From Microvirga lupini (lineage in GTDB: Bacteria > Pseudomonadota > Alphaproteobacteria > Rhizobiales > Beijerinckiaceae): a DNA stretch of 39,055 bases. The notes beneath the pieces are model-generated. The model saw only the letters and a list, made by a program, of their open reading frames with translations. It did no database searches and had not been told where the DNA came from. Positions 1-39,055 of the stretch are shown here, one piece after another. The stretch covers positions 176,151 through 215,205 of the forward strand of contig KI912045.1 in the NCBI GenBank assembly GCA_000517005.1. Reading direction: 5' to 3'. The position numbers and the translations under genes are program-made. Positions within the stretch are counted from its first letter, which is position 1. Every line of letters starts with the position of its first letter.

Positions 1-154
1 CCGTGGCACTTCTGAGACATCGCGGTGTGGTCTGCTCCGAACGCCAAAGCGGACACGGAGAGGGCCACACGAATCGTGCCATCCCGTTCGCCGGGTGTGA
101 CGTTCTCGACGCAACTCGCGAGGACGAAGGCAGAGTGCCGGACAATCTCTTGCG

Positions 155-185
155 AAAAAGCCCGCCTCAGAGGGTGAGGCGGGCT
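155..185 (-). terminator. Strong hairpin with U-tract on the minus strand
   Basis: An 11-bp perfect stem (159-169 with 175-185) closes a 5-nt loop. On the minus strand it is followed by five U at 155-159, the form of an intrinsic terminator for leftward transcripts. The plus-strand side has no U-tract. No minus-strand gene lies directly upstream (to the right), so it either blocks antisense readthrough from the large minus operon or ends an unseen small transcript. Confidence 0.7.
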
Positions 186-297
186 GATGCGCGCTTTGAG
201 TAAGCACTTTGCCGCATTATGGCTATCCTATGCGGACGGCCACAACTCGCGCTGGGCGGGACTCGTTAAGAATGCGTTTACGATCTCCGGACGAGAC

Positions 298-321
298 TCC
301 TGTCATCAAACGGACAGGAGG
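298..321 (+). promoter_or_regulatory. Hairpin overlapping the ribosome binding site of the 327 gene
   Basis: A 7-bp stem (298-304 with 313-319) around an 8-nt loop includes most of the AGGAGG ribosome binding site at 316-321, six bases before the ATG at 327. Pairing would hide the site and could reduce translation of the downstream gene. That role is inferred from the geometry alone. Confidence 0.4.
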
Positions 322-326
322 ACAGA

Positions 327-581
327 ATGGCCTACGGACTGTGGGAGAAACTGTGCGGCAGGATGATCATCGATGAGAAGCCCGAGGCGGATGATCCCCT
401 CTCCTATCTGCCGATGTTCTACGGCCTCAGAATGCTCGCCCATGAGGCGAAGGATCCCAAGGTAGCCGACGCCGCACTGTTACTCTTGCGGAAGATCGAG
501 GTTGACCAAGCAAAAGCGCGAGATCTGCTTAAGGGCTACGACGAGCCATCCAAGGGTGCAGGGATCAGGGTAGTGAAGTAG
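327..581 (+). CDS. Hypothetical protein, 84 aa
   Basis: A small acidic/basic mixed, soluble, probably all-helical protein. No family was recognised and no membrane segment or signal peptide is visible. The ATG is chosen because a strong AGGAGG ribosome binding site lies six bases upstream. A plus-strand intrinsic terminator at 640-670 ends the unit, so this looks like a single-gene transcript, which is typical of phage accessory genes or small host genes. Reality is supported by the start signal, the terminator and the coherent composition; the function is unknown. Confidence 0.6.
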   Translation: MAYGLWEKLCGRMIIDEKPEADDPLSYLPMFYGLRMLAHEAKDPKVADAALLLLRKIEVDQAKARDLLKGYDEPSKGAGIRVVK

Positions 582-639
582 GGCAGGCTGATAGCAGGAC
601 GTCTTGATAACGAAGGTGGGCTTGCACCCAATCGACACG

Positions 640-670
640 AAGGGCTCCGGAGCGATCTGGGGCCCTTTTT
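640..670 (+). terminator. Intrinsic terminator after the 327-581 gene
   Basis: A 9-bp GC-rich stem with one G-U pair (640-648 with 659-667) and a 10-nt loop, followed by a run of five T ending at 670 on the plus strand. It lies about 60 bp past the stop of the 84-aa gene, in the right orientation. Confidence 0.75.
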
Positions 671-714
671 CGATTCCGCACCATTCCACACGCGATGAGG
701 ATTTTCGCCAAGTA

Positions 715-796
715 AATCCCCACAATCATCACAGATGTGAGGACTAATCATCAAAGTCCCCAAAATATGGGGGAGTATTGTCCCCACTTTCCCCAG
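715..796 (+). promoter_or_regulatory. Cluster of four TCCCCA repeats, possible operator
   Basis: The hexamer TCCCCA occurs at 717, 757, 781 and 790. The second copy forms an inverted repeat with GGGGA at 770-774. The cluster lies in an AT-richer stretch 75-155 bp upstream of the zinc-ribbon gene at 872, where a promoter/operator is expected. I see no clear -35/-10 pair. A binding role is inference from repetition and position. Confidence 0.35.
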
Positions 797-871
797 TAGA
801 TACGAAGTCCATATCGTGGTAATCGATTGGCGCTGCCACGACTATCAACCCTGAGAACTGTATCAGGCGAC

Positions 872-1342
872 ATGATCTACCAAATCAATTATGCCTGCGG
901 GCATTCCCTCGATATGAAGCTTAGTCCAGACCCTGTCGACGCCCGTGATGCGGTTGTAGACCTTGAAGGCCGGCTTTGTCCCAGTTGCGAGAAGGCGCAG
1001 AAGAAAGCCAACCGAGAGGCTGATCGCGACGAGGTGGACGCGCTGCTGCCGCCGCTGGAGGGAACCCCGAAGCAGGTCGCGTGGGCGAGGAGGATCCGTG
1101 CTGATTTCTTCCTCGCGCTGACAGAGATCGAAAAGGAGCCGGCCCCCGAGTACCATCGCGAGATGCTCCATGACATCAGGAGCGATCAGACAAAGCGCAC
1201 CAAGGCGAAGTACTGGATCGAGTTTCAGAAACTGTGTCGCCCGACCTCTATCGAGGAATACGCCAATCTCTGGTGGCTGGAACGGCGAACATACTACGTC
1301 TCCAGGCAAGTGCAGCTTACAGGGGAGATCCCCGACTCTTGA
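872..1342 (+). CDS. Zinc-ribbon-like protein, 156 aa
   Basis: The N-terminus carries a Cys-Gly-His motif near residue 10 and a Cys-Pro-Ser-Cys pair near residue 37, a plausible split zinc ribbon. A middle segment (about residues 65-80) has the pattern GTPKQVAWARRIR, which recurs in proteins of phages, plasmids and integrative elements. The rest is helical and charged. The start at 872 is preferred over an upstream in-frame start (827) because AGGCGA lies just before it and the Cys motif follows immediately. A strong hairpin lies 40 bp after the stop, but its U-tract is on the other strand. Function unknown; zinc binding is a prediction. Confidence 0.6.
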   Translation: MIYQINYACGHSLDMKLSPDPVDARDAVVDLEGRLCPSCEKAQKKANREADRDEVDALLPPLEGTPKQVAWARRIRADFFLALTEIEKEPAPEYHREMLHDIRSDQTKRTKAKYWIEFQKLCRPTSIEEYANLWWLERRTYYVSRQVQLTGEIPDS

Positions 1343-1370
1343 CAGCCTTCGGCGAGCATCTGCACTTCTG

Positions 1371-1409
1371 ACAAAAGAAAACCCCTCCCCGTCTGGACAC
1401 GGGGAGGGG
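1371..1409 (-). terminator. Strong GC hairpin with U-tract on the minus strand
   Basis: A perfect 11-bp stem (1382-1392 with 1399-1409) around a 6-nt loop. On the minus strand the stem is followed by a U-rich tract (complement of 1371-1381). On the plus strand there is no U-tract, so it does not look like the terminator of the gene just upstream. It is the second such minus-oriented hairpin in this plus-coded region. Confidence 0.6.
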
Positions 1410-1562
1410 CGAAAGACCAACAGGGGAAAAGGTGGCGCAAACTGTGTCCAATTTCCCAGCCGCACCGCAGCGGCTCAGTCGATATGCTCCCGAAGGGGAG
1501 CGTGACATCTGGGGCAGAGCCTCAGACGATACCCACCAACACGGTACAAGGGGGTTAGCAGG

Positions 1563-2176
1563 ATGACATCCACCACCGCACTCTACGAGATCAAGCTGAT
1601 CTTCGGCTCCGACGAGCCGGAGGAACAGGCTCAGTTCCCGGCGTGGGGCGAGCAAGCAATCGAGGCCATGAAGGGGATCCCGCTGCGGTTCACCCGCAAG
1701 TATGCAAGTATGTTGGAGACGGCAGTCTCTGGGAGCTGTTTTTCGAGGTTCCGCCCGAGGTCATTGAGAACCTTGGTGAGGAACTCGACCAATATCTGGA
1801 CCGTGTCGGAGATGGCCTCGACCTCCCGTTTGGCTTCGAACTGGAGTTCGCGACCGCCGAGGACAATCCCGATCTTCTCAAGATCGACATCGGCTTCCCG
1901 CGAAGCCGCACGAAGCCAGTGGCGTCCTGGCTCCCGCCCAAGTTCACTGAGAAAGATGCAGCGATAGACTTCGAACGCGAGGCGGCTGTCCGCAGATTTG
2001 TCGAGGAGGTTTTTGGCCAGACGATAGCTTGGCTCCCTCACGCATTCCCCAAGGACTACGTTTCGCTGGGCTTCGCCATCGACAAGCCAAACGACACGGA
2101 AGAGGTCATCCGCGATCTGAAGACGGGGATCGAGGCTTTGATCAAGATCCCGGTCGAGATCGAGCATTTCACGTAG
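1563..2176 (+). pseudogene. Frameshifted hypothetical gene (8-bp tandem duplication)
   Basis: The frame starting at 1563 reads as a normal protein for about 49 codons (up to the residues TRKY). The continuation with normal composition is in a different frame and runs to the stop at 2176. At the junction an 8-bp unit, GCAAGTAT, occurs twice in tandem (1696-1703 and 1704-1711). Removing one copy restores a single frame of about 201 codons. No family was recognised; the protein would be acidic and soluble. It ends 8 bp before the HicB-like gene, with which it is probably co-transcribed. Alternatives are a sequencing error or a reversible slippage switch. Confidence 0.6.
1696..1711 (+). repeat. 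8-bp tandem duplication inside a coding sequence
   Basis: GCAAGTAT is present twice head to tail. The duplication shifts the reading frame by two bases and separates the two halves of the 1563-2176 gene. Confidence 0.85.
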
Positions 2177-2184
2177 GGAAGGGC

Positions 2185-2676
2185 ATGATGACGGAGGAGG
2201 CGAAGATGCCCATGGAGATGATCCCGGCGGAGATCGAAATCGACGGCCACAAAGCCGTCGTGACCTACGACCCCGACATCGAGATGTTTCGAGGTGAGTT
2301 CGTTGGCCTGCGCGGCGAAGGCGGCGCGGACTTCTACGCCAAAGACAGGGATCAGCTCATCGAGGAGGGCCGCAAATCGCTGGAGGTCTATTACGACGCC
2401 ATGGATGTACTCGCCGCCAAGGAGGCTCTCCGGCGGTTGGCCAGTGGCGAGGACGAGATGATCCCCTCGGAGATGATGGATCGCCTCCTCGATGGCGAGA
2501 ACCCTGTGCGGGTCTGGCGCGAGCATCGCGCCCTGAGCGTCGAGGAACTGGCCGCAGAGGCTGGGATCAGCCCCGATCAGCTCATCGAGATCGAAAACGG
2601 TCAACGCGAGGCCGACCCGTACACCACCGCCAGCCTCGCCAAGGCCCTCAAGCTGGATCCTGAAGACCTCGTCTAA
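2185..2676 (+). CDS. HicB-like domain fused to XRE helix-turn-helix, 163 aa
   Basis: Residues about 15-65 read like a HicB antitoxin fold: strands with an AVVTYDPD start, then a GADFYAKDRDQLIEEGRKS segment. Residues about 105-163 form an XRE-type helix-turn-helix (VRVWREHRALSVEELAAEAGIS, then a second helix with IENGQREAD). Proteins of this shape are annotated as HicB-family antitoxins or transcriptional regulators. No HicA-like toxin (a short basic protein of about 60-80 aa with a catalytic His) is adjacent; the upstream gene is the frameshifted one. The start follows AAGGGC. Its stop overlaps a possible start of the next gene (TAATG). It probably binds DNA, perhaps its own promoter. Confidence 0.7.
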   Translation: MMTEEAKMPMEMIPAEIEIDGHKAVVTYDPDIEMFRGEFVGLRGEGGADFYAKDRDQLIEEGRKSLEVYYDAMDVLAAKEALRRLASGEDEMIPSEMMDRLLDGENPVRVWREHRALSVEELAAEAGISPDQLIEIENGQREADPYTTASLAKALKLDPEDLV

Positions 2677-2708
2677 TGCCCGCCGAACACGAAGCCGGAG
2701 AACATCCT

Positions 2709-2975
2709 ATGGACCACGCTGACTTCCGCATCGGCGGCGAGTTCACCACGCCATCAGGCCGGTGGCGCTGCACTGATGTCGGGACGCGCACCATCGTTGC
2801 AATCAGGATCGACCACGTCGATGCCACGACTATCGCGGACGGTCACAGGATCACGCGCCGCCTGTCTCAAGCCGAGGCGGAGCGCGAGGGCTGGTTCAAT
2901 GGTCCGCCTTATCCGGTCTTAGAGCACGTGTTCGATGAGGACGACATGGAGGAGTGCGAGCCGATCAATGCATGA
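2709..2975 (+). CDS. Small conserved-type hypothetical protein, 88 aa
   Basis: A compact beta-rich protein with the pattern FRIGGEFTTPSGRWRCTDVGTR, then WFNGPPYPVLEHVFDEDDMEECE. I recognise this general pattern from small uncharacterised alphaproteobacterial proteins found near accessory elements, but know no function. ATG 2709 is preferred because GGAG lies eight bases upstream. An in-frame start at 2676 would overlap the previous stop and add 11 residues. It faces the end of the minus-strand lysis block, with only about 20 bp between the two converging stops. Confidence 0.6.
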   Translation: MDHADFRIGGEFTTPSGRWRCTDVGTRTIVAIRIDHVDATTIADGHRITRRLSQAEAEREGWFNGPPYPVLEHVFDEDDMEECEPINA

Positions 2976-2997
2976 GTGCAAGACCCTGCTCATGCGA

Positions 2998-3111
2998 TCA
3001 GCCGTTCCTCCTGAAGAGAGCCAGAAAGCTGCCGGCCGCCAGCACAATGAGCGTCCCGCCCAGCGGAGCGGCGATGATGCTCATCAGCCGCGGGATGAGG
3101 TGCGGGTTCAT
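2998..3111 (-). CDS. One-TM miniprotein, 37 aa, end of the lysis block
   Basis: A very small protein with one predicted transmembrane segment (about residues 10-31) and a basic C-terminus (FRRNG). Its ATG overlaps the stop of the upstream multi-TM gene in an ATGA arrangement, so the two are probably translationally coupled. It is the last gene of the leftward late block. Given its place in the lysis group it may be a holin or antiholin component, but sequence alone does not settle this. Confidence 0.55.
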   Translation of the reverse strand: MNPHLIPRLMSIIAAPLGGTLIVLAAGSFLALFRRNG

Positions 3112-3632
3112 CGATGCAGATAGGGCCTCATCTCCTCCACGAAGGCACGAGGATCCGGCACGGCCAGGAGCGCTATCATCATCGCCACCATCGCAAGCAG
3201 GACAGTCGCCGCGATCACGATAGACTTGCGGCTGTGGATGCCTCCCTGCAGCGCGGATGACGCGTTGATGTAGAGGATCGAGGCGACCGCCACGAGCCAC
3301 AGCGTGAAGTGATTGACGAAGGAGTCAGTCATCCAGCGAGGCCTGTCGGCCCACCGCCAGAGCAGGAACCACAAACCGTTAACGCCGACGGCGGCGAACC
3401 CCAGTGTGATCGCAAGCGCGAGCTGCTCCGCCTTGGTCGGGTGTCCGCTCCGAATGCCGTCCAGGCCATAAGGCGCATAGGCCGCGATCACGATCACGCT
3501 GGCAACGGCCTGGAGGACACGCAGGATGTCTCCCAGCACATCCCCGGGAACGAGGACGGCTATTGGCCAGTAGGCCAGGACCAGTGCGATCCCGAGCCAG
3601 AAGATGCCTCTACGTATCATCACCCGCATTCC
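3108..3632 (-). CDS. Multi-spanning membrane protein in lysis block, putative holin-like
   Basis: About 174 aa with four or five hydrophobic segments: roughly residues 8-26, 36-55, 68-90, 100-120 and 128-150. Basic residues follow the first ATG. The start at 3632 is supported by GGAGG six bases upstream; ATG 3623 is an alternative. The gene overlaps the end of the 69-aa gene and is coupled by ATGA to the 37-aa TM protein. Its position after the endolysin and spanin-like genes suggests a role in membrane disruption, but it is larger than typical holins, and superinfection exclusion is also possible. Confidence 0.6.
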   Translation of the reverse strand, partial: GMRVMIRRGIFWLGIALVLAYWPIAVLVPGDVLGDILRVLQAVASVIVIAAYAPYGLDGIRSGHPTKAEQLALAITLGFAAVGVNGLWFLLWRWADRPRWMTDSFVNHFTLWLVAVASILYINASSALQGGIHSRKSIVIAATVLLAMVAMMIALLAVPDPRAFVEEMRPYLHR

Positions 3633-3819
3633 GTTCCTCCATGCGTCGAAGCAGGGCTTCAATGGCGTCCTTCGCATCGTCGCAGCGGATCGCTGTGTCG
3701 ACGCCCGTTACGATAGCTCTCCGTGCCGTCCTCTCGTGCTGGCGCGAAACCCACTCGCGGCGCGCGTCTGTCTCGGCGCTATTCCCTATTCCGAGCCAGT
3801 GCTTCAGACGGTGGATCAT
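3610..3819 (-). CDS. Small soluble protein in lysis block, 69 aa
   Basis: A charged, helical protein (Arg/Glu/Asp-rich) with no membrane segment or signal peptide. Its ATG overlaps the stop of the spanin-like gene (ATGA), and its end overlaps the start of the multi-TM gene, so it sits tightly inside the lysis operon. No family was recognised. A regulatory partner of the neighbouring membrane proteins is possible, but that rests only on position. Confidence 0.55.
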   Translation of the reverse strand: MIHRLKHWLGIGNSAETDARREWVSRQHERTARRAIVTGVDTAIRCDDAKDAIEALLRRMEERNAGDDT

Positions 3820-4175
3820 GTCTGTCGGCCCTCCAGCAAGCGGCAGAGCCGCTCAAGCGTCTCGTGGGTTTTGTCGTCGTTATGCGCCGCGTCGATACGC
3901 AGCTCGCGCATCTCCGCAGCCAGCACCTCTGCAGCGCGTGTCCGTGCTTCCATGGCGCGATTGGTGCCCTCAAGGGCAAGCGTCATTGAGGCTATGGCGC
4001 TCGCGGAATCCTGCACCGCTTTGATCAGCGCCTTGGTGTCTTCAAGCCGTGCGTTCGCGCAGGCCTTGCTCTCCCGGTAAAGGAGGACAGTGACGATGCC
4101 GCTGATCACCAGGAGAACGCCAAGCAGCCCCTGCGCGAAGAGCGCCTTTGCACCTTCTTCAACGAGCAACTCCAT
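3816..4175 (-). CDS. Membrane-anchored coiled-coil protein, spanin-like, 119 aa
   Basis: One N-terminal transmembrane segment (about residues 12-33) is followed by a long charged coiled-coil region to the C-terminus. This is the usual plan of an Rz-type inner-membrane spanin, which links inner and outer membrane at the last step of lysis of Gram-negative hosts. The ATG lies 8 bp after the endolysin stop. No separate lipoprotein (o-spanin) is obvious within or next to it. Length fits the spanin class. The call depends on topology and context because spanins share little sequence; a phage-encoded membrane coiled-coil with another role cannot be excluded. Confidence 0.5.
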   Translation of the reverse strand: MELLVEEGAKALFAQGLLGVLLVISGIVTVLLYRESKACANARLEDTKALIKAVQDSASAIASMTLALEGTNRAMEARTRAAEVLAAEMRELRIDAAHNDDKTHETLERLCRLLEGRQT

Positions 4176-4183
4176 GCATCACC

Positions 4184-5359
4184 TCACGAAAACAGCGGCT
4201 TCTTGGCCTTGAGCCGGCCATAGAGGGCCCAGATGGCACCGAGGGTGGTGACGATGCCGCCGCCGATCAGGATGAAGTCTTCCTTGTATGCCTCGAGGTC
4301 GTAGCCAAAGATCTTGGCGATGCCGATCAGGGTCACCACCACGCCGGCCGCGACGCCGGCCGTGCCACCCTGCACGACCCGGGACTGCACAATCGGCTCG
4401 GGCTCGGTGTTCGTGATGTGCTCGAGCCTCGCCTCGATCTCCCGCAGCCGGGGATCGCGCTGGGCCTCGATGACGACCTCCGCGGCCACATCGGGTGCCG
4501 CAGCCTCGGGAAGAGGCGTGGTGACCTTCCTGGCAGCCTTGATGACGGCATCGGTGAGGATGTCGGCGACCACAGGTATCAGGATGCTGCCCACCAGGGG
4601 CGTCGGTTTGCTCGGCATGGGGATCTCTCCGAAGTAGGTGGCGAGCGCCACATAGGCGTCCCAGAGCGGGCCAGAACGCGCAGGGGTCACAACCGGCTCG
4701 ACCGGTTGCGGGACAACAGGATTCTCGATCTCAGGCGACCAGAGGGTGTCGGGCTTCTTCGCCCACCACGCGTACGCCGCTGCCAGCTTGGTGTGGTAGT
4801 TGTTCTCGGCGTAGCGAGCGCCATTGTAGCCGCGGGCGAAGCCGCTCCAATTGTGCGCGCGCAGCTCGTCCTCCAGCTTGTTCGCGCAAATGAAGCGGAC
4901 CATCGCCTCGAGGTGGTTGTCCTCGTCTAAGGCGAAGTCCACCACCATGGCCTGCGGACTGTCGTAGCCGGCCGAGACGTAGTTCTCGCCCAGGATCTGC
5001 GACAGGCCCCAGCTGCAGGCCTTCAGCGCTGCGGTCTCGTTGATCTCGAGAGCCTGCAGCAGCCGCGGATAGGAATCCTTCGGGTAGGATCCTGGCTTCC
5101 AGTCCTTGTACGCGAGCCCCTTGGCCACCGCGACGTTGCGCTCGGTGCCTTGCAGGTTGCGATAGAAGACGTGCGGTTCGAACAGGATCTTGGGCCGGCC
5201 CTGGCTGTCGAAGCCAGAGCCTGAGGCCTCCACGTCGATCACAGCGTGGATCTCGTCCTCCCCCACACCAATCATGTGACCGATGCGGGGGAGATCGATG
5301 TCTTCGATGCGCTTGGCTGCGCCGACAAAGCCGGCGGCCTTCAGTTGCTCGAATGTCAT
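4184..5359 (-). CDS. Endolysin: N-acetylmuramidase domain with C-terminal TM segments
   Basis: 391 aa. Residues about 20-200 match the N-acetylmuramidase fold of phage endolysins: a likely catalytic Glu at about residue 44 in IDVEASGSGFD, then FEPHVFYR, a CSWGLSQILG segment and FARGYNG. It would cleave the peptidoglycan glycan strand. A Pro-rich linker (about 210-250) and a charged region lead to two hydrophobic segments near residues 335-355 and 365-385, ending in a basic tail. The ATG at 5359 is chosen over upstream in-frame TTG codons that fall in the terminator. The added membrane part is longer than a plain muramidase needs and suggests anchoring or a holin-like function. Confidence 0.8.
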   Translation of the reverse strand: MTFEQLKAAGFVGAAKRIEDIDLPRIGHMIGVGEDEIHAVIDVEASGSGFDSQGRPKILFEPHVFYRNLQGTERNVAVAKGLAYKDWKPGSYPKDSYPRLLQALEINETAALKACSWGLSQILGENYVSAGYDSPQAMVVDFALDEDNHLEAMVRFICANKLEDELRAHNWSGFARGYNGARYAENNYHTKLAAAYAWWAKKPDTLWSPEIENPVVPQPVEPVVTPARSGPLWDAYVALATYFGEIPMPSKPTPLVGSILIPVVADILTDAVIKAARKVTTPLPEAAAPDVAAEVVIEAQRDPRLREIEARLEHITNTEPEPIVQSRVVQGGTAGVAAGVVVTLIGIAKIFGYDLEAYKEDFILIGGGIVTTLGAIWALYGRLKAKKPLFS

Positions 5360-5375
5360 GCAGGCCTCAGGCAAC

Positions 5376-5397
5376 AAAAAACCGCCACGAGGGCGGT
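5376..5397 (-). terminator. Intrinsic terminator between tail-fibre unit and endolysin
   Basis: A 6-bp GC-rich stem (5381-5386 with 5392-5397), 5-nt loop, and a six-U tract on the minus strand. It lies 16 bp upstream of the endolysin ATG and 28 bp after the stop of the tail-fibre assembly gene, so it separates tail from lysis transcription unless antitermination operates. Confidence 0.8.
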
Positions 5398-5424
5398 GCG
5401 GTCAGATCATGTTGTGTGCGGTGA

Positions 5425-5937
5425 TCAGAGTTGCGCGGCGAACTCCCAGAACTCCCGCCGCCGCTCCTCATCCCAGCCGAAGGCCTGACCGATGACTGGC
5501 GCGATGGCATGGTCGAAGGCGTAACTGGTGGCCCCGGCAATGACGATATCCACGTCGAATCTGGTCATGCCCTCGGGCAGCATGCCCGCCGCCTCCACTT
5601 GGTCGATCACCTCCTTCAGCCGCGTTGGGATGAAGCCTGTTTTCACGGCCTCCAGCGCCTCCTCGGTGGGGATCAGGCCCCACAGGGCGAGGCCATGGAA
5701 AAACTGCCTGTCGCTGATGTCATCGGGCTTGTAGAAGAGCGGCACCTCGCGCTCCTCGATCTGGCCGTTGATCCACAGCCGCGCGCCGACAGGATGCGAG
5801 ATGAACTCGTTCCACTGCTCGGTGGTGAGGGCCACCGCGTCGGCAGGGACCTCCTCCTGGGTGTGCGCATCCGGCACCGAATAAAACTGGATCGGCAGGC
5901 CGTCTGCATCGAAGGTTCCGTACTTCTGAATTTCCAT
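5425..5937 (-). CDS. Putative tail fibre assembly protein, 170 aa
   Basis: The N-terminal half has the pattern of tail-fibre assembly chaperones: FYSVPDAHTQEEVPADAV, then an AL-TTEQW motif and GARLWINGQ. The C-terminal half is helical with a WDEERRREFWEF end and no clear family. The ATG at 5937 follows a GGAG ribosome binding site and lies 23 bp after the tail fibre stop, the usual position for such chaperones. It would help fold or trimerise the fibre above. A structural tail protein is the alternative. Confidence 0.6.
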   Translation of the reverse strand: MEIQKYGTFDADGLPIQFYSVPDAHTQEEVPADAVALTTEQWNEFISHPVGARLWINGQIEEREVPLFYKPDDISDRQFFHGLALWGLIPTEEALEAVKTGFIPTRLKEVIDQVEAAGMLPEGMTRFDVDIVIAGATSYAFDHAIAPVIGQAFGWDEERRREFWEFAAQL

Positions 5938-5960
5938 ATCTTTTCTCCTTCTCTCTCCTG

Positions 5961-8663
5961 TTATCGCCAACCAAAGGCGAGCCAAAAACAGTTCACGCCC
6001 GATGCGCCGTTGGACACGTTGAAGCCGTAGAGCTGGAAGCGGCTGTAATCGATGGGGCCGCCCTGGATCATGCGGCCTGCGGTGACGTAGTTGGTGATGG
6101 CCGAGAAGCCGTAGCAGTTGAAGCCGAGGGGGAAATAATACGCGCCGCCCGACTGCACCTGCCCCCACTGGATGACCTGATTGTTGGGCAGGATCAGGTA
6201 GCCGTTGCCGCCCCAGTTTGAGCTGAAATGCGCGTGACGCACCATCTGGTTGGAGAGCCAGTCGCCCACCCACGGCATCCAGATGTTGCCGTCCGCGCCG
6301 ATGGTCCAGCCGCCTGCGCCATTGATGTGTGCTTGGCCTAGATAGGCGTCACCGTTGTCAGCGGTGCGGAACACCCAGTTGGCCGCATTGTTCAGGAAGC
6401 CGATGAGACCGGAATTGCAGTGGACATAGCGAGTGCCCTCGTCCTGATCCCACATCTCGATCCAGGAGGCGCCCCCGCCGTCCCCGACACGCAGCCGCCC
6501 TTTGGTCCTGATGTCGCTGTTGGCGATCAGCGGACCACCGTTGATGATGTGGCTTGCGCCGTCGAAGGAGTGGTAGACATCGTTCTTGCCGAAGTAGACC
6601 GTGCCGGTGTTGTCGCCGGATGCCCCGGTCGGGGCGTTCTGGGTCCGCACTGTGCCGAACAGCGCACTCTGTGCCACGCCTCGGGTTTGCTTGGTGTCAA
6701 GCGCGGCTTGCTGCGCCGTCGAGACAGGCTTGCTGGCATCTGAGGTGTTGTCGACGGCACTGAGGCCGACATCCACCTTGTCGAGCATGACGCTGCCTGA
6801 CAGGGGCTTGCCATTGACGGTGGTCGTCTTATCGACCTTCGTGCCGGGGTCGAAGTTGGTGCTGTGCCAGATCGTGCGCCAGACCGACCAATCGTCGGTC
6901 AGGTTGGTGTCGCCAACGTTGAGGCCCGTGGCCTGATCGAACCCAGTCGTGTGACGGGTGCGGAACCACAACTCGCCATCGCTCGCGCCGCCAAAGGTCC
7001 AGGCGCGATTTTCATTCATTCTGAAATTGACATACAGCCCGTAACTGGGGTGCGGCACCGCATCTGTGGGCGTGCCCTGGTAGGTCGTGATGCCCACCGG
7101 ATGCTGGAACGCTTCCGTCGTCGCTGCCGTCGTCGTCGGGTTAACGGGATCGGTCTTGCTAACCTTCTCGTCCGCCAGTTCCTGCAATGCCGTCTGGACG
7201 TTCGTGGCAGCAATGGTGCCATAGGGCGCGAAGGAAATGTTAACCGCAGCACCCTGCGCAAACTCCTGGGCTTTCTGCGCCCAATGGAACGCCGAATACT
7301 CGGAGCCGCTGACGATGACGTCCTCGGCCTGTGTGGCCCAGAGGCGAGCCGTGTCACGCGCGGACTGCGACTCGGTGCGCGCTGTTTCAGATGCACTCTG
7401 TGCGGCCTCCGCCCCACTGCGCGCCGTCTCCGCGCCCGTGCGAGCGGTCTGGGCATCCGTCTGCGCGGTTTCCGCGCCTGTGCGAGCCGTCTCGGCTGCT
7501 TGCCTGTCTGTGAGGCTCGCCGCGGTGTTGGAGGCGCTCTCCTGGGCCTTTGTGGTGGCGATTTCGGCTTGCATCGAGGCCGTCGATGCGCTGGAGGCGG
7601 CAGCCTGCTCGCTGGCCTTGCTGTTCGTCTCCGAGGTTTTGCTGTTGGTCTCGGACGTTTGGGCAGCATCGCGCGCGGCGATGGCAGCATCCCTCGCTCC
7701 AACCGAGATGTCCCGTGCGGCCTCGGATCCGGTCCTGGCAGTCTCGGCACCCGTGCGCGCCGTCTCGGCCCCGGTGCGAGCGGTTTCCGCGCCTGTGCGC
7801 GCGGTCTGAGCTGCTTCGCGATCTGCAAGGCTCGCTGCGGCGCTGGCTGCACTCTCCTGTGCTTTCGACGTGGCCGTTGCGGCCTGTGTGGTCGCGGTCG
7901 AGGCGCTCGATGCCGCGCTCGCCTCGGACGCCTTGCTGGCCGTCTCGCTGGCCGCAGCCGCATCCTGAGAGGCTTTCGCGGCTTGCTGGCTGGCGAGGCT
8001 GGCTGCGGCGCTATCAGCGCTCGCAGAGGCCGACGCTGCGCTCTGGCCAGCGCTCGCGGCACTGTTCGTTTCGTGCTGTGCTGCCCGATCCTCGGAACCC
8101 TTCGCCGCGGTCTCGGACGTGCGCGCCGCCGTGGCGCTTGCGGCTGCCGCGACCTCCGACGCATGAGCCGCCTCCGCGGACGCGATGGTCTCGGCAGTCT
8201 CTGCTGCGACGTCCGCCTGCAGGCGCTGGCCGGCAGACCAGTCGCCAGCTGCGTCGCTCAGTTTGACGTAGAGCAGGTAAGGATTGATATCAGTCTGCAG
8301 GAAGAGAAATCCTTCCGAAGCCTCATCATAGAGGACCCGCTCTGCAATGGGCCCTGCCCTGTCGGGCTTGAGCGGCATGCCGCCCTCGAGCATCTGAATC
8401 AGGCGGGTGACCTGGGAGTTTACGGTGACCGCGGAACTCCAGTAAGCGCCGGTTTTCACCAAACTCCAGTTGGTGCTCTCAACGACGGCCGGTCCTGGCC
8501 ACGGGTACTTTAGCACCAGTTCCGAGGTGCTGAGTTGGCCGGTCACCTCAACTGCGAGGCCGTTGACCAGAAGCGTATCGCCATCGGCGGCGACGAAAGA
8601 CGTCAGATAGCCGATGACCCTGTTCGATCCGGCCTCAATGCTGATGGAGCTTGCTACTGGCAT
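5961..8663 (-). CDS. Long side tail fibre, 900 aa
   Basis: An N-terminal attachment domain (about 1-150) is followed by about 300 residues of Ala/Ser/Thr-rich heptad-like sequence, including runs of the seven-residue unit ARTGAET. This is the plan of lambda Stf-like fibres, where it forms a trimeric coiled coil. Next comes a segment typical of phage fibres (VDVGLSAVDNTSDASKPVS). The C-terminal part has repeated Gly/Trp-rich strands, then LPNNQVIQWG with an FPLGF segment and a terminal FGWR, resembling the gp53-like receptor-binding C-terminal domain. The repeated DNA could change length by recombination, and the tip probably decides host range. Confidence 0.85.
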   Translation of the reverse strand: MPVASSISIEAGSNRVIGYLTSFVAADGDTLLVNGLAVEVTGQLSTSELVLKYPWPGPAVVESTNWSLVKTGAYWSSAVTVNSQVTRLIQMLEGGMPLKPDRAGPIAERVLYDEASEGFLFLQTDINPYLLYVKLSDAAGDWSAGQRLQADVAAETAETIASAEAAHASEVAAAASATAARTSETAAKGSEDRAAQHETNSAASAGQSAASASASADSAAASLASQQAAKASQDAAAASETASKASEASAASSASTATTQAATATSKAQESAASAAASLADREAAQTARTGAETARTGAETARTGAETARTGSEAARDISVGARDAAIAARDAAQTSETNSKTSETNSKASEQAAASSASTASMQAEIATTKAQESASNTAASLTDRQAAETARTGAETAQTDAQTARTGAETARSGAEAAQSASETARTESQSARDTARLWATQAEDVIVSGSEYSAFHWAQKAQEFAQGAAVNISFAPYGTIAATNVQTALQELADEKVSKTDPVNPTTTAATTEAFQHPVGITTYQGTPTDAVPHPSYGLYVNFRMNENRAWTFGGASDGELWFRTRHTTGFDQATGLNVGDTNLTDDWSVWRTIWHSTNFDPGTKVDKTTTVNGKPLSGSVMLDKVDVGLSAVDNTSDASKPVSTAQQAALDTKQTRGVAQSALFGTVRTQNAPTGASGDNTGTVYFGKNDVYHSFDGASHIINGGPLIANSDIRTKGRLRVGDGGGASWIEMWDQDEGTRYVHCNSGLIGFLNNAANWVFRTADNGDAYLGQAHINGAGGWTIGADGNIWMPWVGDWLSNQMVRHAHFSSNWGGNGYLILPNNQVIQWGQVQSGGAYYFPLGFNCYGFSAITNYVTAGRMIQGGPIDYSRFQLYGFNVSNGASGVNCFWLAFGWR

Positions 8664-8667
8664 GATG

Positions 8668-8865
8668 TCACTCTTTCGGCTTCTTGACGCGCGTCTTGAC
8701 GCGCTCGATCTGCTCGACCCAGGCGACGGTTTCGGACGGGAGCTTGATCCCTTGGTCGATCAGGGCGCGAAACCCTCGGACAATGGCGTCGAGTTGATTA
8801 CCGACTGGCGGGTAATGCTTCTCCCGGGCGCGGCGATAGTCTCTTTCGATCCTGATCTTTTTCAT
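8668..8865 (-). CDS. Small tail-associated protein, 65 aa
   Basis: A basic helical protein containing YPPVGNQLDAIVRGF, a pattern seen in small proteins encoded next to phage tail fibres. It is coupled to the gene above by an ATGA overlap and ends 4 bp before the tail fibre start. Its role is probably in tail fibre attachment or assembly; this is inference from position. Confidence 0.65.
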   Translation of the reverse strand: MKKIRIERDYRRAREKHYPPVGNQLDAIVRGFRALIDQGIKLPSETVAWVEQIERVKTRVKKPKE

Positions 8866-9329
8866 TCGACCGTCACCGTGAGATCGCCATCGAGGTAGGG
8901 GACGGATTTGACGACGACCCTGTAGGTGCCCGGGTGCTCGAAATCGAGATCCACCGTGTCCTCGTCCACCTCATGGGTCGCAAGGATCTCTGGTCCGTCG
9001 CGGATCTCAAGCTTGCACGGCACCGGCAGATTGCGGAGCGTCGTGCCGTCAACCGTCGCGAGGCATCTGCGCTTCTTGCGGACAACCCCGTTGCTGACGT
9101 AGTGGGTGCGCCAATGGCCGGCCTGCATGAGATACGCACGCCCGGTCCTCTCGGCCGTCGTTTCGATCCCAAGCTCGCTCATGATGCCGCTCTCAAGGAT
9201 CTCGCCGGTCGCGTGGTCGTAACAGACGAACGGGGAATCGGTGAACCAGCGCCGGTCAATGCCCTCAAGGGTGTAGCCATTCTCAAGCAGCGCCTTCCTG
9301 CGGCGCTCCTTTGTGGACAGTTTCCTCAT
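8862..9329 (-). CDS. Tail-region hypothetical protein, 155 aa
   Basis: A soluble protein whose C-terminal half looks like a small beta-sandwich (alternating hydrophobic strands ending in DGDLTVTVE). The N-terminus is basic. It is coupled to the J-like gene by ATGA at its start and to the 65-aa gene at its stop. No family is recognised. Its place between the tip protein and the fibre suggests a baseplate or fibre-connector component. Confidence 0.65.
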   Translation of the reverse strand: MRKLSTKERRRKALLENGYTLEGIDRRWFTDSPFVCYDHATGEILESGIMSELGIETTAERTGRAYLMQAGHWRTHYVSNGVVRKKRRCLATVDGTTLRNLPVPCKLEIRDGPEILATHEVDEDTVDLDFEHPGTYRVVVKSVPYLDGDLTVTVE

Positions 9330-12300
9330 CGTGCAAGCTCCATGACAACCAGCGTCACCCCGCCGCTAAAGCTGCACTCGACCTTGTAGGTGTTGCTGCC
9401 GGTCACAGTGTCGAGGTCCACCACCGAGGTCGCACCGGGGAACCACCAAGGGTCATTCCAGACGCCGCTCAGATCGACGGTCTTGAGGATGGTGCTGTCG
9501 CGCCAGAGCCTCAGGATGCCGGGAACAGGATCGCTGCGCGCAGTGTTGTAATCTCCTTCATAGAAGCCCATGACCAGCACTTGAGATCCCGCTCGGATGG
9601 TCATCGTCTTGGATGCCGAGGAACTACCCGTTGCAACCTGTGTGTTCGAAGTGGCACGATTGACCACCTGGGTCGTATCAACGGTGCTGCCGCCCACCTG
9701 CAGAACACTTTCAATGATGACCGTGTCCGCTCTGATTTTACCGGCCTCAATGGTGCGAGCAGAGAGCTTTGTGCCCGTGATGGAGCCGTCGACAACAAGA
9801 TTGCCTTGGATGCCGAAATTGACGACACGGCTACCGTCGTTCTGGACGATGCCGGTCATTTCGTAGCCGCCATAGGCAGCGCCATTCGCGGCGAAGGTCA
9901 CGCCATAGCGCTGGAGCAGGCCCGTCTTGCCGTCCATGCCCACGGTACCCCGCACCTCGGAGACCTGGGAGATCAGGCCGCTGGTGCCGTTCAGGGTCGC
10001 TTCGACAGCGGTGATCTTCGCCGCATAGGCGTTGCCGGATCCGTCCGTCCTGAGATCGACCGCTGTGGCGAGCTTGTCGACGGCGGTTGCCGCCCCGTTG
10101 AGACCCGCGCCCGGGGTCATGATCGCGGTCTGCAGCGCCGTGATTTTGTCGGCACTGGCGGACGCTCCATCCAGCTTGAACCCGACTGCGGTCTTCAACT
10201 GATCGACGGCGGTGGCCGAGGCGTCGACACCTCTCGCGGGATCGTTGACCTTGGTCTCCAGCGAGGTGATCTTCTCCGATCTGGCGGTGGGCCCCTCCCC
10301 TGTCAACTCGACGGCGGTGATGAGGCTGTCGACGGTAGTAGCGACGGCCCCGATGCCTGTCTCCTCGTCATCGAGACGGGCCATCAGGCTGGTCGTCTGT
10401 TCGGCCAGAGCGGAGGTCTCGCTCAACCGGATCTTGGCTTCCTCTTCGATTGCGGCCTGCGTCTTCCTCAGGCCGGTGATCATCTCGAGCTTGTTGAAAT
10501 CCCGCCGGTCGAAGTCATGGGCGGCGCTCGTCGCCGCTGCGGCTGCCAACTCGTCGACCCGCTCGCGCAGATCCTTGAGCTGGTTGCGAATGAGGTTCTT
10601 GCCCTCCTCCAGCGTCTCGGCGCCGATCCGGTTGATGTCCTGAATGTCTTTCCGGACCTGCTCCTGCAGGTCGGTGATCTGGATCATCAACTGGGCATAG
10701 AAGTCATTGATGACCGGTTTGACGAGGTCGCTGACCGTATACAGGAACTCGGACGGGACGCCTTGGGCGTTGAAGCACCGCGCGCGGACCTGCAGCTGCG
10801 TCTCCTCGCGCCATTCCACCGTGTACGAGCCGTCCGTTGCCGCCCCGTTGCTCACAGGCTCCCAGCCGCCATCCTCATCTTCGTTGTCCATGTAGCGGAC
10901 ATCGACCTGATACCTGACGGCAGCACGGGCATCTCCGACCGCCCAGTCCACCACAACCGTGGTGGCTTTCTGCACCACCTGGGCCGAGATCCACGGCAGG
11001 ACGGGGACGACATCGGTCTCGGTGGCGATGATGTCGATGATTGGTGGATCTGTCGCAGGAGGCTCACCGAGGATCTGCCACACCTCATCAGCGTCAATGA
11101 CGGCCTCGACCTGTACCGTGTACTCAGAGTCGGGGACAACCCGCTTGATGATGTACGGCTGGGTGAGTTCCTGCAGAGGGCCGATCAGGGCGGTCACCGG
11201 CAGGCGTCGCCGCTGCTTGGTGAACAGGCTGGCAAACGTCTGGCCGGTCCAGTTCTCCACTGTCGTGATGTCGGCCGAGTTAAGCGTGATGTGTCGGTCA
11301 ATGGACCCCGTGATGCCGACAGGGCCCCACTCCTTGCCCTGCTGATTGCGAAACAGGACGTGGTCCCCGGCTGAGATCGGCACATCGGCATCGAGGGTCA
11401 CCGTGGAGCCCGACACAGCATCAACGCCGGCTGCCTTCTGCTCGTCGAGGAACCAGAGGTCAATGAGCGCGGAATCGTTTCTCGCGAGGTTGCGCCCAAG
11501 CAGCTCCGTCGAGATCATCCGATGCTCGCGGCGATGGAACGCCACCGCAGAATGCCACTTACCCAGGTGCTCGGCATGCTGGAAGTTCGACACACCGAAG
11601 AGGTTGATGCGCCGAGGGGTCAGCGTCTCTTCGCCAATGGTGTAGCGACGCTCCTGGCGCTGACGGGGATCACCATCGGTGAACCACTCCACGATCACGT
11701 CAGAACTACCATCCGACATGTCGAGGTCGTACATCGCACCGGAGGTATCCTTCAGGATCTGCCGCCTGGTGATGACGTGCTTGCGCACTTGGCGCGGCTC
11801 GTCGCGGGTCATGCTCCAGACATCGCCGATCAGCAGCGGCTCTGCTCTGATGACTCCAAGCACCATGGAAAGCCCCTCGAGCACTGGCACTGGTCCGCGG
11901 ATCGTGCCGTCGAACGTATTGAACTCGTCGACCGTGGTCTCGTAGTGCAGGAAGGTGTCGAAATCGATCTTGGCGTCCGGAGATGCGTTGCCGTAGCTCT
12001 GGTTGTGCAGAATATCGAGCGCAGCCCAGACAGCCTTGCGTGTCTTCGTCGGTGTCATCCAGCCTGCACCGAAGTTCATCGGCAGCTTGCGCGTCATCTT
12101 CACCCAGATGTCGCTGAAGTTCATGTTTCCCGTGCCCTTGCTGGAGGCGATCTTCAGTGCCAGCTCGGTGATGCCGGGACGCCGCGGGGCCTTGTCGAGC
12201 CATGCGCGCGCACCATCCCAATTGATCGTGTCGTACCATTGCTTGTCGTCATGTCGCGGCTGGCCGTTGTTTGCACGTACGGCATAGCGGCCCTCGGGCA

Positions 12301-13411
12301 CGTTCTCGTAACGGGTGAAGCGCTGAGCCCTTGTCGTGTTGAGCCTATGCTCTGCTTGGAACAGCGTTTTCCATGAGCCCACGACTCGGTCTTCCTCGTC
12401 GACCTCGGCGTACTGTACGTTCAGCCAAGTGACGTGCCCGACCTTCTTCCCGCTGTTGGTGAAGGCATACAGGCCTTGGGGGAGCGAGTAGTCGATCTGG
12501 ATGCGATTGGTGGTTTCGCCCTGGGGCACCACCACAAAGGGGCCGGTCCATCCGATATCGTCTCCGGAGCGCGCCAGCTCGGATCCGGTCACCTCAGGCG
12601 CAGAATAGACCGACGATGGCACAAGCGAGCTGCGCTCGTTCGGCTTGATGATCTCGATGGTGGTGTCTTTGAACGGGGCGCGGTTGCCGTTGAACGTCCC
12701 GTTCTCCTCGCTGCCCCTCCACATGACGGCCTGACCGACACGGATCTCTTCGAAGACGTAATCGCCGAGCCCGACCGTCAATCTTTTCAGGAGGATCATG
12801 TCCTCCCCTTTGTAATAAAAGTAGTCGTTTTGGCTGAGATCGGGTTGGTGCCAGACCGTGCCGTAATGCACCGGGATCCGATCACCCGGGCGAGGCATGT
12901 TGCCGCCACCCTGGACACCATAGACGGGACGGTCCTGTTCTTCTTTATTCGCCTTGGGTTGGGTCGCTTTGGAGATGAAATACCCGACGCCGGCCACCAA
13001 GCCGGCGGTGACGATCTTGCCGACCAGCGTTAGCTGTCCACCCACTGCAAAGGCGGGGCCAAGCGCGCCGACAACCATCGGAGCAAAGACGGAGAGCGCG
13101 ATCATGGCGACCGCGCCCAGGATGCTCTTGCCACCGCCGCCACCACCGCCGCGCATGCCGCCGCCGAGTGGCAAATAGGTGATTACGATGGTGTCTTCCG
13201 GCCCGACGAGCGTCTTCCTCCAGTTCTTTCGCAGGCGCACCGTCTCGTCAGTCAGCTCAAGGGACATGGAGCCGCGACGATGCACGGACACGATGCAGGG
13301 CCGGCCCGCAATGCGGTGCCGGGGTATGAGAGTGGAGAGACGTCGGCGACGACGGTCGAGCGCGATGGGCGCTCGGACGTCTTCGCCGATCTCGTTGCGG
13401 TGGAAGATCAT
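9326..13411 (-). CDS. J-like host-specificity / tail tip attachment protein, 1361 aa
   Basis: The central tail tip protein. A short basic N-terminal segment is followed by a Gly-rich hydrophobic region (residues about 85-155) and a hub-like domain with YGVQGGGNMPRPGDRIPVHYGT, typical of J-family proteins. Middle parts contain fibronectin-III-like strands (about 900-970) and long helices (about 1000-1060). Three imperfect repeats of about 44 residues (units beginning AVDxLxTAV) precede a C-terminal beta-rich domain. The length fits the lambda J class. It would close the tail tube and carry or organise receptor binding. The start at 13411 lies 12 bp after the upstream stop; a later ATG near residue 49 is possible. 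Confidence 0.85.
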   Translation of the reverse strand: MIFHRNEIGEDVRAPIALDRRRRRLSTLIPRHRIAGRPCIVSVHRRGSMSLELTDETVRLRKNWRKTLVGPEDTIVITYLPLGGGMRGGGGGGGKSILGAVAMIALSVFAPMVVGALGPAFAVGGQLTLVGKIVTAGLVAGVGYFISKATQPKANKEEQDRPVYGVQGGGNMPRPGDRIPVHYGTVWHQPDLSQNDYFYYKGEDMILLKRLTVGLGDYVFEEIRVGQAVMWRGSEENGTFNGNRAPFKDTTIEIIKPNERSSLVPSSVYSAPEVTGSELARSGDDIGWTGPFVVVPQGETTNRIQIDYSLPQGLYAFTNSGKKVGHVTWLNVQYAEVDEEDRVVGSWKTLFQAEHRLNTTRAQRFTRYENVPEGRYAVRANNGQPRHDDKQWYDTINWDGARAWLDKAPRRPGITELALKIASSKGTGNMNFSDIWVKMTRKLPMNFGAGWMTPTKTRKAVWAALDILHNQSYGNASPDAKIDFDTFLHYETTVDEFNTFDGTIRGPVPVLEGLSMVLGVIRAEPLLIGDVWSMTRDEPRQVRKHVITRRQILKDTSGAMYDLDMSDGSSDVIVEWFTDGDPRQRQERRYTIGEETLTPRRINLFGVSNFQHAEHLGKWHSAVAFHRREHRMISTELLGRNLARNDSALIDLWFLDEQKAAGVDAVSGSTVTLDADVPISAGDHVLFRNQQGKEWGPVGITGSIDRHITLNSADITTVENWTGQTFASLFTKQRRRLPVTALIGPLQELTQPYIIKRVVPDSEYTVQVEAVIDADEVWQILGEPPATDPPIIDIIATETDVVPVLPWISAQVVQKATTVVVDWAVGDARAAVRYQVDVRYMDNEDEDGGWEPVSNGAATDGSYTVEWREETQLQVRARCFNAQGVPSEFLYTVSDLVKPVINDFYAQLMIQITDLQEQVRKDIQDINRIGAETLEEGKNLIRNQLKDLRERVDELAAAAATSAAHDFDRRDFNKLEMITGLRKTQAAIEEEAKIRLSETSALAEQTTSLMARLDDEETGIGAVATTVDSLITAVELTGEGPTARSEKITSLETKVNDPARGVDASATAVDQLKTAVGFKLDGASASADKITALQTAIMTPGAGLNGAATAVDKLATAVDLRTDGSGNAYAAKITAVEATLNGTSGLISQVSEVRGTVGMDGKTGLLQRYGVTFAANGAAYGGYEMTGIVQNDGSRVVNFGIQGNLVVDGSITGTKLSARTIEAGKIRADTVIIESVLQVGGSTVDTTQVVNRATSNTQVATGSSSASKTMTIRAGSQVLVMGFYEGDYNTARSDPVPGILRLWRDSTILKTVDLSGVWNDPWWFPGATSVVDLDTVTGSNTYKVECSFSGGVTLVVMELAR

Positions 13412-13423
13412 CGCTATCAGCGA

Positions 13424-13627
13424 TTACCCCCGGCTCTTGGTCTCAGCTCGTTTAGGCTCGATGACCTCCGCCGACACTTCGACGTCGGTCAGTGTGAGTG
13501 ACACACCCATCGATCCGCGGGTCACGACAGGACCGGCGCTTTGCACCTCGATCTCCGTGCCGTCGATCCGGACACGATTGATGGTGCCGTCCTCGTTCTG
13601 CAAAAGGACAACCTTCTTCTTTGCCAT
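13424..13627 (-). CDS. Small tail-region protein, 67 aa
   Basis: A compact basic protein, probably beta-rich (KKKVVLLQNEDGTINRVRIDG, then SLTLTDVEVSAEV). No family recognised. It sits between the NlpC/P60 gene (stop 13 bp upstream) and the J-like gene, in a set of genes that assemble the tail tip. Its ATG follows an AAGGAAAT ribosome binding site. Confidence 0.65.
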   Translation of the reverse strand: MAKKKVVLLQNEDGTINRVRIDGTEIEVQSAGPVVTRGSMGVSLTLTDVEVSAEVIEPKRAETKSRG

Positions 13628-13639
13628 TGGGATTTCCTT

Positions 13640-14047
13640 TCAGTTCTGTGGGACAAACCAGCGCGGGATCCACCCGCGCGCTCCCAACTCGCGGACAGTG
13701 TCGAGCACCGTGCCGTGAGGCTGGTCCGTGTGGATGACGTACCCTCGGTCGAGCGCGAGATAGACACCCGCATGCTCAAGATCGTGAGGGTTGCCACCGA
13801 GATAGTGCATGCGAGCGACGGCTCCGTGCTCGGGCCGGTCGACCTCACACCATCCGTAATCTTCCGCCTTCTGCGACAGCAGTTCCGTGCGCTTGATGCG
13901 GCCTGGGCACGCCACCGGCCCAAACGGCACCTCGCGATGGAAGAGATCGCGCTGGAGCTGCTCCACCAGCCGCCAGCAGTGAAAACCATGCCGCTCCCAA
14001 GGGGTATTCAGGAGACGCTGAACGTAAGCGATATCAGTAGCGTCCAT
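13640..14047 (-). CDS. NlpC/P60-type cell-wall peptidase of the tail tip, 135 aa
   Basis: The catalytic Cys is in the segment ERHGFHCWRLVEQ (about residue 24) and the His in DLEHAGVYLALD (about residue 92), with a further His in VIHTDQPHGTV. This is the NlpC/P60 arrangement used by tail-tip peptidases that cut peptide stems of peptidoglycan during DNA injection. The start at 14047 overlaps the end of the DUF1833-type gene. Length fits the domain alone, with no extra wall-binding module. It is encoded directly before the tip protein, as in many siphoviruses. Confidence 0.8.
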   Translation of the reverse strand: MDATDIAYVQRLLNTPWERHGFHCWRLVEQLQRDLFHREVPFGPVACPGRIKRTELLSQKAEDYGWCEVDRPEHGAVARMHYLGGNPHDLEHAGVYLALDRGYVIHTDQPHGTVLDTVRELGARGWIPRWFVPQN

Positions 14048-14540
14048 GGAGCGCCGGATACTGCTCGAGTGAGTAAATGACGCGCGGGAAAGCCTGCCTG
14101 TCGGCCTTCGACGCCGGCTCAAGCGTCCCCGTCGCGGTTGCAACGTTGAGCATCACGTTCGACAGCAGCAGGCCTCCGCGAACCTCTCCTGGCGCAGCAA
14201 GATTGGCCACGGTGTAGCCGCGGAAGGTGACCTCGAGCGGGTAGCCTGCTTTGACGGCCTCCTTCAGATACGGCTGCAGCTTGCCCGACACGTTGCTGAT
14301 GGTGATCTGTCCCGACGTCGGGCCATCGTCGTCCACACCCTCGAGCACAAGCGACACGGGGCAGGCCTGGAACAGCACCTGCTGCCCGCCCTCGATGCCC
14401 AGCGTCATGTCCTCGAGTGCGTTCGCGATGATGCGGATAGGCTGGTCGAACGTGGGATGATCCAGCTCCAGGGTGGCGAGCGGATCATCATCCACGGTGG
14501 GATCGGCATAAGCCTCTCGGATCGCGTCAGTAAGGCTCAT
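14034..14540 (-). CDS. DUF1833-type tail protein, 168 aa
   Basis: Matches the general form of DUF1833 phage proteins: a helical start, then LATLELDHPTF and a series of beta strands (IRIIANALEDMTL, GQITISNVSG, LEVTFRGY). Proteins of this type are encoded between the tape measure and NlpC/P60 genes in phages with this gene order and are thought to be distal tail components. The ATG lies 5 bp after the stop of the previous gene. The family call is from memory of the pattern, not a search. Confidence 0.7.
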   Translation of the reverse strand: MSLTDAIREAYADPTVDDDPLATLELDHPTFDQPIRIIANALEDMTLGIEGGQQVLFQACPVSLVLEGVDDDGPTSGQITISNVSGKLQPYLKEAVKAGYPLEVTFRGYTVANLAAPGEVRGGLLLSNVMLNVATATGTLEPASKADRQAFPRVIYSLEQYPALHGRY

Positions 14541-14545
14541 TCATG

Positions 14546-14923
14546 TCACCAATCGAACACGATCAGAGTGAAGGACGCCGAGAACCCGAGACCCCACGGA
14601 TCGGCTGTGTGCTCGCCTTCCTCGATCATGACGGTGCGAACGGGATAGCTGTTGGTCTTGGGCGTCCAGACCGGCATCGTGAAGCGCTGCGTCCCATCGA
14701 CGAGAGTGTACTCGACGAAGTCCTTGAACTGGTCGTACAGCTGCGGGGTCTTGAACGGGATCCGGTAGGCGAGTTTTGCCATCCGGCCGAGGCCAGAGCG
14801 CCGGCCGAGCAGAGGCCCGTCTTCGAACTCGCTCCAATGGCCTTTCCGGTGCGCTGCCAGCACACGGAACGCATTGAGGTCGGGCTTGTACGGAAGCCCT
14901 TCAGGATACGCGACAAGTGCCAT
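14546..14923 (-). CDS. Minor tail protein following the tape measure, 125 aa
   Basis: A soluble protein with several aromatic-rich beta strands (LAYRIPFKT, RFTMPVWTPKTN, ASFTLIVFDW). It starts 3 bp after the tape measure stop and occupies the position of gpM-like distal tail proteins in lambda-type gene order. The sequence alone does not identify a family, so the role is positional inference. Confidence 0.65.
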   Translation of the reverse strand: MALVAYPEGLPYKPDLNAFRVLAAHRKGHWSEFEDGPLLGRRSGLGRMAKLAYRIPFKTPQLYDQFKDFVEYTLVDGTQRFTMPVWTPKTNSYPVRTVMIEEGEHTADPWGLGFSASFTLIVFDW

Positions 14924-14926
14924 GGC

Positions 14927-17900
14927 TTACCCAATCAGTCCCTGACCCGACTGACGCGCCGGGATCGCTTTGACCAAGGCTCCGCGGCCACGACGCGCGC
15001 GGCCGGCGAGCCGGTTGTCGACCTCGTCGATGATGACGTCGATGTCCCCGTTGGGCTTGCGCTCCACCCGTGCTTCGCCAGGACCGTTGTTCTCAACGTT
15101 CACGTTGACGGCCGGCGCGACCGCTTGCGGCTGGGCCATCAGTGAGGCGTTGCGGGTGGCCATGCGGACATCGTCGCGAGACAAGACCTTCTCGCCGGTC
15201 TGCAGCTTCGCGTAGATCTCGTCGTGCTTCAGGCTGCCCCGGTGGAGTGCCGGCGCGCTCATGAAGGCGATCTGATCCATCAGCGACATCGGCAGCCGGT
15301 GGCCACCATGGCTGACGTCGCCGCCACCATGGTACGACCCGAAGCTGACGCCCGAGGTGTACTGGCCCCAATCCAGCGAACCACCGTTCGTGAACGGATC
15401 GCTGCCGCCACCGCCGAAGAGGCTCTTGAAGAAGCCACCGATGCCGCCACCGCCGCCACCCTGCAGGGCCTGCGCAGCCTGCTGGAAGGCACTGCCGAGC
15501 CCTTGCCCGCTCTGCAGGACCGTGTTGGACGTGGTCTGCAGGGCATTACCGACGCCGGCACCCTGCTGGCCGACCGTGTTGGTGAGAGCCGACAGGCCCT
15601 GTTGCAGCTGCGGGGTCTGGGCCGTCAGGTTCTGGGTCATCGTGCCCAGGCCCGTGCCGAATTGCGCCATGTTCGGCGCGAGGTTCGCGGTCGACTGGTT
15701 CAGCTGGTCGAAGTTCTGGGCCAGGGTGTCCGCACCCATGCCGCCGGCCATGGTGTTCTGGCCATAGCCGCCGGTCAGAGAGGCACCGCGGAACGCTTTG
15801 TGCGCAGCCCATGGATCACGGATGCCGATGTCTCGGAATCCGTACCACTCGCCGAAGCCCTTCTTCTGCATGTAGTCCAGGCCGAAATCGACCTGCTGCT
15901 TCCAGTTGGAGGGATCGAGCGAGATGCCGCGCTTGAGCGCTTCGTTGCCCAGGCCACCCTTGGTGTACAGCTGCATGACGCCATAGGACGCGCCATTGTC
16001 GCCACGGGCGAAGGGGTTGAACCCCGACTCCTGCCGGATGCCCCGGGCGATGATGTCGGGATCCATGCCGCGGGCCTGTGCGCCAATGCGGAGGTACTGC
16101 TCGACCTCATTCCGCAGACCGTCGCTCGCCTTGGTGAAGGTGCCGCCGATGGTCTGGCCGATGGTCGAGGTGACCTGCTTGGCGGCTGCCTGGGTCTGCG
16201 ACTGCATGAACGGCACCAGGGAGCCGGCGATCTGGGTGTTGATGCCGCCCAGGATCCCCTGCGCCTGCGGAGCATACTGCCCCAGGTTCACGTTCGGCAT
16301 GGCGGTCGCGATACTCTGTGTGGCTGCGCCGGTCGACGTGAGGCTCGGGAGCGCCGATCCGCGGTTGATGCCGCCAAAGAGCACTTGGAAGACGTTGAAC
16401 CCCGACTGCGAGTTGGGGTCGAACATCGAGTTGACCATCATCTCCCAGATCTTGTCGGCGACCTTGCCGAGGGCATTGGCCAGGGAATCGGCCATGTCCT
16501 TGCCCTGGCGCAGGTCGGACAGGAGATCCGTGAAGAAGCCCTTGCCCATGTCGCGGTAGGACTGCAGATCCTTCTGCTGCTGCTGGAGCAGCTGGATTGC
16601 CTGCTTGGCCTCGCCATAGCGCTGGGCATGGGCCTGGATGGCAGCACCCAAGGACTCGGTGATCGTGATGCCCTGGCGGTCGTACTCGTTCTTGAGACGC
16701 TGCGCCTCGGCCGCGGCCTCGATCTCAGCCGTCGTCTTGCCGAAGGTCTCAGCCTGGACCCGGGCACTGCTGATCTGTTCGTTGAGGGCACGGTTGGCTT
16801 CCTCGAGCGGGCCACGCAGGGCCTCCTGCTTTGCCGCCCACTCGTCGAGTTCCTGGGCCCTGTCGAACCCGGGCAGGTTGCCGTGCTCCCGGCGCAGATC
16901 GTCGTACTGGTTGCGGATGCCCATCTGCTGCCGCTGGATGGGGGTCAATCCGACCATCTGGGCGTTGCGCTGTGCCTCGCGCACGGCATCGTGGGCAGCC
17001 TTCTGGGACTGGACGAGGCTGCGGTTGAAGGCAGCCATGGCCTCGACGATGGCCTCGAGTTCCGTGCGGCCGGAATTGATCGCCTGATTGTAGGTCTGCT
17101 GCGCCTCGGCCGCGCGACGCTGCTCGGCATTGGTGGCCGTGAGGACTCGCTGCTCGTCTTGGTACTGCTCGACCAGCTGCTGAAGCGGGGTCTTCAGGTT
17201 GCGGAGCCGCTCCTCGAGCCGCTGGATCGCCTGATCGACCTGCTCCTGGGTCTTGCCGATGTCGGCCGGATTGACCGACCGCATGACGCGCAGCCGCTCC
17301 TGCAGGGACTCGGCTTCGAAGTTCTCGGGCGCGAGGTCGCGCATGATGCCGAGCGCGGTCGACCGCCGCAGCGCTTCCAGCTGGTCGTCGCGGATCTGCT
17401 TGAGGGACCGCTCGGCCGCGGCCAACTGCTCGTTGGTTTCCTTGTTGGCACGGGCCTGTTCGACCTGCACCCGATACTGCTCGTTGATGTCGGCAATCGA
17501 GCGCTCGAGGTCCGTCATGGTGGACGTCTCGAGGCCGAAGCGCGCCTGGGCACGACCCTCGTACTCAGCCTGCCCGCCGGCTGCCCTGTGCCGCTCGGCC
17601 AGGGCGCGCATGCGCTCGGTGAGGTTCAGAGCCTCGCGGATCCTGGCCTGCTCTTCCGGCGGCAACAGCTTGAACTCGCCCGTCTTTATCGCGTTCGACA
17701 GCGCCTCGATGTTCTTGGTCATCTCCGAGATGGCATCGTTCACCGGCTGCATGCCAGTGTAGATCTTCGCCATGTCGCGGGAGAGGTTGCTGACCCGGGC
17801 TTCCTGGCCGCGCTGGTACTCGAGTTGGTTCTGCCGGCGCACGTCCTCCTGCAGATTGTACTCCAACTGCCGTGTTGCCGTAGCCGGATCCTGGCCACCG

Positions 17901-19966
17901 TTGGGTCCTGCAGCCGCTGCGCGACGACGATTGGCCTGAGGAGTGTTCGTCCGCTCCTCGATGATCCTGCGGGCCTGCTGCGCCTCCCTGAGACGCTCCT
18001 CAAGGCTTGGGCCCGAGACCACACGGTCGACAGCCTTACCGACCTTGTCGATAGCCTGCGATGCCCCATTGGCGACCGATTCCCAGGCACGGGCCCAGAT
18101 GCTGGTCTTGTTCGACGCGTCGCCGATGACGGTGTTGAGCCGGCCGAGGATCGCGGCCTGCGCGCCGGCACGGTCGCCGGTCTCGGCCATCCGCTGAATC
18201 GCCTTCAGCTGGGTGACCGTGAACAGGTTGAACTGCTTGTCCAGTTCCTCGACGCCCCGGCCCGGATCAGCCAGTTTGGTCGCCAGATCGCCGAGGGAAT
18301 CGGGCAGTTCCTGGCCGGTCATCACTGCCAGATCCTTGGCAGCGTTCCTGGCCTCATCCATCAGATCGATGGAGATCCTGCCGGTGCTGGCGAAGGTGGC
18401 GAAGGCTGCGCGAGACACGCTATCCGAGAAGCCGGCCGCACCGGCTCCTGCCTCGGCGGCTCGGACCAGCGTACCGGCCCCGCCCATCGTCGACCGGCCG
18501 AGCCCCATGAGGGAGCGCTCGACGTTACGGATGCTGTCGTCGTATCGGCTCCACGCAGCCGCAGCGGCAGCCGCCCCACCGACGAGAGCCGTGACCGTCA
18601 CGGTCGTCGGGGTGACCAACTGGCCGAGCGCGGTGCCGACGGCCCTGAGGTTCTCTCTGATGCTACCGTTGCCGCCGGCCAGGATCTGGGCGATCTGCGG
18701 ACCTTGAGTAGTCAGGATCTGCAGCGGGGAGGATCCCGATCCGGCCATGCTGACAATATCAGACAGCTGGTAGCCGAGGTTGGTGATGTCAGCCCGTCCC
18801 AGGCGACCGCCACCAATCGTATGGGCCTGCTCTTGGACCTGACGACGCTTGAGCGCATCGTTCTGGGCATCGATGATCTGCTGACCCTCAAGCAGCTTGA
18901 GATTCACCATCTCGGTGATCTCTTTCATCTCATCCTCATAGCGGGCTTGCGCCTGGATGAGGGGCTGGGTGCGCTCGAGGATCTCCTTGCGCTTGGCCTG
19001 CAGCTGCTGCAAGCGCTTCTCGCGTTCCTCCAGCGCGGAGTAGCCGGCACCGGCATCGGTCGCTGCTGTGCGGGAGACGCCCGTGATCTCGTCCCAGGCC
19101 ATGCGACGCTGCTCGCCCTGGTGACCGGTGCGCAGGTTATCCAGCTGCTGCTGCCTCGCGGCCTGCCGCTCCACGAAGGCAGCGTATTCCTTCTCGCGAG
19201 CCGCGCGCTTGGCTGCCTCTTCGACCATGCGCTTGTCGACGTTCGCGATCTCTTCCTTCTCACGCTTCTCGCGCTCGAGGATGCGGAGGTGCTCCCGCTC
19301 GAGTTCATTGATGGTGGCCATACTCCGGCCAGCACCCTCGGTCGCAGCGGTGCGGTCGACGCCGGCATAGGCATTCCAGCGATCCTGGGCAGCCTTGGCC
19401 TCGATCCTGGCGAGCGCCTCGGCATCGTCCCGGGCCTTCTGGGCACGACGCTCGATGGTGGCCTGCAGGGCCCGCTCCGTGACGATCTGCTCCCGGGCGA
19501 TCTGCGCCTCGAGTTCACGCGCCCGCACAGTATCCTGGGCAGCCTTGCGCGCTGCCTCCAGGCCCATGGTGTCGATGTTCAGCGCGATCTCACGGTTGAG
19601 ACCGACCTTGTCGAGGAGCGCATCGAGACGCTCCATCTCTTCGAAGAAACGACTGCCACCAATGTGCTCCTGATCGAGCGCGCGGGTGACAGTCTTCAGT
19701 CCACGTTCGAAATCCCACAACGCCTTGGAAACCGCGTCGGTCGACCGAGCATACGAGTTCCAGCTCTTGAGACCGTTGAGGGTCTTGTTGGCGTTGAGGT
19801 CAGTCGACTTTGCGAGTTGTGCGCCGGCTTCCTCGGCCTGACGGAACGCGTCCGACACCTCCTTTGCGGCTTCCGCCATCTTTCGATGGTCGCTTGCGAC
19901 CTTTTCCAGCCCCTCCGCGACCGCGCGGATTTTGAGCAGGCGGATTGTCTCGAGAGTCTGAGCCAT
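14927..19966 (-). CDS. Tail tape measure protein with lytic transglycosylase domain
   Basis: 1679 aa from the ATG at 19966 (longer upstream frames overlap the tail chaperone and lack a better signal). The first about 380 residues and much of 560-1150 are long coiled coils rich in Glu, Arg, Ala and Gln. Residues about 385-480 match the lambda gpH-like domain (NLGYQLSDIVSMAGSG, then an Ala/Gly-rich hydrophobic stretch). Residues about 1295-1410 form a lytic transglycosylase (SLT) domain with catalytic Glu near residue 1313 in IARGIRQESGFNPF followed by YGVMQL. A Gln/Gly/Thr-rich region and a Gly-rich tract follow. It sets tail length and probably opens peptidoglycan during injection. Confidence 0.9.
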   Translation of the reverse strand: MAQTLETIRLLKIRAVAEGLEKVASDHRKMAEAAKEVSDAFRQAEEAGAQLAKSTDLNANKTLNGLKSWNSYARSTDAVSKALWDFERGLKTVTRALDQEHIGGSRFFEEMERLDALLDKVGLNREIALNIDTMGLEAARKAAQDTVRARELEAQIAREQIVTERALQATIERRAQKARDDAEALARIEAKAAQDRWNAYAGVDRTAATEGAGRSMATINELEREHLRILEREKREKEEIANVDKRMVEEAAKRAAREKEYAAFVERQAARQQQLDNLRTGHQGEQRRMAWDEITGVSRTAATDAGAGYSALEEREKRLQQLQAKRKEILERTQPLIQAQARYEDEMKEITEMVNLKLLEGQQIIDAQNDALKRRQVQEQAHTIGGGRLGRADITNLGYQLSDIVSMAGSGSSPLQILTTQGPQIAQILAGGNGSIRENLRAVGTALGQLVTPTTVTVTALVGGAAAAAAAWSRYDDSIRNVERSLMGLGRSTMGGAGTLVRAAEAGAGAAGFSDSVSRAAFATFASTGRISIDLMDEARNAAKDLAVMTGQELPDSLGDLATKLADPGRGVEELDKQFNLFTVTQLKAIQRMAETGDRAGAQAAILGRLNTVIGDASNKTSIWARAWESVANGASQAIDKVGKAVDRVVSGPSLEERLREAQQARRIIEERTNTPQANRRRAAAAGPNGGQDPATATRQLEYNLQEDVRRQNQLEYQRGQEARVSNLSRDMAKIYTGMQPVNDAISEMTKNIEALSNAIKTGEFKLLPPEEQARIREALNLTERMRALAERHRAAGGQAEYEGRAQARFGLETSTMTDLERSIADINEQYRVQVEQARANKETNEQLAAAERSLKQIRDDQLEALRRSTALGIMRDLAPENFEAESLQERLRVMRSVNPADIGKTQEQVDQAIQRLEERLRNLKTPLQQLVEQYQDEQRVLTATNAEQRRAAEAQQTYNQAINSGRTELEAIVEAMAAFNRSLVQSQKAAHDAVREAQRNAQMVGLTPIQRQQMGIRNQYDDLRREHGNLPGFDRAQELDEWAAKQEALRGPLEEANRALNEQISSARVQAETFGKTTAEIEAAAEAQRLKNEYDRQGITITESLGAAIQAHAQRYGEAKQAIQLLQQQQKDLQSYRDMGKGFFTDLLSDLRQGKDMADSLANALGKVADKIWEMMVNSMFDPNSQSGFNVFQVLFGGINRGSALPSLTSTGAATQSIATAMPNVNLGQYAPQAQGILGGINTQIAGSLVPFMQSQTQAAAKQVTSTIGQTIGGTFTKASDGLRNEVEQYLRIGAQARGMDPDIIARGIRQESGFNPFARGDNGASYGVMQLYTKGGLGNEALKRGISLDPSNWKQQVDFGLDYMQKKGFGEWYGFRDIGIRDPWAAHKAFRGASLTGGYGQNTMAGGMGADTLAQNFDQLNQSTANLAPNMAQFGTGLGTMTQNLTAQTPQLQQGLSALTNTVGQQGAGVGNALQTTSNTVLQSGQGLGSAFQQAAQALQGGGGGGIGGFFKSLFGGGGSDPFTNGGSLDWGQYTSGVSFGSYHGGGDVSHGGHRLPMSLMDQIAFMSAPALHRGSLKHDEIYAKLQTGEKVLSRDDVRMATRNASLMAQPQAVAPAVNVNVENNGPGEARVERKPNGDIDVIIDEVDNRLAGRARRGRGALVKAIPARQSGQGLIG

Positions 19967-20800
19967 CAGCTTGATCCGTGGTTTCGGGGGGGCGTCGTTT
20001 GGGAGGTTCGTCTTCGCGCGAGAGAAGCTTGCGCGCGTACTCGCTATCATCGCCCTCGAGTTCGTTCTCGAGGTTGATGCCTCCTGGCGTGGAGCGGATC
20101 TCGATGTACATCGAGTCCATCTCCTTGATGATCGTCAGGAAGGTGTCGAAGGCATCGATGTCGGTGATGCCGTAGCGCGCGGCATAAGCATCAACAGCCG
20201 AGAACGGGATCGGACCAATGCTCATGTTTAGTTGGCGGTCGTTGTTCAGCCGCCAGAAGCTGTCCCAGAACCACTGCAGGCCAAAGCTGACCTGTGGCCG
20301 GTTCAGATACCGCTTCGGGAGTGATCGTCCTCGCGCTCGTAGCTTTTCAAAGTGCGAGACGCACTCGCCCCAGATTAGTTGCCACCTGAGGCAGTCGAGG
20401 AGTTTTTTGTGATCTCCTCCAGGGTCGCCTTGCCGGTCTGGGCGACGTTCGAAGCGGCCCAGGTCGTGGCGCGACGGAACACTGCGGTCTCCGGATCCGA
20501 GAGCAGCTGCTCCGCGAGATCCTCATCGAACGGCTCGGTGTTGCCGTCGTCATCCTCGATGCCATGCCAGTCCAGCAGAACAGTCTCATGCAGCAGACGG
20601 ATTTCGACAGCCTCTTGCACCTCAGGCTTCTTGAACTCCTCTTCCGGCATGGATGCGCGGATCTCGCCGTAGATGCGAGAGGCATCCGAGTTGAAGAGGC
20701 CACGGACCTTGAGGGCCACCCCGGGCAAGTTCGGCAGGTCGCTGACCCAGCCACCTTCCTCGATGTTCTGCTGCACTTGCTTGATCTGCTTGATACGCAT
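19800..20800 (-). CDS. Tail assembly chaperone, -1 frameshift product (gpGT-like)
   Basis: Translation starts at 20800. At 20402-20408 the message contains the slippery heptamer A AAA AAC, read in frame as AAA AAC. A -1 slip there avoids the stop at 20375-20377 and enters a frame that stays open to 19800. The new frame immediately gives protein-like sequence (CLRWQLIWGECV, then SFGLQWFWDSFWR), typical of the C-terminal partner of gpG/gpGT pairs. The full product would be about 333 aa. The extension overlaps the tape measure start by 167 nt and ends in a basic Gly/Arg-rich tail. It should bind tape measure and tube protein during tail assembly. Confidence 0.8.
20375..20800 (-). CDS. Tail assembly chaperone, short form (gpG-like), 140 aa
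   Basis: The zero-frame product of the chaperone pair. It is acidic and helical (IKQIKQVQQNIEEGG start, VEIRLLHETVLLDWHGIED middle) and has the length expected for gpG-like proteins between tail tube and tape measure genes. The ATG at 20800 is the first start after the terminator at 20857-20877. The stop lies 25 nt beyond the slippery site. It should be made in large excess over the frameshifted form. Confidence 0.8.
   Translation of the reverse strand: MRIKQIKQVQQNIEEGGWVSDLPNLPGVALKVRGLFNSDASRIYGEIRASMPEEEFKKPEVQEAVEIRLLHETVLLDWHGIEDDDGNTEPFDEDLAEQLLSDPETAVFRRATTWAASNVAQTGKATLEEITKNSSTASGGN
20402..20408 (-). promoter_or_regulatory. Programmed -1 ribosomal frameshift site (A AAA AAC)
   Basis: This heptamer is a canonical X-XXY-YYZ slippery sequence, placed in the correct frame 25 nt before the gpG-like stop. 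The -1 frame downstream is open for about 600 nt. A small GC-rich hairpin lies about 40 nt downstream; whether it stimulates slippage is uncertain. Confidence 0.8.
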
Positions 20801-20856
20801 ACGCACTACTCCGATTGCTGACAGATGTCGGTGTCCCTCCCCCGCAAGCGGGCATG

Positions 20857-20877
20857 AAAAAACCGCCCTGAGGCGGC
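20857..20877 (-). terminator. Intrinsic terminator after the tail tube gene
   Basis: A 5-bp GC stem (20863-20867 with 20872-20876) with a 4-nt loop, followed by six U on the minus strand. It lies between the tail tube stop (20914) and the tail chaperone start (20800), separating a highly expressed gene from a less expressed one. Confidence 0.75.
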
Positions 20878-20913
20878 TCGTCATGCGGAGGATGCGGGGG
20901 AGAAACAGAAGCA

Positions 20914-21393
20914 TTAAGCGCTGCGGGTGGCGGGCTTCTCAAAGACCTCAGAGTCGATGTCGACGGTCGCGGTACGACGAAGCACCGCGTTCACATCGCC
21001 GCCGGCACGACGCTTGCTTCGCACGATGCCACGGAAGAACTCCTCCGAATCGGTGCCGCTCGGATTCGGGCGGTCGGGATAGACCACACGGAAGCCGTAG
21101 GAGAAGTTCGTGCCCTCGGCTGCGATCACCGCCAGCTGGCCTTCATCCTCGGGATCGTTGCCGAAGGTAAGCGTCATGCTGCCAGCATCGCGAGCGCCTT
21201 TGCCCTTACGGACGCGACCATCGCCGAGCGACGTGAAAGTGACCGCGGCTGCCTCGTCGCCGTATTCCGGCAGGTTCTCGACGAGGCCGATCTCGGTCCA
21301 CTGCAGAGCGGTGAACTCTGCGAGTGTGTCGGTCTCATCCGCGACCGGGATGGCCGAGATGTAGACCTTGGTACCTGCTGCTGTTTTCAACAT
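20914..21393 (-). CDS. Major tail tube protein, 159 aa
   Basis: A beta-rich protein of the usual size for tail tube subunits: KTAAGTKVYISAIP start, a WTEIGLVENLPEYG segment, SMTLTFGND, and a C-terminal TATVDIDSEVF strand. It would form the stacked hexameric rings of the tail tube around the tape measure. The ATG at 21393 is chosen over an upstream in-frame codon because AGGG lies about 9 bases before it. It is flanked by a hairpin upstream (21451-21475) and an intrinsic terminator downstream (20857-20877), consistent with a separately tuned, abundant product. Confidence 0.8.
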   Translation of the reverse strand: MLKTAAGTKVYISAIPVADETDTLAEFTALQWTEIGLVENLPEYGDEAAAVTFTSLGDGRVRKGKGARDAGSMTLTFGNDPEDEGQLAVIAAEGTNFSYGFRVVYPDRPNPSGTDSEEFFRGIVRSKRRAGGDVNAVLRRTATVDIDSEVFEKPATRSA

Positions 21394-21450
21394 CAGAAAA
21401 ACCCTTTCCAAGGTTTGAGCGGCTGCCCGGGGCCGGTTTCAGATGAAAGC

Positions 21451-21475
21451 GACCCCGATGGGCGATGCCGGGGTC
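21451..21475 (-). terminator. Hairpin upstream of the tail tube gene, weak terminator
   Basis: A 7-bp GC-rich stem (21451-21457 with 21469-21475) around an 11-nt loop lies between the 93-aa gene and the tail tube gene. The minus-strand U-tract is short and broken, so efficiency as a terminator is doubtful. It could instead protect the 5' end of the tail tube message. Confidence 0.45.
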
Positions 21476-21494
21476 TTTCTCCTTGCGGAGCGGT

Positions 21495-21776
21495 TTAGGT
21501 CTGAGGAGACCCTTCGGCCGGGGTGGCCGATGCCTTCTTGGCAGAAGACTTCTTGGCCTTGCGGCTGGACGAGCGCGGTGCGCTGCGCGGAGCTTCGGCC
21601 GACGCAGCCTTCTGGCCCTCGACCGAGATCGCGCCGGCATTCAGGTATGCGCGGTTGCGGACGTTCTTGCTGTCGTACGAGACATTCTTGGACTCGCCGG
21701 GACGCAGGCTCTCCGAAGAGCCATCGTTGCCCACGACCGTCACACTAACCGTCGACTGGTTGGTCACCTTGGTCAT
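21495..21776 (-). CDS. Small tail-region protein with basic Lys/Ala-rich tail, 93 aa
   Basis: The N-terminal half is a likely beta domain (QSTVSVTVVGNDGSSESLRPG, then KNVSYDSKNVR). The C-terminal third is a low-complexity Ala/Ser/Lys/Arg tail with AKKSSAKKASATP, resembling nucleic-acid-binding or histone-like tails. The start overlaps the tail terminator gene by about 30 nt. No family was recognised. It sits just before the tail tube gene and may be a minor tail or decoration-type component. Confidence 0.6.
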   Translation of the reverse strand: MTKVTNQSTVSVTVVGNDGSSESLRPGESKNVSYDSKNVRNRAYLNAGAISVEGQKAASAEAPRSAPRSSSRKAKKSSAKKASATPAEGSPQT

Positions 21777-22185
21777 CGCTCTCACCATCTTGGAAGTCGT
21801 AGTGGTAGGGCACCACCACAGTTGCGAGGAAATAGCCGCCGGCATCGTTCGAATCGTCGAAGAACGGTGATGTCGGGGCCTCGGTCTCCACTCCGTCGAA
21901 GGAGACGTAGCGGAAGAGTTTCGTGAGTTCGTTTGCCCAGATGTTTGCTCTGGCCGTGCCCTCGCCTGCGATCATGTGCAGGACGAAGCGAATGCCACCT
22001 TCCTCACGATAGTAGCGATCACCCACAGCCATCCGATCCGTGCGGGATGCGGGATACTGGATCAGGATGTACGGGGAGCCATCCTGCGGAGCCTCGCCGA
22101 CCGTGTTCTGGCCGATCACGGGGCTATGCTTCCATAGCTCTGCCATCCGTCTCTCGACGGCTTCGATCAAATGCTGATGCGCCAT
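21745..22185 (-). CDS. Tail terminator / completion protein, 146 aa
   Basis: It begins with a helix (HQHLIEAVERRMAELW), then YILIQYPASRTDRM, and VLHMIAGEGTARANIWANELTKLF, the general pattern of tail-terminator proteins (lambda gpU/DUF4128 type) that cap the tube. The ATG at 22185 lies 2 bp after the stop of the gp10-like gene. Gene order (gp10-like, terminator, tube) supports this. The C-terminus is acidic. Family assignment is from pattern and position. Confidence 0.65.
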   Translation of the reverse strand: MAHQHLIEAVERRMAELWKHSPVIGQNTVGEAPQDGSPYILIQYPASRTDRMAVGDRYYREEGGIRFVLHMIAGEGTARANIWANELTKLFRYVSFDGVETEAPTSPFFDDSNDAGGYFLATVVVPYHYDFQDGESDDQGDQPVDG

Positions 22186-22187
22186 GC

Positions 22188-22877
22188 TTAGTCGATCCTG
22201 ATCACAATCGCCGGCTGGCGTGTCAGCCACTCATCGCGCTTCTCGCCACGACGGTAGGGACTCGCCATGTCGGTCGTCTGCGCCCACTCATGAATCTCGC
22301 CGATCTCGAACGGTGTGCGGTACGAAAACCGGATGCTGCCGTAGTTGCTGAACCGTCGGCGCGCGAGCGCTGCCACCACCTCATACACACCGTCTGGAGC
22401 CTGCGAGGAGACGCCTCTCTCGATCTTCCTCGCGTACGGCTGCATGTTCACGAAGACCGCTTCCGTCATCGGCATCGGAGCCGGCCCCTCGGGATCGGAG
22501 GCATTGCCGTCCACAAAGAACATGTGGCTGCGCGCGTACAGCCCCGGATGGTTCGGACGAGGATCGTCAGGCTGGCCGACCGGAGAGTTGAGCACCAGCA
22601 TCTCGTAGATCCACCGGTACATTTCCGAGGCCAGTTCGAACTCGACCTCCACCTCGCTGCGCACCGTCGCCCGTGTCAGCGGCCCTGGCGTACCGTCGAC
22701 ACGGATCTCATAGTCTGGCACCTCGCCCAGGATCTGCTGGTTCTGCTGCACGGCCTGACCGATCTGGTCGCGAGCAAACTCCTGAAACATCCGGTCCCGC
22801 TCGGCCGGCGCAGCCTCAGGGACATAGGCCTCGAGGTTGCGGTCGATGACGTCGATGCGCGTCTTAATGCGCGGCAT
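22188..22877 (-). CDS. HK97 gp10-like neck/tail component, 229 aa
   Basis: Contains a helical N-terminus (RDQIGQAVQQNQQILG), then strands and the motifs SPVGQPDDPRPNHPGLYARS and AVFVNMQPYARKIERG, which are typical of gp10-like proteins that sit between head closure and tail terminator. Its ATG overlaps the stop of the upstream gene (TGATG), so the two are coupled. Length is slightly above the family's usual size because of an insertion near residues 110-130. Confidence 0.7.
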   Translation of the reverse strand: MPRIKTRIDVIDRNLEAYVPEAAPAERDRMFQEFARDQIGQAVQQNQQILGEVPDYEIRVDGTPGPLTRATVRSEVEVEFELASEMYRWIYEMLVLNSPVGQPDDPRPNHPGLYARSHMFFVDGNASDPEGPAPMPMTEAVFVNMQPYARKIERGVSSQAPDGVYEVVAALARRRFSNYGSIRFSYRTPFEIGEIHEWAQTTDMASPYRRGEKRDEWLTRQPAIVIRID

Positions 22878-23518
22878 CAGCCAGCAGCCTGGATCTCATA
22901 GGCATGGAGCACACCCGCGATCCGGTGGGTGTTCGCGTCTACTGCCAGGACGTTGTAGCTCTTCGTCCCGAGCAGGATCTTGTCGTTTGCACGGGGCGGC
23001 TCGGGCCAGTTCGCTGCCCGAAGATCAGCCGCGGACAGGATGATCCGGCTGTGGCCGAACTGGATGCCGCCGGCAATCTCCTCAGGCCGGTAACCTGTGA
23101 TGATGGCGCGGGCCGGGGCGTCGACCGGAGGGGCATTGGAGACGATCCTGCGGACGGTCACCACATCGCCCCGGCTGTTGAACTCGCTGCCGTACATGTC
23201 CGACGCCGGAGCCGTCTGCACGTCAAAGCGCAGCATGCCATCCGGCTTCTCGGCGATCTGCCGACCGATGATCTCCCACGCCTCTCCGTCCACCTCGACC
23301 ACGGATGCCGTCGATAGAGCCCTCGTCATTGCATTGTCGCGCAGCGTGAGGACGCCCGAAGACAGATTGAGGCGCAATCCCCCGATGGTCGTCGCCCGGG
23401 CTCCACGGGGCCGGAATCCGCCCCACTGGACCTCGGTCGCCGGCTCGTAGTCAGGGACCGTGAGTGACCGCCGCAGGATCGCGACCCTGCGGTTCAGGAG
23501 GCCAGCGGGTGTGCCCAT
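22877..23518 (-). CDS. Head closure / head-tail joining protein, two-part, 213 aa
   Basis: The N-terminal half (about 1-95) starts LLNRRVAILRRS and includes VEVDGEAWEIIGRQI, the form of head-tail joining proteins. The C-terminal half (about 115-213) has a second beta-rich unit with PEEIAGGIQFGHSRIILSAADL and DKILLGTKSYNVLAVD, which resembles another head-completion domain. It may thus be a fusion of two small neck proteins. It follows the HNH endonuclease gene, which separates it from the gp6-like connector gene. Confidence 0.65.
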   Translation of the reverse strand: MGTPAGLLNRRVAILRRSLTVPDYEPATEVQWGGFRPRGARATTIGGLRLNLSSGVLTLRDNAMTRALSTASVVEVDGEAWEIIGRQIAEKPDGMLRFDVQTAPASDMYGSEFNSRGDVVTVRRIVSNAPPVDAPARAIITGYRPEEIAGGIQFGHSRIILSAADLRAANWPEPPRANDKILLGTKSYNVLAVDANTHRIAGVLHAYEIQAAG

Positions 23519-23536
23519 GAGATACCTATTCGCTAC

Positions 23537-24325
23537 TCAGATCAGGTAGATCAGCTTCGCATGCTTCGTTAGGTTGTGCGGTCCCCATAGGGGACGCAAA
23601 TTCGTTAACGCCCATGCGGCCCGAAAATCAGCTTCGCCTACATCCGTGTACGAGAACCGGGAGAGGGGTACGATGTGGTCGATGTGCCATTCTCCAAGGT
23701 TGTCCCACGACATTCCTTCCACGAACTGCCGCTCCAGATGACGAGGCAGGTCATCGAGAGTGTAGCCCACCAAAACTTCCCACGAACGTCCAGCCTTCTT
23801 GCCCTTCAAGGCCTTCTGAATATTCGCCGAAATCCGGTCATCGATTACGAACCTCGGGTCTTGCTCCCGTCGCTTACGCTCGCGTTCCCGTCTACGCTCC
23901 CGCACCTCGGCTCTCTGTTGATAGGCGCGCACCTTGTCCCGAGTGTTTAGGTATCTCTGGCGACGCCACTCAGGCAGCTTTTCTCCCATGGCTTCCCGCC
24001 ACGCCTTCGCCGCAGCAGTCTTCCGCGCGCTGTTCCGCTCACCGTATTCGGCATGGTACTCGCGCTGCTTGTCGATGGTCTTCCGGTAATAGACCTTCTG
24101 CCTCTGTGTGTTGTTCTCCCGCCACTCGGGGTCTTGGCCCTTACGCCGACGGCGCGCTCGCCCGTGCCGGATCCTACCCTCTCTGAACGCCTCGGGCTTG
24201 CAGGGATCGCAATACTTTTGAGCAGCAACGGTCTTCAAGTACGGCTGCGCGCATCGGCAGCAGATAGCCTCCTTCGGAGCCTTAAGCCTCGAGCTTCGTT
24301 TGTTAGCTGTGGTCGAGAGCGACAC
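23537..24325 (-). CDS. Free-standing HNH endonuclease, 262 aa
   Basis: The N-terminal zinc-finger-like part has Cys pairs near residues 22/25 and 39/42. A long Arg/Glu-rich helical region (about 50-165) leads to a C-terminal HNH domain: EWHIDHIVPLSRF near residue 212, then AWALTNLRPLW and GPHNLTK. This arrangement is typical of homing-type HNH nucleases of phages. Translation probably starts at a GTG (24325) with GGAAGG just upstream, inside the end of the gp6-like gene. It interrupts the otherwise standard order of connector genes and is likely a selfish insertion that cuts phages lacking it. Confidence 0.85.
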   Translation of the reverse strand: MSLSTTANKRSSRLKAPKEAICCRCAQPYLKTVAAQKYCDPCKPEAFREGRIRHGRARRRRKGQDPEWRENNTQRQKVYYRKTIDKQREYHAEYGERNSARKTAAAKAWREAMGEKLPEWRRQRYLNTRDKVRAYQQRAEVRERRRERERKRREQDPRFVIDDRISANIQKALKGKKAGRSWEVLVGYTLDDLPRHLERQFVEGMSWDNLGEWHIDHIVPLSRFSYTDVGEADFRAAWALTNLRPLWGPHNLTKHAKLIYLI

Positions 24326-24920
24326 GATACCTTCCGCAAAGAGCCTTCAATCCGTACTTAACTTCTTCTCCCACAGCGCGCCCATCGGCTCCAACCGACT
24401 CGCGCTGCCCGTACCAAAATGCCGCAAGCATCTTCATCGCCAGCTTGATCGGCTCGGGGATATCGTCGGGCCCGCCGAAGCCGGCTGTGAACTGAATCCG
24501 GTAAGCCCTGGAATACGGGATCCCGTAGTAGGGCCATGCCAGGGCACGGGTGCGGGCGATCCGTGGGAACGAATCGACCGTGCTGATGAAGTAAAACTTG
24601 GGGTCCACCGCCGTATAGTCATTCGACCGGAAGTAGTCGAAGGCGATGGTCTGATCTTCCTTGAATGGCCGCATGGGCAGTTCGAACCCTAAGCGATCCG
24701 GCATGCCGGCATAGAACTCCCACTGCTCGTCGAGGAGGCAGCAGCGGCCCAGCCAGCCTTCGGGTCCGGACAGGTAGTCATAGGCGGCGACGATATAGCT
24801 CTCGATGAGGCTGTTCTCCTCGTCCCCGATGACACGGGCCTGCGCCTTCACATCGGCCACAGAAACCACACTGAGCTTCTGCTCACGGGTCAAAGCTGGA
24901 GAGATCCGGCGCAGGTCCAT
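24303..24920 (-). CDS. Head-tail connector, gp6-like, 205 aa
   Basis: Contains VSVADVKAQARVIGDEENSLIESYIVAAYDYL, the N-terminal helix pair of gp6-like connector (adaptor) proteins, and a helical C-terminus with PIKLAMKMLAAFWYGQRE. It is slightly longer than the usual family size because of a beta-rich middle. It should form the ring below the portal. It lies 3 bp after the 53-aa gene, and its end overlaps the HNH endonuclease start by 23 nt. Confidence 0.8.
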   Translation of the reverse strand: MDLRRISPALTREQKLSVVSVADVKAQARVIGDEENSLIESYIVAAYDYLSGPEGWLGRCCLLDEQWEFYAGMPDRLGFELPMRPFKEDQTIAFDYFRSNDYTAVDPKFYFISTVDSFPRIARTRALAWPYYGIPYSRAYRIQFTAGFGGPDDIPEPIKLAMKMLAAFWYGQRESVGADGRAVGEEVKYGLKALCGRYRVALDHS

Positions 24921-24923
24921 GCG

Positions 24924-25085
24924 TCAGTCCTTTTTGGTGTCGTAACCGCGAACCGTCCGGTCCTTGTAGGTGCCGCGTGGCCGGTTCAGACGCTGCGGAT
25001 ACTCAACCGGAGTATCCTTCGGGGCGCTGGCGGGGCGCTCGTCTTCGCCAGCGTCCTTGGGTTTGTCACTCGGCTTTTTGGCCAT
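24924..25085 (-). CDS. Small charged head-region protein, 53 aa
   Basis: A very hydrophilic Lys/Asp/Arg/Pro-rich protein, probably disordered, with NRPRGTYKDRTVRGYDTKKD at its end. It overlaps the end of the 123-aa gene by about 20 nt, and its stop is 3 bp before the connector gene. No family recognised. The frame is supported by tight spacing and by composition matching its neighbours rather than the antisense frames. Confidence 0.5.
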   Translation of the reverse strand: MAKKPSDKPKDAGEDERPASAPKDTPVEYPQRLNRPRGTYKDRTVRGYDTKKD

Positions 25086-25437
25086 CGGAGCCTTCAGCCT
25101 TGCGGCTCGAGCGACGCGCAGTGCTGCGGGTCTCTTGAGCGGGCTTGCCGGCCTCCTGGCGAGCGGCACGACGCTCGTTGAGAGGGGCGACGACAGCCTC
25201 CTGCGTCTGCTGCACGGACTCGTCGTCCGCACGGTCCTGAAGCGACGGCCGCAGGCGCAGCGCGTCGTTGATCTGGTGCAGTTCCTGCTCGGGGCCGTCA
25301 GGATCAGCCGGGGATTCCGCGATGGGAACCAGCTGACCCTCCGAGACCGCGTCAAAGCCACGGCGCTCGGCAGCACTCATCTCGAGGAGACGGTTGCGGT
25401 TCTCCTCGAGGGTCTCAGGCTTCATGCGATTGGGCAT
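25066..25437 (-). CDS. Hydrophilic head-region protein, 123 aa
   Basis: The N-terminal helix is MKPETLEENRNRLLEMSAAER; the C-terminal half is rich in Gln, Arg, Ala and Ser and is probably disordered. It overlaps the end of the 142-aa gene by about 20 nt. No family recognised. The position between capsid and connector genes suggests a minor head protein, but there is no direct evidence of function. Confidence 0.55.
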   Translation of the reverse strand: MPNRMKPETLEENRNRLLEMSAAERRGFDAVSEGQLVPIAESPADPDGPEQELHQINDALRLRPSLQDRADDESVQQTQEAVVAPLNERRAARQEAGKPAQETRSTARRSSRKAEGSDGQKAE

Positions 25438-25843
25438 CGTCCATTCTCCGTTTCAACTCTGCCACGATGATCTCGTCGGCCTCCTCGGAGGTGATCTTCC
25501 CCTCGCGGTTGCCGCCGATCTGCTTTGCCAGCTGAACACGCTGCAGGTGGTGGAGATCGTTCCAGTTGATGGGGATCTCGACCACATGCCGCGGCACAGC
25601 CTTCGGCTCGGGAGGTGGCGAGTCGATCTTGATCTCCTCGCCCTTCTCATTCACGGGGAATCCTTCCTTCCGCACAAACAACCGCGCAGCCAGTTCATGA
25701 TTGAACCCTGCGACGTCGCCCAGCTGATAGGGAGCGAATGGTCGCGTGATCCGCATGGGCACAAGGCCTGCAGAGTTAGCAAGCTTGCTGAAGGCCTCGA
25801 GCTGCGTCGGATGTGGCTTGAGCGGTACGTTTGCTTTGGGCAT
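25415..25843 (-). CDS. Head-region hypothetical protein, 142 aa
   Basis: Starts at the ATG 25843 (after AGGGAACTT), giving KANVPLKPHPTQLEAFSK, then FAPYQLGDVAGFNHELAARLF and VEIPINWNDLHHLQRVQLAKQIGG. It is soluble with no membrane segment. It follows the major capsid gene by about 60 bp, a spacer that contains a hairpin. No family recognised; a head completion or decoration role is only positional inference. Confidence 0.6.
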   Translation of the reverse strand: MPKANVPLKPHPTQLEAFSKLANSAGLVPMRITRPFAPYQLGDVAGFNHELAARLFVRKEGFPVNEKGEEIKIDSPPPEPKAVPRHVVEIPINWNDLHHLQRVQLAKQIGGNREGKITSEEADEIIVAELKRRMDDAQSHEA

Positions 25844-25876
25844 GTGAAGTTCCCTGTGAATGACACTCGTCAAAGA

Positions 25877-25900
25877 GCAGTGCGCCCGTAGGCGCACCGT
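25877..25900 (-). terminator. Hairpin downstream of the major capsid gene
   Basis: A 7-bp GC-rich stem (25880-25886 with 25891-25897) with a 4-nt loop just after the capsid stop. The following minus-strand sequence is only moderately U-rich, so it may be a weak terminator or a 3' stabilising hairpin. Confidence 0.5.
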
Positions 25901-25902
25901 CG

Positions 25903-27255
25903 TTAGATCAGGACGCCGGTCGCCTTCACGACCGCCTTGCTGTAGCGCAGGCCGACGTCGTGCATGCTTTCAGCAAGCACAGCGCTCATGTTCTGCTGCC
26001 AGAGGTGGATGAGATTCTCACCCGAGCCATCCGGATCGAGGGTGGCTTGGTTCGACCAGCGCATGTTGATGGCCATCTCCTCACCGAAGAGGACGTGGGA
26101 CATGTCGACGAGTGCGATGAAGGACTCGTTCGTGCCCACGCCGAGGTTGGTCGGCACCTGCGCGGTGACCGTGACCGGGAAGCCGCGCCAAGTGACGGCA
26201 TTCTGGCCGGCACCCGTCATGGTCGGATAGGCGAGATCACCCTGAGAGGTGTCGCCCAGGCGCAGCGAGGCGAGCCACATCGCGGTGCGGTAGCTCATCA
26301 CCCAGCGCCAACGGCCAGCGGCCGGCATGAGGCCGGCGCTGATGAGCGCGAGCACCATGGCGTCGCCCATGCGGTCGAGTTCCTCGACGGTCGGGGCGGC
26401 AGCATCCGCGAAGAACGGAGCCGCAGCGATGGTCTGGATATTCGCCTTGTTGAAAACACCCAGCGGGGAGGTGCCGGCACCCGTGCCTATCCACATGTTC
26501 AGATCCATGGTCAGCGCGAGGGCCGAACGCAGGTCGTTCTGAACGTAGTTCTGGATGTTGCCGATGGCCCAGCGGGTGACCTCCTCGGTGAGCGGCACGA
26601 TGCCGGCCAGTTTCTTCGACGCCATGTCGATGGCATCGAAGGTCGGGGTGCTGACAGGCTTCAGACCACCCTCACCCACGTAGGCAGCCGTGGCGCCAGA
26701 GGCACCGCGTGCAACCTTATACTGGCCATTGGCCAGTTCGATCTGCGTCGGGCCGGCATCGAGGAAGGTAACCTGCTGACGGAGCAAGGGCAGGATGCCG
26801 CCGACCTGTGCCTGCGGGACCAGAATGCCGCCTTCGGCACTGACGAGGGTATTCACGGCCTTCTGGTTATGTGGGACCAGTTCGCTGGCGAGACGGCCAT
26901 AGCCGGCGTCTGCCATGACCTTGAGGGCCGGAAGGTTATCTTCCTTACCCTTCACCAGGGATGCGGCGACGATGGCCAGTACTTCCTCAGGCTTGTTGTC
27001 CTTGCCGGTCGCCGGGACGGTCGGCTGAGTGGCAGGGGTGATCGGAGCGTCGGCCGGCTTGGCGGTCTTGGCCGCGATCTGCTCTTCGCGCTCGAGGAGG
27101 CCGATCTTCTTCTCGATGTCTTCGCACTCCTTGAGTGCAGCTTCGAAGGCATCGATATCGGCCTGCTGGGCATCGTCGCCAAAAGCCTTGGTGCGGAGGG
27201 CGACAAGCGCGGCATGCGTCTCGCGAAGTTTCGCGCGCAGCTGTTCGAGATTCAT
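25903..27255 (-). CDS. Major capsid protein, HK97 fold, 450 aa
   Basis: Residues about 1-60 form a coiled coil (the delta or scaffold domain, normally removed by the prohead protease), followed by a Pro/Thr-rich linker (70-90). From about 140 onward the HK97 capsid pattern is clear: SAEGGILVPQAQVGGILPLLRQQ, then SASKKLAGIVPLTEEVTRW-like E-loop/spine region and MDLNMWIGTGAG. It builds the icosahedral shell. The gene is flanked by a strong terminator upstream and a hairpin downstream, consistent with high, separately controlled expression. Confidence 0.95.
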   Translation of the reverse strand: MNLEQLRAKLRETHAALVALRTKAFGDDAQQADIDAFEAALKECEDIEKKIGLLEREEQIAAKTAKPADAPITPATQPTVPATGKDNKPEEVLAIVAASLVKGKEDNLPALKVMADAGYGRLASELVPHNQKAVNTLVSAEGGILVPQAQVGGILPLLRQQVTFLDAGPTQIELANGQYKVARGASGATAAYVGEGGLKPVSTPTFDAIDMASKKLAGIVPLTEEVTRWAIGNIQNYVQNDLRSALALTMDLNMWIGTGAGTSPLGVFNKANIQTIAAAPFFADAAAPTVEELDRMGDAMVLALISAGLMPAAGRWRWVMSYRTAMWLASLRLGDTSQGDLAYPTMTGAGQNAVTWRGFPVTVTAQVPTNLGVGTNESFIALVDMSHVLFGEEMAINMRWSNQATLDPDGSGENLIHLWQQNMSAVLAESMHDVGLRYSKAVVKATGVLI

Positions 27256-27273
27256 GGTGGTACTCGCTCCATG

Positions 27274-27296
27274 AAAAAGGGCCCATACGGGGCCCT
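27274..27296 (-). terminator. Intrinsic terminator between prohead protease and capsid genes
   Basis: A 7-bp GC stem (27278-27284 with 27290-27296), 5-nt loop, and five U on the minus strand. It ends about 20 bp upstream of the capsid ATG, so capsid mRNA must come from readthrough, antitermination or RNA processing. Confidence 0.8.
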
Positions 27297-27346
27297 GGCA
27301 CTACCCACTGATCGCCGTGGGCTGGCGTTACCGCTACGCGCGGTAC

Positions 27347-28549
27347 TCAAACCAATCCCTTCTCCTCGATGCGCGTGGAGATGGACTGGAATCTCGTCTG
27401 CAGTTCCTTGCGACGCGCATCGAGCGCATCCTTGCGGGCCTGCTCTTCTGCTTCGTCTGCAGCGCTCTTGGCGCGCAGTTCCTGCTCGATCTTCGCCTCG
27501 TTTTCAGTGCCGAATGCGAGGTCGAGAAGCTTGCGGAGGAACGACCGTGCCTGTGGCTTGTCGGCCTCGGCGAGAATCGCCGCAGGGTCTTTGCCACTGG
27601 CGGTCCAATCTGGCGGGGGCTCAGACTTGCGCTTGCCTTCGACAGTGCCCGTCACGGCTTGGTTGCCGTCGAGGAAGGCTTTGCCGGCACCGGCATTGTC
27701 TTCGGGAGCCGTTTCGCCGGAGGGCGTCTGATCGTCGTTTGCTCCGAGCTTTTCCGCCGCTGCGTGTACATCCTTCACCGCATCTTCGAGTTTTCCGACC
27801 GCCTTCACGAAGGTCTGCACATCGGGCAGGTTGATGATGTCGGCACTCACCACCACGGAGGTCTTGTTGCCGCCGGCATCCTTGTGCGCGGCGTCGAACT
27901 CAGATCGCGGGATCAGCAGGCCGGCAGGGCTCTTGGTCCAGTTGTCCAGCACTTCCTCGATCAGTTCGCGCGCGAGCGTGTTGCCGCCAGACGCAGACTT
28001 CGCGAGTGCTGCAGGGTTGGAAGGAATCGTGCAGGGCGAGCACTCGAGCAGCTCGGCCTCGAGGATGTCGTATCCCGGCCAGTAGTACGGCAGATCCTTC
28101 TTGTCCTCGGGGATCTCGCGCTTCTTCACGGCCTTGGGACGGAAGCTAATGGAGCAGGCACGGATGAGATCGGCTCCCATGTCGGTGGCGAGCGCATCAG
28201 CGACAGGGTTTACACCCTCCGGAGCGCAGGTGAACTTGCCCTCGGTGCGGCGAGGCCGGCCGTTCAAGATCTTGCGGAGGTTCGACCAAGTGCCGTGCGG
28301 CCGGTCGTACGAACGATGGTTGAAGAATCCCACGGGGTTCTTCATGAACTCGTCGATGTTGAGACCGGCTTGGTAGACGATATCGCGGTCGCGATCCTCC
28401 ACCTCGGCCGACATCACGAACGACATCGAGCGCTCTTCCGGATCCCAGCTGGACGAGGAGCGGGATGCTTTGAGCAGAATGTCGCCGCTCTTCACGAAGT
28501 CTTTGTGGTGCGACAAGAACTCGTCAATCGACGTGAGTTTGTCAGACAT
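27347..28549 (-). CDS. Prohead protease (S78 type) with C-terminal scaffold region, 400 aa
   Basis: The N-terminal about 190 residues match HK97-type prohead proteases: SAEVEDRDRDIV, the catalytic His near residue 78 in VGFFNHRSYDRP, and the catalytic Ser near residue 133 in RACSISFRP. The C-terminal half (about 230-400) is Ala/Glu-rich and ends in a long coiled coil (QELRAKSAADEAEEQARKDA), as expected for a fused scaffold. The protease should trim the capsid delta domain during maturation. The gene is longer than minimal S78 proteases because of the scaffold. Confidence 0.85.
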   Translation of the reverse strand: MSDKLTSIDEFLSHHKDFVKSGDILLKASRSSSSWDPEERSMSFVMSAEVEDRDRDIVYQAGLNIDEFMKNPVGFFNHRSYDRPHGTWSNLRKILNGRPRRTEGKFTCAPEGVNPVADALATDMGADLIRACSISFRPKAVKKREIPEDKKDLPYYWPGYDILEAELLECSPCTIPSNPAALAKSASGGNTLARELIEEVLDNWTKSPAGLLIPRSEFDAAHKDAGGNKTSVVVSADIINLPDVQTFVKAVGKLEDAVKDVHAAAEKLGANDDQTPSGETAPEDNAGAGKAFLDGNQAVTGTVEGKRKSEPPPDWTASGKDPAAILAEADKPQARSFLRKLLDLAFGTENEAKIEQELRAKSAADEAEEQARKDALDARRKELQTRFQSISTRIEEKGLV

Positions 28550-28564
28550 GGTTCTCTCCGAACG

Positions 28565-28681
28565 TCAGGGGCGGCGGTTGCCGCGGGCTTTCCACATTTG
28601 GAAGGCGAGGATGCCGGCCATCGGGCCGAGGATGGCGAGCAGCATCAGCGCGCCGATCACAACCTTGGTCGTGTCAGTCAT
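28565..28681 (-). CDS. One-TM miniprotein, 38 aa
   Basis: A short protein with one predicted transmembrane helix (about residues 8-28, VVIGALMLLAILGPMAGILAF) and a basic C-terminus (KARGNRRP). Its ATG lies inside the end of the zinc-ribbon gene (8-nt overlap), so they are coupled. It belongs to the accessory group between portal and prohead protease. Function unknown. Confidence 0.55.
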   Translation of the reverse strand: MTDTTKVVIGALMLLAILGPMAGILAFQMWKARGNRRP

Positions 28682-28805
28682 GGACGATCCTGCAGGCACG
28701 TCGTGCCGCCTGATCGGCAATCCTGCGGTCGAGGCACCGCTGGCACGGGTCGAAGTAGCTCTCTTGGCCGCAGTCGCCACACAGGATCTTCCGCGGCTGC
28801 TTCAC
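28674..28805 (-). CDS. Zinc-ribbon miniprotein, 43 aa
   Basis: Two Cys pairs (CGDC near residue 9 and CQRC near residue 21) suggest a rubredoxin-like zinc ribbon, followed by an Arg/Ala-rich helix. It starts at a GTG that overlaps the thermonuclease stop (GTGA) and runs into the TM miniprotein. It is short and easily missed, but the coupling at both ends and the Cys pattern support it. Metal binding is a prediction; the role is unknown. Confidence 0.6.
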   Translation of the reverse strand: MKQPRKILCGDCGQESYFDPCQRCLDRRIADQAARRACRIVHD

Positions 28806-29245
28806 GGCAGGTAGCCTTCTTCACGGCCGGCACGGGGCTTCGCCTGCGGCCCGCACAGTGCCTGGACCCAGTACACTCGCTTGGATCGACCGTCGTAAGC
28901 GACAGCCATGCCCTCGCGGATCAGCACGTCTGCCACCCGCTCCTGGCCGACCCACACATGCGCGAGCGTCCTGCCGTACTTGTCTTTGCCCTGGCGCTCG
29001 ATCCGCACCTTGCGGACGTTCATGAGGTGCTGGAGCCGGCCTGCAGCGAGATAGCCGGCAGCCTCCTCGCGATCACAGGTCGGGCCATAGCTCTCGGGTG
29101 TGTCGATGCCCAGGATCCGGATGCGCTCGGCACCGACAGCAATAGTGTCGCCATCAATGGCAATGGGCTTGGATTCCTGGGCAGCGACATAAAATGCCGG
29201 CAGCGACAAAAATGCTGCGAGGGCAGCGACATAAAAAGCTCTCAT
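28802..29245 (-). CDS. Exported thermonuclease (SNase-like), 147 aa
   Basis: An N-terminal signal peptide (about residues 1-22, hydrophobic with FYVAA at both ends) precedes a staphylococcal-nuclease-like domain. Visible catalytic positions are Asp31/Asp33 in IDGDT, Arg43 and Asp48/Glu51 in RILGIDTPE, and Arg92 in YGRTL. It should cleave DNA or RNA outside the cytoplasm. It is coupled to the papain-like protease gene by ATGA. An exported nuclease inside a phage head gene cluster is unusual; degrading DNA in the periplasm (including that of a superinfecting phage) or debris after lysis are possible uses. Confidence 0.8.
   Translation of the reverse strand: MRAFYVAALAAFLSLPAFYVAAQESKPIAIDGDTIAVGAERIRILGIDTPESYGPTCDREEAAGYLAAGRLQHLMNVRKVRIERQGKDKYGRTLAHVWVGQERVADVLIREGMAVAYDGRSKRVYWVQALCGPQAKPRAGREEGYLP
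29181..29236 (-). repeat. Three copies of GCAGCGACA in the thermonuclease signal sequence
   Basis: The 9-mer GCAGCGACA occurs at 29181, 29200 and 29223, within the region encoding the signal peptide. The outer copies extend to 14 bp (with ATAAAA) and encode the repeated residues YVAA; the middle copy is read in another frame as LSLP. It suggests that the hydrophobic core grew by short duplications. Confidence 0.6.
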
Positions 29246-29973
29246 GAGCGCTCCCCTGTCCTCTGCTCCTGGGAAAGACGGACCAGTTGCTCACCCTGGA
29301 GCAGGACCTCCGTCGCGACACAGGCCTCGCCCTGCATGTCCATCAGGTACTGCATGTCCTTGAAGGAGATCAGAGCGCGTCCGTTCTCACTCCAGTGAGC
29401 GGACCAACTGTTGAGCATCTTGAAGGCACCCTTGGTGCCGTCGTAGTTCTTCTTCTGGGTGTCGACGCCAATGAGCAGGTAAGCATGCCCGCCGGCCGAC
29501 TCGCCTTCAGGACGCAGGTAGTCCCAGCAATCAGGCGTGAACATCGACATGAGCCACTCAGTGCCAACGCATATCGGACCGGTCGACAAGAGGTGATTGA
29601 CCATCGTGTCAACGTCCCAGGTCCATCGGTACTCCGCGACATAGCCTTCCCGTTTCAGGACTCGGAACAGTGCGCGGACGGACGTGCCATCGTAGTCTTC
29701 CCCCGGCCATTCATCGACAAGCTGGCACTCCCGGTAGAGCGTCGGCAGCGACATGTTCAGACGGTTCTTGACCGGATGCGTCTCCAGGTACTTCGCACCG
29801 GAGTAAGCCACGCACATGGACGATGCGCCCTGGTCGAGCACACCACGCACATACCAAGTGCGGGCGGAGACGCCGCGCTGCGGGGCGGCTGCTTTGAGCA
29901 AAAATGCCTTATCGCGCGGATCAGGCGCATGCTTGCGCCCGAGGCCGGTCAGATCTTCGTGCTGCATGAGCAT
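29242..29973 (-). CDS. Papain-like (C1-type) cysteine protease, 243 aa
   Basis: The catalytic set of a papain-fold peptidase is present in order: Gln about 48 and Cys about 54 in LDQGASSMCVAYSGA, His about 163 in GGHAYLLIGVD, and Asn about 188 in MLNSWSAHWSENG. There is no signal peptide or pro-region, so it acts in the cytoplasm or virion. It starts at a TGATG overlap with the portal gene. Such a protease is not part of the standard HK97 morphogenesis set (an S78 protease is also present), so it may process head proteins, host proteins or defence proteins. It could also be ejected with the DNA. Confidence 0.75.
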   Translation of the reverse strand: MLMQHEDLTGLGRKHAPDPRDKAFLLKAAAPQRGVSARTWYVRGVLDQGASSMCVAYSGAKYLETHPVKNRLNMSLPTLYRECQLVDEWPGEDYDGTSVRALFRVLKREGYVAEYRWTWDVDTMVNHLLSTGPICVGTEWLMSMFTPDCWDYLRPEGESAGGHAYLLIGVDTQKKNYDGTKGAFKMLNSWSAHWSENGRALISFKDMQYLMDMQGEACVATEVLLQGEQLVRLSQEQRTGERS

Positions 29974-31433
29974 CAATCCATATTGGACACCAGACGGAGA
30001 GTGCGCTGTTGCTGCTCGCCTTCGTCGCCCTCGTCAGTGCCCTCGCCCTGGCCAGCGCCTTGGTTCTGGCCCTCTGCAGCCTGCTGGACGACATTGCCGT
30101 CGCGGTCGATCACAGCGACGTTGACGGGGACGTAGCGCACGTCGCCATTTGGCAGCGGGTTGAGACCCAGCGGGAGCTTGTCGCGCGCCTCGTTCAGTTC
30201 GATCACCCCGTTCTTCACGAAGGTATCAAGGATCTTGGTCAGCGACGCTGCGTCGGTGGCCATCAGCGTCATGCGGTCAAACTCAGGATACAGCCGGCCC
30301 CAGTCGTCTTCCTCGATCAGCGAGAGACGGAAGCCTTCCTCGATCTCCTCGGCCAAGGGGATCAGCGAGGTGTTCGCATAGGCGTCGTTGGCGTGGGCCT
30401 GATTGTCGTACTTCACCGTGTCCAGATGCATGATCTTGTGCGGCGATACGCGCATCAGACCGCAGATCCGGAGGACCATGGCGTTATAGGTCTCGACGGT
30501 GAGCGAATCCTTGGAGTTGACCGCCACCGATTTGGCCTTCAGGCCGGCTTCCAACAGGAGCGGCTCGCCATTCCGACGGTTCTTGCGGACTCGCTGGGTC
30601 AGCTGATCCTTCAAGCGACGGAAGGCTGCATCGGCCATCTCGCCTGTGAAAGCTTGGTCCGTCTCAAAGATGAGGTTCGTCTCGCCTTCGTTCTGGAAGA
30701 GGTTGGACTGATACTCACTGATCGCATCCACCAGCCGGAAGAGACCGGAGCCCAGATCGAGGTTCGACCACCCCTTGAGGCCCGACATCGTGCGACCGCG
30801 CATATGGATCACGCGGGAGGACGGCAGGACGAGATTGTCCGTGCGGCCGGGAGGCAGGCCATGGAGAGCGCGTTCGTACTCGGTGGTGATCGCGATCTCG
30901 TAGAACAGCTTGCCGCCTTCGCTGATCCGCTCCTGCACCCGTGCAGGCGGCACCGGCACCAGGGAGATGACGTTGCCCATGCGGTCGATCTCGATCACCA
31001 CATAAGCGTTTTGAGCCAGTTTCAGGTGCATGGTCGTCATGCGCCAGAAGTGCTTCCACGACATGAAGTCGTTCGGCCGGCGCACCAGCATGCGAGCGAA
31101 CCAATGGTTCTCAGGCTGCACCTCCTGATACTCACGGCGACCATTGGTCAGGATCTTCTGCCAGAGCACCATCTCGGCGCGAGCGATGTCGTCAGCGACC
31201 ACATCGGCGCACTGGATGGCGATGGCCAGACCCACGGCATCCTTCAGGCCGAAAGCGTAGGGCATGCCCATGCCATTAAGACCGAGCATGTCACCGACAT
31301 CCGTCCACAGCAGATCCTGCCAGGGAGCGGGATCCATGGTGTTGAGATTGCCGGGGAATGGCTCGAGCGGGTTCGCCAGCGGAGACTCGATGGTGCTCTT
31401 CTCGCCGAGATCCAGATAGTCTCTTTCGCTCAT
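29973..31433 (-). CDS. Portal protein, HK97-type, 486 aa
   Basis: The portal pattern is clear: AVGLAIAIQCADVVADDIARAEM near residue 70, FWRMTTMHLKLAQNAYVVIEIDRMGN, LPSSRVIHMRGRTMSGLKG, and the long helix with QSNLFQNEGETNLIF. The C-terminus is Gln/Gly/Glu-rich. It forms the dodecameric ring at one capsid vertex through which DNA is packaged. The ATG overlaps the terminase stop (ATGA). Confidence 0.9.
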   Translation of the reverse strand: MSERDYLDLGEKSTIESPLANPLEPFPGNLNTMDPAPWQDLLWTDVGDMLGLNGMGMPYAFGLKDAVGLAIAIQCADVVADDIARAEMVLWQKILTNGRREYQEVQPENHWFARMLVRRPNDFMSWKHFWRMTTMHLKLAQNAYVVIEIDRMGNVISLVPVPPARVQERISEGGKLFYEIAITTEYERALHGLPPGRTDNLVLPSSRVIHMRGRTMSGLKGWSNLDLGSGLFRLVDAISEYQSNLFQNEGETNLIFETDQAFTGEMADAAFRRLKDQLTQRVRKNRRNGEPLLLEAGLKAKSVAVNSKDSLTVETYNAMVLRICGLMRVSPHKIMHLDTVKYDNQAHANDAYANTSLIPLAEEIEEGFRLSLIEEDDWGRLYPEFDRMTLMATDAASLTKILDTFVKNGVIELNEARDKLPLGLNPLPNGDVRYVPVNVAVIDRDGNVVQQAAEGQNQGAGQGEGTDEGDEGEQQQRTLRLVSNMD

Positions 31434-33298
31434 GCTGCTGCTCCAGCGAGACCGCGGTTCAGATACGGGTTAGGCAGCGGCTGGGCTTTGTCGGTCTGAC
31501 CGAGGACACCGGCCTCCCAGTCGATCCTGAGAGCGTTGCTGATGATCAAAGCGTCCATGCCGTCGATGTTGGCTTTCGACCCGGGCTTTTCCTTCTTGGG
31601 CAACACGTTGTCGTTCGCGTCCCAATGCCCGACCACATTGCCCGCGCACCACGCGCTGATGGGGTTGCCATCGTGCTGCAGCAGCCGCGGATCGGTGACG
31701 CGAGCGATGAGGTCTTCGGTGCTCTGCGTCAGGTACTTTGCCCTCTTGGGGACGATGAAGACCGTGTAGCCGGCCTCTTCGATTTCCTTGCCCATGAGGT
31801 TGGCTTGGTAATCGTCCAAACCAACGCCGATCACCCTGTGGCCCTCGAGTTTCGCCAGGATCTGCTTCAGGATGACCTTGTAATCGATGAAGCCGCCGGG
31901 GGTGAGCGTGAGCCATTCATCCTCATGCCACTGGTGGAAGGCATCGGCGAAGCGATCATCCTCCAGGCGGCTTGCCTTCTCGGGCAGCCAGTACTCTCCG
32001 GTCGTGTACACGCAGCCATCGACCACGGTCAGGTAGGCTGCCGCGTTCAAGTCCGATCTCGAGGCCAAGTCGATGCCGACGAAGAGCGGGAAGCCCCTGA
32101 ATGCATCGAGATTGAGCTTCGTATCCTCGCAGGCGTTCCAGGCATCCACGTCGATGAGGTTGCCGGCGGCTCGGGACCAGATATTGACCCGGGTTCGGAG
32201 GTACTCATTGAGTTTCGACGGGCTCTTCCTGGCTTCGATGATCTCCTCGTCCAGCGAGGCCGGATTGAGCGAAACACCCCAAAGCGGATTGACCTTCTCG
32301 ACGACGCGCGGATCGAAGCGTCGCTCGGCATCCTCCTTTGAGGCTGCGTAGATGACCACAAAGGCGCGATCTGCGCGCATGCGGCCGGAAAGCACAGCCT
32401 GGGCGAACTTCCAATCCTCGTATGCCGCGGAATTGACGTCACGGCCGGCGGTCGAGATCGACAGCCACAGCGGATTCCGCCGCGAGCCCATGGCAGTGCG
32501 CAGAACGCCGATCACCTCCTGGGACTGAGCGTGTAACTCCTCGGCCAGGACCACATGCGGGTTGAGACCGTCGAGATTCTTCGCCTTGCTCGTCGCCAAG
32601 GTGATCCTGGCGTCGACCTTGGTGAACTCCGTGTAATCCCGGGTGTCGTGGACCCCGTACCGCTCGACGAAATCGGGCTCCAGCTTGAAGGTTTTCCGCA
32701 GCATCCCGTAGGGGATGTTCGCCTGCGCGATGGAGCCGGCGGAAATCGTGGCTTCCGCTCCAGGCTCGTCCTCGCAGGTCAAGCAGTAGAGCACGACGCC
32801 GACCGAGAGGGTCGATTTTGCGTTTTTGCGGGGCACCCAGAACGATACCGAGCGCACCCAGCGCAAGCCGGTTTCAGCCTCGCGGAAGGCGAAGATGCCG
32901 GCAAGCCACCAGCACTGCACCGGCTCGAGGACAATGGAGCCTTCGAACGCCTTCGTGTGCGGCAGCTTCTCCACGAACGAGCACACATCGACGATGTGCG
33001 CGTCGCTCCAGTAGTAGGCACCGACCGCGGTCTGCGCGATCTTCCTCATGTCGAGGAATCGTCGGCAGGCCTGGATCTCCTCAATGCAGGCAGGCACCTT
33101 GCCCGCCAGCACGGCCTCGCAATACCAGACAGCCATCCCCGGATAATCGGGGAAATTGTCGTTGGCTATCTCTGGATATTGCTTCGGATCCAGCTGGATC
33201 TCTCGGAAGACCTTATCGGCGGCGCGACGCGAAACCAGCGCGCGCGAACTTGTTGGTTTTCGCGTCTGCGGGCGACGCGACCGGTTTGTCGAGGTCAT
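31430..33298 (-). CDS. Terminase large subunit
   Basis: About 622 aa. The ATPase domain has a Walker A-like segment near residues 157-164 (PRKNAKST), a Walker B acidic pair near 253-255 (HVVLAEELHAQ), and coupling residues after it. The nuclease domain starts near residue 409 with VGIDLASRSDLNA, followed by GVGLDDYQA. It packages DNA into the prohead and cuts it. The start is an ATG (33298) or the TTG one codon before; both lie within the end of the small-subunit gene, an overlap of almost 90 nt. The adjacent HNH protein may act with it. Confidence 0.95.
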   Translation of the reverse strand: MTSTNRSRRPQTRKPTSSRALVSRRAADKVFREIQLDPKQYPEIANDNFPDYPGMAVWYCEAVLAGKVPACIEEIQACRRFLDMRKIAQTAVGAYYWSDAHIVDVCSFVEKLPHTKAFEGSIVLEPVQCWWLAGIFAFREAETGLRWVRSVSFWVPRKNAKSTLSVGVVLYCLTCEDEPGAEATISAGSIAQANIPYGMLRKTFKLEPDFVERYGVHDTRDYTEFTKVDARITLATSKAKNLDGLNPHVVLAEELHAQSQEVIGVLRTAMGSRRNPLWLSISTAGRDVNSAAYEDWKFAQAVLSGRMRADRAFVVIYAASKEDAERRFDPRVVEKVNPLWGVSLNPASLDEEIIEARKSPSKLNEYLRTRVNIWSRAAGNLIDVDAWNACEDTKLNLDAFRGFPLFVGIDLASRSDLNAAAYLTVVDGCVYTTGEYWLPEKASRLEDDRFADAFHQWHEDEWLTLTPGGFIDYKVILKQILAKLEGHRVIGVGLDDYQANLMGKEIEEAGYTVFIVPKRAKYLTQSTEDLIARVTDPRLLQHDGNPISAWCAGNVVGHWDANDNVLPKKEKPGSKANIDGMDALIISNALRIDWEAGVLGQTDKAQPLPNPYLNRGLAGAAA

Positions 33299-33608
33299 CA
33301 AGCCCTAAGCTGTTGCGGGCCTTGTCCATCTGCGCGACCCACGATCCTCGGATCGTTTTGCCTTCACTGGGCGCGGCAGAGATGTTGTCGAACTGCATGG
33401 CGTACGACGACAAGGCGCGGTGTTTGGCGACCGTCATATGCCCCGCATCGAAGAGCACCCTGGCGAGCGTGTTGTACTCGCGCCTGGCTTCCTTCGTGCG
33501 AAGCGGGAAAAGGCAATCGGGGATCTTGCGGAAGCCAGGATGCGCCACGACTCGAGGATCGCCGCCACCGACCTGCGCTGGCTCCTGATCCTGTCTCTTG
33601 GCTCTCAT
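33213..33608 (-). CDS. Terminase small subunit, P27-type, 131 aa
   Basis: A helical protein with REYNTLARVLFDAGHMTVAKHRALSSYAMQFDNI in the middle, the pattern of P27-family small terminases, and a basic C-terminus (KFARAGFASRRR). It recognises the packaging site on phage DNA and recruits the large subunit. Its ATG overlaps the DUF3606 gene stop (ATGA), and its end overlaps the large subunit. Confidence 0.85.
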   Translation of the reverse strand: MRAKRQDQEPAQVGGGDPRVVAHPGFRKIPDCLFPLRTKEARREYNTLARVLFDAGHMTVAKHRALSSYAMQFDNISAAPSEGKTIRGSWVAQMDKARNSLGLDDLDKPVASPADAKTNKFARAGFASRRR

Positions 33609-33775
33609 GGTTCTTTGCCCAATTCCTCTGCGACTCGCTCCAGGCGGGGCCCGACCTTGAAGACCGCCATCCGCAGTTCTTCAACGGTCACACTCCAACG
33701 GGAGGTCCAGTAAGCCAGCTGCTGCCGGCTCATGATGTTCACAGTACGGGGCTCGTTGCGACGTATGCGTCTCAT
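33605..33775 (-). CDS. DUF3606-type small protein, 56 aa
   Basis: Contains YWTSRWSVTVEELRMAVFKVG, the signature pattern of DUF3606 proteins, whose function is unknown. The ATG at 33775 has GGAGG five bases upstream; a longer frame would run into the tRNA-like locus. It is coupled to the small terminase. The basic N-terminus would allow nucleic acid binding. Confidence 0.7.
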   Translation of the reverse strand: MRRIRRNEPRTVNIMSRQQLAYWTSRWSVTVEELRMAVFKVGPRLERVAEELGKEP

Positions 33776-33798
33776 GTGAGCCTCCGCGGAAAGAGGTG

Positions 33799-33902
33799 CG
33801 GACGGGATGGGATTCGAACCCATGGATCGGTTCTGGTATCGGCCTTGCAGGGGCCACCACCCGATCTACCTGCGTACCCTTAGACCACTCGGGCACCCGT
33901 AC
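33799..33902 (-). tRNA. Irregular class II tRNA-like locus
   Basis: The T arm (5-bp stem, loop TTCGAAT), a class II D arm (CCC, GAGTGGTCTAA loop, GGG) and a 7-bp acceptor with one mismatch are all present, with discriminator G but no encoded CCA. The segment between D and T arms is 52 nt, about 15-20 more than normal. Three competing anticodon arms can be drawn: GCAGG/CCTGC closing a 17-nt loop; a 10-bp imperfect stem closing the loop CCTGCAA; or a weak stem around GGTAGAT. GATCGG can also pair with CCGATC across it. It may be a tRNA with an insertion or a degenerate one; amino acid identity is not assignable. Confidence 0.5.
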
Positions 33903-34044
33903 CGCTGGAACGACAGACCACGCGCTACCCACCCCGGCTTTGCACGTCCACCCGCGGTCAAACGATCCCGCGCAAAACGCGGCATCTTCCGCAGGCAGAC
34001 CCGCATCACGGGCCCAAGCCTTGTCCGTCTGTCGTGTCGCTGTT

Positions 34045-34075
34045 CTGGCACGGAGTGGAACCGTCTATTTGCCAG
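34045..34075 (-). other. Structured non-coding segment between the tRNA loci
   Basis: A two-part stem (34045-34053 with 34061-34075, interrupted by a 6-nt bulge) lies in the 236-bp spacer between the two tRNA loci. It looks somewhat like a T arm plus acceptor fragment but lacks the T-loop consensus. The spacer has no gene with a credible start. It may be a processing element or a tRNA remnant. Confidence 0.3.
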
Positions 34076-34138
34076 GGCTTCGGAAGGCCTCGACCCCGTA
34101 GGGCTGTGCTGCTTCCTCGCGACTCTCCCACTCAGAAT

Positions 34139-34215
34139 TGGTTGCGGGGATCGGATTTGAACCGATGACCTCTTGGTTATGAGCCAAGCGCACTACCGGA
34201 CTGCGCTACCCCACG
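34139..34215 (-). tRNA. tRNA-Met (CAT), initiator-like, CCA encoded
   Basis: A complete 77-nt cloverleaf: acceptor CGTGGGG/CCCCGCA with a C1-A72 mismatch, D stem GCGC/GTGC, anticodon stem CTTGG/CCAAG with loop CTCATAA, T stem ATCGG/CCGAT with loop TTCAAAT, discriminator A and encoded CCA. The C1-A72 mismatch, the loop sequences and the overall layout match bacterial initiator tRNA. However, the anticodon stem keeps only two of the three usual G-C pairs, and the 11-24 pair is C-G rather than the initiator type A-U. It may supply fMet-tRNA or have altered decoding. It lies 8 bp after the Acb2-like gene. Confidence 0.9.
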
Positions 34216-34223
34216 ATAAACCT

Positions 34224-34454
34224 TCAGGCCGTGATGCTCTTCACGGCCCACATCACCGCTTCCTCGACCTTGGGCTTCGCCAGGGAGATCTCCTGGCTGT
34301 TGCCGAGGCCGGCGATGAGGTCATGGAAGGCCAGACCGGCATCCTTGACCGCTTGCATGTTCGCCTTTTCCTCGTCGGAGAGCACACGGTATGCGTGGCG
34401 CATGGTGTTGTTCACGGTGCGGTTGTCGGAAGTGCTGTCGACGGTGTCTGGCAT
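34224..34454 (-). CDS. Acb2/Tad1-hairpin-type protein, putative anti-CBASS sponge, 76 aa
   Basis: The protein has a helical hairpin pattern: AYRVLSDEEKANMQAVKDAG, LAFHDLIAGLG, then ISLAKPKVEEAVMWAVKSIT. I recognise this as the form shared by phage proteins assigned to the Acb2/Tad1 hairpin domain, whose characterised members bind cyclic oligonucleotides made by CBASS defence and block effector activation. The ATG at 34454 overlaps the HNH gene stop (TGATG) with GGAG upstream; a TTG one codon earlier is the alternative. It is cytoplasmic. Some family members have been found in structural regions, as here. The assignment rests on recalled pattern, not a search. Confidence 0.65.
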   Translation of the reverse strand: MPDTVDSTSDNRTVNNTMRHAYRVLSDEEKANMQAVKDAGLAFHDLIAGLGNSQEISLAKPKVEEAVMWAVKSITA

Positions 34455-34843
34455 CAAACGTCTCCACGAAACTTGGGCCTGGAGCCAGGATCGTCACACC
34501 AGCGCTGCAGCATGTGCAGCTGGCCGGTCTCCTTCGCATACGCCTCGAGTCGGGCCTTGAGGCCTGAGTGATGCTCGTTGCAAAGGCTGTGGTGGTTCTC
34601 CGGATCCCAGAAGCTGCCGCCGGCTGACACGGGCCACTTGTGGTCGACGACGCCGGTCCTGCCGATCACGACCAGCGTGGTGCGCCCGGCCTGCCGGCAG
34701 AAAGCACAGAACGGATGCTTCTTGCGAAAGACCTCCGAGTATCTGCGCCACTTGGCGTCGTACCCCTTGTCAGTTGGGCTCGGCTCCTGGGGTCGGACCA
34801 GTTTAGCGACCGGTTTGGGTCGCGACCGGAAGATGCTTGGCAT
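34454..34843 (-). CDS. HNH endonuclease of the packaging region, 129 aa
   Basis: The zinc-supported HNH fold is visible: Cys46/Cys49 in FCAFC, VVDHKWPVSAGG near residue 66, PENHHSLCNEHHSG near 81-94. Small HNH proteins next to terminase genes are known to assist terminase cutting in HK97-like phages. The ATG 34843 is first in frame, with a weak ribosome binding site. It probably heads the late operon, since the upstream 250 bp has a terminator for incoming leftward transcripts and no gene. Confidence 0.85.
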   Translation of the reverse strand: MPSIFRSRPKPVAKLVRPQEPSPTDKGYDAKWRRYSEVFRKKHPFCAFCRQAGRTTLVVIGRTGVVDHKWPVSAGGSFWDPENHHSLCNEHHSGLKARLEAYAKETGQLHMLQRWCDDPGSRPKFRGDV

Positions 34844-34965
34844 GGCGGATTCCGACCTGTGTTGGAATGTGAATCACAGTTACGGAAATTGTGTCAACGC
34901 GAAAATGCACAGCGCGCACTTTGTGCGAGAACTACGTGTGCGAAAATCCCCATACCCAGAAAACG

Positions 34966-35001
34966 AAAAACCCCTGCGGCTGATTCAAACGGTCGCAGGG
35001 G
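34966..35001 (-). terminator. Intrinsic terminator upstream of the late block
   Basis: An 8-bp GC-rich stem (34971-34978 with 34994-35001) closing a 15-nt loop, followed by five U on the minus strand (34966-34970). It would stop leftward transcripts arriving from the regulator region or from antisense of the plus-strand cassette before the late genes. The late promoter should lie between it and 34843. Confidence 0.7.
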
Positions 35002-35042
35002 CGCAAAAGTGAAGTTCAGACGGTCGGGCTGGCCTTCCATAC

Positions 35043-35072
35043 GTGACAAAGACTTCCCGGCTGTGATTAAAT
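35043..35072 (+). promoter_or_regulatory. Candidate sigma-70-type promoter for the plus-strand cassette
   Basis: GTGACA at 35043-35048 and ATTAAA at 35066-35071 are separated by 17 bp and lie about 30 bp upstream of the 35100 gene with its AGGGGG ribosome binding site. The local AT content is higher than in flanking late genes. This is a consensus-level match only. Confidence 0.45.
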
Positions 35073-35099
35073 GGCAGGCGGGGAACTCAAGGGGGCAAC

Positions 35100-35648
35100 A
35101 TGTTCAATTTCTTTGGCGCGTTCAAGTATAAAGGCGAAGTCATCGTCGATATGATGACTTTCTTGATGCTGTATCCTGGTGGAAAGCAACAGCTTGTCTC
35201 TCACTATCCGTTTATTGGCGCAGCAATCAAGCAATTCTACAAATCGAATACTAAACCATTCTCTGCAGCTGCTGTAATTTCTGCCCAGGTTCTAAGCGAT
35301 CTGGCTCTAAAGATACCTGAAGGTGACAGGTGGCGCGTTCTGGAAGAATTGAAATCTATGGACATGAACCACTTCGGCAAGTTGGTGCATCGACACTCGG
35401 TTGAGGTTCAGGCGGGCAAAGATCCCAATCCCTTACTCGATCCTTCGTACATGTACGGCACCAATATCTTCGCTGCGGCGATATTCATCGCCCGACTTAT
35501 GATGCGGCAGGATCACATCTCCAAGGAAGAAGCGGACCTTATCGAACGCGAAATCGTGGGCACTCTTCAGGGGCTGTCTGCTTCGGATCGCAGCACATTG
35601 AGGGTAGGTCGCGCCCTCGATGAGTTGATGCAGGGTGGATCCTCCTGA
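35100..35648 (+). CDS. Unrecognised cytoplasmic protein of the plus-strand cassette, 182 aa
   Basis: First gene of a three-gene plus-strand unit inside the minus-strand phage block. ATG follows AGGGGG. The protein is mostly helical with no signal peptide; a hydrophobic segment (about 120-132, NIFAAAIFIARLM) is too short and polar for a clear TM helix. The last third reads DHISKEEADLIEREIVGTLQGL. The base composition is markedly AT-richer than the late genes, suggesting separate origin. It might be a lysogenic conversion or superinfection exclusion factor; no family recognised. Confidence 0.6.
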   Translation: MFNFFGAFKYKGEVIVDMMTFLMLYPGGKQQLVSHYPFIGAAIKQFYKSNTKPFSAAAVISAQVLSDLALKIPEGDRWRVLEELKSMDMNHFGKLVHRHSVEVQAGKDPNPLLDPSYMYGTNIFAAAIFIARLMMRQDHISKEEADLIEREIVGTLQGLSASDRSTLRVGRALDELMQGGSS

Positions 35649-35707
35649 CTGAAGTCATTCCAACGCAAGCCGAACTTAGTGATCTACACAACTATCCCGA
35701 GAGTATT

Positions 35708-36136
35708 ATGCGAGCCTCTTTCCTTGCCGTGACCACGGCTTTGATCATTTCCTCGATATCGTCAGCTCAGGCCCAGAGCCAAAGCATGGTTTGCAAGTTC
35801 CTCCCTGGGAACGCCTATTTCGGAACTAATAGCCCTCAGGGGACTCAGAACGAGATCGAATCCAATAGGCATTGTCCCGTGCGAATAACGATGGAAGGCA
35901 GTGAGGTGAAGGGCGAAGAACTCTGCACCAGCGGGACGGTTCGAAAGGCGTTTAAAGGTATTGTCGTGGCCAATCCTGCTTATCAAGGAAACGCAATCGT
36001 ACTCTGGGCTAACGAGACCCTTGCAGAGGCTGGTCTTTGGGCGATCTCATTTGAGAGGCGGGAGGTCGGGATTAGCTATGCGTTTTCCGCTCATTACACT
36101 GAGGTAGGAGCCCAATGGATGCGCTGCACGAATTGA
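35708..36136 (+). CDS. Secreted or periplasmic protein of the plus-strand cassette, 142 aa
   Basis: A clear signal peptide (about residues 1-22: positively charged start, hydrophobic core, AQA cleavage site) precedes a beta-rich domain with three or four Cys residues, which could form disulfides in the periplasm. The sequence includes CKFLPGNAYFG, HCPVRITMEG and VLWANETLAEAGLW. No family recognised. The ATG follows GAGAG and is 59 bp after the previous stop. As a prophage-encoded exported protein it may change the host cell surface or block adsorption; this is inference. Confidence 0.6.
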   Translation: MRASFLAVTTALIISSISSAQAQSQSMVCKFLPGNAYFGTNSPQGTQNEIESNRHCPVRITMEGSEVKGEELCTSGTVRKAFKGIVVANPAYQGNAIVLWANETLAEAGLWAISFERREVGISYAFSAHYTEVGAQWMRCTN

Positions 36137-36174
36137 CAACGTTTGAGATGATTTTGACGTAATCTGAGGAACAA

Positions 36175-36813
36175 ATGGATTTCGATATCACAGCAGATGG
36201 CGTTTCGGCCCTTGCTGACAGTATAACTGCGCTTGCTGCCGCAGCAGCGGCTTTCCAGGGCATTAGGAGCCTTAACGCGTGGAGGAAGGAGGCGCTTGGA
36301 CGTCGGCGGTTTGAGGTCGCTGAAGATGTTCTGGCCAGCTTCTACCGCGCTCAGGAAATCCTTTCATTCGTCCGTTCCCCTTTCATAAGTGCAGGCGAAC
36401 TGACGGACGAGGAAGGTGTAGACAAAAGCCTAACCTCTAATTCAGACTACGTTCCTCTTCGCAGATTACATGACCAAGCTGAGTTTTTTACGTCCCTTCG
36501 TGCTAAGAAGCAGATATTTGCTGCCCTCTTCGGTAAAGAGAACGTCGGCCCATTCGATGAAATCAACCGCATCCTGAACGAGATCCAGACGGGGGTTGAG
36601 ATGCTCGTTTGGTTTCGAAAGGGCGGAGTGCCTAAGCGAACAGAGCCAGACCATGAAACGTATCTTGCGGCCAGGAGGACAGTCACTCGACCTCTTAAGG
36701 ATGCCGACGATCAAATTGCTCCGCGCATCGCGAAGGCCGTCGAGGAAATCGAAAGATTATGTACCCCGGAAATTCAGTCCCGCATGAAGAAGTCTCGGCT
36801 GCGCTTCTGGTAA
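36175..36813 (+). CDS. Unrecognised helical protein, possible membrane association, 212 aa
   Basis: An N-terminal Ala-rich hydrophobic stretch (about residues 12-30) could be a weak membrane anchor, followed by WRKEALGRRRFEVAEDVLASFYRAQEIL, a pattern I have seen in uncharacterised bacterial proteins. The rest is helical and charged, ending in SRLRFW. The ATG has GAGGA just upstream. It is the last gene of the plus-strand cassette, faces the minus genes at 36890, and no obvious shared terminator is visible between them. Confidence 0.6.
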   Translation: MDFDITADGVSALADSITALAAAAAAFQGIRSLNAWRKEALGRRRFEVAEDVLASFYRAQEILSFVRSPFISAGELTDEEGVDKSLTSNSDYVPLRRLHDQAEFFTSLRAKKQIFAALFGKENVGPFDEINRILNEIQTGVEMLVWFRKGGVPKRTEPDHETYLAARRTVTRPLKDADDQIAPRIAKAVEEIERLCTPEIQSRMKKSRLRFW

Positions 36814-36889
36814 TTCATCGGCCTTGTGGAGAGGTAGTTAGACGTCCGCCGTCTTCATCCAATAGATGCTCATGGTGCGACCGTCCCCA

Positions 36890-37084
36890 TCAACCCTCCG
36901 CTGGGCCTGGATCCGCTCTCCGGGACTGGATTGCCTGAAGCTCCCTCGTCAGCCGTGCGTTCTCGTCGCGCAGCCTCTTGATCTCTTCCGAGGCCTTCAG
37001 GATCGTTCCCACCGCCTTGCCAAGCGCCCTGTGGTTGATCACTTGCTTGGCCGCTTCGTGCAGATCATCCAGTATGTCGCTCAT
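36890..37084 (-). CDS. Small coiled-coil protein, 64 aa
   Basis: A helical protein with heptad spacing in the second half (SEEIKRLRDENARLTRELQAIQ), probably a coiled-coil dimer. Its ATG overlaps the stop of the gene above in an ATGA arrangement, which selects this start over the longer frame. No family recognised. It is in the regulatory/early part of the element, downstream of the XRE regulators. Confidence 0.6.
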   Translation of the reverse strand: MSDILDDLHEAAKQVINHRALGKAVGTILKASEEIKRLRDENARLTRELQAIQSRRADPGPAEG

Positions 37085-37326
37085 CGTCCCTCTCCTGGCA
37101 GACTCTCTCCCCATTCAACGAAACGCCACAGCTCGCCCATGGCCTCTTGGATCAGCGGGTAATGGTACGCGGGGAGACCTGGATAGGCCTGCCGGATCAC
37201 ATCCAGCACCTCTGGATCGTCGGGGTGGATCTGACGCTGGACAAGGAGGTAAAGGCCTGCAGCCCTGACGTTGAATTTCCCATTCGGGAGCCATCCAGGC
37301 GGTTTATCTTCTGTCATATTGTCCAT
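37081..37326 (-). CDS. Small hypothetical protein, 81 aa
   Basis: A soluble protein with VRQAYPGLPAYHYPLIQEAMGELWRF-like helical content and a conserved-looking PGWLPNGKFNVRAAGLYLLVQRQ start. An alternative ATG lies three codons in (37317). Coupled to the 64-aa gene by ATGA. No family recognised; it probably belongs to the early or lysogeny-related genes. Confidence 0.55.
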   Translation of the reverse strand: MDNMTEDKPPGWLPNGKFNVRAAGLYLLVQRQIHPDDPEVLDVIRQAYPGLPAYHYPLIQEAMGELWRFVEWGESLPGEGR

Positions 37327-37433
37327 TCTTTCGCGGTCATCATCAGCCTCTCGCTATACTTCGAATGCGGGTATCTCGCTCATGCGGCTTCCGTATGGTC
37401 ACAGGGGTGCAAAACTGAATTGGCGAGCGCAAC

Positions 37434-37473
37434 TCGTCAGGCATCCACCTGCTGTAGCTTCTCAGCGAGGTAA
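37434..37473 (-). repeat. Remnant copy of an XRE gene 3' end (downstream repeat)
   Basis: These 40 bp match 38334-38373 at 35 positions in direct orientation. Read on the minus strand the copy encodes IYLAEKLQQVDA and a stop, versus VYLAEKLRQVDT and a stop in the intact XRE gene. It lies 900 bp downstream of the matching end, on the other side of the GIY-YIG gene. Confidence 0.75.
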
Positions 37474-37536
37474 ATCGGCACAATAAGACGTTCAAATCTC
37501 ACGCGGTCGAACTCTCGGCTTTAGATGCGAGTTCCA

Positions 37537-38322
37537 CTAAAAACGCGTCGCGAGATTGCCAAAAACTGGGCCTGTTATGTCGGCATGCATAAAGCACCTC
37601 ACCGGCGGTGCGAACAGACGCTGAAACCCGATGATATTGGAGTAGCCTGCCGTTGTGAGCCTCGAGAACGACGCATGCAGTGTCAAGCAGCCGGCAGATA
37701 AACCCGCCCGCTTCCCCGCCTTCTGAATATCGTAATACCCATGCTGTAAGGCTTGGGATATTCTCCAGGTCGCCCAGGCAAGAGCATGCCCGCGTGTACG
37801 GCATCCATCCTCATGCGCTTCCTCTCGAAGCGAAGCTAACCTCCTCGGGCTAATGACGGCGGGATAGCTTTTCCACGGCCCTCGGACTTCCCAAAGGGCA
37901 AAATGTCCGACGATACGTTTATCTGTAATTGTCGATAGGCGTCCCTGATGGACTGGGCAGGTTTGCGGATCACAGGAGCGAGGATGATGCGGTAGACCCT
38001 GATTTCGGCCAGTGTTGCCATTCAAAAGGTTTTTCAGTCCAATTTCCCCAATCCGCTCGCTTTCCGCAGCATACGCTTCGTCCTCTTGGTCATAACAGGA
38101 GATTACGTACGGGGCGAGATCTTCGGGTGCAGTGCCATTGAACAGCGCGTCTTTAAGGTATTGCTTGAGCCTTGGTGGTGTATACCGCTCCTCTCCAGAG
38201 AGAACACCGTTTAGGTGATCCCATGCGCGAACACTTCTACCCTTTCCAACATACAGAGGCTTCCTCGTCGCTGGGTCACGATACTCATAGATATAAAAGC
38301 ATTTCGCGGACCAAACGGACAT
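37537..38322 (-). CDS. GIY-YIG family nuclease, 261 aa
   Basis: N-terminal GIY-YIG domain: YIYEYRD near residue 10 and PLYVGKGRSVRAWDH near 23-36, with Arg32 and His36, a Glu near 87 in AYAAESERIGEIG and Asn in NLLNGNTG. The C-terminal about 150 residues (including a Cys/His-containing stretch CDPQTCPVH) are not recognised and may recognise DNA. Start signal AAAGGAGG with good spacing, 14 bp after the XRE stop. The gene is flanked by a 40-bp imperfect direct repeat of the XRE 3' end, as if it arrived with its own copy of the target end. It is likely a selfish homing-type nuclease. Confidence 0.8.
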   Translation of the reverse strand: MSVWSAKCFYIYEYRDPATRKPLYVGKGRSVRAWDHLNGVLSGEERYTPPRLKQYLKDALFNGTAPEDLAPYVISCYDQEDEAYAAESERIGEIGLKNLLNGNTGRNQGLPHHPRSCDPQTCPVHQGRLSTITDKRIVGHFALWEVRGPWKSYPAVISPRRLASLREEAHEDGCRTRGHALAWATWRISQALQHGYYDIQKAGKRAGLSAGCLTLHASFSRLTTAGYSNIIGFQRLFAPPVRCFMHADITGPVFGNLATRF

Positions 38323-38333
38323 GAGGCCTCCTT

Positions 38334-38373
38334 TCGTCAGGTATCCACCTGCCGCAGCTTCTCAGCAAGGTAG
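38334..38373 (-). repeat. XRE gene 3' end, upstream repeat partner
   Basis: The functional 3' end and stop of the XRE gene at 38337, matching 37434-37473 in 35 of 40 bases. The similarity ends just after the stop codon on one side and about 11 codons before it on the other. Confidence 0.75.
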
Positions 38374-38648
38374 ACAGGAAGCGAGTACTCTATTCCCCTG
38401 TAGAGCCAATCGAGGGATGCACCTGTTCTTTCACAAAGCCTCAGGGCCTCGTCTATCGTTATGCGGCGGCTGCCGCTTTCAAAGACGTGCCAACTCGGCT
38501 CAAGGGTGCCAATGAAATTGCACCAAGCTCGTTTCTGCGTGAACCCCAGAGCAAGACGCAATCGGCGCAGCCTGAGGGCGATCTCGTCGATCTTATCGGG
38601 CCGTCGTTCCTGCTTCGTCGGAATTTCGTCTCGCACTGTCCTGTCCAT
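38337..38648 (-). CDS. XRE-type regulator, 103 aa
   Basis: A helix-turn-helix of the XRE type: RLRRLRLALGFTQKRAWCNFIG, then SWHVFESGSRRITIDEALRLCERTGASLDWLYRG, close to the pattern of the gene upstream. The N-terminal about 22 residues are charged and specific to this copy. The first ATG (38648) is preferred, with a GTG one codon earlier possible. It is probably a lysogeny or early-gene regulator, 9 bp after the first XRE gene, in the same transcript. Confidence 0.8.
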   Translation of the reverse strand: MDRTVRDEIPTKQERRPDKIDEIALRLRRLRLALGFTQKRAWCNFIGTLEPSWHVFESGSRRITIDEALRLCERTGASLDWLYRGIEYSLPVYLAEKLRQVDT

Positions 38649-38657
38649 CACGCTATC

Positions 38658-39055
38658 TCACGCCTCGATGATGATCTTGATGCTGGAGGGGTCAACCCCG
38701 AGGGAGCGAGCAAGCCGTCTTTTTGCCTCTGCAATGGTCAGAAACTCGTTGTTCGTCTTGACTCTCGCAGGAGACTCGGCGGGAGCATCCGTCGGATCAG
38801 CTATCTCATCGCTGCTTAGACAGCCCTCTTCGTCTGTCAGGGGTTCATCCGCTCCCAATTCCTGAAGGCGCTGTTTCAGATCATCGGATAGCCTCTCGCC
38901 ATCTCCACGGTAGATCCAGTCGAGAGAAACGCCAGCTTTCTCAGCGATCTTCACCCCGTCTTTAGCGGTGGGGGCACGTCGCCCATGTTCAAAGTGGTAC
39001 CAACTTGGTTCAGCGAAGTCCAAGAACTGGCAGAAGGTTCGGGCCTGCTTGAATC
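38658..39055 (-). CDS. XRE-type regulator, 5' end outside the window
   Basis: The frame is open to the window edge and its DNA-binding part begins before the first internal start (TTG at 39023), so the true start lies beyond 39055. Visible: KQARTFCQFLDFAEPSWYHF, then GVKIAEKAGVSLDWIYRGDG, matching the second XRE protein. The C-terminal half (about 70 residues) is acidic then basic, with TIAEAKRRLARSLGVDPSSIKI, possibly for oligomerisation. It is a candidate phage repressor or paralogue; which of the two acts as repressor cannot be decided here. Confidence 0.75.
   Translation of the reverse strand, partial: FKQARTFCQFLDFAEPSWYHFEHGRRAPTAKDGVKIAEKAGVSLDWIYRGDGERLSDDLKQRLQELGADEPLTDEEGCLSSDEIADPTDAPAESPARVKTNNEFLTIAEAKRRLARSLGVDPSSIKIIIEA

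What the first reader, a model, noticed from the sequence alone, without database searches (positions are those of the whole stretch)
37434..38373. GIY-YIG nuclease gene bounded by a duplicated XRE gene end
A 40-bp direct repeat (35/40 identical) flanks the nuclease gene at an offset of exactly 900 bp. The upstream copy is the working 3' end of the XRE gene; the downstream copy is a stranded remnant. This fits a mobile unit that enters a gene end and brings a replacement end, so the target stays functional. The divergence between copies suggests that the unit came from a related but different XRE gene.
Basis: partly seen in the sequence, partly recalled or inferred. Interest (0 to 1): 0.7.

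Follow-up and report, generated by a model that had tools for sequence, protein, structure and literature searches.

The report
Nuclease gene in a regulator-gene junction
In a phage-like accessory region of a Microvirga bacterium, a probable phage-defence nuclease gene sits in the joint between a regulator gene and its usual neighbour, leaving a duplicated scrap of that joint behind; it is an instructive but essentially ordinary case of gene shuffling.

Summary
The repeat is real: 37434-37474 and 38334-38374 match at 36 of 41 bases, offset exactly 900; 20 controls reach at most 29. The distal copy is not just a stranded XRE end. It is an XRE|WGR gene junction: the XRE stop overlaps the ATG of a WGR-domain gene, and the window continues MPDELRSPIQ, the start of a multicopy WGR type that I saw in at least 14 of 48 genomes of the genus. 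In nuclease-free G015 an XRE gene overlaps this WGR gene directly, and its end is 39/41 identical to the remnant. The working XRE end carries the same footprint with ATG changed to ATA, and its last 25 codons are chimeric (67/75 DNA identity to G015's XRE, against 96/189 for the body). So the nuclease interrupts an XRE|WGR junction. Nothing shows a self-moving unit: the only close relative nuclease has no XRE match on its 15-kb locus, none of 68 other WGR junctions read carries a duplicate, and no inverted repeat or integrase was found. The nuclease resembles the defence enzyme CMoRE (PD-T4-3) in its N-terminal half and is frameshifted. Whether the remnant duplicates this XRE's tail or ends a third XRE gene stays open.

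The parts
38337..38651 (-). XRE_a, 104-aa helix-turn-helix regulator ORF; upstream partner
   Evidence: (Pfam HTH matches just below cut-off)
38337..38414 (-). Chimeric tail of XRE_a: last 25 codons plus stop, 67/75 DNA identity to G015 XRE_x against 96/189 in the body
38334..38374 (-). Working copy of the 41-bp repeat; its last 11 nt (ATACCTGACGA) look like a WGR start with ATG changed to ATA
38323..38336 (-). 14-nt spacer with AAGGAGG, a likely ribosome-binding site, between the XRE_a stop and the nuclease ATG
37537..38322 (-). GIY-YIG (GIYxY-YIG) nuclease ORF, 261 aa as read; N-terminal half conserved
37499..37705 (-). Conserved C-terminal part of the nuclease in another frame (frameshift near 37705); this frame ends 24 nt before the remnant
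   Evidence: tblastn of the G031 nuclease, 27/65 identical, E 4e-17
37434..37474 (-). Distal copy of the 41-bp repeat: XRE tail end, 39/41 identical to G015 XRE_x
37415..37444 (-). Truncated start of a WGR-domain gene, MPDELRSPIQ, overlapping the remnant XRE stop
37081..37326 (-). 81-aa ORF downstream; 92% DNA copy on contig C38 of the same genome, where no XRE or WGR precedes it
38658..39053 (-). XRE_b, partial at the window edge (a run of 100 N follows)

Best explanation
The 900-bp segment is a passenger GIY-YIG nuclease gene inserted in the joint between XRE_a and a downstream WGR-domain gene, inside a mosaic accessory region of a prophage-like element. SHOWN: the repeat; the identity of the distal copy as an XRE|WGR overlap; XRE|WGR overlaps without nuclease in G015 and (another XRE) in G031; the chimeric tail of XRE_a; the nuclease frameshift. 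INFERRED: an XRE_b-XRE_a segment first recombined with an XRE_x|WGR locus inside the conserved LDWIYRG codons, giving XRE_a an XRE_x-type tail joined to WGR. The nuclease with its ribosome-binding site then entered the joint after the first 11 nt of WGR, by a one-off recombination or repair event that duplicated about 41 bp of the joint. The WGR body was lost. XRE_a stayed intact because its stop codon lies inside the duplicated joint. The nuclease most likely served as a restriction-type defence gene co-transcribed behind the regulator, and is probably impaired now.
For: Repeat and controls. G015: XRE_c, 92% DNA over 291 bp to this locus, then XRE_x, then WGR with gATGCCTGAcga overlap; XRE_x end 39/41 to the remnant. 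G031:C108: XRE followed by the same kind of overlap. Beyond the repeat the remnant encodes ELRSPI, matching the WGR starts listed. XRE_a body/tail discordance: 96/189 against 67/75 identical bases, and same codon at 18 of 21 shared residues in the tail (23-65% in the nine other pairs of five XRE genes). A Tyr codon shared by XRE_a and the remnant, against His at this position in XREs of G015, G018, G030, G017 and G031, favours a common source. The related element of G007 has no XRE or nuclease match on 20 kb; its HNH-like gene and next small gene are about 0.5 kb apart, against about 8.3 kb here. Nuclease N-half matches CMoRE structures, profile E 1.4e-13.
Against: No XRE_a|WGR junction without the nuclease was found; the empty junctions belong to other XRE genes. 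The remnant is closer to G015 XRE_x (2 differences) than to XRE_a's tail (5), which a simple duplication would not predict unless XRE_a's tail changed faster. A 41-bp duplication has no assigned enzyme here. The insertion order is inferred from one informative codon. The single-sequence search with the G031 nuclease matched the CMoRE chains only weakly (E 0.001).
Confidence: 0.48

Rival explanations
1. The remnant is the end of a separate XRE gene (G015-type XRE_x) that stood before WGR; XRE_b, XRE_a and the nuclease replaced its body, leaving 41 bp.
For: G015 has XRE_c-XRE_x-WGR in this order, with XRE_c 92% identical to the upstream gene here. The remnant is 39/41 identical to XRE_x but 36/41 to XRE_a. 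XRE genes stand in tandem here and in G015 and G031:C364.
Against: It leaves XRE_a's own XRE_x-type tail and its WGR-start footprint to a separate event. XRE_a and the remnant share a Tyr codon that XRE_x lacks. Retained ends would have to overlap by just 41 bp by chance.
Confidence: 0.32
2. One reading: a mobile nuclease unit enters XRE gene ends and carries a replacement end, like an integrating island at a gene 3' end or a homing endonuclease.
For: Architecture fits; XRE_a's tail is of foreign lineage to its body; nuclease-free XRE|WGR junctions exist.
Against: No second instance: G031's nuclease has no XRE hit on 15 kb and only short chance-like repeats; none of 68 WGR junctions read carries a duplicate. 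No inverted repeats. The foreign tail tract (about 78 bp) is longer than the repeat. The nuclease is frameshifted and closest to a defence enzyme.
Confidence: 0.13
3. Assembly artefact at a mosaic locus.
For: A run of 100 N lies in XRE_b just beyond the window and the nuclease has a frameshift; the genome's contamination estimate is 6.03%.
Against: The gap is over 600 bp from the working copy of the repeat; the segment is continuous; the copies differ at 5 sites and the distal one matches another genome's XRE|WGR junction.
Confidence: 0.04

Closest known systems
CMoRE / PD-T4-3 type IV modification-dependent GIY-YIG restriction enzyme (PMC12923530: search listing with abstract start, and passages; PDB 9U75, 9U7U)
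   Same: N-terminal GIY-YIG half: 107-residue profile match, E 1.4e-13; third tyrosine (YxY...YVG), Arg and Glu present and invariant in the three aligned sequences; single gene of similar size
   Different: The match stops near residue 115; no similarity to the modification-sensing C-terminal part; frameshifted here; activity unknown
Free-standing GIY-YIG homing endonucleases of T-even phages (seg genes; review PMC2988022, passages seen)
   Same: A GIY-YIG gene placed between phage-type genes, positioned to use the upstream gene's transcript
   Different: No Pfam domain was matched in the C-terminal part of the intact G031 relative, no recurring insertion site, no cleavage tested
Nuclease genes at boundaries of genetic exchange in phages (PMC10448857, abstract and outline seen)
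   Same: A nuclease gene at a junction where neighbouring sequence changes ancestry
   Different: There, large islands flanked by homing genes; here one small gene in a shuffled operon
Islands integrating at gene 3' ends (recalled, no call)
   Same: Repeat at both ends, gene end restored by one copy, distal copy stranded
   Different: No integrase found in the 900-bp segment

Membership tests
GIY-YIG nuclease superfamily | GIY-YIG catalytic motif with conserved Arg and Glu | tested here: met
   Y10, Y12, Y24, G26, R32, E87 invariant in three aligned sequences (window, G031, G035); Pfam LEM-3_GIY-YIG 19.2 bits (window) and 22.6 bits (G031) are below its cut-off of 27; profile match to GIY-YIG crystal structures
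CMoRE / PD-T4-3 | GIYxY-YIG motif (third tyrosine) | tested here: met
   Alignment places Y10-x-Y12 and Y24 on YVY and Y of the CMoRE chain; motif description from passages of PMC12923530
CMoRE / PD-T4-3 | C-terminal domain sensing modified cytosine | tested here: inconclusive
   Match ends at residue 115; structure model unusable, mean pLDDT 37
CMoRE / PD-T4-3 | Degrades 5hmC-containing phage DNA | not testable with these tools
   needs biochemistry
Free-standing homing endonuclease | Allele without the gene has the intact target | tested here: inconclusive
   XRE|WGR junctions without nuclease exist, with other XRE genes upstream
Free-standing homing endonuclease | Relatives of the nuclease occupy the same site | tested here: not met
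   One close relative only: the G031 nuclease follows a 243-aa ORF; no XRE hit on its locus, only short chance-like repeats
Free-standing homing endonuclease | Cleavage near the insertion site and biased inheritance | not testable with these tools
   needs experiment
Transposon or insertion sequence | Terminal inverted repeats and transposase | tested here: not met
   No inverted repeat of 18 nt or more; the nuclease ORF fills 786 of the 859 nt between the copies and has no transposase match; shorter inverted repeats were not sought
Integrative element at a gene 3' end | Integrase within the element | tested here: not met
   Same ORF content; no integrase match for the nuclease ORF
Integrative element at a gene 3' end | Gene end duplicated, one copy restoring the gene | tested here: met

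The most novel reading that the evidence does not exclude
The XRE-tail/WGR-start joint is a recombination joint of a genus-wide shuffling system. Small WGR genes act as a common 3' partner onto which many unrelated accessory genes are spliced at the WGR start codon, often losing their own stop and using one inside the WGR start. The nuclease entered this joint, possibly by cutting the conserved WGR start (ATGCCTGACGA), after whose 11th base the inserted sequence begins.
Probability: 0.12. Interest if true: 0.6.

Novelty: new member of a known kind. Interest (0 to 1): 0.35.

Why it matters
It gives a readable case of how an accessory gene enters an operon without breaking the gene before it, because the stop codon lies in a duplicated gene overlap, and it points to small WGR genes of Microvirga as frequent recombination partners. 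If the WGR joint is a real shuffling site, it would explain how small accessory genes are exchanged in these genomes and plasmids.

Tried and rejected
Contig C38 as the empty site: it carries the 81-aa gene and the upstream genes M and P without XRE or nuclease, but P is cut short there, so it may be a deletion and not an ancestral state.

More nuclease relatives: one scan of genome contigs (12 stretches matched a pattern, none confirmed) and one of viral contigs gave none; no match in phages or plasmids; 3 of 200 relatives (own genome, G031 58%, G035 33% over 102 residues) and 3 of 397 order genomes (own genome and two weak partial matches).

More XRE ends: the degenerate viral-contig pattern gave none; the 36-base pattern with 3 mismatches hit 2 of 200 genomes, G000 twice and G015 once. 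XRE protein searches matched 16 of 200 and 22 of 397 genomes, no plasmid, two Bradyrhizobium phages at 46-49% over about half the length (not opened) and two viral contigs at 37-41% (used only).

Structure of the G031 nuclease from a single sequence: mean pLDDT 37, discarded, no fold search.

A general duplication at WGR junctions: rejected for what was read. In 68 copies with a readable start the best upstream match is 24/41, no more than the shuffles give; five copies had less than 700 bp upstream. The 68 are the copies in the fetched loci, chosen from the best matches, not all copies in the genus.

Literature: five searches. Two named WGR: with Rhizobium and plasmid (4 papers) and with Microvirga (one name validation list). 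Of the four I saw passages of PMC13055273, which in what was shown deals with plasmid-transfer regulators and not with small WGR genes. I make no claim that the WGR pattern is absent from print.

Full report
WHERE IT IS. The window lies in a 628-kb contig of a 9.6-Mb, 160-contig genome. The window carries a large terminase (31430-33301; both TerL domains) and a small ORF that I read as HNH-like (34454-34843; no Pfam match). The G007 element has a 69% identical terminase, and no XRE or nuclease match on 20 kb. There the HNH-like ORF and the next small gene are about 0.5 kb apart; here their counterparts are separated by about 8.3 kb, so the finding sits in an accessory insertion of a prophage-like element.

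THE REPEAT. 37434-37474 and 38334-38374 match at 36 of 41 positions, offset 900. No other offset from 41 to 1999 in the window reaches this score; 20 Markov controls peak at 27-29. The 38334 copy is the end of XRE_a (104 aa). 14 nt after its stop codon, with AAGGAGG between, the nuclease ORF starts.

WHAT THE DISTAL COPY IS. In genome G015 (L031), an XRE gene 92% identical in DNA over 291 bp to the XRE gene beyond the window edge (XRE_c, L002:10247-10573) is followed by a second XRE gene, XRE_x. The end of XRE_x is 39/41 identical to the remnant, and its last 93 bp are 87% identical to XRE_a. The XRE_x stop codon overlaps the ATG of a WGR-domain ORF (Pfam WGR, 38.9 bits against a cut-off of 22), which starts MPDDLQSPIK. 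The window's remnant has the same overlap and continues MPDELRSPIQ (ATG at 37444). WGR ORFs match in 36 of 48 genomes of the genus, weak and partial matches included, with 13 matches in this genome. Copies with a readable start were read from 23 genomes, and those starting like MPDELRSPIK come from 14 of them (fetched copies only). In G031:C108 an XRE_c-like gene also overlaps a WGR start...GATGCCTGACG. The distal copy is therefore an XRE|WGR junction. The end of XRE_a, GATACCTGACGA, looks like the same footprint with the WGR start codon changed to ATA; then the sequence turns to the nuclease. The arrangement is XRE_a body - joint - nuclease - joint - truncated WGR.

XRE_a IS CHIMERIC. Against XRE_x its body shows 96/189 identical bases and the last 25 codons 67/75. 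Shared residues use the same codon at 18 of 21 positions in the tail; in the nine other pairs among five XRE genes this is 23-65%. A recombination tract of an XRE_x-like tail is the simplest reading. By hand from the sequences: remnant to XRE_x 39/41, remnant to XRE_a 36/41, XRE_a to XRE_x 36/41. XRE_a and the remnant share a Tyr codon where XRE genes of G015, G018, G030, G017 and G031 have His, the one site whose direction I could infer. It favours a common source of the two copies; the overall distances favour the third-gene reading. I could not settle this.

THE NUCLEASE. The family is rare: 3 of 200 relatives and 3 of 397 order genomes match, own genome included, and only G031 has a long match (58%). 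The G031 protein continues in another frame of the window (27/65 identical, E 4e-17), so the window copy is frameshifted near 37705; the old frame ends at 37499, 24 nt before the remnant. GIY-YIG residues are conserved in three aligned sequences. A three-sequence profile matches the crystal structures 9U75 and 9U7U over residues 9-115 (E 1.4e-13); the single G031 sequence gives E 0.001; a PADLOC model of PD-T4-3 also matches weakly over residues 8-47 (E 1.6e-4). The passages of PMC12923530 describe this enzyme, CMoRE, as a type IV restriction endonuclease with a third tyrosine in the motif, a feature present here. The C-terminal part is not matched. A defence role is thus inferred, not shown. 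G031's nuclease follows a 243-aa ORF, has no XRE hit on its 15 kb, and the repeats found within about 2 kb of it are short and chance-like (16-24 nt, 71-81%).

IS IT A GENERAL MECHANISM? For 68 distinct WGR copies I looked for a second copy of the joint in up to 1.5 kb upstream: the best is 24/41, as in shuffled controls, while the window scores 36/41. Duplication is a one-off among the loci read. The WGR genes themselves are notable. I split them by a crude rule on the N-terminus. Of 35 copies of group A, mean pairwise DNA identity jumps from 0.32 in the ten bases before the ATG to 0.82 in the first twenty of the gene; the upstream ORFs fall into 18 groups without similarity to each other (some may be spurious ORFs), none was found for three copies, and in 15 of 35 the upstream ORF ends at a stop inside the WGR start. 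Of the 33 copies of group B, 26 have an upstream stop 12-16 nt before the ATG, and 27 upstream ORFs have a similar C-terminus by a simple pattern. P-type genes precede WGR in five group A copies; here P is followed by the XRE array.

VERDICT. Observation confirmed. The claim of a mobile unit is not supported. A third XRE gene as source of the remnant remains a serious rival.

Noticed in passing
L031, L073-L101, L103-L150: Small WGR-domain genes are multicopy in this genus (13 matches in this genome, 22 and 23 in G047 and G031, weak ones included); group A copies share sequence from the start codon on but follow many unrelated genes, which often end at a stop inside the WGR start. WGR also matches 1319 of 72,556 plasmid records.
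   Followed up: partly
window 37499-37705: The nuclease ORF is frameshifted relative to its G031 relative; whether real or a sequencing error is unknown.
   Followed up: yes
L002 10056-10155 (just beyond the window end): A run of 100 N, probably a scaffold gap, lies inside XRE_b and would explain where the window stops.
   Followed up: partly
G000:C38 (L042) 3695-4249: A 4.2-kb contig of the same genome with a 92% copy of the 81-aa gene joined to shortened P and M genes; an IS66 transposase fragment lies at the other end.
   Followed up: partly
L031 10817-11284: A resolvase-domain ORF matching only the later part of the domain (positions 61-144 of 145) follows the WGR gene in G015.
   Followed up: no
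window 34139-34215: A tRNA-Met gene (anticodon cat) is predicted beside the HNH-like ORF of the prophage-like element.
   Followed up: no
window 34844 to L002 14188 (equivalent to window position 43188): About 8.3 kb of accessory genes separate two genes that are about 0.5 kb apart in the related G007 element.
   Followed up: partly
L002 17232-18197: A DUF5131 protein (317.9 bits) is encoded further on in the prophage-like element.
   Followed up: no
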